This document shows positions 1 to 64,000 of a DNA stretch of 64,000 nucleotides, piece by piece. The first letter of the stretch is position 1. Each line of letters opens with the position of its first letter. A model generated the notes under the pieces. It searched no databases. It was not told the origin of the DNA and worked only from the letters and a program-made list of their open reading frames with translations. A program made the translations under genes and the position numbers. The stretch comes from Aquiluna sp. (lineage in GTDB: Bacteria > Actinomycetota > Actinomycetes > Actinomycetales > Microbacteriaceae): NCBI GenBank assembly GCA_021741585.1, contig JAIOXN010000001.1, forward strand, positions 797,059 to 861,058, written 5' to 3'.

Positions 1-246
1 CAAGCCCTAGTTCGTGAGATCAAAGAAGAGTTAAACTCCCAGATTCGAGTGATCCGTCAGTTCGACCGCAGCACCACCGGGGAAATAGATTTAGTCTGCT
101 TTGTAGCAGAGCTGGTCGGCGACAAGCCCATGTTTTCGACAGACCATTCTCAAATGCTATGGGTGCCGGAAAATGAACTATCTAAACTTGATTGGGCGGA
201 ACCAGATTTGCCCGCTCTCAAGAGGATTCTTATCCCTTTTTGCTAA
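1..246 (+). CDS. Nudix hydrolase (MutT/NudG-like), 3' part only
   Basis: The gene enters from outside the window; 81 residues and a TAA stop are visible. The first residues, ALVREIKEELN, match the second half of a Nudix box (REXXEE), which binds the metal for hydrolysing nucleoside-diphosphate-linked substrates. The rest (LVCFVAEL, MLWVPENELSKLDWAEPD) resembles the C-terminus of short MutT/NudG-type pyrophosphohydrolases that clean up oxidised or modified dNTPs. Family membership is supported by the box. Substrate is inference, and the N-terminus and first half of the box are not visible. Its stop overlaps the stop of the convergent hypothetical gene by four bases. Confidence 0.75.
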   Translation, partial: QALVREIKEELNSQIRVIRQFDRSTTGEIDLVCFVAELVGDKPMFSTDHSQMLWVPENELSKLDWAEPDLPALKRILIPFC

Positions 247-815
247 CCAAGGAATCGAACTGGAAATCTCAGGTATTCGGCTTTCCAAGCAAGATTCGGG
301 TTTCTCCAGACCAAATCATCTGCCAACTCTGCAATTACCGCCCAGAAGAAGATGTTTATAAGGTCCACACTCAAATAAGAAATAGTGTCACCGGGGAAGG
401 CTCTTCCCAAAAACCTTCGCAATAACGTTGGAATGTCACCAACGCCGTGCTCATGGAGCTGGGATCGGACCTCAAGCTCGATCTCTCTGCAGCGCCTTGG
501 GTTCCAAGGCAGCATGGGTTTTGGGTAGTGAAGCATCTCAGAAAGAATGAGTGCCTCCTTATATCTGACGTCCTCTAGTCGGTCAAAAATCGGAATGAAG
601 CGGTCGATCTCGTACCCGGCTTTTCGCAGATCGAGGATGTCTGGATATGCAAGGAATCTATAGAACGGAACATGGGGTCGAACTGGCTGATAGGGCTTCG
701 AAGTAAAGCTCGCAGCTAGGGGGTCAACACCCAGCGCGGATGCGCCCCAGGTGTTAAATGCCTCATCGGGGTATGGAATTGAATCGAGGTCTCGTGATTC
801 AGGTTCGATCGTCAC
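243..815 (-). CDS. hypothetical protein, 190 aa
   Basis: I do not recognise this protein. It is soluble-looking, with no signal peptide and only one short hydrophobic stretch near residues 147-162 (LSVDLINIFFWAVIAELA). It is rich in Pro, Arg and aromatic residues (PYQPVRPHVPFYRF, MLPWNPRRCREIE). Length and composition are compatible with a real gene, and no better ORF lies on the opposite strand. Its 3' end overlaps the convergent Nudix gene by four bases. It sits alone, with purA ending 48 bases upstream of its start. It could be accessory or lineage-specific; no function is proposed. Confidence 0.6.
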   Translation of the reverse strand: MTIEPESRDLDSIPYPDEAFNTWGASALGVDPLAASFTSKPYQPVRPHVPFYRFLAYPDILDLRKAGYEIDRFIPIFDRLEDVRYKEALILSEMLHYPKPMLPWNPRRCREIELEVRSQLHEHGVGDIPTLLRRFLGRAFPGDTISYLSVDLINIFFWAVIAELADDLVWRNPNLAWKAEYLRFPVRFLG

Positions 816-863
816 CCTCCAATTCTCCGCTGGGAAAGTGCTCTATTTGGGAGTTTTTCGAAT

Positions 864-2165
<1,302 letters not shown>

Positions 2166-2181
2166 TTAGTTGGGGATCTTT

Positions 2182-2200
2182 GGGCTTCTTAGCCCTTTTT
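2182..2200 (+). terminator. small hairpin between spoU-type gene and purA
   Basis: GGGCT-TCTT-AGCCC followed by five T on the plus strand. The neighbouring genes run on the minus strand, where the T-run precedes the hairpin, so it would not be a standard terminator for them. It may stop antisense transcription or weakly pause spoU-to-purA transcription. Low confidence. Confidence 0.3.
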
Positions 2201-2205
2201 CAAGT

Positions 2206-2871
2206 TTAGCTAAAAACATGCTGCATCACCCAAGTGTGCATGGTTATTGCAGCCGCAGCCGAAGCGTTTATCGACCTGGTTGAACCAAACTGGGTGATCT
2301 CCAAAACCATTTCGGATGCATCTAGCGCCTGTTGGGTAAGACCTGGGCCCTCTTGACCAAAAAGAAATACGCACTCTTTGGGAAGCTGAACTCTCTCGAT
2401 ATTTTTACACCCTGGAACGTTGTCGATCGCAATAATCGGCAGCGGTCCGCCGGTGGAAGAGGCGGTCTTTGCCCACTCAATCAAGTCGTCAACATTTGGC
2501 CTATGAGTGACGTGCTGGTAGCGGTCGGTAACCATCGCACCACGTCTGTTCCACCGCTTATTGCCAACAATGTGAACTTCTTTGGCAAGAAAGGCGTTTG
2601 CGGTTCTAACAATCGAACCGATATTAAGATCGTGCTGCCAGTTCTCAATCGCCACGTGATACGGGTGTCTGTGAGTATCAAGCTCGGCAACAATTGCTTC
2701 CATGGACCAGTAGCGATACTTGTCGATGACGTTCCTGGTGTCACCGTTTGCCAAAAGGTCTGGGTCAAATTTCTCAAAATCCGGGTGTGAAGAATCTGGC
2801 AACATCCCCTCCCAGGGGCCAACACCCCAGGTGGATTGCTCATGGGTTCCGGTCAGGTTTTCTTCACTCAC
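2206..2871 (-). CDS. SpoU/TrmH-family RNA 2'-O-methyltransferase
   Basis: SPOUT-class methyltransferase that uses S-adenosylmethionine to methylate a ribose 2'-OH in tRNA or rRNA. The three SpoU motifs are visible: N83-R89 (NIGSIVRTANAF), FGQEGPGL at 171-178 forming the trefoil-knot SAM loop, and the C-terminal FGSTRSINASAAAAI near 195-209. The first 70 residues are an extension with WGVGPWEG, as in actinobacterial TrmH-like proteins. The gene is divergent from the HAD phosphatase, with about 30 bases between the starts, so the promoters must be compact or leaderless. The exact RNA target cannot be read from the sequence. Confidence 0.88.
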   Translation of the reverse strand: MSEENLTGTHEQSTWGVGPWEGMLPDSSHPDFEKFDPDLLANGDTRNVIDKYRYWSMEAIVAELDTHRHPYHVAIENWQHDLNIGSIVRTANAFLAKEVHIVGNKRWNRRGAMVTDRYQHVTHRPNVDDLIEWAKTASSTGGPLPIIAIDNVPGCKNIERVQLPKECVFLFGQEGPGLTQQALDASEMVLEITQFGSTRSINASAAAAITMHTWVMQHVFS

Positions 2872-2901
2872 TTGACACAGCCTAAAGCTAGGCTTGGCAT
2901 C

Positions 2902-3672
2902 ATGATTGATCGTTCTGGAATTCTGTCTTGGCTAACCGATATGGATGGGGTGTTGTGGCACGAGGGTAAGGCCATCGCCGGTGCCCCCGAACTCATTAAA
3001 AAATGGACCGATGCTGGAACTCCCTTCCTAGTTTTAACCAACAACTCCATCTACACACCAAGAGACCTGGCCGCAAGACTCCAGGCTGGTGGGTTAGATA
3101 TTCCAGAAGAGCGCATCTACACATCAGCCCTTGCAACCGCAGACTTCATCAAGAGCCAGGTGCCAAAAGGAAGTGCTTTCGTGATCGGTGAATCTGGTCT
3201 CACCAATGCCATGCACGAAATCGGATATGTGATGACCGAGGTGAAACCGGATTTTGTGGTTTTGGGTGAAACCAGGAACCTAAGCTTTGACGCTCTAACT
3301 AAGGCAGTACGCCTGATCAACAACGGTTCAAGATTCATCGCCACCAACCCCGATGTCACAGGTCCTTCAAACGAGGGGCCACTGCCTGCAACAGGTGCGG
3401 TTGCAGCCCTAATCACAGCGGCAACGGGCAAGCTTCCATATATTGTTGGAAAACCAAACCCAATGATGTTCCGATCTGCGATGCGCAAGATTGATGCCCA
3501 CTCAAGCTCAACCGCGATGATCGGTGACCGCATGGACACCGATGTGGTTGCAGGCATTGAGGCCGGCCTCCACACCATCCTGGTGCGAACTGGCATCTCA
3601 GATGACGCAGAGATTCAGAAGTATCCGTTTAGGCCAACAGAGATCCTGAATTCTGTAGCGGACCTGATCTAA
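2902..3672 (+). CDS. HAD-IIA (NagD-like) phosphatase
   Basis: Haloacid-dehalogenase superfamily hydrolase of 256 residues. Motif I is TDMDGV at residues 12-17, with Asp13 as nucleophile and Asp15 as acid/base. Motif II is VLTNNS near 46, and motif IV IGDRMDTDVVAG lies near 208. A C2-type cap domain between motifs II and III is typical of NagD, p-nitrophenylphosphatase and phosphoglycolate phosphatase relatives. The probable substrate is a small phosphate ester such as a nucleotide, sugar phosphate or phosphoglycolate; this is inference. I place the start at the ATG at 2902. The reading frame extends upstream, but that part overlaps the divergent methylase gene and lacks family similarity. Confidence 0.85.
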   Translation: MIDRSGILSWLTDMDGVLWHEGKAIAGAPELIKKWTDAGTPFLVLTNNSIYTPRDLAARLQAGGLDIPEERIYTSALATADFIKSQVPKGSAFVIGESGLTNAMHEIGYVMTEVKPDFVVLGETRNLSFDALTKAVRLINNGSRFIATNPDVTGPSNEGPLPATGAVAALITAATGKLPYIVGKPNPMMFRSAMRKIDAHSSSTAMIGDRMDTDVVAGIEAGLHTILVRTGISDDAEIQKYPFRPTEILNSVADLI

Positions 3673-3749
3673 AACCCAAGAATTACCTCTGGCAGGTCAC
3701 TTAAGCCCCCACCGGTATACACCTTCACCTCGGGGGGGGTTGAAGATGC

Positions 3750-4955
3750 CTAGCTATCCAATTCTTTGATGTATTTGTTGGTGGAAACCAGAATTCCGGC
3801 CACCAGGACACCAAGGGACAGAGCTAAATACACAGGCTTCACGCCAAACGCGTCAACCGCGCTGCCGGCTGCAACCATTGAGATCATTGGACCAGCCGTC
3901 CAAATTGTCATCTCCAAAGAGAAGACCCTGCCGCGCATATTTGCCGGGATCTTGGATTGAATGATTGTGTTTAAAAGCGGCAACAGCGGCCCCCAAACCA
4001 ACCCTAGAATCGCACCAAAACCAATCATCATCCACTGCGGCGGAAGCTGGCTCATCGGAAGCATTGCAAGCGGCACCCCGATGATGCCGATTCGCAGAAT
4101 GTTTGCATAGCTAATGCGCTTGTGGATTTGCTCGAAGAACAGAGCTCCAAACACTGCCGCTGCGGCCATCCCCGAAATCACCATTCCCAAGCCCTCTGGG
4201 TAGTTGATCAGGTTGTAATGAGCCGGCAAGATAACCATCTCGGTTGGCAGATAAATCAAAGCCAGCGTCATGATTGCTGCCATCAGCACCAAGACGCTTG
4301 GAGTGTTAAACAGTGCCTTGAAGCCTTGAACCGCATAGATATAGAAAGGTTGGCTATCGCCAACCTCATCTATCTCATGTTGTTCCTCGGCTTTGATAAA
4401 CAAGGCAAAAAATGCAGACAGCAACCCAAAGAGCGCGACAATCCAGAAGGTATTTGCGGAACCAATAATGGCAATCAATATGCTTGCGAGCGCCGGACCA
4501 ATGGCGAACCCGGATGCGGCAACCGCCTCATGAATTGAGTTAGCTCGATCCAGGGTCATGTTTGCCGGAGCGGCAACATCAGGAACTAAAGCTTTTCTAG
4601 CCGTCCCACCACCGGGGGAAACAATCGCCCTCAGAATTCCAATGCCGATCAGGATCGGTAACGTCATTTCCCAAAGCCCTGCGGAAATCGGGATCAAGAT
4701 GGAGGTTAAAACGGTGAGGACCTCAACCCAAATTGCTGTTCTTTTGCGACCAATCTTGTCGATGATTGATCCAATAATTGGGCTCAACAACAATCCTGGA
4801 ATCGATGTCAACGCAACAACCAACCCAGAGGATGCGGCAGAACCAGTGATCTCGAGGGCAATCCATGGGATTGCAATAAAGACCATTGATCCTGAGATCA
4901 GGCTGCTAAATGAAGCCAGCTGCAAAAAAACGAACGGCGCGACTCTGCGCTGCAC
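3750..4955 (-). CDS. MFS transporter, drug-efflux type
   Basis: Inner-membrane major facilitator with about twelve hydrophobic segments in 401 residues. The loop after TM2 reads GSIIDKIGRKRTAIW, the MFS motif A position (GxxxDRxGRR). Both halves have comparable hydrophobicity. Proteins of this layout usually export small hydrophobic compounds by proton antiport; no substrate can be assigned. A GTG start at 4955 with AGG upstream lies six bases after the pyrE stop, so the gene is probably co-transcribed with pyrE, although the functions look unrelated. It ends convergently with the HAD gene; the 77-base gap carries C5...G8 runs and no clear terminator. Confidence 0.85.
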   Translation of the reverse strand: MQRRVAPFVFLQLASFSSLISGSMVFIAIPWIALEITGSAASSGLVVALTSIPGLLLSPIIGSIIDKIGRKRTAIWVEVLTVLTSILIPISAGLWEMTLPILIGIGILRAIVSPGGGTARKALVPDVAAPANMTLDRANSIHEAVAASGFAIGPALASILIAIIGSANTFWIVALFGLLSAFFALFIKAEEQHEIDEVGDSQPFYIYAVQGFKALFNTPSVLVLMAAIMTLALIYLPTEMVILPAHYNLINYPEGLGMVISGMAAAAVFGALFFEQIHKRISYANILRIGIIGVPLAMLPMSQLPPQWMMIGFGAILGLVWGPLLPLLNTIIQSKIPANMRGRVFSLEMTIWTAGPMISMVAAGSAVDAFGVKPVYLALSLGVLVAGILVSTNKYIKELDS

Positions 4956-4961
4956 TTATAC

Positions 4962-5528
4962 CTACTTCTGCAGTCCTAGATCCTCAAGGGTGACTGCCGT
5001 TAGATAAGAATAACCTGCTGCCTCAATGGCCTGGCGCGCACCGGTATCGCGATCCACAACCGTTGCCACTGCCACGACATTCGCACCAGCAGCAACCAGT
5101 GCTTCGGCTGCGGCTAATGGTGATCCACCTGTTGTAGAGGTGTCCTCAAGAACAACGACTTTCTTGCCCTGAACGCTTGGACCTTCAACCTGACGACCCA
5201 TGCCATGAGCTTTGGCTTGCTTGCGCACCACAAATGCATCGATGCTTCTGCCCTGGGCAGCGCTCTGGTGAAGAATTGCCGCTCCAACCGGGTCTGCGCC
5301 CATGGTTAGACCACCTACGGCGTCAATTTCACCGAAGCCGTTGTCATCCAACAACTTGAGCATTACCTTGCCAATCAAAGGAGCTGCTTCGTGGTGCAGA
5401 GTGGCTCTGCGAAGATCCACGTAATAGTCGGCCTCAAGCCCTGAAGAAAGGATTACTTTGCCGTGAACTACGGCAAGCTCTTTGATGAGTTCGACAAGCC
5501 GTGGCTTATCTAAAGAGGTAAAAGTCAT
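4962..5528 (-). CDS. pyrE: orotate phosphoribosyltransferase
   Basis: Transfers orotate to PRPP to give orotidine 5'-phosphate, step five of pyrimidine synthesis. The 188-residue protein carries the PRPP-binding motif VVVLEDTSTTGGS at residues 124-136 and the flexible catalytic loop RKQAKAHGMGRQVEG around 102-116. LEADYYVDLR near 31-40 is the conserved orotate/substrate segment of the long actinobacterial form. The start ATG at 5528 is only 15 bases from the divergent xthA start, leaving no space for conventional leaders. Function is secure. Confidence 0.96.
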   Translation of the reverse strand: MTFTSLDKPRLVELIKELAVVHGKVILSSGLEADYYVDLRRATLHHEAAPLIGKVMLKLLDDNGFGEIDAVGGLTMGADPVGAAILHQSAAQGRSIDAFVVRKQAKAHGMGRQVEGPSVQGKKVVVLEDTSTTGGSPLAAAEALVAAGANVVAVATVVDRDTGARQAIEAAGYSYLTAVTLEDLGLQK

Positions 5529-5543
5529 AGTTAGAGTTTAGAG

Positions 5544-6323
5544 ATGCGAATCGCCACCTGGAACGTTAACTCCGTAAGAGCTCGAGCAGCACGTGTAACT
5601 GCTTTCTTGGATCGCACCCAAGTTGATGTGCTTGGTATGCAAGAGATCAAATGCAAGCCTGAGCAATTCCCGTATGCGGCCTTCGAAGAGATTGGCTACA
5701 AGGTAATCGCGCATGGCCTGAACCAGTGGAACGGCGTTGCATTTGCATATAAGGAGTCCTTGGATATTCAGGATGTGGAACTTGAGTTTCCCTCTCAGCC
5801 CATGTTCAAAGACATTGTCGAGGCCCGTGCTATTGGAGCAACATTCAATGATGTTCGTCTTTGGTCACTCTATGTTCCTCACGGCAGGGGACTTGATGAC
5901 CCACACATGGAATACAAGCTTGAGTTTTTAGATCGACTAGCAGCTTCGCAAGCAGAACAACTTGAGATGGAGCCGGAGGCGCAGATCTGCCTGATGGGTG
6001 ATTTCAATGTCGCGCCACTTGATTCAGATGTCTACAATCTTGAGATGTTTGAGACCCATGTCTCTGAACCAGAGCGTCAAGCCTTCGAAGCTTTTGAACA
6101 AATCGGCTTTGAGGATCGAGTCAGGGAGCTAGTCCCCGACGAATACACCTACTGGGACTACAAGGATCTTTGCTTCCCGCTAAATAAAGGCATGCGAATC
6201 GACTTTGCCCTAACCTCGCCAGCACTAACTCAAAACGTCAATGCCGCGTCAATCGAACGTGAAGAGCGCAAGGGTGAGGGCCCTAGTGACCACGTCCCTG
6301 TTGTGCTAGAGATTTCCGACTAA
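5544..6323 (+). CDS. xthA: exodeoxyribonuclease III / AP endonuclease
   Basis: Base-excision-repair nuclease of the exonuclease III/APE1 fold, 259 residues. Catalytic residues are recognisable: N7 in MRIATWNVNS, metal-binding E34 in GMQEIK, LMGDFNVAP near 149 (Asp/Asn), and the C-terminal SDHVPV with D249-H250. It cuts 5' to abasic sites and has 3'-phosphodiesterase and 3'-5' exonuclease activity in the family. It starts 15 bases from divergent pyrE. Its 3' end overlaps the convergent AlkD-like gene by 41 bases, placing two base-damage repair genes tail to tail. Confidence 0.95.
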   Translation: MRIATWNVNSVRARAARVTAFLDRTQVDVLGMQEIKCKPEQFPYAAFEEIGYKVIAHGLNQWNGVAFAYKESLDIQDVELEFPSQPMFKDIVEARAIGATFNDVRLWSLYVPHGRGLDDPHMEYKLEFLDRLAASQAEQLEMEPEAQICLMGDFNVAPLDSDVYNLEMFETHVSEPERQAFEAFEQIGFEDRVRELVPDEYTYWDYKDLCFPLNKGMRIDFALTSPALTQNVNAASIEREERKGEGPSDHVPVVLEISD

Positions 6324-7041
6324 GCCAGTCTCTCCGCTCTCTTTCGCTCATCTTCTCAATTGCATAACGCAGTGCAGTTCTTGGCATGCTGGCTGAGTGC
6401 TGCTCCAGGAATTCCCTGAGTATTTTGAGGTCCTTTTTGCCGGCCTCGCGAAGCGCCCAACCAACAGCCTTTTGGATCAAATCATGCTCGTGGTCAATCA
6501 GCTCTTCACAGATAACAAGGGTTGGCAAAAGCTCATATTCGGCGATTAGTGGGAAGGTGAGAATCACAGCACTTCGCTGAACCCAAAGATTGTTATCTCT
6601 TGCTCGTGAAAGCAAAAACTCGATGGCCTCGGAATCTCCAATTAGCTCTTTGCCAAAACGAGTTGCGGTTGCATCGACTAGATCCCAGTTATTTACGGCA
6701 CCTGTTTCATAGAGAGATAGGTATTTGTCAAAGAGGTCTGCTTTGGTCGCTTTGTCTTTAGCTTTCTCATACTGGTTAGTGAGAATCGCTAGAGCGCAAA
6801 AGCGCTCCTCGTGATATTCGCTTTTTGAGAGTTCAAGGATGGTGGCCCAATTAGAACCCTGAAATTCTTTGGCAACTGATCTTGATTGAGGGACTTTGAC
6901 ACCGAGAAACTTATCTCCCTCACCGTATTCACCAGGTCCGGTTTTGAAGAACCAACCTAGATTGCTTGCAACGCTTTTCGAAGAGAGCGCTGCAAGCCTT
7001 TGGCGGATCAGATCGGCTGTCAACTTAGATTGACTTTCCAA
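6283..7041 (-). CDS. DNA alkylation repair protein, AlkD family
   Basis: A 252-residue all-helical protein resembling AlkC/AlkD DNA glycosylases, which use HEAT-like repeats to cradle DNA and release alkylated bases without base flipping. Visible family segments include FFKTGPGEYGEGDKFLGVKVPQSR (about 28-51), NNWDLVD (about 116-122), the active-site neighbourhood in this family, and a repeat with QKAVGWALREAGKKD near 191. The annotated start is TTG at 7041, overlapping the channel gene by 17 bases. A second TTG at 7023 has GGAAAG ten bases upstream and may be the true start. Translational coupling to the channel gene is likely. Confidence 0.85.
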   Translation of the reverse strand: MESQSKLTADLIRQRLAALSSKSVASNLGWFFKTGPGEYGEGDKFLGVKVPQSRSVAKEFQGSNWATILELSKSEYHEERFCALAILTNQYEKAKDKATKADLFDKYLSLYETGAVNNWDLVDATATRFGKELIGDSEAIEFLLSRARDNNLWVQRSAVILTFPLIAEYELLPTLVICEELIDHEHDLIQKAVGWALREAGKKDLKILREFLEQHSASMPRTALRYAIEKMSERERRDWLSRKSLAQQGRGH

Positions 7042-8911
7042 TCACAATTAGTCCGTCTTGTTCAAAAGCTGTGATGGTCTGGTTTTTATCGGGGTTGATC
7101 TTAACGACTCGCGTGAAGCCATCTTCCCCTCGAATTCGCCAGCCGATTGCAGTTTCTGACTGACTCGAGGCACTTGCCACCAATTCGGCAAAACTGACAC
7201 TTGCACCGGGCTTTGCATAATCGGACATTGGCCTCACGTGAACTGCAGAACCCTTGGTTGGGTTGAAGAGGTCATGGAAGATACTTGCAAGCTGAGGGTT
7301 CTCGCTGAGCTGCGCTACCAATAGAGCAGCTAGGTTTTCGCTGACTACTAGGTCATCAACCGAAGAAGTTTTTGCAAGCGAGACTTTCAGTGGATCCAAA
7401 ATCTCGGCGACCAATCTTGGCGCATTGCCTTCTTTGAGTTCTTTCTGGAAAAGTCTGGTCAACTGCATGGTTGCCAAAAGTGTTTGGCCATCTGCTTCAG
7501 CTTCGGTGATCTTCTCGCCGCGGTAGCCAAGTACCAAAACTTCGTCGTAACTCTTTGCCGCAACCAGGCCTTCGAGCTGCGAGAACTCTCCGGTGGATTT
7601 GAGGTGCTTAGCTTTAAGGTCTCCAAAGCTGGTCTCTTGCTCGAGGAGCTCCTCGGTGTAGCGCTCTTGAGACACAATGTCGGCAGTTGAACCCTTTGGC
7701 AAGAATTGTGCCAATTCAGTAAGAACCGCTTTTCCCATCTCAGACCAGCCAATAACCAGGAGGTTTCTTGCCTTTGGTGCAACGCGCTTTGATGTCACGT
7801 TTTTGGGCCGCTTGATTTCATCGACTAGACCGGTGAAGGTGACCTTGTCATCATCCTCTGCAATAGCAACCAGCTTGTCACCCTTGGAGATTTTGTAACT
7901 ATGTTCCGGGTTGAGTATCGGCTCACCGCCAAATGGAAGCACGCCTATGATTGCTGCCTTTGCGAAAGAAAGCTGAACTTCGAAATAAGTCTTTCCAACA
8001 AGAGCAGGAACCTCGGCGAAGTAGATTTCGTCTCCGGCAAAATCAAGTAGTTCAAGGATTACGGCTGGGATACCCGGCTGTCTTGATGCCTGTGCTGTCA
8101 CCTTTGCGATCACATCGCGAGGTATAACAGTGATTACTTGGCCATTTGTGGCGTCTTCAAGGGCTTCAGCGGTATTGGAATCATCAACCTCGGCCACAAA
8201 TCGCTGGTTCGGGTTGTTGGATATTGACTTTGCCGCGAGAACAGTAGAAACAATCATTGAGTCGCCAGCTCGATCGGAATCAAGCACGATCACAGATTTA
8301 GCACCCTCAACATTTGCTCTGAGCAAGTCAACAGGGTTTGTGGTGTCACCCTTACGCGTGATTACGCGCAGATTTCCTAGGTCACCGGCACGTTTAGCAA
8401 TTTCTTGATCCATCACGTTGCGATCGACATTTGCGAAAATTACAACCAACGGCTTTCGCACATTTGCGTTGGCAATTTTTAACTCTTTCAAGATCGTGAA
8501 GACTCTTGGCGACCAGCCAAGAATCAAAATGTGATTCTTGTCGAGAATCGGGCTTGGGGCCGACTTCATGCGCTCGATGGTTTTATTCAGCGCAACTGTT
8601 CTGAAGGCAAAAATCGAACCCATCACGGTTAGACCTGCGAACCAATAAAGAACTGCGATCAGTCGATCGCCAATTGAAACCGCGGTTCCAAGGGAGAGCA
8701 TCTTGCCCAACGAGTACCAGAAGGATTCAAATGCGTTTGAAGTTTCAGTGATCTCAATATTCAAGGCAGGGATAGCGCGAATGATTGCTGCTACTACCGA
8801 GATTGCAAGTGCTCCTGCGACTACCGCCACAGTTACCCAAATCGGGAATGACCCCTTCTTGGATAAGGAGTTGTCGAACCAGTACCTTGCCTGCTGCTGA
8901 AAACGCTTCAT
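7025..8911 (-). CDS. CASTOR/POLLUX-like cation channel with RCK domains
   Basis: A 628-residue membrane protein. It has an N-terminal TM helix (about residues 25-45), a hydrophobic pore-like region (about 65-110), then two large cytosolic nucleotide-binding (TrkA-N/RCK) modules. ILILGWSPRVFTIL near 128-141 and LLVIGWSEMGKAVL near 387-400 are the Rossmann starts of each module, and the SVIVLDSDRAGDS and VIPRDVIAK segments fit the plant CASTOR/POLLUX/DMI1 family and its bacterial homologues. The usual K+ filter TVGYG is absent; the pore sequence is LGTAVSIGDR. The ion is therefore uncertain (K+ or Ca2+ in plant relatives). It lies between the clpB and alkD genes with no obvious functional link. 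Confidence 0.82.
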   Translation of the reverse strand: MKRFQQQARYWFDNSLSKKGSFPIWVTVAVVAGALAISVVAAIIRAIPALNIEITETSNAFESFWYSLGKMLSLGTAVSIGDRLIAVLYWFAGLTVMGSIFAFRTVALNKTIERMKSAPSPILDKNHILILGWSPRVFTILKELKIANANVRKPLVVIFANVDRNVMDQEIAKRAGDLGNLRVITRKGDTTNPVDLLRANVEGAKSVIVLDSDRAGDSMIVSTVLAAKSISNNPNQRFVAEVDDSNTAEALEDATNGQVITVIPRDVIAKVTAQASRQPGIPAVILELLDFAGDEIYFAEVPALVGKTYFEVQLSFAKAAIIGVLPFGGEPILNPEHSYKISKGDKLVAIAEDDDKVTFTGLVDEIKRPKNVTSKRVAPKARNLLVIGWSEMGKAVLTELAQFLPKGSTADIVSQERYTEELLEQETSFGDLKAKHLKSTGEFSQLEGLVAAKSYDEVLVLGYRGEKITEAEADGQTLLATMQLTRLFQKELKEGNAPRLVAEILDPLKVSLAKTSSVDDLVVSENLAALLVAQLSENPQLASIFHDLFNPTKGSAVHVRPMSDYAKPGASVSFAELVASASSQSETAIGWRIRGEDGFTRVVKINPDKNQTITAFEQDGLIVIGKSI

Positions 8912-8972
8912 AGAGTCTTTCCCCTTGAGTTACAGCCAAATCCTAGTGCTTGGCGAAAAGGAGCATTTGAAA

Positions 8973-11117
8973 CTATTCCGAAGCGACAGTCACCACCAAG
9001 TTGTTCTGGTCGTTTGCTACTTCAACTTTCACAAAACTGCCATCGCCGATCTCTCCGGCTAATAGCAGATTGGCAAGTCGGTCATCAATTTCCTTCTGCA
9101 TAAGTCTGCGCAGTGGCCTTGCCCCATACACCGGGTCATAGCCGTGCTCTGCTAACCAGAGTCTCGCTTGAGGTGTCACGCCAAGGGTGAGCCTGCGCTC
9201 TTCAAGTCGCTTGGTCAGCTTGTCGACATTTAGATCGACGATCGAGCCAAGTTCTTGCATAGAAAGAGCATCGAAGATCACAACGTCATCGAGACGATTC
9301 AAGAATTCTGGCTTGAAGCTAGCTCTCACGGTTGCCATAACTGCCTCGTGCTTTTGCTCTGCGCTGAGCTCTGGATCAATCAAGAACTGTGAGCCAAGGT
9401 TTGAGGTCAAGATCAGAATCACGTTCTTGAAGTCAACGGTTCGACCCTGCCCGTCTGTTAGCCGGCCATCGTCTAGCACCTGCAACAAGATGTCGAAGAC
9501 TTCTGGGTGGGCCTTCTCGATCTCATCCAAAAGGATTATTGAATACGGCCTGCGTCTTACCGACTCGGTGAGCTGACCACCCTCTTCGTAGCCGATGTAT
9601 CCCGGAGGAGCACCAACCAAACGAGAGACGCTGTGTTTCTCAGAATATTCACTCATATCGATCCGGACCATTGCCTTCTCGTCGTCAAACAAGAATGCTG
9701 CCAGGCTCTTTGCAAGCTCTGTCTTTCCAACACCGGTTGGACCCAAGAACATGAAAGAACCGGTTGGGCGATCTGGGTCCGAAATTCCAGCCTTGGTTCT
9801 GCGAACTGCATCCGAAACTGCCTTCACGGCCAACTTCTGACCAATCAGGCGCTTGCCCAACTCTGCCTCCAGATGAAGCAGCTTTTGGCTTTCACCGGCA
9901 AGCAGCTTGCCGGTTGGAATGCCGGTCCAAGCTGAGACAACTGCAGCGATCTCGTCCTCGGAGACTTGCTCCCCAACCATTCGCTCTTTGCCATCGTTTT
10001 CTTGACTTTCAGCTTCGCTTAGAGCTTTCTCTAGCTGAGGAATTTCGCCATAGAGCAGCTTCGATGCCAGTTCCAGGTTGCCCTCGCGCTGAGCACGCTC
10101 GGCTTCGATTCTTGCGGAATCTATCTTGGTTTTGAGTTCACCGATTTTGTTTAGTTCAGTGCGTTCTTTTTCCCAGCGATCGTTTAGAACATCCAGGTTC
10201 TTTTGCTTCTCGGATAGATCTTCTTGGAGTTTCTCAAGGCGCTGCTTGGAGGCATCGTCCTTTTCTTTTTTGAGTGCCAATTCTTCAAGCTTTAGGCGAT
10301 CGACTTGCCTTCTGAGTTCATCAATTTCAACCGGAGCCGAGTCAATCTCCATGCGCAATCTTGATGCAGCTTCGTCAACTAGATCAATTGCCTTATCAGG
10401 TAGTTGTCTGCCGGTGATGTACCTACTGGAAAGCTGAGCTGCGGCCACCAACGCGCTGTCAGCGATGGTCACTTTGTGGTGGGCTTCATAGCGTTCTTTG
10501 AGACCACGCAAAATCGCGACAGTGTCTTCAACCGAAGGCTCGCCAACAAACACCTGCTGGAAGCGGCGCTCTAGCGCGCTGTCCTTCTCGATTCGCTCTC
10601 GGTATTCATCCAAGGTCGTTGCGCCAATCAAGCGAAGTTCGCCTCTTGCCAACATTGGCTTGAGCATGTTGGAGGCATCCATCGAACCATCGGCAGCCCC
10701 AGCCCCAACCAAAGTGTGGAGCTCATCAATGAAGGTAATGATTTGACCCTCAGCATCTTGAATTGCCTTCAAGACAGCCTTGAGTCTCTCTTCAAATTCA
10801 CCGCGGAACTTGGATCCCGCGACCATTGCTCCAAGGTCAAGGCTGATCAGGGTTTTGCCTTTGAGGCTTTCTGGCACATCTCCAGCAACAATTCTTTGGG
10901 CAAGACCCTCAACCACGGCAGTTTTACCCACGCCTGGTTCACCAATCAAAACCGGGTTGTTCTTGGTTCTGCGTGAAAGCACCTGGCTCACACGCCTAAT
11001 TTCTGCATCTCGGCCGATAACCGGGTCCAGCTTTCCTGCCCTTGCAATCGCGGTTAGGTCAACACCAAACTGCTCGAGCGGATTCTTTTGTTCTTCTTGT
11101 TGTGGCTGCTGATTCAT
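8973..11117 (-). CDS. clpB: ClpB disaggregase without N-terminal domain
   Basis: AAA+ chaperone that pulls polypeptides out of aggregates with DnaK/DnaJ/GrpE. It has 714 residues against about 860 in full-length ClpB. The Clp_N domain is missing and the protein begins just before the first AAA domain (Walker A GEPGVGKT at 59-66, FIDELHTL). The coiled-coil middle domain follows (about 260-390), then the second AAA domain ([25 protein letters not shown]) and the C-terminal domain. The ATG at 11117 overlaps the hspR stop as TAATG and has GGAGG upstream. An upstream in-frame GTG would lie inside that ribosome site and is rejected. The gene ends the dnaK operon, consistent with HspR control. Confidence 0.95.
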
Positions 11118-11527
11118 TATTTTCTCCTCCACAAAACCACGGAACCGCCGCGTTCTGGACGCTGGCCCGGGTTTAGGCGAATGACTCCTTGGTCGCCAGC
11201 GGCAAACACGCGGTTTCCTGGCTGGCTCAAAACTTGGTTTGCTAGTTCGCCCTCGAGATCTCTCACGCGATTCTTTAGTTCTAGGTTTTCATCGACAAGA
11301 TTTAGCACTCGCCTAATTCCCTCAAGGGAGACGCCCTGCGAGGAGAGGTTGGCAATTTCACGAAGCTTTGCAACGTCCTGCATGGTGTAGCGGCGAGAAC
11401 CACCCTGGGTTCTAGTTGGTGACACCAATCCCATGCGGTCGTATTGCCTGAGGGTTTGGGCATGCATTTGGGAAAGCTCCGCGGCAACCGAAATCACAAA
11501 AAGCGGAGTTGTTTCATTTAGCTCCAT
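11117..11527 (-). CDS. hspR: heat-shock repressor HspR (MerR family)
   Basis: A 136-residue MerR-type regulator. The winged helix-turn-helix spans about residues 10-48 ([20 protein letters not shown]...GGSRRYT), followed by the dimerising helix region with [12 protein letters not shown] and a coiled coil ([16 protein letters not shown]). HspR represses dnaK and clpB operons in actinobacteria by binding HAIR palindromes, with DnaK as co-repressor. Two HAIR-like sites lie upstream of dnaK here (14904-14924 and 14964-14992). Its stop overlaps the clpB ATG as TAATG, so clpB translation is coupled. The position inside dnaK-grpE-dnaJ-hspR is the classical autoregulated arrangement. Confidence 0.95.
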
Positions 11528-11545
11528 TTATTGCTCCTTTCGGTT

Positions 11546-12460
11546 TTATAAAAGCCCGGCTTTTGAAATCAAATCAGCCCTTGGATCTTCGGCTGGAACC
11601 TCGGCATCGAATTCTTTGAGGAGTTCTTGAGCTTTTTCGCTTACGTGTGCCGGAACGGCAATCTCAATTGTTGCCAGTAGGTCACCCTGCTGGGCTCCTT
11701 GAACGCCTTTTCCTTTAACCCTTAGGGTTCTTCCGTTTGGAGTACCCGGAGCTACCTTGAGTTTTACGGGTGCTTCACCAAGCACAGGGACCTGGATTGT
11801 GGCGCCCAGCACTGCCTCTGCGAACGTCACTGGAACCATCACTCTGACGTTGTCGCCATCGCGGACAAAGACCGGGTGAGGCTTGACTTTGATGGTCACA
11901 ACCAGGTCTCCGGCAGGGCCGCCGTTTGGCGATTGTTGACCCTTGCCTTTGACCTTTAGCTTCTGGCCGTCCATGATTCCGGCTGGAACCTTGAGGCTCA
12001 CGGGCTCATTGCCAATCTTGATTTTGATGGTTGTTCCCTTGATTGAATCAATGAAATCAACAGTGCTGGTTGTGGTGAGGTCACTACCCCTTTGGGGTCC
12101 GCCAAAGCCACCACCGAATCCACCAGGGAAACCGCCTCCCTGAAATCCTCCGCCACCAAAGAGGTTGCTGAAGACATCTTCAAAACCTTGGCCGCCACGG
12201 CCTCCGGCTTGGAATCTGGCTCCGCCACCCATTGCTCTGATGGCATCGTATTCCCGGCGCTGTTCCTTATCGGAGAGCACGTCATAAGCCTCGGAAATGT
12301 CCTTGAATCGGGCCTCGGCCTTCGCATCTCCGGGGTGTAGATCGGGGTGGTTCTCTTTGGCTAGCTTGCGATATGCCTTTTTGAGCTCAGCATCTGGTAC
12401 GTCCTTGGCTACGCCAAGGATCTTATAAAAATCCTTTTCGACCCAGTCTTGTGACGCCAT
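11546..12460 (-). CDS. dnaJ: DnaJ-family co-chaperone without zinc finger
   Basis: Hsp40 of 304 residues. The J domain is near 9-75 with HPD at 38-40, the tripeptide that stimulates DnaK ATPase. A Gly/Phe-rich linker covers about 85-122 (repeats of GGGFQGGGF type), followed by two beta-sandwich substrate-binding domains. The CxxCxGxG zinc-finger repeats of class I DnaJ are absent, so this is the CbpA/DnaJ1-like class II type found in actinobacterial dnaK operons. It lies 17 bases downstream of grpE and 18 bases upstream of hspR. A second, zinc-finger DnaJ may exist elsewhere in the genome. Confidence 0.93.
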   Translation of the reverse strand: MASQDWVEKDFYKILGVAKDVPDAELKKAYRKLAKENHPDLHPGDAKAEARFKDISEAYDVLSDKEQRREYDAIRAMGGGARFQAGGRGGQGFEDVFSNLFGGGGFQGGGFPGGFGGGFGGPQRGSDLTTTSTVDFIDSIKGTTIKIKIGNEPVSLKVPAGIMDGQKLKVKGKGQQSPNGGPAGDLVVTIKVKPHPVFVRDGDNVRVMVPVTFAEAVLGATIQVPVLGEAPVKLKVAPGTPNGRTLRVKGKGVQGAQQGDLLATIEIAVPAHVSEKAQELLKEFDAEVPAEDPRADLISKAGLL

Positions 12461-12477
12461 CTACTTTCGCTCCTTTC

Positions 12478-13026
12478 TCATTCTGGTGTTACAAAAACGG
12501 CAACCTTGGCCGGGCGAAGCATGCGGTCACCAATCATGTAACCAAGTTCGATTACATCAGCGATCACTGCCTCTGAGACCTCCGCGTTTGGGGTTTGGAC
12601 CAAAGCATCGTGGTGCTCTGGGTCAAACTTGTCTCCCTTTGCGCCAAAGCTCTTGAGGCCAAACTTTTCGCCGGCATTCTTGAGCTTTGTTGCAACGGCC
12701 GCCATTGGAGTTCCTTCTTCAAGATCTCCATGGCTTTCCGCCCTGGTTAGATCGTCAAGGGCTGGAAGAAATGCGCGGATTGCTTCGGCAATTGCCGCCT
12801 GGCGTTCTGCTCCGCGATCTCTTTCGACCCTGGCACGGTAGTTCACAAAGTCAGCCTGCAGGCGCTGGAGATCTTGGAAGATCTCCAGCTCCTTGTCGAT
12901 GGCATCCTTTTCGGTATCCTGAGCAGGTGTTTCGGGCTCGATAGGTGAGCCCTCCTCAACCATTTCCTCGGCGGGGTTACCCTCGTGGTGCTTTGGGTCA
13001 TCGTGGTGAATGTTGTCTTCGGACAT
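12478..13026 (-). CDS. grpE: nucleotide exchange factor GrpE
   Basis: ADP/ATP exchange factor for DnaK, 182 residues. The acidic N-terminus (about 1-50, many Asp/Glu/His) precedes a long dimerising helix (LQRLQADFVNYRARVERDR). The C-terminal beta domain carries the signature-type ALVQTPNAEVSEAVIADVIELGYMIGDRMLRPAKVAV. The ATG at 13026 overlaps the dnaK stop as TAATG, giving strong translational coupling within the heat-shock operon. Confidence 0.96.
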   Translation of the reverse strand: MSEDNIHHDDPKHHEGNPAEEMVEEGSPIEPETPAQDTEKDAIDKELEIFQDLQRLQADFVNYRARVERDRGAERQAAIAEAIRAFLPALDDLTRAESHGDLEEGTPMAAVATKLKNAGEKFGLKSFGAKGDKFDPEHHDALVQTPNAEVSEAVIADVIELGYMIGDRMLRPAKVAVFVTPE

Positions 13027-14867
13027 TACTTCTTTTCCTCGGTGTCATCCTCGTCAACAACCTCGGCGTCAACGACGTCTTCGGTGTTCTCTTCGGCTGG
13101 AGCTTCGCCTTCTTGAGGCTGAGCGGCATAGATTGCTTCGCCTAGCTTCTGAGCAGAAGTGTTTAGCTTCTCCTGAGCGGCTTTGATCGCATCAATGTCA
13201 TCGCCTGCTAGCGCCGTCTTCAGAGCGTCGACGTCGGCCTGAACCTCGGTCTGCACATCTTCTGGAAGCTTTTCATCGTTGTCCTTGATTAGCTTCTCGG
13301 TTGAGTAGGCGAACTGCTCAGCCTGGTTGCGGGTCTCGGCCTCTTCGCGGCGCTTCTTGTCCTCGGCAGCGTGCTCCTCGGCGTCCTTCACCATGCGCTC
13401 GATGTCTTCTTCAGACAGTGAGCTTCCACCGGTGATGGTCATTGACTGCTCCTTACCGGTTCCCTTGTCCTTGGCGGAAACGTGAACGATTCCGTTGGCG
13501 TCAATGTCGAAGGTGACCTCGACCTGAGGGATGCCGCGTGGGGCAGGTGCGATGCCGGTTAGCTCGAAGTTTCCAAGTGACTTGTTGTCACGAGTGAACT
13601 CGCGCTCACCCTGGAAGACCTGAATCGAAACAGATGGCTGGTTGTCATCTGCGGTTGTGAAGGTCTCTGATCTCTTGGTTGGGATCGCGGTGTTGCGCTC
13701 AATCAACTTGGTCATGATGCCACCCTTGGTCTCAATACCTAGAGATAGCGGGGTCACGTCAATGAGAAGAACGTCTTTGCGCTCACCCTTGATCACACCA
13801 GCTTGCAGTGCTGCACCAACAGAAACTACCTCGTCAGGGTTTACGCCCTTGTTTGGCTCCTGGCCACCAAGTAGTCCCTTCACCAATTCGGTGACAGCTG
13901 GCATGCGGGTTGATCCACCCACCATTACAACGTGAGCGATGTCGCCAACCTTTACGCCAGCTTCCTTGATTACATCCTGGAATGGCTTGCGAGTTCTCTC
14001 AAGCAGGTCCTGGGTCAATGACTCGAACTGCGCTCTGGTGATGCTCTCGTCTAGGTTTGCTGGTCCCGACTCGGTCAAAGACAGGTATGGCAACTGAATC
14101 TGGGTCGAGGTCGACTGACTCAGCTCCTTCTTTGCCTGCTCGGAAGCTTCCTTCAGACGCTGCAGTGCGATCTTGTCGCCAGAAACATCAACGCCAGTGG
14201 TCTCCTTGAACTTCTTGACTAGGTGGTCAACCAGTCTCTGGTCCCAGTCGTCTCCACCTAGGCGGTTATCACCCGAGGTTGAACGAACCTGAATGGTTGA
14301 GAAGTCATCGTCTTTGCCAACCTCAAGAAGCGAAACATCGAATGTTCCACCACCTAGGTCAAACACCAAGATCAATTCGTCTTCTTTACCTTTGTCCAAA
14401 CCATAGGCAAGTGCTGCAGCGGTTGGCTCGTTAATAATTCTCAGCACGTTCAGGCCAGCAATTTCGCCGGCTTCCTTAGTTGCCTGACGCTCAGCGTCGT
14501 TGAAGTAGGCAGGAACGGTGATAACAGCGTCGGTGACGCTCTCACCCAGGTAGGTCTCTGCATCGCGCTTAAGCTTCATCAAGATGCGAGCGGAGATCTC
14601 CTGTGGGGTGTATTCCTTCTCGTCAACCTTGAACTTCCAGGTGGTACCCATGTGGCGCTTCACAGAAGATACTGTGCGGTCCACGTTGGTCACTGCCTGA
14701 CGCTTTGCGGTCTCACCAACCAAGATGTTGCCATCCTTGGTGAATGCCACAACCGATGGTGTGGTTCTGAATCCTTCTGCGTTTGCGATTACCTTTGGCT
14801 CTCCAGCCTCAAGCACTGTTACAGCGCTGTTGGTGGTTCCTAGGTCAATTCCTACTGCTCTACCCAT
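13026..14867 (-). CDS. dnaK: chaperone DnaK (Hsp70)
   Basis: Hsp70 chaperone, 613 residues. The ATPase-domain signatures are present: GIDLGTTNS at residues 5-13, [16 protein letters not shown] near 170, and [13 protein letters not shown] near 305. A substrate-binding domain follows, then a helical lid ending in an acidic tail (EEKK). It is the first gene of dnaK-grpE-dnaJ-hspR-clpB. AAGGAG lies upstream of the ATG at 14867. The 145-base region between dnaK and the divergent asparaginase gene holds the HAIR operators and two overlapping promoter candidates, described separately. Confidence 0.98.
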
Positions 14868-14903
14868 TGTTTTCTCCTTATTTCTAAAGTTCTCGCGACT
14901 TAA

Positions 14904-14924
14904 GTTGAGTCACCTGCGCTCAAG
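14904..14924 (-). promoter_or_regulatory. HAIR-like HspR operator, dnaK-proximal
   Basis: GTTGAGT-N7-GCTCAAG, matching the HspR-associated inverted repeat CTTGAGT-N7-ACTCAAG at 12 of 14 arm positions. It abuts the -10 candidate of the dnaK promoter (14924-14929), where a bound repressor would block initiation. hspR is the fourth gene of the operon, so this is a feedback loop. The match is visible directly; binding is inference from the family. Confidence 0.85.
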
Positions 14925-14962
14925 TCTTATGAATGAAAACAAAGTTGTCAAGAATCTATTCC
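14924..14962 (-). promoter_or_regulatory. dnaK: dnaK promoter candidates (sigma-A-like and sigma-H/R-like)
   Basis: On the minus strand, TTGACA (14951-14946) lies 16 bases before TAAGAC (14929-14924), a consensus -35 with a weak -10. Overlapping it is GGAAT (14962-14958), 17 bases before GTT (14940-14938), which fits the actinobacterial SigH/SigR consensus (GGAAT, 16-20 bases, GTT). Known SigH regulons include dnaK and clpB, so dual control by HspR and a thiol/heat-stress ECF sigma factor is plausible. Transcription starts are not demonstrated here. Confidence 0.6.
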
Positions 14963-14963
14963 T

Positions 14964-14992
14964 GAAAGTTGAGTGTGAGTGACTCAACTTTC
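14964..14992. promoter_or_regulatory. HAIR-like operator, distal, perfect palindrome
   Basis: GAAAGTTGAGT-N7-ACTCAACTTTC, a perfect inverted repeat with 11-base arms whose core TTGAGT-N7-ACTCAA is the HAIR core. It is 40-60 bases upstream of the proximal HAIR and only 20 bases upstream of the asparaginase start. It may therefore serve both divergent genes, cooperatively for dnaK and directly for the asparaginase gene. Confidence 0.8.
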
Positions 14993-15012
14993 GCAGAGAC
15001 TAGAGTTTTGCT

Positions 15013-15948
15013 GTGTCAGGAATGCAATTTGAAGACCTTAGCCCGCTAGCAGTGCTAGACAGAGATGGGCTAAACGAGTCTTTCCACCACGGGGTGGCGG
15101 TATTAGTTGACCCAAACGGCAACGTGCTTGAGTCTCATGGCAACATTTCCGCTCCGATGTATCCAAGGAGCGCGCTAAAGCCAGTTCAAGCACTGGCCAT
15201 GAGAAAACTTGGTTTATCGCTTCCAGAAAAAGAAGCCATTCTCTCAATGGCGAGTCACCACGGCACCAAAGAACACACCGATCTGGTGCTCGGAATTCTC
15301 CAGGGTCAAGATCTCGGGGTCGAGGATCTGCAGTGCCCAAGTGATCTGCCTTGGAATGCGGCAGCCAAAGCAACTGCTACCAGTTCCCCTTTGCACATGA
15401 ACTGTTCCGGCAAGCACGCTGGCTTTCTTGCCACCGCCAAACTAAACGGTTTTGATACCAAGAACTATCTGGCAATCGATCACCCGGTTCAGATGGCAGC
15501 CAAAGAATTGGTTGAAGAGCTATCTGGAGAAACCGTGACAAAGACCACGCTTGATGGCTGCGGGGCCCCTCTTTTTGCCATCAGCACCCTCGGATTGGCC
15601 AAAGCCATCTCTGGTTTTGTGTCGCAAGCACAGGAGCAAGTCTCCTGGGCCATGCTGCATCCGCATCTAATCGGCGATGTTCAGACTCCGGATGCAGCTT
15701 TTTTGAGAACAGGTTTCTTTGCCAAGCTGGGTGCCGAAGGGGTCTTCACGGTGGCAACCACCTCTGGCTACGCCCTAGCGATCAAGATCGCGGATGGTTC
15801 ATTGCGACCAGCACCTGAGATTGCGATTCGGTTGCTCCAACAGCATGACCTGATTTCAGATTCTCAGGTTGCAGAGGTGAGGAAGACCACCCTGGTGGAG
15901 TCTTTGGGTGGCGGAAAAAGAGTTGGCGCTATGAAGACCGCCTTCTAG
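15013..15948 (+). CDS. asparaginase (asparaginase II-type, PF06089-like)
   Basis: A 311-residue protein resembling the bacterial asparaginase family first described in Rhizobium AnsA-type enzymes, which hydrolyse L-asparagine to aspartate and ammonia. Recognisable segments are ISAPMYPRSALKPVQALA (about 42-59), MASHHGTKEHTDLVLGIL (about 79-96), MNCSGKHAGFLAT (about 129-141) and TTLDGCGAPLF (about 179-189). It starts at GTG 15013 (ATG at 15022 is the alternative) and is divergent from dnaK, with the distal HAIR palindrome directly upstream. It ends four bases into the convergent TetR gene. Placing this enzyme under HspR is suggested by layout only. Confidence 0.82.
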   Translation: MSGMQFEDLSPLAVLDRDGLNESFHHGVAVLVDPNGNVLESHGNISAPMYPRSALKPVQALAMRKLGLSLPEKEAILSMASHHGTKEHTDLVLGILQGQDLGVEDLQCPSDLPWNAAAKATATSSPLHMNCSGKHAGFLATAKLNGFDTKNYLAIDHPVQMAAKELVEELSGETVTKTTLDGCGAPLFAISTLGLAKAISGFVSQAQEQVSWAMLHPHLIGDVQTPDAAFLRTGFFAKLGAEGVFTVATTSGYALAIKIADGSLRPAPEIAIRLLQQHDLISDSQVAEVRKTTLVESLGGGKRVGAMKTAF

Positions 15949-16541
15949 TCCTGAATTGGACCGAGAAGGATTGCTCCTATCAAGTGTTGCAACAGCTGGA
16001 TCTTCAGCGACTCTGGTGCATCCTTAAACCCATCAAGCCCAATCACATGCCCGGTGAACGCCAGTCCCGAGGTGACCGAAGACATTAGCGTTGCCCTTGC
16101 TTCAAAGTGGTCGAGCCCGAGTTTCTCAATCTCAATTAAAAACTGCTGTTTATAGAGCTTTGCCAGAAGCGCTGCGGCGCTTGGTTCAGAAGCAGCTGCT
16201 CTTTGAACTATGACCAAGGTCTCCAAAAAGTACCCGGGAGAGAGAAATTTATTGATTCTTTCGGCAAGTGTTCTTGGCCACTCATCTCTGTTGTCTTGAG
16301 ACAGGCCTTGAAAGACAGTTTGGGCGGTTTCTTGGGCATTTATGGTTGCTGAAAACAGGCCTTCTTTGTTTGTGAAGAAGTGCAGCACCAGGCTTGGGTC
16401 AACCTTTGCCTCTCGGGCAACTGCCCGCATGGAGGTTTTGGCAAAACCTTGTTCCATGAAAAGCGCCTTTGCGGCACGCAGAATATCGTCCCTAGACGAA
16501 GTCTCTGCTTGCGGCCTGCGGCCTGCGCTTTTTGAAGTCAT
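15945..16541 (-). CDS. TetR/AcrR-family repressor
   Basis: A 198-residue one-component regulator. The N-terminal helix-turn-helix (about residues 14-60: ILRAAKALFMEQGFAKTSMRAVAREAKVDPSLVLHFFTNKEGLF) is a clear TetR_N domain, followed by a helical ligand-binding domain of the TetR_C AcrR/QacR kind. I choose ATG 16541, with AGGA seven bases upstream, over a TTG two codons earlier. It is divergent from two membrane genes, and the 78-base gap between the starts contains two near-identical palindromic sites. It probably represses itself and that operon; the inducing ligand is unknown. Confidence 0.9.
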   Translation of the reverse strand: MTSKSAGRRPQAETSSRDDILRAAKALFMEQGFAKTSMRAVAREAKVDPSLVLHFFTNKEGLFSATINAQETAQTVFQGLSQDNRDEWPRTLAERINKFLSPGYFLETLVIVQRAAASEPSAAALLAKLYKQQFLIEIEKLGLDHFEARATLMSSVTSGLAFTGHVIGLDGFKDAPESLKIQLLQHLIGAILLGPIQD

Positions 16542-16556
16542 GGTCAAATCCTACTT

Positions 16557-16575
16557 AATTCAACACCTGTTGTAT
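16557..16575. promoter_or_regulatory. TetR operator, copy 1
   Basis: AATTCAACACCTGTTGTAT contains the dyad CAACA-CC-TGTTG. The reverse complement of copy 2 (16589-16607) matches it at 17 of 19 positions. It sits next to the TetR gene start, consistent with autorepression. Confidence 0.75.
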
Positions 16576-16588
16576 TTTTAATGACATA

Positions 16589-16607
16589 ATCCAACAAGTG
16601 TTGAATT
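16589..16607. promoter_or_regulatory. TetR operator, copy 2 (inverted)
   Basis: ATCCAACAAGTGTTGAATT contains the dyad CAACA-AG-TGTTG in inverse orientation to copy 1, with centres 32 bases apart (about three helical turns). It is just upstream of the ribosome site (AGGAGAAAATAA) of the first membrane gene, so a bound dimer would block that operon. Confidence 0.75.
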
Positions 16608-16619
16608 AGGAGAAAATAA

Positions 16620-17090
16620 ATGGACGCACTTATTGCAGCAATTTTCACCTTCGGTTTTTCGATTTTCTATGGGCTTTCGCTCATTGAGAAAAGCGTTTGG
16701 CCGTTGATTTTTAGAAACAAACCGGACTTGGTTTCAGACCACAATATTGTCTTCACCCACACTGCCCTGAAGCGACTAACCCCGCTCCTGCCGCCGTCCA
16801 ACGGCGTGGTGATCTTGGCTGGAACCAGTTTGTTATTTTGGCAGGCCGTCAATCTCGATTGGTCATGGCAATCGACCCTGTTGCCAGTCTTTTACATCCT
16901 GATGATGGCGGGGATTGTCCTCATTGGTAAAAACCCAGCAGTTGTCTTCTCCATTCGCAGCCATGGCCCTGAGTCCCCACTGCCGGAGCTTCGTCGCGAT
17001 CTTCGCTTGGTCGGCATCCACCACCACATTGCCCTTTTCACAAACCTCGCCGTTGTCATTTTCCAACTATCAGCTATCACCTTTGCCTAA
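16620..17090 (+). CDS. four-TM membrane protein of unknown function
   Basis: A 156-residue membrane protein with about four hydrophobic helices: 3-23, 61-80, 85-103 and 131-153. HHH lies just before the last helix (LVGIHHHIALFTN), and a cytosolic basic stretch (LRRDLR) precedes it. I do not recognise a family; the helix count and small size are vaguely like DUF1772/DUF2269-type proteins, but this is not established. ATG 16620 has AGGAG nine bases upstream. It is followed after nine bases by a second membrane gene in an operon facing the TetR gene, suggesting a regulated export or detoxification pair. Confidence 0.7.
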   Translation: MDALIAAIFTFGFSIFYGLSLIEKSVWPLIFRNKPDLVSDHNIVFTHTALKRLTPLLPPSNGVVILAGTSLLFWQAVNLDWSWQSTLLPVFYILMMAGIVLIGKNPAVVFSIRSHGPESPLPELRRDLRLVGIHHHIALFTNLAVVIFQLSAITFA

Positions 17091-17099
17091 GGAGCAAAA

Positions 17100-18056
17100 A
17101 TGAAAGAATCAAAAACAGTTGCAACCCTCGCTGCGCTTCACGCAGTCATCGTCTCAGTCCTGATCCTGCTTTTTCTCTGGCCAGCCGGCGGTTCGGCGGC
17201 CAAGGATCTGCCGATCGGCCTGGTTGGACCAGCCGAGCAAACCTCTCAGATTGCAGCTGCCATCGAGAGCCAGCAACCAGGTGCGCTGGAAATCACTCAA
17301 TTCACTAGCGCTGAGGAGGCCCAAGACTCTATTGAAGCCAAAGAAATTTATGGGGCTTTGGTATTGGGTCAGCAGCCCGAGGTGATGATTGCGAGTGCCG
17401 GCAACCCAGCAGGTGCTCAGCTATTGCGCGAGTTAGGCCAGAACCTTGCGAATCAGTCTGCCCAAATGCAGGGAATGCAATTGCCAACCATTCAGGTAAC
17501 GGATTTGGCTCCGCTTCCAGAATCAGATCAGCGTGGTGCGGTATTTGGCTCTTCAGCGCTACCGCTGGTAATTGGGGGCATCTCGCTTGGCGCCTTGGCG
17601 GTTCTCAGGATTAGATCAGGCTCAGGCCGGCTGGCGTTGGCTTCAATCGCTTCGTTGGTCACCGGAACAATCGCGGCGGCAATCGTTTCGGGAGTATTTG
17701 GAGCACTGCCAGGCGATCTCCTAGCCAACTCTATGGCATTCAGCGCGGTGATCGCAGCTATCTCGCTGACTCTGATTGGAATGCACGCAATCATCGGCAT
17801 GGCAGGGTTTGGCCTTACGGCAGCAACACTGTTCTTGGTTGGGAATCCACTCAACGGAGTCGCACTCCCGGTCGAGTTCTACCCAGGTATCTGGGGCGCG
17901 ATTGGCCAGGCCATGCCGGTTGGTGCCGGATTTGAACTTCTAAAGAAGATCAACTTCTTTGAAGCTGCCGATCAATCTGCGCAGTGGTGGGTACTGGCTG
18001 CCTGGATATTGGTCGGCTTGACGCTATCGATTCGCTTGTTTTTCAAGAAGTCGTAG
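17100..18056 (+). CDS. ABC-2/YhgE-like membrane protein
   Basis: A 318-residue protein with one N-terminal TM helix (about 11-29), an extracytoplasmic domain of about 120 residues (KDLPIGLVGPAEQ...ESDQRGAVFG), then five to six TM helices to the C-terminus. This one-plus-five layout is that of ABC-2 permease/YhgE-Pip-like proteins; no ATPase is encoded nearby. AAGGAG precedes the ATG at 17100, and a strong terminator follows immediately, closing the TetR-controlled operon. Function is unproven; export of a hydrophobic compound or a cell-envelope role would fit. Confidence 0.72.
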   Translation: MKESKTVATLAALHAVIVSVLILLFLWPAGGSAAKDLPIGLVGPAEQTSQIAAAIESQQPGALEITQFTSAEEAQDSIEAKEIYGALVLGQQPEVMIASAGNPAGAQLLRELGQNLANQSAQMQGMQLPTIQVTDLAPLPESDQRGAVFGSSALPLVIGGISLGALAVLRIRSGSGRLALASIASLVTGTIAAAIVSGVFGALPGDLLANSMAFSAVIAAISLTLIGMHAIIGMAGFGLTAATLFLVGNPLNGVALPVEFYPGIWGAIGQAMPVGAGFELLKKINFFEAADQSAQWWVLAAWILVGLTLSIRLFFKKS

Positions 18057-18064
18057 TCAAATGG

Positions 18065-18095
18065 AAACTGGCGGGATAATTCCCGCCAGTTTTCT
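18065..18095 (+). terminator. intrinsic terminator
   Basis: Perfect 12-base stem AAACTGGCGGGA / TCCCGCCAGTTT around a TAAT loop, with TTT continuing into TCTGT. It lies directly after the stop of the ABC-2-like membrane gene and ends the TetR-controlled operon. Confidence 0.9.
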
Positions 18096-18157
18096 GTCTG
18101 GTGAATTTTTGCTCTCCATGATGTCGCGATCTGGTTTCAAGGAGTAATCTTTGGCCC

Positions 18158-19477
18158 ATGACCAACACTGATGTTGCACCCAAGAAATCGCGCGGAACCT
18201 TCGCATGGGCACTCTGGGATTGGGCGGAGCAGCCTTTTCCAACTATCTTTCAAACCTTCATCTTCCCCATCTACATCACCTCTTCGGTGTTTGGTGCAGA
18301 AGAAGACACCTCTCGTGCTCTAGGCCTTGCCACGACAATCGCCGGTGTGATGGTGGCGCTGGCCGCTCCAGTCTTTGGTCGTCGCACCGATGAGATGGGC
18401 AAGCGCAAGTTCTGGCTAATGATGAACACCTTCATCCTGGCCGGCGTGATGGCATCGCTGTTCTTCATTACCCCAAATGCCTCGATGCTTTGGATTGGTC
18501 TGATCATCTTTAGCTTTGGTGGCTTCGTGCAAGAAGTCGCATTCATCAACTACTACGCCATGCTCCGGCAGGTCTCTAAGCCCTCAAATATCGGCAAAGT
18601 CTCCGGTTTTGCCTGGGGTTTGGGCTACCTAGGTGGCATTGTCCTGCTGTTGATCTCTTTGGTTGGTTTCATCCAGACTGATACCCCTTGGTTTGGGATT
18701 CCACTAACTGATTCACTGAACGTGCGCTCGGTCTTCTTGTTTAGCGCCGTTTGGCTCTTGGTCTTCTCGATTCCATTGTTCTTGAGCGTTCCCGAGATCA
18801 AGGCCAAAGAGAACCTTCAAAAAGAAACCATCATCGAGAGCTATTACAAGCTTTGGGCTCAACTAAAGTCTTTGCGCAAGCAGGCTCCCGAAACCTTCAA
18901 GTTCCTAATCTCTTCGGCAATCTATCGTGATGGTCTTGCAGGGGTCTTCGCCTTTGGTGGCGCTTTAGGAGCGCTCGCTTTTGGTTTCGAGCTGGCAGAT
19001 GTGATTCTGTTTGGAATTGCGGCGAATGTGATGGCAGGAATTGGAGCCATGATTGGTGGCTTCCTGGATGACAAGATCGGCGCAAAGACCACGATCATGG
19101 CCTCTTTGGTTGGATTGACAATCGCTGGTTTTGCAGTCTTCTTGTTTGCAGGATATGGCGCTATCACCTACTGGATTGGTGGCTTGGCACTGACTTTGTT
19201 TGTTGGTCCTGCGCAGGCCGCTTCGAGGTCTTTCGTGGCTCGCTTCACGCCCGAGGGACGTGAAGGCGAGGTCTTTGGTTTGTATATGACCACAGGTCGT
19301 GCGGTCAGCTTCTTGAGCCCATTGCTTTGGACCACGGCAATCTCCGCAGCCCTAGCTGCAGGGATTCAAAACGCCCAGGCGACCATCTATGGAATCTTGG
19401 GACTAATGCTGGTTCTAGTGGTTGGCACAATCCTGATGTCGAGGGTTCACCCAAGCCCAGATGTCATCTCTGACTAG
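18158..19477 (+). CDS. UMF1-type MFS transporter
   Basis: A 439-residue integral membrane protein with about twelve TM helices. The N-terminal FAWALWDWAEQPFPTIFQTFIFPIYI (about 14-39) is characteristic of the UMF1/Atg22-like branch of the MFS (fungal Atg22 exports vacuolar amino acids). GRRTDEMGKRKFW near 75-87 is the motif A loop. The bacterial substrate is unknown. The ATG at 18158 has AAGGAG 13 bases upstream, longer than usual. Its own transcript is expected because a strong terminator precedes it. Confidence 0.83.
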   Translation: MTNTDVAPKKSRGTFAWALWDWAEQPFPTIFQTFIFPIYITSSVFGAEEDTSRALGLATTIAGVMVALAAPVFGRRTDEMGKRKFWLMMNTFILAGVMASLFFITPNASMLWIGLIIFSFGGFVQEVAFINYYAMLRQVSKPSNIGKVSGFAWGLGYLGGIVLLLISLVGFIQTDTPWFGIPLTDSLNVRSVFLFSAVWLLVFSIPLFLSVPEIKAKENLQKETIIESYYKLWAQLKSLRKQAPETFKFLISSAIYRDGLAGVFAFGGALGALAFGFELADVILFGIAANVMAGIGAMIGGFLDDKIGAKTTIMASLVGLTIAGFAVFLFAGYGAITYWIGGLALTLFVGPAQAASRSFVARFTPEGREGEVFGLYMTTGRAVSFLSPLLWTTAISAALAAGIQNAQATIYGILGLMLVLVVGTILMSRVHPSPDVISD

Positions 19478-19506
19478 AAGTCGATAAATCAAAGCAGCAG
19501 TGCATC

Positions 19507-19523
19507 TCTACACCCCGTAGAAT
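19507..19523 (+). promoter_or_regulatory. candidate blaI operator overlapping a -10 box
   Basis: Dyad TCTAC-N5-GTAGA (19507-19521) overlaps TAGAAT (19518-19523), a near-consensus -10 element seven bases before the BlaI-like ATG. Such spacing implies a leaderless transcript. BlaI/MecI repressors bind TACA/TGTA-type dyads, so autorepression is plausible. This is weak evidence by itself. Confidence 0.4.
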
Positions 19524-19529
19524 AAGCCC

Positions 19530-19883
19530 ATGGCCAAACGCAAACAGGGTGAATTAGAGACCGCTGTATTGGGCTGCCTGTGGGATAGACCAGACGGCTT
19601 ATCTTCCCAACAGATACTGGCTCTTCTAGGTGATGACGATTTAGCTGTCACCACTATCCTCACTGTTCTTGCAAGACTTGGCGACAAGGGCTTGGTTCAA
19701 AAAGAACAACTAGGCGGCAGAACACTTATTTTCACCGCCACCGCCAGCCGTGAGCAGCACACCGCCAAACTTTTGCTTTCTGCAATGGAGAACTCACTGA
19801 ACCCGGCTCTAGCATTCAGCCATTTCGCCCAGGGACTCAGCGCTGACCAGATCGAATCTTTGAAAAAGGCGCTCGACCGCTAG
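19530..19883 (+). CDS. BlaI/MecI/CopY-type transcriptional repressor
   Basis: A 117-residue Penicillinase_R winged-helix protein: LETAVLGCLWDRPDGLSSQQILALL followed by VTTILTVLARLGDKGLVQKE, the recognition helix and wing. Family members are dimeric repressors inactivated by proteolysis when a cognate membrane metalloprotease senses a signal such as a beta-lactam, or by copper. Here an M56 protease gene follows after nine bases, the classical blaI-blaR1-type pairing, but no beta-lactamase gene is adjacent. The target regulon is therefore unknown. The candidate operator lies in its own promoter. Confidence 0.87.
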   Translation: MAKRKQGELETAVLGCLWDRPDGLSSQQILALLGDDDLAVTTILTVLARLGDKGLVQKEQLGGRTLIFTATASREQHTAKLLLSAMENSLNPALAFSHFAQGLSADQIESLKKALDR

Positions 19884-19892
19884 ATTATCTAA

Positions 19893-20600
19893 GTGGAGAA
19901 CCTGCTTTTATCACTGATCATCCTGATCGAGTTCGTGCTGGTCGTGACCACCTCTGCACCACTTTTCTTAGCCAACAGATTCCGCAAATCGCCTAATTTG
20001 GGCATTGGAGTGTGGTTTGGTCTCTTCTTCTCGGCAATGATTGCCGGCTTTATTTCAGTTGGGATTGCCGGATTTTCGATTCTTCTAACCTGGCGATCGC
20101 TGTCCACCCAGGAATCAATCTGGCTCATCCTTGGAGGTTCAGTAGCACCCTGGCTGCTATTGGCTTTTGCTGGGGTTCTTCTAGCCCTTGGCAACCAAAA
20201 GCTCGAACCGATGTTTCAAAAGCGCGCGGAGATTGATTTGCTTTCTCAACTTGCTCCGCGCGAGATTATGAAATTTCATAAGGCCAGAGTCTTTGAGCTT
20301 GAGGTGCCGGGGTTTTATGCACTGAGTCGAAACTATGACATCTACGTCTCGAAGGCGGTCTTCAAGCTGACCCAAAAGCAACAAGAGGCGATCTTGTGGC
20401 ACGAATACGGACACATTCGCCTTGGCCACCAAAACTTGAAGCGAATCACCAGCCTGGTCTTACAGCTCAGTTCTTGGTTTGCAGTTTCTAGAGGCTTTGC
20501 CTATGAGGTGGCCAAACTCTGTGAGCTATCTGCCGATAAATATGCCCTGAAGCGGGTTTATTCAAAAGACCTCTACGAAGCCAGAAAACTATTTAGCTAA
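19893..20600 (+). CDS. M56-family membrane metalloprotease
   Basis: A 235-residue protein with three to four N-terminal TM helices (about 3-25, 38-61, 75-105) and a cytosolic zinc-protease domain with HEYGH near residue 170 ([12 protein letters not shown]), the HEXXH motif of BlaR1/MecR1. It lacks the extracellular penicillin-binding sensor domain of BlaR1, so it is the short actinobacterial form. The start is GTG at 19893. Being paired with a BlaI-like gene, it presumably cleaves or inactivates that repressor. It ends by overlapping the convergent dcd gene by eight bases. Confidence 0.85.
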
Positions 20601-21186
20601 GCGGTGTATTGCCAACATCGGTGATGTGGAAATTCAAATAAGAACGTGAAGCGGTTGGCCCGCGCTGCCCTTGGTATCTAGATCCATACTTGGAAGAGCC
20701 ATATGGGTTCTCGCTGGCCGAAGAAAGCTGGAAGAAGCACAACTGCCCAATCTTCATTCCTGGCCAAAGCTTGATCGGCAAGGTCGCAGTGTTGGAAAGT
20801 TCCAGGGTGACGTGGCCATTGAACCCCGGGTCCACAAACCCTGCGGTTGAGTGGGTCAGAAGACCAAGTCTTCCAAGTGAGCTCTTCCCCTCAAGCCTTG
20901 CCGCGATGTCATCCGGCAGCGAGACAAACTCAAAAGTCGAACCCAGAACAAATTCACCGGGGTGCAGGATGAAGGCTTCGTCCTTTTCGACCTCCACAAA
21001 TCGAGTCAGGTCGTCCTGCTGTTCGCGAGGGTCAATGAAAGGGTATTTGTGGTTGTCAAAGAGCCTAAAGAATCTGTCCAAGCGGACGTCCATGCTGCTT
21101 GGTTGAATCAGTGACATATCCAGCGGGTCAAGGCCAATCCGGCCAGATTCGATCTGCGTGCGAATGTCTTTATCTGAAAGCAACAT
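20593..21186 (-). CDS. dcd: dCTP deaminase
   Basis: A 197-residue dUTPase-fold trimer that deaminates dCTP to supply dUTP or dUMP for thymidylate. Signatures: [18 protein letters not shown] near 26-43, [10 protein letters not shown] near 75-84, and the active-site [32 protein letters not shown] near 99-130 with the catalytic Glu after GFNGH. Actinobacterial homologues (for example Mycobacterium tuberculosis) are bifunctional and make dUMP directly; whether this one does cannot be decided by eye. It is separated by ten bases from the upstream MMPL gene on the same strand. Confidence 0.94.
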
Positions 21187-21196
21187 GGCTAAAAGG

Positions 21197-23317
21197 TTAG
21201 TGGCTTAGGCCGGCTTTCTCGTAAAGGCGCTTTAGCCACTTGGGTGCCCACCAGTTTGCAGCACCAAAGAGCCTCATCAAGGCTGGAACCAACAGTGCTC
21301 TCACAACAGTCGCATCAAGCAAAATTGCGAACGCAATTCCAACTCCAAGCATCTTCATAATCGATACTCCGGAGGTGGCAAAGGCACTGAATGTAACCGC
21401 TAGAACGATTGCGGCGGCTGTAATGATTCGACCCGAGCGTTGCAAACCAATTGCCACCGAGTTCACGGTGTTCATGCCGACATCGTGCTGTTCCTTGATT
21501 CTTGAAAGCAGGAACAGTTCGTAGTCCATCGACAAACCGAATGCCACAACCGCGATCATCACAACCGAGGATGTGTCTATGGTTCCGGTGACCGAATACT
21601 CACCCAATAGCCATTGCAAGTGTCCGTTCTGGAAGATCCAGCTCACCAAACCAAGAGTTGCTCCAAGAGAAAGTATGTTTAGCACGATTGCCTTGATCGG
21701 CAAAATCACGCTTCCGGTGAAAAGGAAGAGCAAAATCAGCGTGCTGATGATGATCCAACCGGCAGCCAGAGGCAGCGCCTTCTCAATTCCCTGCTGTGAA
21801 TCTGTGTAGTAGGCGGCGCTACCGCCAACCAACACTTCATCCAGGGAGTTGTCGATTGCTCGAATTTGGACAATCTGCTCAAGCCCCTCTGGGCTTCTAG
21901 GTTCAAGATCTGCAATGGCTTCAATCCGAGTCCACGCAGTGTTGTCTTCTGTTGGAATCTCTGCCACACGAATCACGTCTGGGATCTGCTCCAACTCTGC
22001 GATGTAGTCCTGGATTGAGGCACTGTCGCCCTTGACAAGAATTTCAATCGGGGAAGATTCTCTTCCTTCGAAGCGATCACGAATCAGCTCGGAAGCAACA
22101 AGTGCGGGTGATCCGGCTGGAAGAACTCGATCATCAACCTGACCGAATTTCACTTCGGAGCTCAGCGAGAACAGTGAAATTAGGAAAATCAGGCTCACAA
22201 ACAGAACCGAGAGTGGTTTCCGCATTGTGAAGCGAGCCAGCTTCTCCCAGCCGCCCTTTTCCTTGGGGGTGAGATCTCGTTTGATAATCCTGAGTGAGTT
22301 GACTCGATCACCAATCAGGTTCAACATCGCAGGAACTGCAACCATCGCCCCGATAACAGCCAGAATCACAACTGTGAATCCGGCAAGTGCAAAGGATTGC
22401 AAGAAGTACTGAGGGAAAAATGCCATCGAGAGCATCACAACAGCGACGGTCAATCCGGAGAAGACAACGGTCTTTCCGGCAGAGGCAACCGTGTTCACAA
22501 CGGACTCGGAGACCGAATTGCCGACCCCTCGCTCTTCCCTAAAACGATTCACAACCAAAAGGCTGTAGTCAATGCCAAGACCAAGCCCGAGCCCGGTCAC
22601 TAGGTTCAAAGCAAAAATCGAGATATCGGTGAATTGGCTGGCCGCCCAAATCACAAAGAAGGTTCCAACAATTGCCAAACCACCAACCACCAAAGGCAGC
22701 GATGCGGCAGTTACCGAACCAAAGACGAAGATCAGCAGGAACAAAACAATTGGAACAGCGATGGTTTCAGCGCGAATCAGATCGTGCTCGATGGTTTCGT
22801 TGATCGCTTTTGTGATTGCCCCAAAACCGGCAACGTGAACCTGAGCGCCCTGGTAATCGCCGGTGAAATCATCAACGATTGTGGCAACCACCGGGGCTTG
22901 CTTGATGTCGTTTTCAAGATCCACAAAAACATAGATGGCTTTGCCATCTGTGCTCCTAAGGCTTGGGGGAGAGCCAAGGGTGTAGTAGTTCAAGACGCCT
23001 TTGACGCCCTCAATTGCGGCAAGTTCGTCGTTCAGGTTTTGCACCAACTCGAAGGAAACCGGCATGCCATTAGCATCAGTCGCATCTGCCTCTTGGGGCA
23101 AATCAACCAGAATGATCACTTCGGCAGGGTCAACGCCAAATTCAGAGGTGAGCAGCTCACCAACGGCAGCGGAGTCGGCATTCGGGTTGTCATAACCGCC
23201 ACCCTTAAGGTTTCCAAATGACTGGAATCCCCAGATGCTGGAGAGTGCGATAAGCGCCACGAAACCAAAAAGTGTGATTTTGGAGTGGCGCACGATGAGC
23301 GTGCCGAGTCTGCGCAT
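21197..23317 (-). CDS. MMPL/RND-family transporter
   Basis: A 706-residue membrane protein with the MMPL layout: TM1, a large extracytoplasmic loop (about 40-175), five TM helices, a second TM-loop-five-TM half, and a short basic tail. [20 protein letters not shown] and [19 protein letters not shown] are the paired TM4-type motifs with acidic residues typical of proton-driven MMPL pumps. Homologues move lipids or hydrophobic compounds; no substrate is implied here. I place the start at ATG 23317 ([13 protein letters not shown]). A 43-residue upstream extension overlaps the divergent promoter region and is not family-like. Confidence 0.9.
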
Positions 23318-23376
23318 TAATGCCTTAGGTAAGTTGTCTCTAACTAGATTTGCATACTTCGTGGAATGATTCCTGA

Positions 23377-24495
23377 ATGAGCAAAAAATTTGCGGTTCGT
23401 TCAAATATTTATTTCGTTTTTGCAGGTCTCGGCCTAGTGACGGCAATGGTGCTCAACGGCATCGCCTCAGTAACCGGGCAGAACTACATGGATGCCTGGT
23501 TTGGCAGTGCCGTGGACTGGGTGCTCTCGGTTGATCTTCTGATTGTTGCCCTCGCCGTTGTCACTTTCATGTTGGTGGAGGCGAAAAGGCTCAAGATGAA
23601 GCGGGTTTGGCTCTATTTCTTGCTTTCGGGAGTCACTGCCATGGCATTCACTTTCCCGCTGTTTATGGCAATGCGTGAGCGCAAACTTGCCCAGATCGCT
23701 GTCCATGGCGGCAAACTTGAGCGTTTTGAATTCGATAACCACAAGGTCGATGTTTGGGTCCCGAAAGATGTTGATGAGAACACGCCAATTCTTGTGATGC
23801 ACGATGGCAGAAATGTTTTTAGCGAAACTGACTCTTTTTCTGGCACCACCTGGGGAGTTCTTCCCGCCCTCAAAGAGGTTCGGGGCAAAGCACCTGTAAT
23901 AGTTGCGGTCTGGGGCCTAAGCGATGACACTAGATTGCGAGAACTTGGACCTCAGTCCGCTATGGAGAAGAACCCAGACAAGTGCTGGGAACATGTCCCG
24001 GATGACTACTTCCCAACCGGTAAAGAACCCATGGGTGATGCCTATGTCTCGCTGCTGGCCGACGCGATTGTGCCTTTTGTCCAGGATCGATACGGCATCA
24101 AGCCGAGCGTCAAGAACACCGCTGTCATGGGTGCTTCAATGGGTGGGCTGATGTCCATGTATGCAATGGGAAAAAGACCCGATATTTTTGGTACTGCGAT
24201 TTGCTTTTCAACTCACTGGGTGTTTGGCACCGAGTTCATGGTTCAGGAACTTACCGATTTGTTGCCAGAACCTGGTGCCCACAGGGTTTGGACCGATTCG
24301 GGAACCATCGAGCTGGATGAGAATTACCCGCCATTCCACAAACTCGCAGTTCAGAGGCTTCGCGAGAAGGGCTATGCAGAGCCAAGGCACCTAGTTGGGG
24401 CCATCTACCCAAACACCGGTCACCACGAAAGCTATTGGGCTAGAAGGGTGGCAGAAGCTCTGAACTGGTGGCTTGAGGCACCGCCCCGCTCATAA
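23377..24495 (+). CDS. membrane-anchored esterase (esterase D/antigen 85-like fold)
   Basis: A 372-residue protein with three N-terminal hydrophobic helices (about 8-25, 43-66, 76-95), then an alpha/beta-hydrolase of the putative-esterase family (PF00756-like). It has an oxyanion segment LVMHDGRNVF, the nucleophile Ser254 in VMGASMGGLMSMY, an acid in VWTDSGTIELDE, and a catalytic histidine in NTGHHESYWARR. Similarity to enterochelin-esterase/mycolyltransferase folds gives the fold but not the substrate. It is divergent from the MMPL gene (59 bases). Its 3' end overlaps the convergent helicase by 56 bases. Confidence 0.82.
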   Translation: MSKKFAVRSNIYFVFAGLGLVTAMVLNGIASVTGQNYMDAWFGSAVDWVLSVDLLIVALAVVTFMLVEAKRLKMKRVWLYFLLSGVTAMAFTFPLFMAMRERKLAQIAVHGGKLERFEFDNHKVDVWVPKDVDENTPILVMHDGRNVFSETDSFSGTTWGVLPALKEVRGKAPVIVAVWGLSDDTRLRELGPQSAMEKNPDKCWEHVPDDYFPTGKEPMGDAYVSLLADAIVPFVQDRYGIKPSVKNTAVMGASMGGLMSMYAMGKRPDIFGTAICFSTHWVFGTEFMVQELTDLLPEPGAHRVWTDSGTIELDENYPPFHKLAVQRLREKGYAEPRHLVGAIYPNTGHHESYWARRVAEALNWWLEAPPRS

Positions 24496-25819
24496 AACGA
24501 ATCACATCCGAGTCCACCATCACGTCTCTGAGCGTGATTGGTCGATTCAAATAGAGCCCATCCAAAGAGGTAACTCGGCTTAGCGCAACATATGTCTGCC
24601 CGGGAGAGAAAGCTCCTCTTCCCATGTCAATCTGCACCTCGTCATAGGTTTGGCCCTGGGACTTGTGAACCGTTACAGCCCAAGCCAACCTCAATGGGAT
24701 CTGCTTGAACTCGGCAAGAGTGACAGGAACCAAAACCTCTTTGACTTTTCCGGTGGCCTCATCGAATTCTTCATCGACTTGGTATCGAACCTTTTCCCAG
24801 GTCGCAGGACCGACCTCAAACTCTTCGCCATCAACATCAACAATCACAAGACCGGATTTTGGCAATCCGATTACTTTGCCGATTGTTCCATTCACCCAAC
24901 GCCTGATGCTTGAGCCGTTAGGTCCCTTGATCATCGAGGAATCGTCGTTTTTGATGAACATCACTTGAGCGCCAACCTTGAGCTCAAGATTCATCTCGGC
25001 CGGCAGCGTGCGACCAAACTGCTTGGCGGCATCCTCCGAGTATTTAGCGGTGAATACCTTTGGTTCATTGCCAATTAGGTTCATGCGCTGACGGTTTACC
25101 GCGTTCACAGTGTCGTTGATTGTCGCAAGCTTTATGACATCTGGGTGAGAAGGAGTACGATTGCCAGCCTGATTCAGGCGATCGAGCATCGCTTGATCCA
25201 CCGATCCGTCTCTTATAGCATTGAGGATTTCTTTGAATTCCGGGTCTGCCTGTCGGAAGATTTCGGAGAGTTCAAAGCGCTCGAGGTCAGCATTTCTCCA
25301 AACGTGGGCATCAAAGAACCAACCAGATTGATAGTTCTCTGCCATATAGTTGCGCTCTTGCGGGTCGCTTGGGGGCACCGGAGCTAACTGATATGGGTCG
25401 CCAAACATCACAACCTGAGCCCCGCCAAAAGGTTCTTTGCGTCGACCACGGGCAATGCCCATTGCCCGATCGATGGCGTCCATCATGTCTGAGGAAACCA
25501 TCGAAACCTCGTCTATTACGAGCATGTCAAGGGCGCGCAACACCTCTCGGGTGCGCTTAGACATGTGGCGGCCAAGATCAACCTCGCCCAATAAACCAAA
25601 GGGGAAGGTGAAAAGCGAGTGAATCGTCACTCCGCCTACATTTAGCGCCGCGACACCTGTAGGCGCGCAGATTGCAAAAGACTTCTCACTATTTGCGGTT
25701 AGGTGGGAAAGAAGCGTTGACTTGCCGGTTCCGGCTCTTCCGGTCACAAAGATGTGGCTGTGGGAACTCTCGATGTAGTCAAATAGATCGCGCTGTTCGG
25801 AGCTAAGTTCGATAATCAA
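24440..25819 (-). CDS. PIF1-like DNA helicase
   Basis: A 459-residue superfamily 1B helicase of the PIF1/RRM3 type. Walker A GRAGTGKST is at 27-35, the Walker B region DMLVIDEVSMVSSDMMD near 97-111, FGDPYQLAPV near 140, and a C-terminal WAVTVHKSQGQTYDEV...YVALSRVTSLDGLYL RecD/PIF1 signature. It is a 5'-3' helicase likely used in fork progression and repair. It has a TTG start at 25819 whose TTGA overlaps the stop of the CopD-CtaG gene, giving translational coupling to an unrelated membrane gene. Confidence 0.9.
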   Translation of the reverse strand: MIIELSSEQRDLFDYIESSHSHIFVTGRAGTGKSTLLSHLTANSEKSFAICAPTGVAALNVGGVTIHSLFTFPFGLLGEVDLGRHMSKRTREVLRALDMLVIDEVSMVSSDMMDAIDRAMGIARGRRKEPFGGAQVVMFGDPYQLAPVPPSDPQERNYMAENYQSGWFFDAHVWRNADLERFELSEIFRQADPEFKEILNAIRDGSVDQAMLDRLNQAGNRTPSHPDVIKLATINDTVNAVNRQRMNLIGNEPKVFTAKYSEDAAKQFGRTLPAEMNLELKVGAQVMFIKNDDSSMIKGPNGSSIRRWVNGTIGKVIGLPKSGLVIVDVDGEEFEVGPATWEKVRYQVDEEFDEATGKVKEVLVPVTLAEFKQIPLRLAWAVTVHKSQGQTYDEVQIDMGRGAFSPGQTYVALSRVTSLDGLYLNRPITLRDVMVDSDVIRFMSGAVPQATSSELLPPF

Positions 25820-27780
25820 TTTCTGCGCTCCGGAGTCTGGTTTAGTTTTTCCAACATTTGGTTGTAATCGAGGATATCTTTATTTCCACTGCGATCGGAT
25901 GCACGATCGAGCCGCTTGCGCTCTCGATCATCGCTCTTTGACCACTGGTAAACCACGATCAAAGTAATTGCCAAGGTCGGCAACTCGCCAACCCCCCAGG
26001 CAAATGCGCCGCCAATTGCCTGATCGGCAAGTGGATCATCGCCCCAGGTTCTGCCCATTGAACCAAACCAATCGGCAAGCAATAAACCTTTTTCGTTCAT
26101 GAGCCCAAGCCCAAAGAAGGCGTGGAATGCCATGGTTCCAATCAGCAGCATCAGCTTCACGGGAAAGACTGGCTTATGAGGTTGCGGGTCAACACCAATC
26201 AAAGACTGCACGAACAGATATCCGGTTAGTAAGAAGTGCCCAATCATCCACTGGTGACCCAGGTGTGACTCTGTGGAGAACCTAAATAGTGGCGTGTAGT
26301 AGAACATCACCAAAGAAAGCGCAAAGTTCAAACCTGCAAACAGTGGTTGCGATAGGAACCAGGCGTAAGGTGTGTGAACGGCCCAGAGCACCCACTCGCG
26401 CAATCCGAAGGAGCCATCGGTTCGAGGTGCTTGGGCTCTGGAAAGAAGCGTCACAGGGGCTCCTGGGACCAATAAGACCGGCACCATCATGGTGAGAATC
26501 ATGTGACCGACCATGTGGACGCTAAATAGGTACTCCTGATAAGCATTTGGCGCACCATTGGTGACATAGAAAAGCGTGACCATGCCAAAGATCCAGGAAG
26601 CGGTGCGGATTACCGGCCACTTATCCCCGCGCTTTCTGAGCACCGAAACCCCATAGAGGTAAACCAAGATTCCCAGAATGCTGATGGTTGCCCACAAAAC
26701 ATCAAAGTCCCAAACCGTGAACCAAGAGCTAGGAAGCAACTCTGGGGGCAGCGGGTCACCGGCAAGCAACTCGGCTGCGGTCGGAGGAACAAACTCGTTT
26801 GGGCTCACAGGCGGTGCAGTTCTCGCAAGCGCAGTGGCAAGCCCCATCGCAACTCCCATGAACAGAAGCTCACTGGCTGCCAATGTCCAAAAACCAACGA
26901 CACCATGAGAGATCTTGGCAATCAAGTTTCTGCGGTGGATGGCACCATAAACACCCAAGAGCACCAAAACCACGGCCTTACCAATCAGAAGTAGCCCGTA
27001 GCCCGAAAGCAAATCTGAGGGCTGGTAAAGCCTGATATATCCGGCGGTGACGCCGGAAACAGCAACCAAAATAAAGGCGAAGAGCGCGAGGGTTGAATAC
27101 CTAGACGCCAGGATCTGTGACCGGCCCTTTTCGCTGGAGAAGACCGCATAGAGCGCAAATAGTCCACCAACCCAAACCGAAATCCCGACCAGGTGCATCA
27201 GCATCGAGTTCACGGCAATCGCGTGGCCGGCATCGGCCGAAGCATGGCCGGATTCTGCCAAAGGATAAAGACCCGCAATTGCGATTGCTGCGTTGACCGC
27301 AACCATCCTGCGGTCGCGAAATGCGATCACGCTCAGGCTCAGGATGAATGCGAACAAGAGATTCCAGGCCAAAAGCATCCCGAGCTCGATCTGGGTAGCA
27401 AAAAGCCAAAGGCTCTCCGAGAATTCGGGCCCGTAGCTGATCTGGCTACCCGATGCAGAAAGGTAAGTGAAAACAAAGTAAATGCTTGCAGAAAGAAGCC
27501 AAAGGCTTGCCGCCCAAGCGGCGACCGGGCGCAGTCTCTCTCGTTCTGCTTCGTTTCCCGCAAATGCCGAGAGAGCAAGTGAACCAACAGTTATTGCCAT
27601 CGAGAGATTCATAAGAATCTTCACGAATGGGGTGCCCCAACGAACTAGACCACCCGGGTCCGAATATGGGATAGGTGCCGCTCCACCAAAGAGAACCAGG
27701 GCCAAAACCAGGCTCAAAAGCGAGCCGGTGGCAATCAGGGCGATTGCCTTTAGGGTTTTAGTGGTTTTGTCTTGGGTCAC
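25816..27780 (-). CDS. CopD-CtaG fusion (copper/cytochrome oxidase assembly)
   Basis: A 654-residue polytopic membrane protein. The N-terminal half has about eight TM helices with a CopD-type core (HLVGISVWVGGLFALY...STLALFAFILVAVSGV). The C-terminal half is Caa3_CtaG-like (YLFSVHMVGHMILTMMVPVLLVPGAPVTLL, SHLGHQWMIGHFLLTGYLF), with conserved histidines for copper. This fused form is common in actinobacteria and is thought to help copper delivery to cytochrome oxidase. It is coupled by short overlaps to the methyltransferase-like gene upstream and the helicase downstream. Role in copper handling is inference from family. Confidence 0.88.
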   Translation of the reverse strand: MTQDKTTKTLKAIALIATGSLLSLVLALVLFGGAAPIPYSDPGGLVRWGTPFVKILMNLSMAITVGSLALSAFAGNEAERERLRPVAAWAASLWLLSASIYFVFTYLSASGSQISYGPEFSESLWLFATQIELGMLLAWNLLFAFILSLSVIAFRDRRMVAVNAAIAIAGLYPLAESGHASADAGHAIAVNSMLMHLVGISVWVGGLFALYAVFSSEKGRSQILASRYSTLALFAFILVAVSGVTAGYIRLYQPSDLLSGYGLLLIGKAVVLVLLGVYGAIHRRNLIAKISHGVVGFWTLAASELLFMGVAMGLATALARTAPPVSPNEFVPPTAAELLAGDPLPPELLPSSWFTVWDFDVLWATISILGILVYLYGVSVLRKRGDKWPVIRTASWIFGMVTLFYVTNGAPNAYQEYLFSVHMVGHMILTMMVPVLLVPGAPVTLLSRAQAPRTDGSFGLREWVLWAVHTPYAWFLSQPLFAGLNFALSLVMFYYTPLFRFSTESHLGHQWMIGHFLLTGYLFVQSLIGVDPQPHKPVFPVKLMLLIGTMAFHAFFGLGLMNEKGLLLADWFGSMGRTWGDDPLADQAIGGAFAWGVGELPTLAITLIVVYQWSKSDDRERKRLDRASDRSGNKDILDYNQMLEKLNQTPERRN

Positions 27781-28241
27781 CTAGTTAGCCTAGGAAAAAA
27801 CCTTGGGGTTTTGGCTGCATATTGCTTATAGCCGGGGTATTTCTTCATCAGTAACCCCTCCTCAAAATCTGTCTTGATTGAGAGCAAGACATAGAGCAGC
27901 GCAAAAACGATGATCTGTGGCCAAAAACCTGCATCCAGCATCACGCCGAAAGACATCGTCAAAAGACCGAAGTAGATCGGGTGGCGAACTCTTGAATACA
28001 TACCGGTCGTCACTAGTTCCCCGCCCTCGCGAGGAATTGGGGAAGCGGTGAGTGATCTGCCGAGCTTTAGAAAGCTAACTAGCAGTGTTCCGGAACCAAT
28101 CGCAATCAGCCCGAGACCAACCACGGAGATTGGACCGCTGAGATCGCCATATGGCCGCTCCATGCGCGGGGACAACAAAATCAGTGCGATCAGCAAAAAC
28201 TGAATCGCAACATAGTAAATGGCACGTGATTTATCGCTCAT
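27777..28241 (-). CDS. isoprenylcysteine carboxyl methyltransferase-like membrane protein
   Basis: A 154-residue membrane protein with about four TM helices. The C-terminal segment GMYSRVRHPIYFGLLTMSFG (about 80-99) and DFEEGLLMKKYPGYKQYAAKTPRFFP (about 125-150) form the PEMT/ICMT signature that binds SAM. Bacterial homologues methylate lipids or unknown small acceptors; the substrate is not known. The stop overlaps the start of the CopD-CtaG gene by four bases. The plus-strand reading in this interval shows no competing gene. Confidence 0.8.
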   Translation of the reverse strand: MSDKSRAIYYVAIQFLLIALILLSPRMERPYGDLSGPISVVGLGLIAIGSGTLLVSFLKLGRSLTASPIPREGGELVTTGMYSRVRHPIYFGLLTMSFGVMLDAGFWPQIIVFALLYVLLSIKTDFEEGLLMKKYPGYKQYAAKTPRFFPRLTR

Positions 28242-28265
28242 CTTTTAACCCTACGTCCTGGCTAA

Positions 28266-28300
28266 ACCAAAAGCGGCGCTGGTTGCCCAGACGCCGCTCT
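28266..28300 (-). terminator. hairpin terminator after hupB
   Basis: AGCGGCG (28272-28278) pairs with CGCCGCT (28292-28298). On the minus strand the hairpin is followed by TTTGGTTT. It lies 20 bases past the hupB stop and would end its transcript. Confidence 0.7.
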
Positions 28301-28317
28301 CGAGTTTTTTAGCTGAA

Positions 28318-28590
28318 TTACTTAACTACAGCCTTTAGCTTGCTTCCTGCAGATACCTTTACGGTGTTTGCAGCAGCGATCTGGATGGTTGCACCAGTCT
28401 GTGGGTTGCGACCGCTGCGTGCTGCGCGGTGGCCCTTCTCAACGCTTAGGTAACCAGGGATGGTGACCTTGTCGCCGCTCTTGATTGCTGCGCCGATGGT
28501 GTCAAACATTGCGTCGATGACACGGCCTACTGCAGCCTGTGACTCGCCGGTGTGCTTTGCAACAGCTGCTACTAGCTCGCTCTTGTTCAT
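28318..28590 (-). CDS. hupB: nucleoid protein HU
   Basis: A 90-residue histone-like protein that bends and wraps DNA. The helical dimerisation half (MNKSELVAAVAKHTGESQAAVGRVIDAMFDT) is followed by the beta-arm region with GHRAARSGRNPQTGATIQIAA (about 54-74), the HU signature with the DNA-intercalating proline at NPQTG. It lacks the long lysine/alanine-rich C-terminal tail of mycobacterial HupB, so it is the short type. The ATG is preceded by AGGAGG. Its own terminator follows; expression is expected to be high. Confidence 0.97.
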   Translation of the reverse strand: MNKSELVAAVAKHTGESQAAVGRVIDAMFDTIGAAIKSGDKVTIPGYLSVEKGHRAARSGRNPQTGATIQIAAANTVKVSAGSKLKAVVK

Positions 28591-28828
28591 AATGTCCTCC
28601 TGGACTTCTTGTGGACAGGATTTGTCTGAATCAACCTATAGCTAGCGGTGTAACTAACAAGCTCATATCTCGGCGTGTTGCGAGTGGATTTTTTGTGAAT
28701 TTTCCGCGTCAGAACGGGGATGTAGGGATTTCCACGTGTAATTTTTCAAACCCTAAACCACAGGTTGAACACTCGAAACAAGGCTTTTTTTGGACTCGGG
28801 TAGATTATTTCTAGTCCAAAGGAGTGCC
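28591..28828. other. divergent intergenic region hupB / YcaQ-like gene
   Basis: 238 bases without a gene. It holds the hupB leader (AGGAGG site next to 28590) and, on the plus strand, TAGATT (28801-28806) as a possible -10 for the YcaQ-like gene, with AAGGAG at 28819-28824. AT-rich stretches and an AAACCCTAAACC segment near 28749-28760 resemble sequence in the dnaB-upstream DnaA-box region. No strong operator or RNA structure was seen. Confidence 0.5.
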
Positions 28829-30025
28829 TTGACAAACCAGCTATCCGCCAGCCAAGCTCGGCATTTAGCCTTGAACAGCCTTGGAATTGGCGCCAATACT
28901 GGGCAAGAGGGGCTATTGGATGTTCTGTCAACCCTGAACCTCTTTCAGCTTGATTCGGTTAATGTCTTTGAACGAGCCCATCTATTGCCAGCATTCTCAA
29001 GGATCGGTGCCTACTCGATCGAGGAGTTCCAGGACCTTGCCTTCGGGACAAAACAGGGGACACCCCACCTCACCGAATATTGGGCTCACTGCGCGGCCCT
29101 CATCACAAAAGAAGACTGGGCACTATTCGAATTTCGTCGCAGAGAGTATCGAGAAAACCCGAAGATTCAGCGTTACCTCAAAGACGAGGCAGCTCTAGAA
29201 ACCTGGGTCAAAAAAGAACTGTTGGCGAATGGCCCGATGACCATCTCGGAATTTGAGCACGACGCAAATAAACGAACGGGAAACTGGTGGGGCTGGTCCG
29301 GCATCAAAATCATTCTCGAGCGGCTGTATTTCATTGGCGAAGTTGTCTCGGCTGGTAGAAGAAACTTCTCAAGACTCTACGCACTCCCAGAACAAGTCGG
29401 CCTTGTTGAGAACACGTCACTGAATTCGAATGAGCAAAGGAAGGCCCTGCTTCTAAAAGCCTCGGGATCTCTGGGTGTTGGGACTTTGGACGATATTGCT
29501 GATTACTACCGAATGAATAAGAAGGAGGCTCGACCACTCATCAGCGAGCTGGTTGAGGAGAATCTTTTAGCGGAGGTACGGGTCGAGGGTTGGGAACGCC
29601 CTGGATACGCAAAGCCAAACACCCTAAAAAATCTGAGCCCATTTGAATCTGGCGAACGCAAGGCAAGAATCTTTAGCCCCTTTGATCCTTTGATTTGGCG
29701 GCGAGAAAGACTGAGTCGAATCTTTGACTTTGAGTATCAGATTGAAATCTACCTGCCGGAAGATAAACGCAAATACGGCTACTACACCCTGCCGATCCTC
29801 CACGAGGACAAATTGGTTGGTCGGGTAGATCTCAAAAATGACCGCAAGAGCAAAACCTTGAATGTGCTCTCGCTCTGGAGCGAGCCTTGGCTATCCAAGG
29901 CTGATCTGAAGCGCATCACCCCGGATGTGGTGGCCGAATTAGAACTTGCCAAACAATGGGTTGGCGCAGAAACACTAAACCCGCCATCCAAAGGCAATTG
30001 GGCCTTTGGTGGCGGGTCTAATTAG
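28829..30025 (+). CDS. YcaQ-like winged-helix DNA glycosylase (HTH_42)
   Basis: A 398-residue protein of the HTH_42 superfamily (AlkZ/YcaQ), whose characterised members unhook DNA interstrand crosslinks. Family-like segments: LGILQLDSVNV-type (LFQLDSVNVFERAHLLPAFSRIG, about 37-59), HLTEYWAHCAALI (about 80-92), WGWSGIKIILERLYFIGEV (about 151-169) and FSPFDPLIWRRERLSRIFDFEYQIEIYLPEDKRKYGYYTLPIL (about 284-326). I choose the TTG at 28829, seven bases after AAGGAG; the upstream reading frame runs into the promoter. The exact lesion is unproven, but a repair role is well supported by family. Confidence 0.82.
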   Translation: MTNQLSASQARHLALNSLGIGANTGQEGLLDVLSTLNLFQLDSVNVFERAHLLPAFSRIGAYSIEEFQDLAFGTKQGTPHLTEYWAHCAALITKEDWALFEFRRREYRENPKIQRYLKDEAALETWVKKELLANGPMTISEFEHDANKRTGNWWGWSGIKIILERLYFIGEVVSAGRRNFSRLYALPEQVGLVENTSLNSNEQRKALLLKASGSLGVGTLDDIADYYRMNKKEARPLISELVEENLLAEVRVEGWERPGYAKPNTLKNLSPFESGERKARIFSPFDPLIWRRERLSRIFDFEYQIEIYLPEDKRKYGYYTLPILHEDKLVGRVDLKNDRKSKTLNVLSLWSEPWLSKADLKRITPDVVAELELAKQWVGAETLNPPSKGNWAFGGGSN

Positions 30026-30032
30026 AAACTAA

Positions 30033-30338
30033 TTACCAGCTTGACTTGGTGATACCAGGCAGCTCGCCCTTGTGTGCCATGTCGCGGAAACGTACACGGC
30101 TAACACCGAACTTGGATAGCACACCGCGTGGGCGGCCATCGATTAGGTCGCGGCTACGAACGCGCACTGGAGATGCGTTGCGAGGTAGCTTCTGCAGGCC
30201 TAGGCGTGCTGCTTCCTTCTGCTCGTCGGTAGAGGTTGGGTCTACCAAAGCCTTCTTTAGAGCTAGGCGCTGTTCTGCGTAGCGCTCAACGATTACTTTG
30301 CGCTGCTCGTTACGAGCAATCTTTGACTTCTTAGCCAT
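30033..30338 (-). CDS. rpsN: 30S ribosomal protein S14, zinc-free type
   Basis: A 101-residue long-form S14 ([14 protein letters not shown]...[34 protein letters not shown]). It has no cysteine and so lacks the CxxC zinc site of the short S14. In mycobacteria and Streptomyces the equivalent C-minus paralogue is derepressed by zinc shortage through Zur. Here it ends an rpmB-rpmG-rpsN cluster directly downstream of zur-znu genes. The start is ATG 30338; a nine-codon upstream extension overlaps rpmG and is rejected. It lies four bases after the rpmG stop. Confidence 0.97.
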
Positions 30339-30342
30339 GTGT

Positions 30343-30510
30343 TTAGCGCTCCTCGCGGAATTCAACGTGCTTGCGCACTACTGGGTCGTACTTCTTCAAA
30401 GTGATGCGGTCTGGGTCGTTGCGACGGTTCTTCTTGGTCACGTATGTGAAACCAGTGCCGGCGGTTGACTTCAGCTTGATGATTGGACGGATGTCCTTGT
30501 CTTTAGCCAT
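30343..30510 (-). CDS. rpmG: 50S ribosomal protein L33, zinc-free type
   Basis: A 55-residue protein read directly from the sequence: [16 protein letters not shown] at the N-terminus, then [18 protein letters not shown] and a C-terminus ending HVEFREER. It has no cysteine, matching the C-minus L33 (RpmG1 type of mycobacteria) rather than the zinc-ribbon form. The ATG is at 30510, and the gene lies between rpmB (nine bases upstream) and rpsN (four bases downstream). It is part of the probable zinc-sparing ribosomal operon. Confidence 0.96.
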
Positions 30511-30519
30511 TCTCTATTC

Positions 30520-30756
30520 CTAGATCTTCTCGCCGCGAGCAACTAGCTCAGCGATAACGGACTCAATGCCACGAACGTCAATCACCTTGATGCCGCGAGC
30601 AGAAAGCTGCAGGGTAACCTTGCGGCCCATGGATGGGACGAAGTAAGTCTTCTTCTGGATGTTTGGGTCAAAGCGACGCTTGGTCTTGTTCTGAGCGTGC
30701 GAAACTTTGTGACCGAACTGCGGTCCGGTCTGTGTGACCTGGCAGTAGGCAGCCAT
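30520..30756 (-). CDS. rpmB: 50S ribosomal protein L28, zinc-free type
   Basis: A 78-residue L28: [34 protein letters not shown], ending [24 protein letters not shown]. It has one cysteine only and none of the CxxC pairs of the zinc-binding form. Closest by eye is the mycobacterial C-minus L28. AGGAGG precedes ATG 30756; an eight-codon upstream extension is rejected. The 120-base gap to zur contains GGGCC-TT-GGCCC as a small hairpin but no recognisable Zur box, so zinc control here, if any, would be by read-through from zur. Confidence 0.96.
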
Positions 30757-30876
30757 TTGTCCTCCTAGGGGCGCGTTCACCCGAAGCTAAAGTTTGGGAT
30801 TGTTAGGGCCAAGGCCCGTGCAACCATGCAAGTTTAGGAGAGAACGGGGGCCAAAAGCAAGTCTTAGTTTAGAAAA

Positions 30877-31269
30877 TCAACTCGCCACGCCACATTTTTC
30901 GCAAATACCAAATAATTCGATGCTGTGGGTCACGGATGTGAAGCCGTGTTTGGCCGCCAATTCGCTAGTTGCTGCCTCGAAACCAGCAAGATCGAACTCA
31001 ACTGTTTCGCCGCACTGTCGGCAGATCAAGTGGTGGTGGTGGTCGTTTGAGCAGAACCGGTACTTGGTCTCACCGTCTTCCGATGCCAGGGCATCCACAT
31101 CGCCTGATTCAACAAGCTCAGTTAGCGCCCGATAAACGGTTGTCAGCCCGAGCTTGAGACCGGTGGAAATAATCATCTGGAAAATCTCTTGGGCTGAAGC
31201 GAATCCATTGGATTCTTCTAAGGCCTGCCGAACCGCAACCTTTTGCCAGGTTGAACGCTTGGTGCTCAT
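30877..31269 (-). CDS. zur: zinc uptake regulator Zur (Fur family)
   Basis: A 130-residue Fur-family repressor. The winged helix (about 1-70) includes LKLGLTTVYRALTELVESGDVDAL, the recognition helix. Metal sites are HHHH at 77-80, C83/C86 (CRQC) and C123/C126 (CEKC), the structural zinc site of Zur/Fur. Linkage to the znuABC genes and a Zur box ahead of znuA identifies it as Zur rather than Fur. The ATG at 31269 overlaps the znuB stop as ATGA. It is expected to repress znuACB-zur when zinc is sufficient. Confidence 0.92.
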   Translation of the reverse strand: MSTKRSTWQKVAVRQALEESNGFASAQEIFQMIISTGLKLGLTTVYRALTELVESGDVDALASEDGETKYRFCSNDHHHHLICRQCGETVEFDLAGFEAATSELAAKHGFTSVTHSIELFGICEKCGVAS

Positions 31270-32105
31270 GCTCGAACCCCTTTGGTTTTTGCCCAAGAGA
31301 TAACTCGAGCTATCAGATAAATCAGGAAAGAGATAGTTGTCACATAAGGGCTAATTGGAAGGCCGCCGCCAAGTGCTAAAAGGATTCCGCCGACCATGGA
31401 GATAAACGCGAAAGTCACAGACAAGACTGGCACCCAAAGTTGACTGTTGCTTAGCCTGAGTGCTGAAGCCGCCGGTGTCACAAGCAAAGCCAAAACCAAA
31501 AGAGCGCCCACCACCTGAACCGCAGCTGCAACCGCTAATCCCAGAAGCAACACAAAGACAATCCCAAGAGCGCGAACTCTTACCCCCCTTGCCGATGCAA
31601 CCTCTGGATCCAAAGATGCAAACGACAGTGGTCGCCAGATAACCAGCATCACGCCGACAACTATCAGGGCGATTACTGCCATAGCCGCAAGCTTGGGGTC
31701 ATCCACCGAAACAATCTGCCCGGTTAGCAAGCCGAACTTATTCGCGGCCCGTCCCGGATAAAGCGCCAATGCAAGGATTCCAATACCCAACCCGAATGGC
31801 ATCAAGACCGCAACAAATGAGTTTCGATCCTTGGCTCGCTCGCCCAGAAAGGCCAATATTCCAGCCGCAGCAAGGGAACCAACCACTGATCCAACGACCA
31901 CATCTAGGCCAATCAGCAAAAAGATTGCCGCCCCCGCGAAGGAGAGCTCGGAAATACCGTGCACCGCAAACGAGAGTTCGCGGTTCATGACAAAGACCCC
32001 CACCAGTCCGCCAATTAGCGCCAAAAGCGCACCTGCGTATAGCGAATTGGCAACCAGCGGAATCAGACGGTCGTAATCTGAAAAATCAAAGAGTGCGGCA
32101 TGCAT
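31266..32105 (-). CDS. znuB: zinc ABC transporter permease
   Basis: ABC-3 type metal permease, 279 residues, with eight to nine TM helices. The coupling region is RGVRVRALGIVFVLLLGLAVAAAVQVVGALLVLALLVTPAASAL (about 180-220), the family hallmark. ATG 32105 overlaps the znuC stop as TGATG with GAGGAG upstream; a GTG three codons earlier is less likely. It is co-transcribed with znuA and znuC and coupled to zur through an ATGA overlap. Zinc as substrate is inferred from Zur linkage; manganese transporters share this fold. Confidence 0.93.
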   Translation of the reverse strand: MHAALFDFSDYDRLIPLVANSLYAGALLALIGGLVGVFVMNRELSFAVHGISELSFAGAAIFLLIGLDVVVGSVVGSLAAAGILAFLGERAKDRNSFVAVLMPFGLGIGILALALYPGRAANKFGLLTGQIVSVDDPKLAAMAVIALIVVGVMLVIWRPLSFASLDPEVASARGVRVRALGIVFVLLLGLAVAAAVQVVGALLVLALLVTPAASALRLSNSQLWVPVLSVTFAFISMVGGILLALGGGLPISPYVTTISFLIYLIARVISWAKTKGVRA

Positions 32106-32899
32106 CAGCTCCACTCCTCATCTTGGTGGTGGTTGTGGTCATGAGTGCCCAAGACCACGACCCTGCCCTGGTTCCTAACGACATCAATCTCAGAGCCATA
32201 TAGCTTGCTCAAAACCTCGGATCGCAAAACCTCATCTGGGGTGCCGATTGAGTAGTTTCCCTGGGCAAGATACAGAACTCGATCGACATAATCGATAATC
32301 GGGTTCACATCGTGAGTCACAAACAAGACCGCTGCCTTTTGCTCACTTGCCTGCGCGTGGATTAGCTCGCTGACCACTCCTTGGTGGTGCAGATCAAGTG
32401 CACTCAGTGGCTCATCCGCCAAAACCAAGCTTGGTTTCGAGATAACTGCCTGGGCAACCCTGACTCGCTGCATCTCTCCACCGGAAAGTTGTCCGACGGG
32501 CTTATCGGCAAGGTGTTCGGCATCAACGGCCTCAAGTGCTCGCATGGCTTGGCTCTTCATGGACTTTGACGGGATTGGCAGTCCAAACTTGTGACCATCT
32601 AGGCCAAACCTGACAGCATCGATAACTCGCAATGGCAGGTCGGTTCCTAGAATTCTGTGTTGCGGGATGTAGCCAATCTTTCTGCTGCCAAATCCAGCCT
32701 TTTTGCCCAATAGCTCAATCGATCCTGAGGTAAGTGCCTGTTGACCCAAGATGCTTTTGAGGAGCATGGATTTGCCAGACCCGTTGGCGCCGATGATTGC
32801 GATGAACTCACCGGGTTGAACCTCAAAGTTCAAATCAGACCAAATCGCCTGCTCGCCAAAGGCGAGCGAGGCGTTTGCGACTTTTAGGACACTGCCCAC
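32105..32899 (-). CDS. znuC: zinc ABC transporter ATPase
   Basis: A 264-residue ABC ATPase: Walker A GANGSGKS at 37-44, signature QLSGGEMQRVRVAQA near 139-153, Walker B LVLADEPLSALD near 158-169, and the H-loop FVTHDVNPI near 195. The extreme C-terminus is a histidine-rich tail (GTHDHNHHQDEEWS) that could bind zinc. A GTG start at 32899 overlaps the znuA stop as TAGTG. It powers ZnuB with ZnuA as zinc-binding component. Confidence 0.94.
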   Translation of the reverse strand: MGSVLKVANASLAFGEQAIWSDLNFEVQPGEFIAIIGANGSGKSMLLKSILGQQALTSGSIELLGKKAGFGSRKIGYIPQHRILGTDLPLRVIDAVRFGLDGHKFGLPIPSKSMKSQAMRALEAVDAEHLADKPVGQLSGGEMQRVRVAQAVISKPSLVLADEPLSALDLHHQGVVSELIHAQASEQKAAVLFVTHDVNPIIDYVDRVLYLAQGNYSIGTPDEVLRSEVLSKLYGSEIDVVRNQGRVVVLGTHDHNHHQDEEWS

Positions 32900-33849
32900 T
32901 AGTAAACGGCTTCCTGAAGCTGGTCGATGACTGAATTCATGTAATCCAGATAGCTCAGACCCTCAGGAAGTGACTCATAAAGTGAGATCTCTGGCAAGCC
33001 TGCATCTGCTGCAGTTTTGCTCAGTGCAGCCGCAGTGGCATCGGCAGTCTGGGCATTGGTCACCAGAAGAATGGCAACTTTTCCAGCCAAAAGATCACTT
33101 GCAGTCCTTAGATCTGCTGGGGAGACCTCTCGCTCTTCCTCAACGGCCTCTGAAAGTCCACTTGGCGTCATGTTGGTAAAACCAGCGTCCTCAAGCAACA
33201 AATCTCCGATTGGCTCAGATGAGATCACACCAAGGCCAAGAGCCTTTTCCCTCAGGGCCTCGCTTCTGATTTCCAGGTTGTCCAGCTCAATCATGAAATC
33301 GTCGAAGTTCTGGTTGATTTCAGCAAAAGCCTCTGGGCGAAGTTCCGAGAGAACTCTCGCGATTGTTTCGGCGGTTGTGCCAACCACAGCAAGATCAAAC
33401 CAAACGTGCTCATTGCCCTCGAAAGTTTCGCCACTGTCAACATTGATTGGTGTTAGGAGTAGTTTTGGTTCTTCGCTCTGGGAGTTGGAGGCTAACTCTT
33501 CAACAAAGTTGTCGTAGCCCCCGCCGTTATAAACGATGAGATCGGCGTCTTCGATTGCGAGTTGATCGCGAGCAGTCACCTCATAGGAGTGTGGATCTTT
33601 GTTCAGGTCATCGATCAAAACCGTGACGTCGACCCATTCACCGCCGATTTCTTCAACGATGGAGCCCCAGGGCATTGTCGTTGCTAACACCTGAATTACG
33701 CCGGTTTCGCCCTCACGGGTAATGCTCGGAGATGGGTTTGGAGTTGCAGTTTCCTCGGGCTTTGGGCCAAAGAAGGTGTTTCCAACGAATACGCCGGCGA
33801 CGATGGCGGCAACCAGAATCAGAATTGGGACAACAATGCGATTTCTCAT
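32899..33849 (-). CDS. znuA: zinc-binding protein of ABC transporter (ZnuA-like)
   Basis: A 316-residue cluster A-I metal-binding protein. One N-terminal TM helix (about 5-26) lacks a lipobox cysteine, so it is anchored by the helix itself. DPHSYE with His87 and EHVWFD with His148 are the usual metal ligands of the TroA/ZnuA family. The His-rich flexible loop of Gram-negative ZnuA is absent. It is the first gene of znuA-znuC-znuB-zur, with a Zur-box-like palindrome just upstream. Zinc specificity is inferred from context. Confidence 0.9.
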   Translation of the reverse strand: MRNRIVVPILILVAAIVAGVFVGNTFFGPKPEETATPNPSPSITREGETGVIQVLATTMPWGSIVEEIGGEWVDVTVLIDDLNKDPHSYEVTARDQLAIEDADLIVYNGGGYDNFVEELASNSQSEEPKLLLTPINVDSGETFEGNEHVWFDLAVVGTTAETIARVLSELRPEAFAEINQNFDDFMIELDNLEIRSEALREKALGLGVISSEPIGDLLLEDAGFTNMTPSGLSEAVEEEREVSPADLRTASDLLAGKVAILLVTNAQTADATAAALSKTAADAGLPEISLYESLPEGLSYLDYMNSVIDQLQEAVY

Positions 33850-33869
33850 TCCTAAAGACTAACGCTTAT

Positions 33870-33890
33870 TGAAAATGATTGTCAATTGCA
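33870..33890 (-). promoter_or_regulatory. Zur box upstream of znuA
   Basis: The palindrome begins TGAAAATGATTGTCA and ends CAATTGCA, near the actinobacterial Zur consensus (TGAAAATGATT, then N, then TCATTTTCA). It is 20-40 bases upstream of the znuA start and immediately beyond the stop of the E2 gene. Zn-Zur binding here would repress znuA-znuC-znuB-zur. Confidence 0.85.
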
Positions 33891-33891
33891 A

Positions 33892-35199
33892 TTAGTCGAG
33901 GAGAAGGGCAGGCTCCTCGATGACGCTCGCTACATCCTGAACAAATCTCGATGCGACGTCACCGTCAACGACTCGGTGGTCAAAGGTGGCACCAATTGTC
34001 GTGACCTGGCGGACCACGATCTCATCGTCTACCACCCAGGGCTTCTTGCGAATTGAGCCAAGGGCAACAATTCCCACTTCACCCGGGTTCAAAATCGGGG
34101 TTCCAGTGTCAACACCGAAAACACCGATGTTGGTGATGGTGATGGTTCCATTCGACATATCTTCTTGGGTTGTCTTGCCTTCGCGGGCGGTTGCTGCTAG
34201 TTGTTCAATGGCTTGAGCAAGCTCGATCATGCTCATTGCATCGGCATCTTTGATATTTGGAACGATCAAGCCTCTTGGAGTTGCCGCTGCGATTCCAAGG
34301 TTCACAAAGTTGTGAACAATGATTTCCTCGTCGGTCCAGGTGGAGTTCACCATCTTGTTGCGCCTTGCGGCCCAAATCATGGCCTTGGCCATAATCAACA
34401 ACGGCGTCACCTTGATGCCTGCAAAATCAACGGAGTTCTTTAGTCGCTTGACATATTCCATGGTTCTGGTGGCATCAACATCAACAAAGATGCTCACGTG
34501 AGGGGCGGTGAAAGCACTTCTGACCATCGCGGTGGCAATAGCTTTTCTAACGCCCTTGACTGGGATTCGCTCTTCGCGCTCGCTAGGAGCATCAGGAGTG
34601 GTTAGGTTCTTGAAAACACTGGCCTGTGAGGCAGAGCCGATGACGTCTTCACGAGTGATCTCACCGTGCATCCCGGTGCCAACAACCGAACCCAGGTCAA
34701 CCCCGAGTTCTTTTGCCATTTTGCGAATTGGTGGCTTTGCCATGATGCTTTCGCTGGCAGCAGCAGCCCGAACCATCGAAACTGGGATCGCAGTTGTGAC
34801 AGGCGCCATTGCGGCGACTGCCCTGGATCTTCGTGATTTCACATCACCAGAGTCGCCATAGCCGACCAGGGTCGGAATCTTATATTCGGCGCCGGTGTCT
34901 TTTTCATCCCCAGTTGCAGGGGCATCCGGCTCGGAAAGAACCGGGATTGGTGATGCACCGACTACTCGAACCGCGATGATCGGGTTGCCGACCTCAACGG
35001 TGTCGCCCTCTTTGGCAAAAAGCTCAACTACTTCGCCTGCGAAAGGACATGGCAGCTCAACGATTGATTTTGCGGTTTCGATTTCGCAAATCGTTTGATT
35101 CACAGAAACCTGGTCGCCAACAGCGACCTTCCAAGAGACGATTTCGGCCTCGGTTAGGCCCTCACCAACATCTGGCAGTGGGAATTTAGCGATGCTCAT
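33892..35199 (-). CDS. 2-oxoacid dehydrogenase E2 (dihydrolipoyl acyltransferase)
   Basis: A 435-residue E2 subunit. The lipoyl domain spans about 1-78 with the lipoylated Lys in [13 protein letters not shown] (about residues 40-52). A peripheral-subunit binding domain lies near 155-195 ([32 protein letters not shown]), followed by a catalytic acyltransferase domain with [11 protein letters not shown] (HxxxDG). It accepts acyl groups from the E1 alpha/beta pair encoded just upstream. It could be a branched-chain 2-oxoacid or a pyruvate/acetoin-type complex; gene order E1a-E1b-E2 favours the branched-chain type. No E3 is in the cluster. The Zur box for znuA lies past its stop. Confidence 0.9.
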
Positions 35200-35208
35200 C
35201 TTTTCTCC

Positions 35209-36192
35209 CTAATAAGCCAAAACCCTATCAACTGCCTCCAAGATGCGGTCAGCATCTGGGAGGTAGGTTTCCTCAAGCTTCGCCGGAGGATATGGGGTGT
35301 CAAAACCACCAACTCGAATCACTGGTGCTTCCAGGTGGTAGAAGGCGTGCTCGGCAATTCGAGCTGCGATTTCGCTAGATAGCGAAACGTTGGTTGGGGC
35401 CTCGTGAGCAACGATCGCTCTTCCGGTCTTCATGACCGAAGCCAAAATTGTTGGGTAATCAATTGGTGAAAGCGATCGAAGGTCAATCACTTCAATGCTG
35501 ATGCCCTCATCGGCACCAATCTCAGCCGCCTGCAAAGCCGTTGTCACCATTGGGCCATAGGCCAAAAGGGTTACCTGACTTCCCTCACGCATCAATCTGG
35601 CGTTGTGAAGTGGCATCGGCGGGGTGTCAAGGTTCACCGGGCCCTTTTGCCAGTACCTGCGCTTTGGTTCAAAGACAATCACCGGGTCATCGCTCTTGAT
35701 CGCCTGCTGAATCATCCAATAGGCATCATTTGGGTTTGATGGGGAGACGATTCTCAAACCTGCGGTGTGGGCAAAATATGCCTCTGGGCTCTCTGAGTGG
35801 TGCTCAACCGCACCGATCGCTCCACCGTAAGGGATGCGAATCACAACCGGCATCTTCAGAAAGCCCTCTGAGCGATAAGTGAGTTTCGCAAGCTGAGTAG
35901 TGATCTGGTTGAAGGCTGGAAAGACGAAGCCATCAAACTGAATCTCTGTGACCGGGCGATAGCCGCGCATCGCAAGGCCAATCGCGGTTCCGATGATTCC
36001 GGATTCTGCGATTGGGGAGTTAAAGACTCGGTCTTGGCCAAATTCTTTGTGGAGGCCCTCTGTGACGCGGAACACTCCACCTAGTTCAGCGACGTCTTCA
36101 CCGAACATCAAAACTTTTGGATCATCCTGCATTGCCTTTTGAATGCCGGCGTTTAGCGCCTTGGCGATTGGCATCTCTTTATAACTACTCAT
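35209..36192 (-). CDS. 2-oxoacid dehydrogenase E1 beta subunit
   Basis: A 327-residue transketolase-fold beta subunit (MSSYKEMPIAKALNAGIQKAMQDDPKVLMFGEDVAELGGVFRVTEGL). The pyrimidine-binding GEDV motif and the IPYGGAIGAVEHHSESPEAYF loop are typical of E1 beta. Thiamine diphosphate is shared with E1 alpha. The start at 36192 overlaps the E1-alpha stop by eight bases, and the E2 gene follows nine bases downstream. The substrate class (branched-chain 2-oxoacids favoured) is inferred. Confidence 0.92.
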   Translation of the reverse strand: MSSYKEMPIAKALNAGIQKAMQDDPKVLMFGEDVAELGGVFRVTEGLHKEFGQDRVFNSPIAESGIIGTAIGLAMRGYRPVTEIQFDGFVFPAFNQITTQLAKLTYRSEGFLKMPVVIRIPYGGAIGAVEHHSESPEAYFAHTAGLRIVSPSNPNDAYWMIQQAIKSDDPVIVFEPKRRYWQKGPVNLDTPPMPLHNARLMREGSQVTLLAYGPMVTTALQAAEIGADEGISIEVIDLRSLSPIDYPTILASVMKTGRAIVAHEAPTNVSLSSEIAARIAEHAFYHLEAPVIRVGGFDTPYPPAKLEETYLPDADRILEAVDRVLAY

Positions 36193-37303
36193 GAGATCCC
36201 ATCTTTTCTTCGTAGGCCTTCAGCCAAGCCTTCTGGCGATCAATTTCTGGGTGCTCTTCTGAGTAAACGTGGTTGAAGATGTTCTCAAGCGGCGGGATTC
36301 CAAGGGCGAAGGTCTGCTCGCGGATATCGGCGGCTAGAGCATCGCCGGCAATCTTCACCTCGTCAAAGAAGTCATCGTTGATGCCCTGGCGGCGCAAGAA
36401 GGTTTCGAAGCGCTGGATTGGGTCTCTGGCCTTCCAGTACTCAACCTCTTCTTCATCGCGGTATTTGCTCGGGTCATCGGAAGTGGTGTGGGCACCAATT
36501 CGGTAGGTGAGTGCCTCAAGCAGCACTGGGCCTGCCCCTTCTCTTGCCTGATCCATGTGGTACTTGGTGGCTGCATAGTTGGCCAGAACATCATTGCCAT
36601 CGATTCGCAGCCCCGGAACACCGAAGCCTTCGCCACGGGTATAAAGCGGAACCGTGGTTTGGGTATCAACCCTTGAGGAAATCGCCCACTGGTTGTTCTG
36701 GATAAAGAAAACGATCGGGGCTTTGTTCACCGCAGCAAACAAAAGCGATTCAGAGATATCTCCTTCGGCGGTTGCACCGTCACCGAAGTAGGAGATTACG
36801 GCCAAGTCTTCTTCTAGGTTTCCGGTTCCAACCTTGCCGTCAAACTTCACGCCCATCGCATAGCCAACCGCGTGCAAAACCTGGGAGGCCAAAACGATTG
36901 CGTACAGGTGGAATCTGGTTTCCTCCGGGTTCCAACCACCGTGATTCACACCGCGCATCATCTTGAGGATTGACATCAGCTCAACCCCGTGGGTTAGCGC
37001 AACGCCGTGCTCTCGATAGCTCGGGAAAATGTGGTCGTTTGGCCCAACTCCATAGCCAGAACCAATCTGAGCACCCTCTTGGCCAATAGCCGGCACCCAG
37101 AGTCCCAATTGACCCTGGCGCTGCAATGCAATGGCTTCAATATCAAATCTGCGGATTCTCGCCATATCTCGATACATCGCAAGAAGGGTGTCTTCGCTAA
37201 TCGAGTCAATGATTTCGCCGTATTTGGCGTATTCCTTGGGAACGCCATAGGTGCCATCTGGCGACAGCAGCTGCAGCATTGGGATGGAATTGTCTGGAAT
37301 CAC
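36185..37303 (-). CDS. 2-oxoacid dehydrogenase E1 alpha subunit
   Basis: A 372-residue E1 alpha with the thiamine-diphosphate motif ISYFGDGATAEGD (GDG) followed about 30 residues later by QNNQWAIS, and the phosphorylation-loop-like region IGAHTTSDDPSKYR. I favour the GTG at 37303 (AGGACCT upstream) because the next in-frame upstream ATG (37342) interlocks with the divergent start at 37341. The long frame beyond is antisense to the holin-like gene. Together with E1 beta and E2 it forms a branched-chain-type complex that converts a 2-oxoacid to acyl-CoA. Confidence 0.9.
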   Translation of the reverse strand: MIPDNSIPMLQLLSPDGTYGVPKEYAKYGEIIDSISEDTLLAMYRDMARIRRFDIEAIALQRQGQLGLWVPAIGQEGAQIGSGYGVGPNDHIFPSYREHGVALTHGVELMSILKMMRGVNHGGWNPEETRFHLYAIVLASQVLHAVGYAMGVKFDGKVGTGNLEEDLAVISYFGDGATAEGDISESLLFAAVNKAPIVFFIQNNQWAISSRVDTQTTVPLYTRGEGFGVPGLRIDGNDVLANYAATKYHMDQAREGAGPVLLEALTYRIGAHTTSDDPSKYRDEEEVEYWKARDPIQRFETFLRRQGINDDFFDEVKIAGDALAADIREQTFALGIPPLENIFNHVYSEEHPEIDRQKAWLKAYEEKMGSHE

Positions 37304-37340
37304 AGGTCCTAATTTAGCCCGAACCTGAAAGAATGGGGCC

Positions 37341-37766
37341 ATGTTGCGCTTTCTGATCAGTTCAATCGTTAATGCCGTAGGCCTTTGGGTTGCCACAACC
37401 TTGGTTCCAGCAGTGAAGCTGACACCGTATGGCGGCGACGGAATTTGGCAAACAATTGGTTCATTTCTGCTGATTGGTGCGGTTTTTGGCCTGATAAACG
37501 CGATTATTGCGCCGGTGATCAAGGTTTTAGCTTTCCCGCTCTACATCATCACTTTTGGTCTGATCGCTTTTGTGATCAATGGCGCACTTTTGTTGCTTGT
37601 GGCCTGGATAAGCACCCAGCTAGGTGCTGATGTCTTCTCAATTGAGGGATTCACCTCTGAAGGCTTGGCCATCGAGTCACTTGGTTGGGCAATCTTGGCC
37701 GCTCTAATCATGAGCATTTCGAGTTTTTTCACCAGAACAGTGCTCAAGATCCTCAAGATTCGCTAG
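37341..37766 (+). CDS. phage holin-IV-like four-TM membrane protein
   Basis: A 141-residue membrane protein with four hydrophobic helices, similar to the actinobacterial 'phage holin family' (Phage_holin_4_2), widespread and unlinked to phage. FGLINAIIAPVIKVLAFPLYIITFGLIAFVINGALL (about 50-86) is typical. It is divergent from the E1-alpha gene, with only about 37 bases between the favoured starts, and ends by overlapping the convergent hydrolase gene by four bases. Function unknown; no lysis system is nearby. Confidence 0.8.
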   Translation: MLRFLISSIVNAVGLWVATTLVPAVKLTPYGGDGIWQTIGSFLLIGAVFGLINAIIAPVIKVLAFPLYIITFGLIAFVINGALLLLVAWISTQLGADVFSIEGFTSEGLAIESLGWAILAALIMSISSFFTRTVLKILKIR

Positions 37767-38992
37767 TCCCTCTCAATTTCGAATAGGTACTCTTGCCCTC
37801 TAGATGCCTGAGGAGAGAGCAGCATGCTCTTGATTCGCTCTAAACCGGAATCGGAGGATAGGTCAGCTTGTCGCGCGGTTTCTTGGTAAGCCTCCATGCC
37901 GTGAGCCTCAATAAGTGACTCATGAACACCTGTGGCTTCGGCAGTGACCCAGTTCTCAGTGAGTGGATTGCGCTCTCCGGATAGGTGTGGCACCGGGTCC
38001 TCAGCATTTTCTAGTGCCAAGACCGGGACATCAAGATTTAGGTGGGCTATTGGCCCACCGAGTGAAATCAAACCTGCAACCTCATAATCTTGCTCGGCTG
38101 CTGAGATGTTCCCGGCGATCAATGCTCCTTGGGAGTGACCCACAAACAGAACTCGATCGCCATTTGTAGCTCCCAATTGTTCTAGGGCAAGTTCAACACC
38201 CTTTTGGCTTGGAGCCTTTGCGATGTTCCCTAGCGCAGTGAGGTTTGAGCGGATATTCAGTGGGTTCTTGCCCCCCATCTCAAAGCTCTGGGTGCCGGGA
38301 ACATAAACCACAAGGTCTCTGCCCGATCTGGATTTGTAGACCTCGACCCGAATGCTCGAGGATGGGTTGAAATAGGCAAAGTTGAGACGTTTGGCATGTT
38401 CCTCCAAACTACGAGCCGGACTGACTGAACCCAAAAAAGACTTGTTGACGCTTGCGGATGCATCAACTGACAAGCCCAGCCCAAGTGCTGTTGCCTGCTT
38501 AGAGGCTAGAAACTGACTTGGGCTGGTTTTTCCAAAGGCCAGCGGAGCTATTTGCACTGCTTGCCCAACGAGAGCGGCTTTGCCGCTACTGGGCTTTCCG
38601 GTTAGCCCAACCACTGCAAGTGCGGCACCGATACCAAGCAGCTCTCTGGCTGCGATTGGTGCAAAGGGAGAGGGTATTGCAGCAATAGGCGAGAAGAGTG
38701 AAAGTGGCTCAAAAACCTGCCTCAGCTGAGCGTTGATACGCGCTTCGGTTGAGAAATACCCCTCTGCAGCAAGTTCAAGACATGCCACCATTCCTTCTAG
38801 GCGAGAAATTAGGTTCGGGGACATGACCGCCAACTGGATATTTGGAAGCGGGTTTGGCAGAAAGTCTAAGAACATCGGACTCTGGGCCCAAATAGCCGCG
38901 TTTAGTTCTGAAATGACACTCCGTAGGACATTTGCGCATCGGTTCAGTTCATCCCTGGTGGCGACTATCTGCGGGTCTCCGCCGTAAACCAT
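37763..38992 (-). CDS. alpha/beta-hydrolase with N-terminal helical domain
   Basis: A 409-residue protein with two parts. Residues 1-100 are helical (GGDPQIVATRDELNRCANVL...) and resemble WXG100/EspC-like helical bundles in general look. Residues 180-390 hold an alpha/beta-hydrolase core with DLVVYVPGTQSF, the nucleophile motif FVGHSQGALIAG near 279-290, an acid-containing ALENAEDPVPH, and a His in LIEAHGMEAY. Hydrophobic Ala/Gly-rich segments (about 120-160) lie between. The ATG at 38992 overlaps the stop of a small upstream ORF as TGATG. Lipase/esterase function is inferred; secretion is possible but no signal peptide is seen. Confidence 0.75.
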   Translation of the reverse strand: MVYGGDPQIVATRDELNRCANVLRSVISELNAAIWAQSPMFLDFLPNPLPNIQLAVMSPNLISRLEGMVACLELAAEGYFSTEARINAQLRQVFEPLSLFSPIAAIPSPFAPIAARELLGIGAALAVVGLTGKPSSGKAALVGQAVQIAPLAFGKTSPSQFLASKQATALGLGLSVDASASVNKSFLGSVSPARSLEEHAKRLNFAYFNPSSSIRVEVYKSRSGRDLVVYVPGTQSFEMGGKNPLNIRSNLTALGNIAKAPSQKGVELALEQLGATNGDRVLFVGHSQGALIAGNISAAEQDYEVAGLISLGGPIAHLNLDVPVLALENAEDPVPHLSGERNPLTENWVTAEATGVHESLIEAHGMEAYQETARQADLSSDSGLERIKSMLLSPQASRGQEYLFEIERD

Positions 38993-39150
38993 CAACCCCA
39001 AAGTTGAGCCTGAAGCCCTTCTAGTTCAGCGACTAGGGCATGTATTTGGTGCTCGAAGCTTGCCGCGGCGGCACCTTTCCACAACCCCGGATCAGGCAGT
39101 GCCATAACCAAAAGTGATCTGGCTTGGTTTAGGTGATCTGCAATAAACAT
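38992..39150 (-). CDS. small WxG-like ORF coupled to the hydrolase
   Basis: A 52-residue ORF if the ATG at 39150 is used; the open frame extends further upstream into the purB leader. Its sequence has DPGLWKGAAAASFEHQIHALVAELEGLQAQL, a helix-turn-helix with a WxG turn as in WXG100 proteins, but shorter than the usual 95-100 residues. The stop overlaps the hydrolase ATG as TGATG, which argues for real translation. Start uncertain; purpose unknown. It could be a partner, chaperone or secretion tag of the hydrolase. Confidence 0.45.
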   Translation of the reverse strand: MFIADHLNQARSLLVMALPDPGLWKGAAAASFEHQIHALVAELEGLQAQLWG

Positions 39151-39250
39151 GTGCTCAGCCAAGCAATTTCCGCTCTTTGTTTCTGCCCAATCCAGGAAAG
39201 TGTGGAAAGCCAAGGGGGCATTTATCTTGTGGATAGGGCAAAATGGGCTA

Positions 39251-40639
39251 GTGAGCAAACTTTCAGCGCAACCACTTAGTCCCCTTGATGGCAGATACCA
39301 ATCTCAAGTTGGCGACCTTGGTCTCTGGCTATCAGAGGCTGGCCTAAACCGCGCCAGAATCCAGGTCGAGATTGCCTGGCTGATCTTCTTGGCAAAGAAC
39401 GACACCTTGGGCACCGGTTCGAAGCTCTCCGATACCGAGATCACAAAGCTGGAATCCCTCTACGAGGCTGACTTTGGCGATGACTCGGTTGCCGCTCTTG
39501 CAAAGATCGAGGCAGTCACACGTCACGATGTGAAAGCCATTGAGTACTTCATTCGCGATGCCCTAAAAGAAATGGGTCGTGAGGACCTGAATGAGCTAGT
39601 TCACTTTGCCTGCACCTCAGAAGATATCAACAACCTTGCTTACGCTCTGACCATCAAGGGTGCTCTCGAGGATGTCTGGCTACCAAAGGCCAAAAACCTA
39701 GTTGCCAAGATAAAAAAGCAAGCCCTCGAGCTTGCAGATTTACCAATGCTCTCTAGAACCCACGGTCAGCCAGCCACCCCATCAACCATGGGCAAGGAAT
39801 TGGCGGTGTTTGTTTATCGCCTTGAGCGCCAGCTCAAAAAACTCGAGAACCAAGAGGTTCTTGGCAAATTCTCCGGCGCAACCGGAACCTTTGCAGCTCA
39901 CCTCGCCGCTGCACCAAAGGTGGACTGGTTGGCAACCTCAAAATCTTTTGTTGAAGAGCTTGGTTTGGAGTGGAACCCACTTACTACCCAAATTGAATCC
40001 CATGACTGGCAGGCCGAGCTTTACGGCACTATTGCGCATTTCAATCGGATTCTGCACAACCTAGCCACTGATTTTTGGACCTACATCTCCATCAATTACT
40101 TCAAGCAGATTCCGGTTGCAGGCGCAACCGGGTCCTCAACAATGCCTCACAAGGTCAATCCAATTAGGTTTGAAAATGCCGAGGCAAACCTTGAGCTTTC
40201 CAATGCACTCTTTGATTCATTGGCTTCGACTCTCGTGACCTCAAGATTGCAGCGCGATTTGACCGATTCCAGCGCCCAGCGCAACATTGGCGTCGCCTTT
40301 GGTCACAGCATGCTTGCGCTGGACAACCTAACCCGTGGGCTGGATGAGGTTGCAATCAACGAAGAGGTATTGGCTCAGGACCTTTTGGAGAACTGGGAAG
40401 TTTTGGGAGAGGCCATTCAAACCGCAATCCGAGCAGATGTTGCAAGAGGAGAGTCTTCAATCTCTGACCCCTACGCACTTCTCAAAGAACTAACTCGTGG
40501 CAAGCGGGTTGGGGCTCAGGACCTAGCTGATTTCATCGAAAAACTTGAAGTTTCAGGTGAAACTAAGGATCGACTTTTGGCGCTAACGCCAGCGCTCTAT
40601 GTTGGCTTGGCTCCGCAGCTAGCCAAAAGACTCAAATAG
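39251..40639 (+). CDS. purB: adenylosuccinate lyase
   Basis: A 462-residue fumarase/aspartase-superfamily enzyme, the second AMP-branch step plus SAICAR to AICAR in the de novo purine route. The signature loop GATGSSTMPHKVNPIRFENAE is near 296-316, and HFACTSEDINNLAYAL near 117-132 holds the catalytic region. It has the longer Escherichia coli-type PurB architecture (about 456 residues). A GTG start at 39251 (MSKLSAQPLSPLDGRYQSQ) is used; a longer frame overlaps the antisense small ORF. purA is in the same window at 0.9 kb. Confidence 0.96.
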   Translation: MSKLSAQPLSPLDGRYQSQVGDLGLWLSEAGLNRARIQVEIAWLIFLAKNDTLGTGSKLSDTEITKLESLYEADFGDDSVAALAKIEAVTRHDVKAIEYFIRDALKEMGREDLNELVHFACTSEDINNLAYALTIKGALEDVWLPKAKNLVAKIKKQALELADLPMLSRTHGQPATPSTMGKELAVFVYRLERQLKKLENQEVLGKFSGATGTFAAHLAAAPKVDWLATSKSFVEELGLEWNPLTTQIESHDWQAELYGTIAHFNRILHNLATDFWTYISINYFKQIPVAGATGSSTMPHKVNPIRFENAEANLELSNALFDSLASTLVTSRLQRDLTDSSAQRNIGVAFGHSMLALDNLTRGLDEVAINEEVLAQDLLENWEVLGEAIQTAIRADVARGESSISDPYALLKELTRGKRVGAQDLADFIEKLEVSGETKDRLLALTPALYVGLAPQLAKRLK

Positions 40640-40642
40640 TTT

Positions 40643-40855
40643 TTAGTGAAGTCTTGGGCGATTTGGATCTTGATCGTCGCTCTTGAAGCTCAAATCTAGG
40701 GTTGCCACCAAAACAATTGAGACGATGAAGGTAATCAAGCTCCAAATAATTGCGGTCTCAATGAATCTTGTGCCGAAAAGCACGATTGCGAAAACGAAAG
40801 CACCTGCTATCACCGATAGCGCGAGATATGACTTGAGGTTTGCAAAGCGTTTCAC
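40643..40855 (-). CDS. small two-TM membrane protein
   Basis: A 70-residue protein with two hydrophobic helices (about 10-29 and 34-55) and a charged tail (KSDDQDPNRPRLH). Not recognised. It is convergent with purB (three bases between the stops) and lies nine bases after the 168-residue membrane gene, so the two are probably expressed together downstream of dnaB. Short but plausible. Confidence 0.6.
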   Translation of the reverse strand: MKRFANLKSYLALSVIAGAFVFAIVLFGTRFIETAIIWSLITFIVSIVLVATLDLSFKSDDQDPNRPRLH

Positions 40856-40864
40856 CCCTAAAGC

Positions 40865-41371
40865 CTACTTCCCGCTTGAGGCAGCGATGCCCAAATGAAC
40901 CCCGGATAGCGCCAAATATGCACCAAAGAATCCGACCGCGCTCACAATATCCAGCGGAACAGCCAAAAACAGCACTCCTAATAGCAGCGCAACGCAAGCG
41001 TTGATCAGCAAATCTCTGCCATGGGTGGTCTTGAACCCAAGCCTTCTAGCCTGATAAAGCTCAAATGCTCCCGAGATCAATCCCCAGGCTGCAACCAGAG
41101 CCAAGAAAGCTGCCCTTTGACCAGGAACATCGTGAGATGCAAGAAAAGCAAATAGTCCGACAATCAGCGCAAGCGCTGCAATCGGTAGCTCCTGGAGTGG
41201 GTTCAGTCCGTTGCGCTTGAAAAGCGCAATTACTGATCCGCCTAGGCCCAGAAGCACACCAAAAATCCCAAGAGTGACGAGGCCAACAAAGCCGGAATGG
41301 GATTGCAGGAATGTGATTGCAACACCCAGGGCAAAGCTGACTACTGCTCTAAAGCCGAATTGTAAGCGCAC
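40865..41371 (-). CDS. multi-TM membrane protein (HdeD/DUF308-like)
   Basis: A 168-residue protein with five to six TM helices in alternating pairs. The architecture (three repeated two-helix units, RNGLNPLQELP and FELYQARRLGFKTTHGRDLLIN loops) resembles DUF308/HdeD-type proteins, but this is a weak call. It follows dnaB by four bases on the same strand (GTG start at 41371). Function unknown; possibly membrane stress adaptation. Confidence 0.6.
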   Translation of the reverse strand: MRLQFGFRAVVSFALGVAITFLQSHSGFVGLVTLGIFGVLLGLGGSVIALFKRNGLNPLQELPIAALALIVGLFAFLASHDVPGQRAAFLALVAAWGLISGAFELYQARRLGFKTTHGRDLLINACVALLLGVLFLAVPLDIVSAVGFFGAYLALSGVHLGIAASSGK

Positions 41372-41375
41372 GTGC

Positions 41376-42719
41376 CTAGCTTGGCATATTTACGAAGCGA
41401 GAGTATTGCCCGTGGAAGGCAACGGTTACTGTGCCGGTTGGACCGTTTCGCTGCTTAGCAAGGATTAGATCTGCTTCTCCAGCCTTCGGGTGGTCTCTTT
41501 CGTAGATTCCCTCGCGGTGTAGCAGGACGACAACGTCGGCGTCCTGCTCCAAGGAACCTGATTCTCTAAGGTGAGAGAGTTCTGGCTTCTTGTCCTTAGC
41601 CTGTTCGGCCTGACGGTTGAGCTGGCTTAGGGCCACCACTGGAATCTGGAGCTCCTTAGCCAAAAGCTTTAGTGCTCTAGAGAATTCGGAAACCTCTTGC
41701 TGACGAGATTCCACCTTTTTGCCGCTGGACATCAGCTGGATATAGTCAATGACCACCATTTTTAGATCAACCTGCTGCGCCAATCTGCGGCACTTTGCAC
41801 GAATCTCAACTAGTGACATGTTTGGGCTGTCATCAATAAACAAAGGTGCGTCGTTGATGCGACCGCGAACCGCTGCCAATCTGGTCCAGTCACCTTCGGT
41901 GACATTTCCCTTACGCATTGACTGCAGGTAAATCGAAGACTCTGCGCTGAGCATGCGCATCGCGATTTCTGCTCGGCCCATTTCCAGGGAGAAGAAGATG
42001 GTTGCCTTGTTGTACTTCACAGCTGCATTGCGGGCCATGTCCAGTGCAAAGGTGGACTTTCCAACCGCAGGTCTTGCCGCAACGATAATTAGCTGACCCG
42101 GGTGTAACCCATGGGTGAGAGCGTCTAGATCTGTGAAACCAGTTGGAATTCCGGTTAGCTCACCTCCACGCTTTTGGGCGGTTTCAATCTCCTGGATCGC
42201 GGCTTCAATCGAATCGCTAAGCCCGATGTAATCCTCTTTGGAAGACATGCTGGAAACTTTGTAGACCTCGGCTTGGGCTTGGTTCACCAAGTCTTCGACC
42301 TCGCCCTGGCTTTCGTAGCCAGACTGGGCGATTCGGGTTCCGGCATCAATCAGCCTGCGAAGGATTGCTTTATCGGAGACGATCTTGGCGTAATAGCTGG
42401 CATTTGCTGCTGTTGGAACATAACTGGTAAGTGAGTGCAGGTAATCGGCACCGCCTGCTTTAAGCAGGTTTCCGCTCTTGTTTAGCTCGTCGCTAACCGC
42501 GATGACGTCGGTTGGTTCACCCTTGCCAAAAAGGCTCAGAATGGCATTGAAGATTAGTTCGTGCTTAGGGGCATAGAAATCCACGCCGGAAACGGCTTCG
42601 AATACTTCTGCAACTGCCTCTTGACTCAGGAGCATGCCACCCAGGGTGGATTGCTCGGCTTCGAGGTTGTGCGGGGCGACTCTTGGGTCACTTGCTGGAA
42701 CCGGTGACAGCATGGTCAT
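41376..42719 (-). CDS. dnaB: replicative DNA helicase
   Basis: A 447-residue hexameric 5'-3' helicase. The N-terminal primase-interaction domain (about 10-130; PHNLEAEQSTLGGMLLS) is followed by a RecA-like motor with Walker A ARPAVGKST near 208-216, the SLEMGRAEIAMRML region, the DYIQLM Walker B near 316, and the C-terminal LAKQRNGPTGTVTVAFHGQYSRF. I place the start at ATG 42719, five bases after GGAGG; the longer frame is not family-like. No intein is present, unlike some mycobacterial DnaB. A dense DnaA-box array lies immediately upstream. Confidence 0.96.
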   Translation of the reverse strand: MTMLSPVPASDPRVAPHNLEAEQSTLGGMLLSQEAVAEVFEAVSGVDFYAPKHELIFNAILSLFGKGEPTDVIAVSDELNKSGNLLKAGGADYLHSLTSYVPTAANASYYAKIVSDKAILRRLIDAGTRIAQSGYESQGEVEDLVNQAQAEVYKVSSMSSKEDYIGLSDSIEAAIQEIETAQKRGGELTGIPTGFTDLDALTHGLHPGQLIIVAARPAVGKSTFALDMARNAAVKYNKATIFFSLEMGRAEIAMRMLSAESSIYLQSMRKGNVTEGDWTRLAAVRGRINDAPLFIDDSPNMSLVEIRAKCRRLAQQVDLKMVVIDYIQLMSSGKKVESRQQEVSEFSRALKLLAKELQIPVVALSQLNRQAEQAKDKKPELSHLRESGSLEQDADVVVLLHREGIYERDHPKAGEADLILAKQRNGPTGTVTVAFHGQYSRFVNMPS

Positions 42720-43026
42720 ATATGCCTCCATTCTCTCTAAGCCATGTATAGCTTGGGCCACTGACTGTTTACTTTCAACATTGGCTGTGGATAACTGTGG
42801 ATAACTCTGTGGAAACACGCCGAAAGATTGTGTGTAACCCTGTGGAGAATCTGTGGATAACTGTGGATAACTTTAGGAATTCCCTTTATTTGTAAGGGTT
42901 TTCTCTGTGGATAAAGTTTAATAGAAAACCCTAAACCTAAACCTAAAGGTTGTGGATAACTTGGTGGATAACCGCACAAAAAAGAAACGGCCTGCAGCTT
43001 GCAGGCCGTTTCCATTTACGCTTTGT
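42720..43026. promoter_or_regulatory. DnaA-box array between rplI and dnaB
   Basis: 307 bases without a gene. Six exact TGTGGATAA nonamers, all plus strand: 42786, 42796, 42852, 42862, 42906 and 42951. Three degenerate copies are at 42808 (TGTGGAAAC), 42841 (TGTGGAGAA) and 42963 (GGTGGATAA). Two tandem pairs have a strict 10-base period. GGGTTTTCT (42896-42904) and AGAAAACCC (42923-42931) form a perfect 9-base inverted repeat around the 42906 box, followed by three CCTAAA units (42930-42947). The minus strand has TATACA (42750-42745) as a possible dnaB -10. An apparent ORF across this region (42737-43015, minus) is only translated box repeats. Confidence 0.85.
42978..43012 (-). terminator. 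rplI transcription terminator
   Basis: Perfect 13-base stem (GAAACGGCCTGCA, 42984-42996, with its complement at 43000-43012) and a 3-base loop. On the minus strand it is followed by six T (42983-42978). It lies 15 bases past the rplI stop and ends the rpsF-ssb-rpsR-rplI transcript before the DnaA-box array. Confidence 0.93.
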
Positions 43027-43479
43027 TTACTTTGCAGCTACAACCTGCAACTTGACCTGAGCAACTAGATCGGCAGTCACGCGGACTGCTGCTTCGTACT
43101 CTCCGGTCGAGGAGATCTTGCTTGCAAACTCAACCTTGCGCTTGTCTAGTCCGATGATGCCGACAGCAGCTGCTGCGTCAACGACATCGCTGGTCTTGAC
43201 TGCGCCGAATAGGCGGCCGTTTGAGCCAGCCTTGACGAGAATGCGAAGTGCCTTCTCCTCAAGCTTGGCTTTGATGGCCTTTGCCTCTTCGTCGGTTGCG
43301 AATTCACGTGCTTCACGTGCTGCACGGATTGAGGTGACCTGCTTCTCGCCGCCCTTGCTCCAGACAACCGCTAGGCCGTTTGGAATTAGGAAGTTGCGAG
43401 CGTAGCCGTCTTTTACCTCTACTACGTCTCCTGCGGAACCTACTCCGGAGACCTCATTGGTCAGAATTAGCTTCGACAT
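43027..43479 (-). CDS. rplI: 50S ribosomal protein L9
   Basis: A 150-residue L9 with the N-domain MSKLILTNEVSGVGSAGDVVEVKDGYARNFLIPNGLAV, containing the GDVVEVKDGYARNFLIP signature, the connecting long helix (about 40-75), and the C-terminal RNA-binding domain. It is the last gene of rpsF-ssb-rpsR-rplI. The ribosome site GGAGC lies upstream of ATG 43479, and the terminator is at 42978-43012. Confidence 0.97.
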   Translation of the reverse strand: MSKLILTNEVSGVGSAGDVVEVKDGYARNFLIPNGLAVVWSKGGEKQVTSIRAAREAREFATDEEAKAIKAKLEEKALRILVKAGSNGRLFGAVKTSDVVDAAAAVGIIGLDKRKVEFASKISSTGEYEAAVRVTADLVAQVKLQVVAAK

Positions 43480-43490
43480 GTGGTTGCTCC

Positions 43491-43748
43491 TTAGCGTCCA
43501 GAGCCGGAGTATGGCAAAAGTGCCATCTCGCGGGCGTTCTTGATAGCCGTAGCAATCTTGCGCTGGTCCTGCACCGTTGCACCGGTGATACGACGAGCGC
43601 GGATCTTGCCGCGGTCTGAGATGAATTTACGAAGAGTAGCGACGTCTTTGTAGTCGATAACCTCGATCTTGATGGTCTTTGCCGGTGCAAGCTTGTCGAA
43701 CTTTGAGTTCATACGAGGCTTGCGAGCCGCTGCTGACTTTCCTGCCAT
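43491..43748 (-). CDS. rpsR: 30S ribosomal protein S18, cysteine-free
   Basis: An 85-residue S18 ([51 protein letters not shown]). The N-terminal segment lacks the CxxC zinc ligands of C-plus S18 and has no cysteine. It is located between ssb and rplI in the usual operon, not in a separate zinc-starvation cluster. S6 and S18 bind as a dimer to 16S rRNA. The ATG at 43748 has AGGAG upstream. Confidence 0.96.
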
Positions 43749-43769
43749 GTTATTTCTCCTGAATTCTTT

Positions 43770-44261
43770 TTAGAAAGGTGCTTCGTCAGCTGCTTGTTCA
43801 GCCGGGTTAGCCCATGCGTCAGCGCCTTTGGAGGCTGCTGGTGCTTGAGCTTGTGCCTGTCCCCAAGGGGATTCGACTGCTGCAGCGCCCTCACGGGCAC
43901 GACGGGTGACAGAAGCGGTTGCGTAGCGAAGCGATGGGCCGATCTCGTCGATCTCCATCTCAAGCGATGCGCGTGCCTCTCCCTGAGCGGTTTGGTAAGC
44001 AGAAGGTGCTTTGAGGCGACCGGAGACAACCACGCGGGTTCCCTTGGTCAAGCTCTGAGCGATGTTTTCTGCAGCCTCACGCCAAGCGGTGCAGCGAACC
44101 CATACGGTTTCGCCGTCCACCCATTCGTTGGTTGAGCGGTTTAGAGTGCGAGGAGTTGAGCCAACGCGAACAGACACGACAGCCACACCTCCCTGGGTGT
44201 AGCGAAGCTCCGGGTCATCGGCCAAGTTGCCGATGATGGTAACGCTAACCTCGCCAGCCAT
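43770..44261 (-). CDS. ssb: single-stranded DNA-binding protein
   Basis: A 163-residue SSB. The OB-fold domain (about 1-110: [51 protein letters not shown]) is followed by a Gln/Ala-rich linker and the acidic C-terminal tip DEAPF that binds partner proteins. ATG 44261 overlaps the rpsF stop as TAATG. It is part of rpsF-ssb-rpsR-rplI, 17 bases of leader separating it from rpsR. Actinobacteria may carry a second SSB elsewhere. Confidence 0.95.
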   Translation of the reverse strand: MAGEVSVTIIGNLADDPELRYTQGGVAVVSVRVGSTPRTLNRSTNEWVDGETVWVRCTAWREAAENIAQSLTKGTRVVVSGRLKAPSAYQTAQGEARASLEMEIDEIGPSLRYATASVTRRAREGAAAVESPWGQAQAQAPAASKGADAWANPAEQAADEAPF

Positions 44262-44656
44262 TAGTTACCCTTTGGTCCCGATGGGCGCTTGCCGCCTGGG
44301 CGTCCGCCGCGAGGAGCACGTGGTGCCTTCTCCTCAGGAACGTACATGATTGGGTTAATGCTGAAGACTGCGTCCTCGATGCGAAGCACCTTGGTGCGAA
44401 GAACGAACTCGTTTAGCTTTAGCAAACGGTCCATTTCGGTAACAGCAGCAGGAGTCGAAGTTACGTTGACAACAACGTAGATACCTTCGGCGTGCTTCTG
44501 AATTGGGTATGTCATCCGACGGCGGCCCCAAATGTCAACGTTGTCAGCGGTGCCACCTTGTGAGGTAACAGCAGCCAAGAACTTGTCGATCATGGGGGCG
44601 ACTGTGCGGTCTTCTACTGAGGGGTCAAGAATGACCATCAGCTCGTACTTATGCAT
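44261..44656 (-). CDS. rpsF: 30S ribosomal protein S6
   Basis: A 131-residue S6. The core ([52 protein letters not shown]) is followed by [30 protein letters not shown] and an unusually long Gly/Arg/Pro tail ([15 protein letters not shown]). It is the first gene of rpsF-ssb-rpsR-rplI. Its leader can fold so that CCTCC (44706-44710) pairs with the GGAGG ribosome site (44671-44667) around a strong hairpin (44686-44704), suggesting feedback control. Confidence 0.96.
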
Positions 44657-44662
44657 AGCTAA

Positions 44663-44738
44663 CCCACCTCCTTCGGTCTAGAACGGTCACGGGACTTCCG
44701 TGACAGGAGGGTTTTTGCATGTGGTTGCCTAGGGCAAC
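44663..44738 (-). promoter_or_regulatory. structured rpsF leader (candidate S6/S18 control element)
   Basis: On the minus strand: hairpin GTTGCC-CTA-GGCAAC (44738-44724), then CCTCC (44710-44706), a 7-base stem GTCACGG/CCGTGAC with a 5-base loop (44704-44686), then GGAGG (44671-44667), the rpsF ribosome site. CCTCC can pair with GGAGG and enclose the hairpin. S6:S18-binding leaders that control rpsF operons are known in many bacteria. A match to a known leader class is not shown here. Confidence 0.55.
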
Positions 44739-44747
44739 TTTCCTACT

Positions 44748-46166
44748 CTAGCGAGTGGACCACCATTGAAGCAAGCGTTTTTTGGCTTCATCAAAGCCAA
44801 TCGAGCCCTCGTCAAGCCTGATTTCGAGCAAGAATTTATAAGCATCGCCGACATCCTTGCCGGGCTTGATATCCAAAATCTCCATGATCTGAGCCCCATC
44901 AAGCTCAGGACGCATGGAATCCAACTCTTCCTGGGCCGATAGTTCAGCAATTCTGTGTTCAAGATCGTCATAGGCGTGGGAAAGCCGATCCGCCTTGCGC
45001 TTGTTTCTTGTTGTCACATCGGCACGAGTCAGAGCATGCAGTCTCAAAAGTTGGTCTTCAGCATCGCGAACGTATCTTCTGACAGCCGAGTCGCTCCATT
45101 GCTGGTCGGAATAACCAAAGAATCGAAGGTGCAACTCGACCAGCCTTGCAACCGCCTTGATGGTGTCATTGTCGAATCGCAGTTCTGTAAGACGCTTTTT
45201 GGCAAGCTTTGCCCCCACAACATCGTGGTGGTAGAACGAAACAGCGCCACCTGGTTCGAGCCTTCTGGTTGCCGGCTTGCCAATATCGTGCATTAGGGCA
45301 GCGATTCTAAGTACTAGATCTTTTTCTAGGCCGTAGTCCTTCTCGTAGTCAATCGCTTGCGCAATCACGGTGAGGGTGTGCTGGTAAACATCTTTGTGGT
45401 GGTGATGCTCGTCTGATTCCAGCTTCAGTGCTGGCAACTCAGGCAAAACAATTTCTGCGATTCCAGAATCAACCAGGACCTCAAGACCTGGTTTTGGGTC
45501 ATCCGAAAGCAAAAGTTTGGTGATTTCATCCCTAACCCGTTCGGCGGAAATGATCTTGATGCGGTCCTTCATCGAGACCATGGCTTCGAAGGTTTCAGGT
45601 TCGATCTCGAACCCAAGCTGGGAGGCAAATCTTGCGGCCCGCATCATTCTTAGCGGGTCGTCAGAAAATGAAATCTCTGGCTTGGTAGGGGTTTGTAGGG
45701 TTTGGCCGATTAGGTCCCGTAGACCCTGATGTGGATCAACAAAGATTTTGGACGGAAGCCTTAGTGCCATTGCGTTGACGGTGAAGTCCCGACGAATCAA
45801 ATCGTCTTCCAGGTTGTCGCCAAATTCGACGGTTGGTTTCCTTGACTCTTTGTCGTAGCTATCGGCGCGATAGCTTGTGATCTCCACCTGTTCGTCGTCA
45901 ACCTTGGCAGCGATTGTGCCAAAGGCGCGGCCGATATCCCAAAGTCCAGAGGAGATTGGCTTTAGGAGTGCGATGATCTGATCCGGATCAGCACTGGTAG
46001 TGAAATCTAGATCAGGGGCTTTTCTTCCAAGAATTGCGTCTCGCACCGGTCCGCCAACCAATGAGAGCTCAAAGCCGGCATTCTCAAAAAGGTTGCCAAG
46101 TTTTATAAACAGCGGGTGATCCGTGTTTTCTTGCAAATTAGCAAGCGCTTGGGCGACAGTGAGCAT
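44748..46166 (-). CDS. CCA-adding tRNA nucleotidyltransferase
   Basis: A 472-residue class II nucleotidyltransferase that builds or repairs the tRNA 3' CCA end. The head domain has LVGGPVRDAILGRKAPDLDFTTSAD (GG at 38-39, DxD at 52-54), then the RRDFTVNAMAL motif, and an HD domain near 300 (LMHDIGKPATR). I place the start at ATG 46166 (MLTVAQALANLQ). The upstream frame overlaps the divergent Nudix gene and is rejected. In actinobacteria this gene (pcnA) regularly sits beside a Nudix gene and murJ, as here. Confidence 0.93.
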   Translation of the reverse strand: MLTVAQALANLQENTDHPLFIKLGNLFENAGFELSLVGGPVRDAILGRKAPDLDFTTSADPDQIIALLKPISSGLWDIGRAFGTIAAKVDDEQVEITSYRADSYDKESRKPTVEFGDNLEDDLIRRDFTVNAMALRLPSKIFVDPHQGLRDLIGQTLQTPTKPEISFSDDPLRMMRAARFASQLGFEIEPETFEAMVSMKDRIKIISAERVRDEITKLLLSDDPKPGLEVLVDSGIAEIVLPELPALKLESDEHHHHKDVYQHTLTVIAQAIDYEKDYGLEKDLVLRIAALMHDIGKPATRRLEPGGAVSFYHHDVVGAKLAKKRLTELRFDNDTIKAVARLVELHLRFFGYSDQQWSDSAVRRYVRDAEDQLLRLHALTRADVTTRNKRKADRLSHAYDDLEHRIAELSAQEELDSMRPELDGAQIMEILDIKPGKDVGDAYKFLLEIRLDEGSIGFDEAKKRLLQWWSTR

Positions 46167-46208
46167 GGGCAATAGCTTGCCACAACCGGCGCGGGTAGAG
46201 TTGGGGGC

Positions 46209-46655
46209 ATGAAAGATGGACAAGTCTTCACGGTGAGTGAAATCTCAGCCGGAGGCTTGGTTGTGTCTTCCGAGAATCCCAGAGTGGTGGCGCTAATTAG
46301 CCACAAAAATCGCGGTGGCCAAGCCGATTGGTGCATTCCAAAGGGTCACGTGGAAAAAGGCGAAGACCTAACTGCCACGGCTGTGCGAGAAGTTTTTGAA
46401 GAAACCGGAATCGAGGGCAAGATCATCGAGAAAATCGGTGAAATCTCTTATACCTTCCGGGTTGGTAAGAAAAGAATCCAGAAAACCGTGCACCACTTCC
46501 TTTTGGAGCAAACTGGGGGCGAGCTCTCACACCTTGGAGATCCAACCGGTGAGGTTTTGGACGTGAAGTGGTTCGAGCTTGAAGAGTTAGCCTCCGTACT
46601 CGCCCATGAAAATGAGCGCAAGGTCGCCACTAAGGCAATGGAGATTCTGAATTGA
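46209..46655 (+). CDS. Nudix hydrolase of the oriC region
   Basis: A 148-residue Nudix protein with a complete box GHVEKGEDLTATAVREVFEETGIEG (GX5EX7REUXEEXGU) near residues 46-70. Its place between the CCA-adding enzyme and the murJ cluster is conserved in actinobacteria. The substrate is likely a nucleoside diphosphate derivative. The stop overlaps the start of the next gene (TTGA). It is divergent from the CCA-adding gene with 42 bases between the starts. Confidence 0.9.
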   Translation: MKDGQVFTVSEISAGGLVVSSENPRVVALISHKNRGGQADWCIPKGHVEKGEDLTATAVREVFEETGIEGKIIEKIGEISYTFRVGKKRIQKTVHHFLLEQTGGELSHLGDPTGEVLDVKWFELEELASVLAHENERKVATKAMEILN

Positions 46656-47122
46656 AGCGGGTTGTGGCCCTGATTTTGGGCCTATTGGTATTAGCGGGAC
46701 CCGGGAATGCCGCCGAAGATCAAGTTCATGTCGTGCCCGGAAGTAACGTGAATCTGGTGGCCCGCGACGCCGCCATCCCGGTAAATATCCTGAACCCAAC
46801 CGACCAAGATGTCAGCGTAATTTTGCACGGCAAAACCACGAGTTTCAGGCTTGAGGTGCTCGAAACCACCGAGGTGATCGTGCCGGCTGGAAGTTCGAGC
46901 ATTGGAGAACTGAAGGTACGTGCAATCGCAAACGGACCCGTTGAAATCAAGGTTTGGTTGACCATAGATGGCGAAACTGTTGGAGATGAGGTCGCCATTG
47001 CGGTGAATGTCGCTTACGACGTCGAGCTTTTCCTGCTCGTCAGCTTTGGGGTGCTCGTAGTTGTGCTGTTGGTACTTGGCATTATTCGCACAGCCATGAA
47101 GTTTGCTCGGAGGGGTAAGTGA
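46652..47122 (+). CDS. secreted/membrane protein, DUF6049-like remnant
   Basis: A 156-residue protein with an N-terminal signal peptide (MKRVVALILGLLVLAGPGNAA), an Ig-like beta region (about 25-115) and a C-terminal TM helix (about 126-148) with basic tail KFARRGK. At this position, between a Nudix gene and murJ, larger actinobacteria carry a DUF6049 protein of about 600-800 residues. This one keeps only its C-terminal layout, so I suspect reduction. The start is TTG, overlapping the Nudix stop. It is coupled to murJ by GTGA. Confidence 0.7.
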   Translation: MKRVVALILGLLVLAGPGNAAEDQVHVVPGSNVNLVARDAAIPVNILNPTDQDVSVILHGKTTSFRLEVLETTEVIVPAGSSSIGELKVRAIANGPVEIKVWLTIDGETVGDEVAIAVNVAYDVELFLLVSFGVLVVVLLVLGIIRTAMKFARRGK

Positions 47123-48768
47123 GTCTAGACACCCCTTCGGTGGGCAGAAGCTCGCTAGTGATGGCTTCGGGCACCATTGTTTCGCGCATTCTGGGCTTTA
47201 TTCGCGCCGTGATGCTCGCTGCAACAATCGGTGTCACTACCGACGCAGCGGATGCTTTTGGGGTTGCGAATCAGCTACCAAACAACGTCTACGCGATCAT
47301 TGTTGGAGGCGTTCTAAACGCAGTTTTGGTACCCCAACTTGTTCGAGCACGGTCAATGGCTGATGGTGGCCGGGGTTACATCGATCGCTTTGTGACCCTT
47401 GCAATCTCGGTGTTTTTTGTAGTTTCTCTGGTTTTCACCATTGCTGCACCGGTTTTGGTAAGGCTCTACACCTCAGGTTGGTCTGAGGATCAGCTGGCAC
47501 TTGCAACAGCATTTGCATACTGGTGCTTGCCCCAGTTGTTCTTTTACGGGATGTATTCGATTTTTGGCGAGGTTCTGAACTCCAGAAGCGCATTTGGTCC
47601 ATTTATGTGGGCTCCGGTTCTCAACAACGTGGTTTCAATCGCTGGCCTCGGTGCCTTCATTCTGATTTTTGGCGCGGATCCAACCGGTATTCGTCTTGTT
47701 GAGGCCTGGGGTGGGGACCGCATTGCCCTGCTTGCTGGAAGCGCCACGCTGGGTGTCGCAGCCCAGGCAGTAATTCTTTTGCTGTCTTGGAAAAAGATTG
47801 GATTGAAATTCTCTTTGAACTTCAAATTCCGCGGGTTTGGACTTGGACCAGCACTCAAGGCCGCTTCCTGGTCACTGGCAATGGTCTTGGTAACCCAAAT
47901 CGGTGGCTTGGTTCAGACCATGGTGGCATCGACGGCCGTCTCCGGCCGAGATTCTGGTCTTGAGGTTGCATCGGTCGCCGCATCTGCCATTGCCTGGCTG
48001 ATATTCATGCTTCCTCACTCGGTGGTGACAGTATCTATTGCAACCGCATATTTCACGAGGATGAGCCAGCACGCGGCTGCGAATCGAATCGATGAGTTTA
48101 AGAGCGACCTAACCACCGGTCTTCGAGTAATCGCCCTGGTTTCGGTTATCTCATCAGGCCTATTGATGCTCTTGGCCTATCCGGTTGCCAGAGTGTTTGT
48201 TGGGGAGTATCCGGCAACCATTGCGCTGGGAAACGTGATCATGGCATTCATGATTGGTTTGGTTCCATTCAGCTTCGTTTACATGATGCAGCGAGCCTTC
48301 TTCGCGCTTGAAGACACCAGAACACCGTTTTTGTTCACCTCGGTTCAGATTTCCATTCATATCGCAGGCTCTTTGACCCTTGGGGCCCTGATGCCAAAGC
48401 AGTGGCTGGTGGTTTCTCTCGCGTTGTTGACTACGGTTTCGGTTTTGGTGCAGGGAACCATCGCCTATGGGCTACTCAAAAGGCGGATCGGTGGCCTAAG
48501 TGGCCATGGGGTTATTCGCTCACTGTTTGCTTTCGTTGCGGCTGCAATACCCGCGCTGGGGCTTGGGTATTGGGTGTTGCAGTTGCTTGGCGGAATCTCC
48601 GCAGGTTCTTTCCCACTGGATAAAGTGCTTTCCTCCGTTTTATCGAGCGGAATCGTTGGAATAGTTGTGCTATTCACATACTTGTTCTTGCTTTGGTTAT
48701 TCAAAGTTTCCGAACTCAGGGAACTTCAGGCCCAATTGACAGCTAGGTTAAAGCGCAGACGAAGCTAA
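47119..48768 (+). CDS. murJ: lipid II flippase MurJ
   Basis: A 549-residue MOP-superfamily flippase with about 14 TM helices that moves lipid II across the membrane for peptidoglycan synthesis. Typical segments: TIVSRILGFIRAVMLAATIG near 18-37, FGVANQLPNNVYAIIVGGVLNAVLVPQLVRA near 46-76, and LPHSVVTVSIATAYFTRMS near 300-318. It lacks the cytosolic pseudokinase extension of mycobacterial MviN. GTG 47119 overlaps the previous stop as GTGA. Confidence 0.95.
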   Translation: MSLDTPSVGRSSLVMASGTIVSRILGFIRAVMLAATIGVTTDAADAFGVANQLPNNVYAIIVGGVLNAVLVPQLVRARSMADGGRGYIDRFVTLAISVFFVVSLVFTIAAPVLVRLYTSGWSEDQLALATAFAYWCLPQLFFYGMYSIFGEVLNSRSAFGPFMWAPVLNNVVSIAGLGAFILIFGADPTGIRLVEAWGGDRIALLAGSATLGVAAQAVILLLSWKKIGLKFSLNFKFRGFGLGPALKAASWSLAMVLVTQIGGLVQTMVASTAVSGRDSGLEVASVAASAIAWLIFMLPHSVVTVSIATAYFTRMSQHAAANRIDEFKSDLTTGLRVIALVSVISSGLLMLLAYPVARVFVGEYPATIALGNVIMAFMIGLVPFSFVYMMQRAFFALEDTRTPFLFTSVQISIHIAGSLTLGALMPKQWLVVSLALLTTVSVLVQGTIAYGLLKRRIGGLSGHGVIRSLFAFVAAAIPALGLGYWVLQLLGGISAGSFPLDKVLSSVLSSGIVGIVVLFTYLFLLWLFKVSELRELQAQLTARLKRRRS

Positions 48769-48840
48769 ACTCACCGGTTTGCTTGGTGGGGAATAGATAG
48801 ATACTCATCTATGTTTGGTGAGTTAGATAGATTGGAAATC
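48769..48840 (+). promoter_or_regulatory. trxB promoter, SigR/SigH type
   Basis: GGAAT (48790-48794) is followed after exactly 18 bases by GTT (48813-48815), the consensus of Streptomyces SigR and mycobacterial SigH, regulators of thioredoxin operons. It is 26 bases upstream of the trxB ATG. A 7-base inverted repeat ACTCACC/GGTGAGT (48769-48775 and 48817-48823) flanks it, and TAGATAGAT occurs twice (48794, 48824). Use of the promoter is inferred. Confidence 0.8.
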
Positions 48841-49761
48841 ATGAGAGATCTCATAATTATTGGTTCCGGCCCGGCCGGCTACACAGCAGCGATCTACGCC
48901 GCAAGAGCCCAGCTCAACCCCCTAATGATTGCATCCAGCGTTGAGCCCGGTGGCGAACTCATGAAGACCACCGAGGTTGAGAATTACCCGGGCTTCCCAG
49001 AGGGCCTAATGGGTCCAGACTTGATGGCCAACTTCCAGGCCCAGGCTGAGCGCTTTGGCACCGAGATTCTGTTCGATGACGTCACCGAGGTTGACCTAAA
49101 GGGCGATGTCAAGATCGTAAAAACTGGCGCTGGTGAGACATTTGAGGCAAAAGCGGTCATCATTTCAACCGGTGCTGCCTACCGCGAGCTAGGTCTTCCA
49201 AAGGAGAAGGAGCTCTCCGGTCACGGTGTTTCATGGTGTGCAACTTGCGATGGTTTCTTCTTCAGAGAAAAAACCATTGCAGTAGTTGGAGGGGGCGATT
49301 CCGCCATGGAAGAGGCTAACTTCCTAACCAAGTTTGCCTCCAAGGTTTACATAATCCATCGCCGCGACAGCCTAAAGGCTTCGAAGATCATGCAGCAGCG
49401 CGCCTTTGACAACCCAAAGATCGAGTTTGTTTGGAACAGTGCAATTGCAGAGCTCAAGGGCGATGTGAAGCTAGAAGGCGTTGTTCTAGAGGACACCGTC
49501 ACCGGTGCCAAGTCAGATTTGGCGCTAGATGGTTTATTCATCGCAATCGGAAATGACCCAAGGGTTGATCTGGTTGAGAACCAGGTCGAACTCGATAACG
49601 CAAGATTCATCAAGGTGGATGGTCGCAGTTCAAAAACCAGCATTCCGGGCGTATTTGCAGCCGGAGACGTAATTGACCCAACCTATCGCCAGGCAATCAC
49701 CGCAGCCGGTTCCGGCTGCGTTGCTGCCCTTGACGCAGAGCACTATCTAAGCAACCACTAG
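48841..49761 (+). CDS. trxB: thioredoxin reductase
   Basis: A 306-residue FAD/NADPH flavoenzyme. GSGPAGYTAAIYAARA (8-23) is the FAD site, the redox pair CATC is at 133-136 (SWCATCDGFF), VVGGGDSAMEEANFL forms the NADPH Rossmann motif, and the C-terminal FAAGDVIDPTYRQAITAAGSGCVAALDA is typical. It reduces TrxA encoded 10 bases downstream. I choose ATG 48841; ten codons of upstream frame fall within the promoter. The operon probably responds to thiol stress through a SigR/SigH-type promoter. Confidence 0.97.
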   Translation: MRDLIIIGSGPAGYTAAIYAARAQLNPLMIASSVEPGGELMKTTEVENYPGFPEGLMGPDLMANFQAQAERFGTEILFDDVTEVDLKGDVKIVKTGAGETFEAKAVIISTGAAYRELGLPKEKELSGHGVSWCATCDGFFFREKTIAVVGGGDSAMEEANFLTKFASKVYIIHRRDSLKASKIMQQRAFDNPKIEFVWNSAIAELKGDVKLEGVVLEDTVTGAKSDLALDGLFIAIGNDPRVDLVENQVELDNARFIKVDGRSSKTSIPGVFAAGDVIDPTYRQAITAAGSGCVAALDAEHYLSNH

Positions 49762-49771
49762 GAGGTTTGCC

Positions 49772-50095
49772 ATGTCAGCAGTTGAAGCAACCAGCGCAAC
49801 ATTCAAAGCAGAGGTTTTGGAGTCTAAGAGACCGGTAATCGTTGATTTTTGGGCTGAGTGGTGTGGTCCGTGCCGCATGGTCTCACCGATCTTGGATGAG
49901 ATAGCCGCAGAACATCTTGCAGAACTCAAGGTTGTCAAGGTAAACGTGGATCACGAGCCAAACCTGGCCATGGAATACAACGTCACAGGAATTCCGCTTT
50001 TAGGAGTTTTCCACGAGGGCAAATTGGTTAAGCAGCTGGTTGGTGCTCGTCCAAAGGCTGCAATCCTTGCCGAGCTTTCGGAGTTCCTGTCCTAA
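49772..50095 (+). CDS. trxA: thioredoxin
   Basis: A 107-residue thioredoxin with the active site WCGPC (Trp30, Cys31-Cys34) and the cis-proline GIPLLGVF. It is reduced by the adjacent TrxB and reduces cytosolic disulfides. AGGAGG precedes the ATG, and the gene is co-transcribed with trxB. Downstream are 59 bases that hold a hairpin (CTCCCG/CGGGAG) before the aminotransferase start. Confidence 0.97.
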   Translation: MSAVEATSATFKAEVLESKRPVIVDFWAEWCGPCRMVSPILDEIAAEHLAELKVVKVNVDHEPNLAMEYNVTGIPLLGVFHEGKLVKQLVGARPKAAILAELSEFLS

Positions 50096-50113
50096 ATACC
50101 TAGGCAAATCAGC

Positions 50114-50154
50114 CTCCCGGGAACTAAGCTAGCCTCTAAAACTCGGGAGTTTTC
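50114..50154 (+). terminator. hairpin at the trxA end / aminotransferase RBS
   Basis: CTCCCG (50114-50119) pairs with CGGGAG (50144-50149), followed by TTTT. The second arm contains the GGGAG ribosome site of the aminotransferase gene (ATG 50155), so the stem could end the trxBA transcript or mask translation of the next gene. The loop of 24 bases is long for a terminator. Confidence 0.4.
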
Positions 50155-51414
50155 ATGAATAACGCGCGCACAGGAAGTGTTACCAACTTCGATGCTTGGA
50201 AGCATGCCTATGCCGCGCGCGCCTCAAATCTTTCGGTTTCTGAAGTAAGAGCCCTTTTCGCCGTGGTCTCAAGGCCAGAAGTGGTCTCGCTTGCAGGCGG
50301 AATGCCTGATGTTTCCGCGCTGGATGGCGCTTTGATCGAGCAGGCCTTTGAGTCGCTGATGAAAAACAAGCGCAACTTTGCCCTGCAGTACGGCGGCGGC
50401 CAAGGTGACCTGCGACTTCGAGAGCAAATCCAGGGCATCATGGCGCAGGATGGCATCAACGGTTCGGTTGAGGATATCGTCATCACCACTGGTAGCCAGC
50501 ACGGTCTTGAGCTATTAGCCGATCTTTTCCTGGACGCAGGCGATGTGGTCTTAGTTGAAGCCCCTAGTTATGTTGGAGCGGTTGGTATTTTCCGCCACAA
50601 AGAGGCTCAGATCGAGCACGTCTTCACCGACGACGAAGGAATTTCGCCAGTTGCGTTGGCGGAAGCCGCTGATGCCCTTTTGGCGCAGGGTCGCAAAGTC
50701 AAATTGCTTTATTTGGTTCCAAACTTTGCAAACCCATCTGGAGTGACGCTTTCCGAGGCAAGAAGACCCGAAGTTCTAAAAGTTTGTGCAGAACGCGGGA
50801 TTTTGGTGGTTGAGGACAACCCTTATGGATTGTTGTATTTCGGCGAAAAGCCGCCAAAGGCCATGCGTTCACTGGATGAAGACGGGGTCGTTTACCTAGG
50901 CAGCTTCTCCAAGATCCTCTCTCCTGGCCTTCGTGTCGGATACGTGCTTGCTCCACCTGCAATCCGTGAGAAGTTGGTTTTAGCCAACGAATCAGCGATT
51001 TTGTCTCCTGCGACTTTTGCTCAGATGATGGTTAGTGAATATCTTTCAATTGCCGATTGGCAGGGACAGATTGAGACCTATCGCAGACTTTATGCCAAGA
51101 AGCGAGACGCGGCCCTTGAGGCTCTCGAGCAGTATCTCCCACGAGTCACTACAACCAGACCAGACGGCGGTTTCTTCTTGTGGTTGACGTTGCCCGAAGG
51201 CCTAAATAGCAAGGAAATGCTGCCTTTGGCTGTCAATGAGCTAGTCGCCTACACCCCAGGAACTGCTTTCTATGGGGACGGCCGCGGAGCAAACAATATT
51301 CGGGTTTGCTTCTCGCACCCAACAGCCGAGAACGTCAAGATTGGCATTAAGCGCCTCTCCAACGTAATTAATCTGCAATTGGATCTCCTTGACACCTTCG
51401 GAAACAAGGCCTGA
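50155..51414 (+). CDS. PLP-dependent aminotransferase, class I/II
   Basis: A 419-residue fold-type I aminotransferase similar to 2-aminoadipate/aromatic aminotransferases (LysN/ARO8-like). LAGGMPD is near 48-54, the catalytic Lys253 in YLGSFSKILSPGLRVGY binds pyridoxal phosphate, and NPSGVTLSEARRPEVLK and EDNPYGLLYF contain the conserved Asn and Asp-Tyr. A winged-helix MocR domain is absent. Substrate not known. It lies between trxA and a D-Ala ligase-like gene, a frequent arrangement near actinobacterial parB. Confidence 0.87.
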   Translation: MNNARTGSVTNFDAWKHAYAARASNLSVSEVRALFAVVSRPEVVSLAGGMPDVSALDGALIEQAFESLMKNKRNFALQYGGGQGDLRLREQIQGIMAQDGINGSVEDIVITTGSQHGLELLADLFLDAGDVVLVEAPSYVGAVGIFRHKEAQIEHVFTDDEGISPVALAEAADALLAQGRKVKLLYLVPNFANPSGVTLSEARRPEVLKVCAERGILVVEDNPYGLLYFGEKPPKAMRSLDEDGVVYLGSFSKILSPGLRVGYVLAPPAIREKLVLANESAILSPATFAQMMVSEYLSIADWQGQIETYRRLYAKKRDAALEALEQYLPRVTTTRPDGGFFLWLTLPEGLNSKEMLPLAVNELVAYTPGTAFYGDGRGANNIRVCFSHPTAENVKIGIKRLSNVINLQLDLLDTFGNKA

Positions 51415-51415
51415 T

Positions 51416-52357
51416 ATGCAGCCACACGTTCTGATTCTTTCCGGAGGCATCTCCCACGAAAGAGACGTCTCGCTCAAATCTGGTCGTCGCGTGGCCGATG
51501 CTTTGGTTGATGCCGGGGCTCGGGTGGAGATTCGCGAGCCGGACCCAGAACTAGTTGGTCACCTCATCGCAACAAAACCTGATGTTGTTTGGTCAACTCT
51601 GCATGGTTCGGTCGGTGAAGATGGATCTCTGCAAGACCTCCTAGAACTCACTGGAATTCCTTTTGTTGGCTCGGATGCCGACGGGGCCAGATTGGCCTGG
51701 AACAAGGCAATTGCAAAGCTATTACTTGGACGCCACGGGATTCAAACGCCAAAGTCCATCACGCTGCCCAAATCAACCTTTCGCGAGTTGAATGCTGAGG
51801 CGGTTTTGGCATTGGTAGCAACGGCCATGCCGTTCCCACTGATCGTAAAGCCCGTGAAAAGCGGTTCTGCTCAGGGAGTTAGCAAGGTTTTGGATGTTGA
51901 CCACTTTGGCAAGGCAATGGTTGACGCTTTTGTTTACTGCGATGAGGTAATCATCGAGCACTTTGTCGAGGGAACTGAACTTGCAATAAGCGTGGTTGAC
52001 CTTGGTTTTGGTCCAAGAGCTCTGCCTCCTGTTGAGATTGCGCCCGAGAGTGGCCAATTCGGTTATAGCGAGCGCTATGTTCCTGGTGAAACCAATTACT
52101 ACGTACCGGCACGGCTTCGTCCGGCTGAGATTGAGCGGGCTGCTGAGGCCGCAATTCTTTCTCACACCGCCCTGAGGCTTCGTCACCTGAGCCGAATTGA
52201 CTTCATTGTTGACAAAGAGGGAGTTCCTTGGTTCCTGGAGGCAAATACCTCTCCAGGCATGACTGAAACCTCGCTTTTCCCACAAGCTATCATCGCCGAA
52301 GGGGAGTCGCTCTCTGACGCCTATCTTTCAATAGCGCAGGCGGCAATCAGGTCTTAG
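51416..52357 (+). CDS. D-alanine--D-alanine ligase-like ATP-grasp enzyme
   Basis: A 313-residue ATP-grasp protein. The N-domain VLILSGGISHERDVSLKSGRRVADAL carries the conserved SxERxVSxxS segment (about 6-22), and later blocks are STLHGSVGEDGSLQDLLELTGIPFVGSDADGARLAWNKAIAK and FIVDKEGVPWFLEANTSPGMTETSL (the Mg/ATP site). Such a second ddl-like gene next to parB is common in actinobacteria. Whether it makes D-Ala-D-Ala or another dipeptide is unproven. Start at ATG 51416, one base after the aminotransferase stop. Confidence 0.85.
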   Translation: MQPHVLILSGGISHERDVSLKSGRRVADALVDAGARVEIREPDPELVGHLIATKPDVVWSTLHGSVGEDGSLQDLLELTGIPFVGSDADGARLAWNKAIAKLLLGRHGIQTPKSITLPKSTFRELNAEAVLALVATAMPFPLIVKPVKSGSAQGVSKVLDVDHFGKAMVDAFVYCDEVIIEHFVEGTELAISVVDLGFGPRALPPVEIAPESGQFGYSERYVPGETNYYVPARLRPAEIERAAEAAILSHTALRLRHLSRIDFIVDKEGVPWFLEANTSPGMTETSLFPQAIIAEGESLSDAYLSIAQAAIRS

Positions 52358-52358
52358 T

Positions 52359-53285
52359 TCAGTTCTTCTCGATGTCTGAGATGATTCTGCGCAGATCCGC
52401 AATATTTCCAAATTCAATGATCAACTGGCCTTTTTTGCGTCCAAGCTGAATCTTCACAATCGTGTTCAAGCGCTCACCCAAGCCCTCGGCAAGCTCTTTT
52501 AGCATGTCGGTCTTGCCTCCCGCGGTGATCTTGGCCTTCTTTGGCTTGACCTTTACGCCGGAAACTACCTCTTCAAGGCCACGCACTGAAAGACCCTCGC
52601 GGATAGCCTTTTCTGCTAGGGATCGCATTGTTGCCTCATCCGGAGCGCCAAGGATTGCCCTAGCGTGACCTGCGGAAAGCACTCCAGAGGCGACCTTTGA
52701 CTGAACATCGAGTGGCAAGCGCAACAGACGCAAGGTGTTGGTGATTTGAGGTCTTGAGCGGCCAAGCTTGTCAGCCAGTTGCTCCTGAGTAGAACCAAAA
52801 TCTTCAAGGAGTTGCTTATAAGCGGAGGCTTCTTCTAGTGGATTCAGGTTTGCTCGGTGCAAATTCTCCAAAAGAGCATCGCGAAGCATGTTCTCATCTG
52901 CTGTTTCCCTCAGAACAGCCGGGATTTTTTCCAGTCCAGCCTCAATTGAAGCGCGCAAGCGGCGCTCTCCCATGATCAGCTCGTAGCCATCGTCCTTGCT
53001 GCGGACAACAATAGGCTGCAGGATTCCGAACTCTTTGACCGAGTGAACCAGCTCAGCGAAAGCTTCTGGTTCAAAGACGCTTCTTGGCTGCTGCGGGTTT
53101 GGAACAATCACTCTTGGGTCTATTTGAATTAGGCGTGCTCCAGGGACATCTAGGAGATCGACTGGCCTCACGGCTGGGGTGGATGAAAAGAAGACGTCAA
53201 CAGCGTCTCTTTCACCGCCTGGAATCAGTGACCCGATACCCCTACCAAGCCCTCCGCGGCGTTCTGGGCGCTTTTCTTCACTCAT
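52359..53285 (-). CDS. parB: chromosome partitioning protein ParB
   Basis: A 308-residue CTP-dependent DNA clamp. The N-terminal CTP-binding part has VIVPNPQQPRSVFEPEAFAELVHSVKEFGILQPIVVR and the GERRLRA motif (about 107-113). A helix-turn-helix (TQEQLADKLGRSRPQITNTLRLLRLP, about 171-196) recognises parS, and a dimerisation domain closes it (about 262-308). The N-terminal basic segment GLGRGIGSLIPGG is typical. ATG 53285 overlaps the parA stop by eight bases. Two perfect parS sites lie at 54186 and 55004. Confidence 0.97.
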   Translation of the reverse strand: MSEEKRPERRGGLGRGIGSLIPGGERDAVDVFFSSTPAVRPVDLLDVPGARLIQIDPRVIVPNPQQPRSVFEPEAFAELVHSVKEFGILQPIVVRSKDDGYELIMGERRLRASIEAGLEKIPAVLRETADENMLRDALLENLHRANLNPLEEASAYKQLLEDFGSTQEQLADKLGRSRPQITNTLRLLRLPLDVQSKVASGVLSAGHARAILGAPDEATMRSLAEKAIREGLSVRGLEEVVSGVKVKPKKAKITAGGKTDMLKELAEGLGERLNTIVKIQLGRKKGQLIIEFGNIADLRRIISDIEKN

Positions 53286-54165
53286 TTGGAACTCCTCGTT
53301 GGGCTAGCTCGATTGCGGCTTCCTGATAGGCCAGAGAGCCGGTGTTCTTCGGGTCATAACTGATTGCTGTCTGACCGAAGCTTGGGGCCTCAGAAAGCCT
53401 TACAGACCTCGGGATTGTCGCATTCAAGGTTTGGCTTGGGAAGTACTTGCGAACTTCAGCCGCAACGTCAGTCGAAAGGTTGGTTCGGTTATCGAACATG
53501 GTCAACAAAATATTTCCAAGGGCAAGTGTCGGATTCAAGCTAGTTCTAACCCGATCGATGTTTGCCATCAGCTGTGTGACTCCTTCAAGGGCGTAGTACT
53601 CGCACTGAATCGGCACCAAAACTTCGGTGGCAGCGCAAAGTGCGTTGATAGTCAACAAACCCAGGCTTGGCGGAGAGTCAATAAACACATAGTGAATCGG
53701 GCGGTCTAGGTTCTTCAAAAACGTCAGCAGAGACTTGCTGAGTACTTTTTCTCGATCAGGCAGCCCAACCATGTCAATCTCGGCTCCGGCAAGGTTAATG
53801 GTTGCGGGTAGGCACCAAAGATTCTGGTGTTCTGGGCTCTGCTGGATTGCATCTGCCATCGGAACGTTGTCAACTAGTACTTCATAGCTTCCCACTACGC
53901 CGTTGTGGTGTTCAATACCCAAAGCAGTTGAAGCGTTTCCCTGTGGGTCAAGGTCAATGACCAAAACGCCCATCCCCTTGCGAGCCAGAGAAGCGGCTAA
54001 GTTGACTGCGGTTGTGGTTTTACCCACACCACCCTTCTGATTTGAGATGGTGATAATTCTGGTTTCGGCAGGCGCATCCAAAGTTGTTTCGGCAACTTTC
54101 TTTGCTCGCTCCGTGTTAAGCGTTATCTCCCTCAACAGTGGGGTGTTGGGCCTCAGGTCGCTCAT
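53278..54165 (-). CDS. parA: chromosome partitioning ATPase ParA
   Basis: A 295-residue Walker-type ATPase. The deviant Walker A KGGVGKTT is at 44-51, switch II VIDLDPQGNAST near 69-80, and FIDSPPSLGLLTINAL near 157-172. It interacts with ParB-parS complexes to segregate origins. Compared with mycobacterial ParA the N-terminal extension containing the parS-encoded VSRET is missing and appears instead as the preceding 58-residue ORF, whose stop overlaps this ATG (ATGA, 54165-54162). Confidence 0.96.
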   Translation of the reverse strand: MSDLRPNTPLLREITLNTERAKKVAETTLDAPAETRIITISNQKGGVGKTTTAVNLAASLARKGMGVLVIDLDPQGNASTALGIEHHNGVVGSYEVLVDNVPMADAIQQSPEHQNLWCLPATINLAGAEIDMVGLPDREKVLSKSLLTFLKNLDRPIHYVFIDSPPSLGLLTINALCAATEVLVPIQCEYYALEGVTQLMANIDRVRTSLNPTLALGNILLTMFDNRTNLSTDVAAEVRKYFPSQTLNATIPRSVRLSEAPSFGQTAISYDPKNTGSLAYQEAAIELAQRGVPNE

Positions 54166-54338
54166 TTACTCTCGCCTTTGGGCAATGTTTCACGTGAAAC
54201 ATTATTAATTTCCGTCTGATCTAATCCGTGCCAACCGGTTGGCTCTGGAGAAACATCGGTTCGATCATTGGGGTAGCCCAAACCGGGCACAACAGTTGGA
54301 TTGGTCTCCGCTGTTTGTTCTGCTTCGCGATTATTCAT
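54162..54338 (-). CDS. 58-residue ORF linking rsmG and parA, contains parS
   Basis: Read directly from the sequence. The ATG at 54338 overlaps the rsmG stop (TAATG) and the TGA overlaps the parA start (ATGA), so it is coupled on both sides. The protein begins MNNREAEQTAETNPTVVPG and has GWHGLDQTEINNVSRETLPKG near its end. VSRET is the parS site (GTTTCACGTGAAAC) read in frame, as in the N-terminus of mycobacterial ParA. No other motif is recognised. It may be a detached ParA N-terminal segment or a translated spacer; expression is unproven. Confidence 0.6.
   Translation of the reverse strand: MNNREAEQTAETNPTVVPGLGYPNDRTDVSPEPTGWHGLDQTEINNVSRETLPKGESK
54186..54201. promoter_or_regulatory. parS site 1
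   Basis: TGTTTCACGTGAAACA, a perfect 16-base palindrome identical to the bacterial parS consensus bound by ParB. It sits between rsmG and parA inside the small linking ORF, 4.7 kb from oriC. Confidence 0.96.
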
Positions 54339-54991
54339 TAGCTCTCCGATTCGGCAAGCTTAATACGAACCACGGTTGCAGTCTCCGGAGCTTTCCCCAA
54401 CCCCAGGGTGATGATCTCTGGCGTCAAGAAACCAAGGCGCTTAATTCTTGGGGCAGCCTCTTCGATTTCAATCGGAGCTCTTGAGCCCTTCATAGCCAAA
54501 ACAGTTTTGTGAATAGAGCCTCTGGTCAAAGGGGTAAGCATCCGGAGCAATTTATCCAGTGCGGCCACCGCACGAGCCGTAACGATGTCGAAATCGGTGC
54601 GCTGTACGTCTTCCGCTCTTGCCCTTAGAACTTCAACGTTCTCTAGCCCAAGCTCGGTAATGGTAGACCCAAGCCAATTGGCTCGGCGCTCCATTGGTTC
54701 AATGAGCGTGAAGTGGCAATCAGGCCTTGCTATCGCCATTGGAATACCCGGCAGTCCAGCACCGCTACCTACGTCAGCAACCTTGCTTCCATCAGGGACA
54801 AGCTCAACTAGCAGTGCGCTGTTGATTACGTGACGGCTCCAGATCTTTGGAAGCTCCCTAGGTCCTAAAAGACCAAAGGTCTCAGAATCCCGGGCAAGCG
54901 CAAATGCGTATTTTCTAGCCTGTTCTATGTGCTCGCCGAAAATCTCCATGGCTGCTGCCGGTTCGGCCTCAAACTCAACTAATTCAGACAT
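54338..54991 (-). CDS. rsmG: 16S rRNA (guanine527-N7)-methyltransferase
   Basis: A 217-residue SAM-dependent enzyme (GidB) that methylates G527 of 16S rRNA; loss gives low-level streptomycin resistance in other bacteria. SAM-binding VADVGSGAGLPGIPMAIARPDCHFTLIEP near 88-116 and DIVTARAVAALDKLL near 152-166 are typical. I use ATG 54991 (MSELVEFEAEP) with GGGGCGGAA upstream; the longer frame runs through parS site 2 and into jag. The stop overlaps the 58-residue ORF start. Confidence 0.95.
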   Translation of the reverse strand: MSELVEFEAEPAAAMEIFGEHIEQARKYAFALARDSETFGLLGPRELPKIWSRHVINSALLVELVPDGSKVADVGSGAGLPGIPMAIARPDCHFTLIEPMERRANWLGSTITELGLENVEVLRARAEDVQRTDFDIVTARAVAALDKLLRMLTPLTRGSIHKTVLAMKGSRAPIEIEEAAPRIKRLGFLTPEIITLGLGKAPETATVVRIKLAESES

Positions 54992-55003
54992 TTCCGCCCC
55001 TAA

Positions 55004-55019
55004 TGTTTCACGTGAAACA
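55004..55019. promoter_or_regulatory. parS site 2
   Basis: TGTTTCACGTGAAACA, identical to parS site 1 and 818 bases from it. It lies in the 28-base gap between jag (stop at 55020) and rsmG, 3.9 kb from oriC. Both sites are on the left arm of the origin. Confidence 0.96.
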
Positions 55020-55487
55020 TTAAGCCTTGCGGATAACGATGTGGCGCTCTTTGCCTTGGCCCTCGGACTCTGAAACATAGCCTGCTTCGGAAACCATGTC
55101 GTGGACCTGCTTGCGGTCATAAGAGCTCATTGGTTTTAGGTGTTGCTCTTTCTCGGTCTCTTCGAGCTTTGCGACCATCCTCTCGACCAAGCTCTTGAGC
55201 TGCTTGGTCTTTGCCTCACGGGATCCGGCGATGTCAAGGATCAGTCTGCTCATGTTGCCAGTCTTAGCCTGGACAGCTAAACGAGTTAGCTCCTGGATGG
55301 CCTCTACGGTGTTTGGGTCTGAAACCTTTCCCAGGTTTGAATCAGCGTCAGATGTTACTGAAATGTAGACGCGATCTTGGCGGAACTCGATGTCTAGGTC
55401 GCCATCTAGGTCAGCGGTGTCTAGAAATTCCTCAATGAAGTCTGCGGCGATTTCGCCTTCTTGCTCTAGTTCTTGTTCTGATGTCAT
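55020..55487 (-). CDS. jag: RNA-binding protein Jag/KhpB
   Basis: A 155-residue protein of KH and R3H domains that partners KhpA in RNA regulation of cell elongation and division. The acidic N-terminus (about 1-40) lacks the Jag_N domain of Firmicutes. The KH-like part is near 45-100, and the R3H domain (about 100-152) contains the motif RKQVHDMVSEAGYVSESEGQGKERHIVIR. Located in the conserved yidC-jag-rsmG order. Confidence 0.92.
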   Translation of the reverse strand: MTSEQELEQEGEIAADFIEEFLDTADLDGDLDIEFRQDRVYISVTSDADSNLGKVSDPNTVEAIQELTRLAVQAKTGNMSRLILDIAGSREAKTKQLKSLVERMVAKLEETEKEQHLKPMSSYDRKQVHDMVSEAGYVSESEGQGKERHIVIRKA

Positions 55488-55490
55488 TCT

Positions 55491-56411
55491 CTACTTCTTC
55501 TTTTTCTTGGCTCGGTTCTTGCTCACAGGCTGCTGGCGCTTAGGCGCTTCTATCTCCTGCGGCTCGGTGGTCTCTGGCTCAGCGGTGATTTTGCCCTTTT
55601 TGATTAGGCGTTCTTGGCGAGCTTTGTGGGCGGGTGATCCCGGGGTTGGCATGTTACGGATAACCACGAATTGCTGTCCCATGGTCCAGAAGTTTGATAC
55701 CAACCAGTAGGTCATGACACCCAATGGGAAGCTAATACCGGAGATAACAAAGACCAGCGGTAGCACATAAAGCATGATCTTCTGGGTCTGCATGAACTGG
55801 CTGTTTGCAACATCAGGATTCTGGTTCTTCGCCATGATCTGCTTCTGGGTGATGAACTGAGAAGCAGTCATCAAAACAATCATGATCGCTGCCACGATCT
55901 TCACCATGGCGTCGTCGCTGTTCAAGAAGGTTGCAGAAAGCGGGGCACCAAAGATATCCGACCGGGAGAAAGACTCCGCAAGACCTTGGTCTAGTAATCC
56001 AACGCCCGCCTTGTCCTGCTGGGCACTGTTCAAAACAGTAAACAGACCAAAGAAAATCGGCATCTGAAGCAATAGTGGTAAGCAGGAGCTAAGCGGGTTT
56101 GAACCAGTGCGCTTATAGAGCTCCATTTGCTCCTTGGCGAAACGCTCCTTGGAAGCCCTGTCGGTTTTACCTTTGTATTTGTTTTGCAGCTTCTTAAGTT
56201 CAGGCTGGACCAACATCATGTTGCGCTGGCTCTTGATCTGCTTCACAAAAACCGGGATTAGTGCGGCTCGCACAACAAGCACAAGCCCTACGATTGCAAG
56301 CACCCAAGATGCTCCAGAGTCAGGTGATAGACCGAAGGAGCTGAACACGGTGTGGAAAGCAACAAGAATCAGCTCGATTAGCCACTTAATTGGCCACAGT
56401 AGATCAGGCAC
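55491..56411 (-). CDS. yidC: membrane protein insertase YidC
   Basis: A 306-residue Oxa1/YidC insertase with five TM helices. RNMMLVQPELKKLQNKYKGKTDRASKERFAKEQMELYKRTGSNPLSSCLPLLLQMPIFFGLF (about 63-124) is the hallmark, including the conserved Arg in the hydrophilic groove. The C-terminus is basic (RAKKKKK). GTG start at 56411 overlaps the yidD stop as TAGTG. It inserts and folds membrane proteins with or without Sec. Confidence 0.96.
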   Translation of the reverse strand: MPDLLWPIKWLIELILVAFHTVFSSFGLSPDSGASWVLAIVGLVLVVRAALIPVFVKQIKSQRNMMLVQPELKKLQNKYKGKTDRASKERFAKEQMELYKRTGSNPLSSCLPLLLQMPIFFGLFTVLNSAQQDKAGVGLLDQGLAESFSRSDIFGAPLSATFLNSDDAMVKIVAAIMIVLMTASQFITQKQIMAKNQNPDVANSQFMQTQKIMLYVLPLVFVISGISFPLGVMTYWLVSNFWTMGQQFVVIRNMPTPGSPAHKARQERLIKKGKITAEPETTEPQEIEAPKRQQPVSKNRAKKKKK

Positions 56412-56722
56412 TATTTCCTCGATTTCTTGGTTTCACTAAAGCTAACAAATCCTAACTTTCCAACCCTAATCCAATTTGGACCGGGCTTTACCTCATCTAC
56501 CCCACCTGGGGACCACGGATTGCAACGGAGAATTCTCCAAACGGTCCGAAATAACCCTGAAATCAATCCGTGCTGCTGGAAACTTCCCAGACCATATCCA
56601 GAGCAACTGGGGTAATACCTACACACATCCCCATAAAGCGGAGAAATCAGCTTGCGCCAAACCAAGATGAATCCAATGACAAGGTTCCTGGGTAGTAACC
56701 AGAGGAAATAGAGAGACTTCAA
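56411..56722 (-). CDS. yidD: membrane protein insertion efficiency factor YidD
   Basis: A 103-residue YidD with the conserved core LISPLYGDVCRYYPSCSGYGLGSFQQHGLISGLFRTVWRILRCNPWSPGGVDEV. The C-terminus PSCSxY and RCNPWxxGGxDxV are typical. A TTG start at 56722 is coupled to the rnpA stop by TTGA. It belongs to the rpmH-rnpA-yidD-yidC group. Confidence 0.93.
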   Translation of the reverse strand: MKSLYFLWLLPRNLVIGFILVWRKLISPLYGDVCRYYPSCSGYGLGSFQQHGLISGLFRTVWRILRCNPWSPGGVDEVKPGPNWIRVGKLGFVSFSETKKSRK

Positions 56723-57045
56723 CGGCTAGCCCTATTGACTATCTCGCTAATCGCCTCTGATAGCTGGTCCCAGTTGGCGGCCGAACTCTCTGGTCTCATC
56801 CTCAGAACTGCTCGGAGTTTTGGGTGACTTGGAGACATCAGGATTTTTAGGGCCGCCCGGGCACGCCGCTTGACGAGGTTGCGCTGAACAGCATTACCAA
56901 TTGCTTTTGAGACGATGATGGCGAATTTTGGTTCTTCAGATCTGACGAAATGAAGGGTTAGCAGGGAATTTGAAACCCTGCGTCCGTTTTTTACAACGTC
57001 GCGAATGTCATCGCCCGAACTTAGGCGATTATCGCGGGGAAGCAG
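56719..57045 (-). CDS. rnpA: ribonuclease P protein component, apparent CTG start
   Basis: A 108-residue RnpA read from the sequence between rpmH and yidD. The body reads LPRDNRLSSGDDIRDVVKNG, then FAIIVSKAIGNAVQRNLVKRRARAAL, the RNR-box of RnpA that helps bind 5' leaders of pre-tRNA. No ATG, GTG or TTG precedes the conserved region. The best start is CTG at 57045 five bases after AGAGG, nine bases past the rpmH stop. Other explanations are a noncanonical ATT start or a sequence error. The stop overlaps the yidD TTG. Confidence 0.9.
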   Translation of the reverse strand: MLPRDNRLSSGDDIRDVVKNGRRVSNSLLTLHFVRSEEPKFAIIVSKAIGNAVQRNLVKRRARAALKILMSPSHPKLRAVLRMRPESSAANWDQLSEAISEIVNRASR

Positions 57046-57053
57046 GTTGGCCT

Positions 57054-57191
57054 CTAGGCGCTTAGTTCTGTGCGTCCCTTGCTGCGACGAGCAGCCAGGA
57101 TCGCGCGACCAGCGCGGGTACGCATGCGTGCACGGAAACCGTGGGTCTTTGCACGACGACGGTTGTTCGGCTGAAAGGTACGCTTGCTCAC
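57054..57191 (-). CDS. rpmH: 50S ribosomal protein L34
   Basis: A 45-residue L34 ([38 protein letters not shown]). GTG start at 57191 eight bases after GGGAG; the longer frame lacks support. A promoter on the minus strand, TTGACT (57270-57265) and TAAAGT (57246-57241) with 18 bases between, would transcribe rpmH-rnpA-yidD-yidC-jag-rsmG-parAB. Confidence 0.97.
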
Positions 57192-57490
57192 AGTAAATCT
57201 CCCTGAATATTCTGGGCTAATGGCCCAAGGCAACCTCAATACTTTAGGCCATCTGGTTCAAATCAGTCAAGAACCAGTTTCATAATTTTATCCCCTCTCA
57301 TGTTTCTAAAGAAAATCCAGTAACGACACGCCGTTAGGATTTGATATCTATTGCCGATATGAGTTGAATGTTCCAATCGAAATACTTGGGGATGTTTCCA
57401 CAGGTTTTCCACAATTTCTAAAAAGTTTTCCACAAGCATTCTTGGCTGTGTAAAACTCTGTGGATAACTTCGATTAATGAGGAGGTGAAT
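57192..57490. promoter_or_regulatory. rpmH/dnaA divergent regulatory region
   Basis: 299 bases. Minus strand: rpmH promoter TTGACT/TAAAGT (57270-57241). Plus strand: TTGGCT (57442-57447), 17 bases, TAACTT (57465-57470) as a dnaA promoter. A perfect DnaA box TGTGGATAA (57459-57467) overlaps its -10, and two near boxes TTTTCCACA lie at 57405 and 57426. DnaA autoregulation is therefore likely. An ORF on the minus strand here is not coding. Confidence 0.75.
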
Positions 57491-58882
57491 GTGAGCGACC
57501 AATCACTTGTCAACACTTGGCAAAACGTAATCGCCCGCATCGCCACAGACGAAAGAGTCACACCTCACCTCAAAGGCCACCTGGATCTCGCTGTTCCAAA
57601 AGGCGTGCTTGACGGAACCCTATATATTGAGGTTCCCAACGAGACCACCAGGCAAATGTTGCAGCAGAGGCTGCGGGAACTACTGCTAGATGCCCTTGGG
57701 GAACTTGCTGAGTTTGGTGGGCCTACAAGCTTTGTGACAATCACGAACGAAGACCTACAGACTCAGATAAAGCAAGAAATTGCTCAAGAACCAGAACCGG
57801 TTGTTTTTAGAGATCGTGACCCCGCAACTGGACCAGTAGCAACTACCGGTGAATCAAGACTTAATCCCAAATACAGCTTTGAAAACTTTGTAACGGGTGG
57901 TTCAAACCGTTTCGCCCACGCAGCAGCATTTGCTGTAGCGGAGGCGCCGGCCGAGGCATATAACCCGCTATTTATTTATGGTTCCAGTGGTCTAGGGAAA
58001 ACCCACCTGCTTCATGCAATTGGACACTACGCAATTCACTTGAAGCCAAAGACGAAGGTGAGGTACGTTTCGAGCGAAGAATTCACGAACGATTTCATCA
58101 ACGCTATCCAGAACAACAAAACTGCTGAGTTCCAGGCTTCCTATAGGGATGTAGACATTTTGTTGGTAGATGATATCCAGTTCCTTCAAGGTAAAGACCA
58201 GACGCAAGAGGCTTTCTTTCACACCTTTAACACTCTGCACGACCACAACAAGCAGGTTGTAATTACCTCAGACCTAAGGCCCAAGCAGCTGGAGGGTTTT
58301 GAGGAGCGCATGCTTTCTCGTTTTGAGTGGGGGTTGCTTACGGATATTCAGGCTCCTGAGTTTGAGACCCGAGTTGCGATTTTGCGCAAAAAAGCTTCCA
58401 TGGAGAGAATCTCGATCCCCGACAACGTGATCGAGTTCATGGCAACAAGGATTTCCTCAAACATTAGAGAACTAGAAGGAACGCTGATTAGGGTTACCGC
58501 GTTTGCGAACCTAAACAGACAACCGATAGACATGGACCTAATTCAAATGGTTCTCAAAGACTCTTACGCGATAAGTGACTCGGCGAACTTGAGCCCATTA
58601 GCGATCATCACAGCTACATCTAATTACTACAAAATCACACCAGAAGAAATCACTGGTTCAGGCAGACAACAGGCGGTTGTGTTGGCAAGACAGATTGCCA
58701 TGCACATTTGCCGCGAACTTACTGATATGTCTCTTCCAAAGATCGGTGCTCATTTCGGTAACCGCGATCACACAACGGTTATGTATGCAACAAAAAAGAT
58801 TTCTGCGCAGATGCGAGAGCGTCGCTACATCTATAACCAGGTCTCTGAAATTATCCAAAAGATCAAAGACGACAACAAATAG
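57491..58882 (+). CDS. dnaA: chromosomal replication initiator DnaA
   Basis: A 463-residue initiator. Domain I (about 1-85) loads DnaB, and domain II is a short linker (about 90-125). Domain III AAA+ has Walker A GSSGLGKTH at 164-172 and Walker B ILLVDDIQFLQGKDQTQEAFFHTFN. Domain IV DNA-binding ends with the signature ISLPKIGAHFGNRDHTTVMYATKKI-type segment (LPKIGAHFGNRDHTTVMYA). GTG 57491 has AGGAGG five bases upstream; an earlier GTG lies within that site. Boxes upstream and downstream are its targets. Confidence 0.98.
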   Translation: MSDQSLVNTWQNVIARIATDERVTPHLKGHLDLAVPKGVLDGTLYIEVPNETTRQMLQQRLRELLLDALGELAEFGGPTSFVTITNEDLQTQIKQEIAQEPEPVVFRDRDPATGPVATTGESRLNPKYSFENFVTGGSNRFAHAAAFAVAEAPAEAYNPLFIYGSSGLGKTHLLHAIGHYAIHLKPKTKVRYVSSEEFTNDFINAIQNNKTAEFQASYRDVDILLVDDIQFLQGKDQTQEAFFHTFNTLHDHNKQVVITSDLRPKQLEGFEERMLSRFEWGLLTDIQAPEFETRVAILRKKASMERISIPDNVIEFMATRISSNIRELEGTLIRVTAFANLNRQPIDMDLIQMVLKDSYAISDSANLSPLAIITATSNYYKITPEEITGSGRQQAVVLARQIAMHICRELTDMSLPKIGAHFGNRDHTTVMYATKKISAQMRERRYIYNQVSEIIQKIKDDNK

Positions 58883-59207
58883 TTTTTAATTTCTTGTGGA
58901 TAACTTCTGCTCAAACTGTGGATAACTATCCAAAATATGTTCAATAATCACTAAAAACTCTGAATTATTTGATTTTTACTAACAGGTTGATTAGTTATCC
59001 ACAGAGTTATCCACAGAGCTGTGAACAACTTACATCGATGTAGTTCCCAAATAACAAAAGGAGAGCTGAGGTTTATCCACAGTTTCCACAGTGGTTATTG
59101 TTGTAATTACTGATATTTAAATTATGGGGATTTATAGTGATCGAACCCTAAGTGAAGCTTTGTCTCTGGGTTGTGACAAGATAAAACTCCAAATCAAGGA
59201 AGAAACT
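58883..59207. other. oriC: dnaA-dnaN intergenic region
   Basis: 325 bases without a gene. Five exact DnaA nonamers: TGTGGATAA at 58895 and 58917, and TTATCCACA at 58995, 59007 and 59073. A weaker TTTCCACA lies at 59083. Boxes flank an AT-rich block (58926-58990), and another AT-rich block (59097-59140) may be the unwinding element. Position between dnaA and dnaN is that of the actinobacterial origin. A dnaN promoter may lie near 59095-59125. A short upstream reading frame of dnaN (from 59124) is not counted as coding. Confidence 0.9.
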
Positions 59208-60338
59208 ATGAAATTCCAAGCCGATCGCGAAGTATTCAGTGATGCAATTTCTTTTGTTGTTAGGTTGCTATCTCCAAAGCCAACACTTCCTCAGCTATCA
59301 GGCGTCATGATTGTTGCCGAGAACAACGAAGTTGTTCTCTCTGTTTTTGATTACGAGGTATCCGCCAGGGTTACCATTGCCGCAGCAGTTGATGCTCCAG
59401 GAAAAGTTTTGGTCCAGGGCAGATTGCTTTCCGAGATCATCTCTAAGCTTCCTGGCGAAACCGTCTCTCTCAACCTATTGGAATCAAGACTTCAACTTCT
59501 TTCGGGATCTTCCAAATTCACTCTTTCTTCGATGTCAATATCGGATTACCCAGATACGCCCGCGATGCCTACTGGCACAGGAAAAGTTAATGCTTCCGAT
59601 TTTGCTCATGCAGTGGCTCAGGTTGCTGTTGCTGCATCAAAGGAAGAAGTAACGCCAGTTCTTACCGCCGTAATGATTTCAGCTTCTGCTAAAGAACTAA
59701 CAATGGTTGCCACAGATCGTTTCAGGGTTGCAGTTAGAAACCTCGAATGGTCAGGCAGTGCGGTAGACAAGGACCTTCTAGTTCCATCACGTGTCCTAAC
59801 TGAAATCGCAAAAACATTTGCTCACCAGGGTGATCTAGAGGTGGCCTTTGGCACCGGAGAGCGTGAAGTTGTTGGTTTCTCCTCTGGAAACAAGAGTGTT
59901 TCTACTGCAACCATTAAGGGTAAGTACCCGGCCGTATTGCAGCTCTTCCCAGAAGAAACAAGCAACTTTGCCGTTATGTCAACACACGATCTACTCGATG
60001 CAACAAGGCGAGTGGCTCTTGTCGTCGATAGGGAGAAGCCAGTTCGTTATAAATTTGCCGGCAACGAGGCAACCCTCGAGTCAATCGGGTCAGATGTCGC
60101 AGAAGCCAGTGAACAAGTCACCTGTTCTTTAACCGGTGACGAGGTTGTTGTTTCGCTAAGACCCCAGTTTTTGTCTGATGCACTGGGCGGACTTGACGCC
60201 GAAAATGTGAAGATGGCATTCACCACAAACCCAAACAACCCAAACAAGCCGGGTCCTGTATTGATTACCGCCCAAGATCCAAAGGGTGCCAAGACTGGAT
60301 ATAAGTACCTACTTCAGCCAAACCTGCTTGTTTCCTAG
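59208..60338 (+). CDS. dnaN: DNA polymerase III beta sliding clamp
   Basis: A 376-residue ring-forming processivity clamp with three similar domains (about 1-120, 125-245, 250-376). MKFQADREVFSDAISFVVRLLSPKPTLPQLSGVMI starts it, with LPQL-type residues conserved. I place the start at ATG 59208, seven bases after AAGGAAG; the upstream frame is within oriC. It is followed by recF after ten bases. Confidence 0.97.
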   Translation: MKFQADREVFSDAISFVVRLLSPKPTLPQLSGVMIVAENNEVVLSVFDYEVSARVTIAAAVDAPGKVLVQGRLLSEIISKLPGETVSLNLLESRLQLLSGSSKFTLSSMSISDYPDTPAMPTGTGKVNASDFAHAVAQVAVAASKEEVTPVLTAVMISASAKELTMVATDRFRVAVRNLEWSGSAVDKDLLVPSRVLTEIAKTFAHQGDLEVAFGTGEREVVGFSSGNKSVSTATIKGKYPAVLQLFPEETSNFAVMSTHDLLDATRRVALVVDREKPVRYKFAGNEATLESIGSDVAEASEQVTCSLTGDEVVVSLRPQFLSDALGGLDAENVKMAFTTNPNNPNKPGPVLITAQDPKGAKTGYKYLLQPNLLVS

Positions 60339-60348
60339 AGGTATCTAG

Positions 60349-61488
60349 GTGTGGGTGTCACAGATTCAGCTTGAAAATTACAGAAACTATAGCCAGCAAT
60401 CTGTCGCGTTAAAACCCGGGATCACCATGATTCATGGCGAAAACGGCGAGGGAAAAACCAACCTGGTTGAAGCGCTAGTTTTTTTGGCAAACCTTCAATC
60501 TCACCGTGTAGCTGGATATCAACCATTAATAGCCCGAGAGAGTGACACCGCACAACTATCTGCCCTTGTAAACCATGAGGGAAGATCACTGAATCTTGCG
60601 GCCGAACTAAATAGGAATTCCCCGAACCGGTATTTCGTGAACTCTAATCAGCAAAAAAGAGCTAGCGACCTTCTGGGTCATCTGAAAGCCATAATTTTCG
60701 CACCAGAGGACTTAGATCTTGTTCGGCGCGATCCACAGGATCGTCGGACCTTTTTAGACTCGGCAATTGTCCTTCTGAAACCAAGAATGGCCGGGGTTTT
60801 TGCTGATTATGAGCGAGTTATTAAACAACGCAACGCTCTTTTGAAATCAGCCAGGGGTATAAAAAGCCCAGATCTGAGCACTTTGGACATATGGGATGAC
60901 CAGTTGGTCCAGTTTGGTGCTGAAATTATTTTTGCTCGACTAAATCTTGTATCGGACATCGAGCCGCTACTTAGAAACTTCTACCGAGAACTTTCCCTTA
61001 GTGACGAAGAAATAAACATTGAAGTCCGATCGTCTATCGTGGCGGCATCTGACGAAGAAGACTTAGCGATACTTAGGGATCTTTCGCATCAAGAAATCAA
61101 GGATCTATTCCTGGAAACCCTTCATGGAAAACGAGCAAATGAGCTTGAACGTGGTGTTTGTTTGGTTGGGCCACACCGAGACGAACTCCTGATAAGTAAA
61201 AACGGCCTAGTTGCAAAATCACATTCATCGCAAGGGGAGGCTTGGTCTTTGGCGCTCGGTCTCAAGCTTGCCTTGGCGGAGCTAATTAGGGCAGATTCAT
61301 TCACGGGAGATCCGGTTTTGATTCTGGATGATGTTTACAGTGTTTTAGATTCGGGCAGAAGATCCCGCCTGACCTCTTTTGTGTCAAAAAACGAGCAAGT
61401 TCTTATTACCACCGCAGACAAATCGGTTACCCCAGATTTGGAATGGGCGGCTCAATTAGAGATCCAGGGCGGTGTCGTCCTTGGATAA
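60349..61488 (+). CDS. recF: DNA replication/repair protein RecF
   Basis: A 379-residue SMC-like ATPase that helps load RecA at gaps. It has Walker A GENGEGKTN at 30-38, GPHRDELLI near 274 and the signature/Walker B region SSQGEAWSLALGLKLALAE...DPVLILDDVYSVLDSGRR. GTG start at 60349 with AGAGG upstream. The 3' end overlaps the DciA-like gene by 17 bases. Confidence 0.95.
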   Translation: MWVSQIQLENYRNYSQQSVALKPGITMIHGENGEGKTNLVEALVFLANLQSHRVAGYQPLIARESDTAQLSALVNHEGRSLNLAAELNRNSPNRYFVNSNQQKRASDLLGHLKAIIFAPEDLDLVRRDPQDRRTFLDSAIVLLKPRMAGVFADYERVIKQRNALLKSARGIKSPDLSTLDIWDDQLVQFGAEIIFARLNLVSDIEPLLRNFYRELSLSDEEINIEVRSSIVAASDEEDLAILRDLSHQEIKDLFLETLHGKRANELERGVCLVGPHRDELLISKNGLVAKSHSSQGEAWSLALGLKLALAELIRADSFTGDPVLILDDVYSVLDSGRRSRLTSFVSKNEQVLITTADKSVTPDLEWAAQLEIQGGVVLG

Positions 61489-61969
61489 ATTGAATTTTCA
61501 AATGGCAGATGCCTTTTTCAGGAACTACCTCTTTGGCACAACCGGCTTTATGGGCAGGGATCAGAAGCGTCGCAATGAAAAATCTAAACGCGGGTCTCAA
61601 CCCTTCGAGCCCGGAAGATCTCCAGTGAGTGCAGCTGATTCACTGGCCAGCTTGTTTGGACAATTCAACTGGAATACAAGATTGGACGAAGCGGAACTTT
61701 TCTCCAACTGGGAATCAATCGTCGGCGAGCAAAGTGCGCAGGCTTCTGTTCCAGAAGAGCTGAACAGCGGCCTGCTAACAATCAGGTGTCGCTCGACGGC
61801 TTGGGCAACCCAACTAAGGCTTCTTGAAGGCGAAATATTGCCCCGAATCCAGGAAAAATATCCAAAGCTGGAGATTGCTGAAATTAGGTTTATTGGACCA
61901 AATGCCCCAAGTTGGAAAAAGGGCAGCAGATCTGTCCCTGGAAGAGGTCCGCGCGACACATATGGCTAA
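61472..61969 (+). CDS. DUF721 protein (DciA-like helicase loader)
   Basis: A 165-residue protein with a C-terminal DUF721 region (about 60-150: LFGQFNWNTRLDEAELFSNWESIVGEQSAQASVPEELNSGLLTIRCRSTAWATQLRLLEGEILPRI). DciA proteins of this family load DnaB in bacteria without DnaC; the recF-dciA-gyrB position is conserved in actinobacteria. The N-terminal third is basic and disordered (DQKRRNEKSKRGSQP). GTG start at 61472 is the longest; a TTG three codons later is possible. Confidence 0.85.
   Translation: MSSLDKLNFQMADAFFRNYLFGTTGFMGRDQKRRNEKSKRGSQPFEPGRSPVSAADSLASLFGQFNWNTRLDEAELFSNWESIVGEQSAQASVPEELNSGLLTIRCRSTAWATQLRLLEGEILPRIQEKYPKLEIAEIRFIGPNAPSWKKGSRSVPGRGPRDTYG

Positions 61970-64000
<2,031 letters not shown>

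Follow-up and report, generated by a model that had tools for sequence, protein, structure and literature searches.

In the 64,000-nucleotide stretch of Aquiluna sp. DNA analysed here (the window), the gap between rplI and dnaB holds a row of DnaA boxes that, judging from the comparison of related genomes, is likely to be an upstream cis-regulatory region of dnaB, DnaA-dependent and probably activating, with titration of DnaA as a side effect. Such a site would probably let the initiator help control the amount of the helicase. The boxes are present and conserved in relatives, they stand in register to a promoter element of dnaB, and the genome encodes homologues of PafB and PafC.

The two flanking genes both lie on the minus strand, separated by a gap of about 300 bp, and were identified, like dnaA and dnaN, with NCBIfam models (Table 1). 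The start of dnaB, backed by aligned relatives, is the ATG at 42719 or a second ATG at 42713. Ten DnaA-type sites occupy positions 42786-42971, all on the dnaB sense strand (-). Six are exact copies of TTATCCACA, which read as TGTGGATAA on the plus strand, two have one mismatch and two have two mismatches. An earlier, sequence-only reading of this stretch had likewise counted six exact boxes, together with three near-matches, which by the present count are four (42808, 42829, 42841, and 42963). The two tandem exact pairs with 10-bp spacing that it described (42786/42796 and 42852/42862) are present, and the array is bounded, as it stated, by the terminator-like hairpin after rplI and by the dnaB start. 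Exact boxes number 12 in the window, compared with a mean of 0.38 and a maximum of 2 in 100 shuffled sequences. The complete set in this genome (1.386 Mb in three contigs) is 34 exact boxes, and the six upstream of dnaB are the densest cluster among them. Three further exact boxes lie within about 7 kb of one another elsewhere in the genome (C1:940410-947573), two of them 346 bp apart.

Table 1 Positions in the window of the DnaA-type sites, the promoter elements, the flanking genes, and the presumed oriC
Feature	Position	Strand	Remarks
dnaB, replicative helicase	41376..42719	-	TIGR00665, 534 bits (cut-off 385)
Putative -10 TATACA of the dnaB promoter	42745..42750	-	within invariant AAGCTATACA
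CAGTCAGTG, PafBC-like (TGTCRG-N10-TA) element	42759..42767	-	TGTC in most relatives, AGTC in the window
DnaA box TTATCCACA, exact	42786..42794	-	44 bp from -10
DnaA box TTATCCACA, exact	42796..42804	-	54 bp from -10
DnaA-like box GTTTCCACA, 2 mismatches	42808..42816	-	66 bp from -10; adjoins CGGCGTG kept in Aquiluna
DnaA-like box TTACACACA, 2 mismatches	42829..42837	-	87 bp from -10
DnaA-like box TTCTCCACA, 1 mismatch	42841..42849	-	99 bp from -10
DnaA box TTATCCACA, exact	42852..42860	-	110 bp from -10
DnaA box TTATCCACA, exact	42862..42870	-	120 bp from -10
DnaA box TTATCCACA, exact	42906..42914	-	164 bp from -10
DnaA box TTATCCACA, exact	42951..42959	-	209 bp from -10
DnaA-like box TTATCCACC, 1 mismatch	42963..42971	-	221 bp from -10
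Intrinsic-terminator-like hairpin after rplI	42983..43013	-	14-pair stem, then T run
rplI, ribosomal protein L9	43027..43479	-	TIGR00158, 120 bits (cut-off 58.6)
dnaA-dnaN gap, presumed oriC	58883..59123	.	5 exact boxes on both strands; flanked by dnaA and dnaN

A DnaB scan of species genomes yielded 69 loci. Judged by DnaB, the genome is closest to Aquiluna and other Microbacteriaceae metagenome-assembled genomes, with 86-90% identity, and we refer to this Aquiluna/Rhodoluna-like group as Luna-type. The exact sequence TTRTCCACA is found upstream of dnaB in all 64 Aquiluna/Rhodoluna-type loci. Each of the 11 Aquiluna-type loci has exact boxes in the rplI-dnaB gap (49 boxes, all sense), compared with a mean of 0.10 after shuffling and a single box in the remaining 115,861 bp of those loci. 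The other 53 Luna-type loci also all have them, with 191 exact boxes (134 sense and 57 antisense) versus a shuffled mean of 0.52 and five boxes in the other 530,594 bp. In many Rhodoluna-type loci (among L014-L062, L064, and L067-L071) antisense boxes spaced about 11 bp apart occupy the rplI end of the gap, facing the sense array from approximately 237-261 bp upstream of the -10; exact antisense boxes number zero in the 11 Aquiluna-type loci. Among five further loci (Microbacterium, Frigoribacterium, Enemella, Canibacter, and a Propionibacteriaceae metagenome-assembled genome), four have an exact box, and Canibacter has several one-mismatch boxes but no exact one upstream of dnaB.

Genomes of the genus were searched for a box 20-50 bp upstream of AAGCTATACA, with the count defined by these two elements and the neighbouring gene left aside. 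The pattern is present in 20 of 22 genomes and its reversed form in 0 of 22, and it occurs in all 13 genomes with completeness of 90% or more and contamination of 5% or less. Every match listed has the box exactly 31 or 41 bp from AAGCTATACA. The sequence-only reading had named absence of the array from close relatives as the outcome that would speak against it; boxes are carried both by these 20 genus genomes and by the whole Aquiluna-type set. When the Aquiluna gaps are aligned, they have in common the boxes, CGGCGTGTTT, and AAGCTATACA. The second of these, at 42813-42822 in the window, lies beside a degenerate box and is common to the window and the 11 Aquiluna-type loci; CGGCGTGT is present in 49 of 64 Luna loci, and the CGGCGTGTTT region is a possible site for another factor. 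Short TTTAGG repeats separate two boxes at 42915-42950, of which only the stretch near CTTTAG(A/G)GTTTTC looks (partly) kept in Aquiluna; TTTAGGGT occurs in 30 of 64 Luna loci.

Beyond the Luna group, an exact box is found in 17 of 31 loci from the class Actinomycetes and in 2 of 22 loci outside the class, and high-GC class members have degenerate boxes upstream of dnaB. With boxes defined more loosely and at least three sense-strand boxes required, 35 of 36 class loci are positive. The reversed sequences yield 3 of 36 by the same criterion and the outside-class loci 2 of 22; the latter comparison is uneven because outside gaps are shorter (median 170 bp, versus 450 bp in the class). Among outside-class gaps of at least 250 bp, two of eight have three or more loose boxes. 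The density of loose boxes in the class is 10.7 per kb on the sense strand and 3.1 on the antisense strand, whereas outside the class it is 3.0 on each, without strand bias. Counted on both strands, the 36 class loci hold 215 loose boxes, and their reversed sequences hold 55. The class sample derives from 58 genomes with a dnaB match, including the one under study, of which 30 others plus one genome from the phylum draw were read and 27 were left out, many of these with dnaB split into two matches. The outside-class sample is the best 22 of the phylum draw, which had matches in 126 such genomes. Within the loci examined, a dense, strand-biased row of predicted boxes is a feature of the class, and scattered boxes occur outside it too.

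The promoter element emerged from the comparison of relatives; a sigma-70 consensus scan of the window locus returned no promoter. AAGCTATACA does not vary across the alignment of the window with the 11 Aquiluna-type loci and lies about 25 bp before the dnaB start. A TTGAAA/TATACA promoter pair was considered and dropped, since its 22-bp spacer is too wide. Rfam gave four matches only for an RNA element in the gap, each far under its gathering score, and none was retained. The arrangement of conserved bases resembles the PafBC motif of Mycobacterium tuberculosis, TGTCGG-N10-TA-N3-T with the variants TGTCAG and TGTCAC (PMC8151990). The window has AGTCAG-N10-TATACA where the strict form is TGTCRG-N10-TANNNT, and so departs at two positions, with AGTC for TGTC and a -10 that ends in A, not T. 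Of the 61 anchored Luna loci, 58 have TGTC at the corresponding offset, and the terminal T of the -10 is missing in nearly all Luna-group members listed. A promoter motif score of at least 14, set after viewing the sequences, is reached by 82 of 123 loci versus 4 of 123 reversed sequences (Aquiluna 9/12, Luna 40/53, class 26/36, outside class 7/22). The genome also has adjacent pafB and pafC homologues that match the structure 6sj9 (PafB and PafC) with E values of 5.5e-20 and 8.4e-23. The likeness to RecA-NDp/PafBC promoters thus consists of the TGTCRG-N10-TA spacing upstream of dnaB in most relatives together with the presence of PafBC homologues, and the difference lies in the strict motif, from which both the window and, at the final T of the -10, nearly all listed members of the Luna group depart. 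For this reason the putative dnaB promoter element resembles the RecA-independent DNA-damage type and is called PafBC-like here, not a strict member.

In M. tuberculosis, dnaB is induced by mitomycin C, partly via PafBC, and it is also induced when RecA is absent and PafBC reduced; for the remainder, the authors point to a putative SOS box (PMC8151990). LexA boxes near dnaB are not claimed in our set, where there are 9 matches versus 11 in reversed sequences. LexA-box-like palindromes can be seen upstream of dnaB in seven class loci (L078, L079, L122, L128, L134, L142, and L144), with the overall count below that of the reversed control.

The spacing of the boxes relative to the promoter element was analysed in 61 of the 65 Luna loci (the window's included) that could be anchored on it; L027, L031, L056, and L057 were dropped because they have no anchor. 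The main sense slots, allowing at most one mismatch, fall at 44/45, 54/56, 88/89, 99/100, 110/111, 120-122, 164-167, and 209-212, and antisense boxes cluster near 238, 248, and 259 from the promoter element. With the 51 distinct layouts each entered once, 218 of 237 sense boxes lie no more than 1.6 bp from a lattice of 11.1 bp (R = 0.87), where the chance fraction is 0.29 and the lattice was fitted to the data with its phase set after viewing the sequences. The distance from promoter to start, by comparison, is spread over 25-89 bp in the Luna loci (R = 0.30, with the start estimated by alignment to the window's dnaB). Of 20,000 random placements, 1 matches the phase of the eight slot centres; the number rises to 374 when tandem groups are kept whole, which is the fairer figure for register between groups; the related genomes are not independent, because box positions are inherited.

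A separate analysis of the 36 class loci, with duplicate layouts removed, gave a similar period, in that adjacent sense boxes fall on multiples of 11.1 bp (88 distances, R = 0.82). Without the core rule the class spacing has R = 0.80, compared with at most 0.65 for scrambled motifs, 8 of 150 of which gave at least 15 distances. The margin narrows at a looser threshold (6 of 9), R being 0.51 versus 0.47 for the best scrambled motif, and reversed sequences at 11.1 bp gave R values of 0.36, 0.14, and 0.25. Boxes at oriC are also spaced by about 11 bp, more loosely (R = 0.58 in the class and 0.51 in the genus), so the phasing reflects general DnaA geometry and is no proof of transcriptional control. 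The fixed register combined with a variable promoter-to-start distance nonetheless suggests that a DnaA complex may dock on the dnaB promoter instead of forming a plain sink, since selection on a protein-promoter contact predicts a register that is kept while the leader drifts and a plain sink needs none. No paper on helical phasing of DnaA boxes at a promoter was found in the open-licence literature searched.

Binding of DnaA upstream of dnaB is already known from mycobacteria. In vitro, five regions are highly enriched with M. tuberculosis DnaA, among them Rv0057, upstream of dnaB, and chromatin immunoprecipitation in M. smegmatis places DnaA at homologues of those five regions (PMC7738170); the authors draw a comparison with Caulobacter. 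The suggestion of the sequence-only reading that actinobacteria have no described equivalent is contradicted by this work. The likeness is in the gene and in the presence of DnaA boxes upstream of it (PMC7738170). The Aquiluna array differs in that six of its ten sites in a row are exact and lie directly in the rplI-dnaB gap, whereas the mycobacterial site is at Rv0057; the part of the mycobacterial account consulted describes no phase lattice. New here are the extent of the array, the phase lattice, and the PafBC-like promoter, no description of which was found in the open-licence literature searched.

The sequence-only reading had offered three roles for the site: titration of DnaA, regulation of dnaB, and an auxiliary origin. 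The fixed register and the mycobacterial data make regulation of dnaB the best supported of these. A DnaA sink near oriC would bind free DnaA after its early duplication and delay re-initiation, with the neighbourhood of dnaB incidental. It would account for such a dense cluster of exact boxes outside oriC and for its location 16,402 bp from dnaN, measured from the dnaB start side (in agreement with the earlier estimate of about 16 kb). In 25 other class genomes the distance is 31-96 kb and in a further one 23 kb, with genomes omitted where the genes are on different contigs or across the record end. The box load is also near that of oriC, with 215 loose boxes in the 36 dnaB loci (about 450 bp each) versus 197 in 27 class oriC loci of up to 1000 bp each (52 in reversed sequences; two loci that were too short were left out). 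Clusters proximal to oriC in Bacillus subtilis and Streptomyces coelicolor, which resemble the array in having DnaA boxes outside but near oriC, are cited as repressing untimely initiation (PMC4585315, PMC10950094). The Escherichia coli datA locus is likewise a DnaA-box cluster outside oriC, but it is more than 450 kb away from oriC, where it promotes DnaA-ATP hydrolysis (PMC4451416), and it works with IHF, whereas the Aquiluna array is 16 kb away and at a promoter. A sink, however, needs no fixed register, yet the sense boxes keep their 11.1-bp lattice to the promoter while the leader drifts, and we regard this role on its own as unlikely. The presence of dnaB beside every counted array is no independent test, because the loci were fetched by dnaB.

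DnaA acts as a repressor at some promoters elsewhere, and dense boxes adjoining the dnaB promoter could block it, in a negative loop that limits the helicase between initiations. Such a loop is improbable here, since the nearest exact box is 35 bp from the -10 and does not overlap it, and since in M. tuberculosis a mutant DnaA with reduced binding to the dnaB promoter goes with lowered dnaB expression (PMC7738170), which favours activation. Less probable still is a second or auxiliary origin, in which DnaA would open the DNA at the array and load the helicase there. The array has the same boxes as oriC and, as the sequence-only reading had pointed out, more exact ones than the dnaA-dnaN gap (six versus five); near 839 kb, at the array, the cumulative GC skew dips to a local minimum that looked suggestive within the window; and the distal boxes are reversed in many Rhodoluna-type relatives, while oriC too has boxes on both strands. 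However, this skew minimum is shallow and one of several, and over the 400 kb examined the curve is lowest at 923 kb. The AT-rich stretch is inside the array and by eye poorly kept, whereas unwinding elements sit beside a box cluster and never amid it, according to the part of a review consulted (PMC4285127). These features of the skew and of the AT-rich stretch make a second origin unlikely, and the usual dnaA-dnaN region exists, with exact boxes at 58895, 58917, 58995, 59007, and 59073. Upstream of dnaA there is another at 57459; the surrounding segment (57405-57467) has this one exact box and two copies of TTTTCCACA, an arrangement that would be consistent with autoregulation of dnaA.

We therefore return to regulation of dnaB as the preferred reading. 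DnaA would bind the boxes as a helically phased row on one strand, in slots about 11 bp apart, the first two lying roughly 44 and 54 bp upstream of the -10, and would load along one helical face of the array, presumably cooperatively because neighbouring boxes are one turn apart. The centre of the nearest box is about 42 bp upstream of the centre of the -10 and clear of it, as expected for an activator. Bound DnaA may then touch or remodel the dnaB promoter and act on RNA polymerase, most likely as an activator; the amount of helicase would then follow that of active initiator. Since the core promoter is PafBC-like, DNA damage is probably an input to the same dnaB promoter. In addition, the array would soak up some DnaA; because it is copied soon after initiation (16.4 kb from dnaN), titration may plausibly accompany regulation. 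For Aquiluna we thus infer that DnaA binds the array, that it activates dnaB, and that DnaA and PafBC meet at one promoter.

A more tentative proposal, which we consider possible but doubtful, extends this to the whole class. A phase-locked DnaA filament platform, nearly as box-rich as oriC and docked in a constant helical register on a PafBC-type damage promoter, might form a single conserved module that drives dnaB, such that initiator titre and DNA damage jointly set helicase supply. Stalled forks might free DnaA, which together with PafBC could raise DnaB for restart. If true, a module of this kind could also explain the induction of M. tuberculosis dnaB with RecA absent and PafBC reduced.

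If the array works as proposed, a single promoter would link helicase supply in this group to the initiator. Feedback of this kind from initiator to helicase can be tested directly on a DnaA row that stands in register to the promoter element of dnaB, and the PafBC-like core would connect it to the damage response. The small Luna-type genomes, with their clean consensus boxes, would be a convenient system in which to study it.
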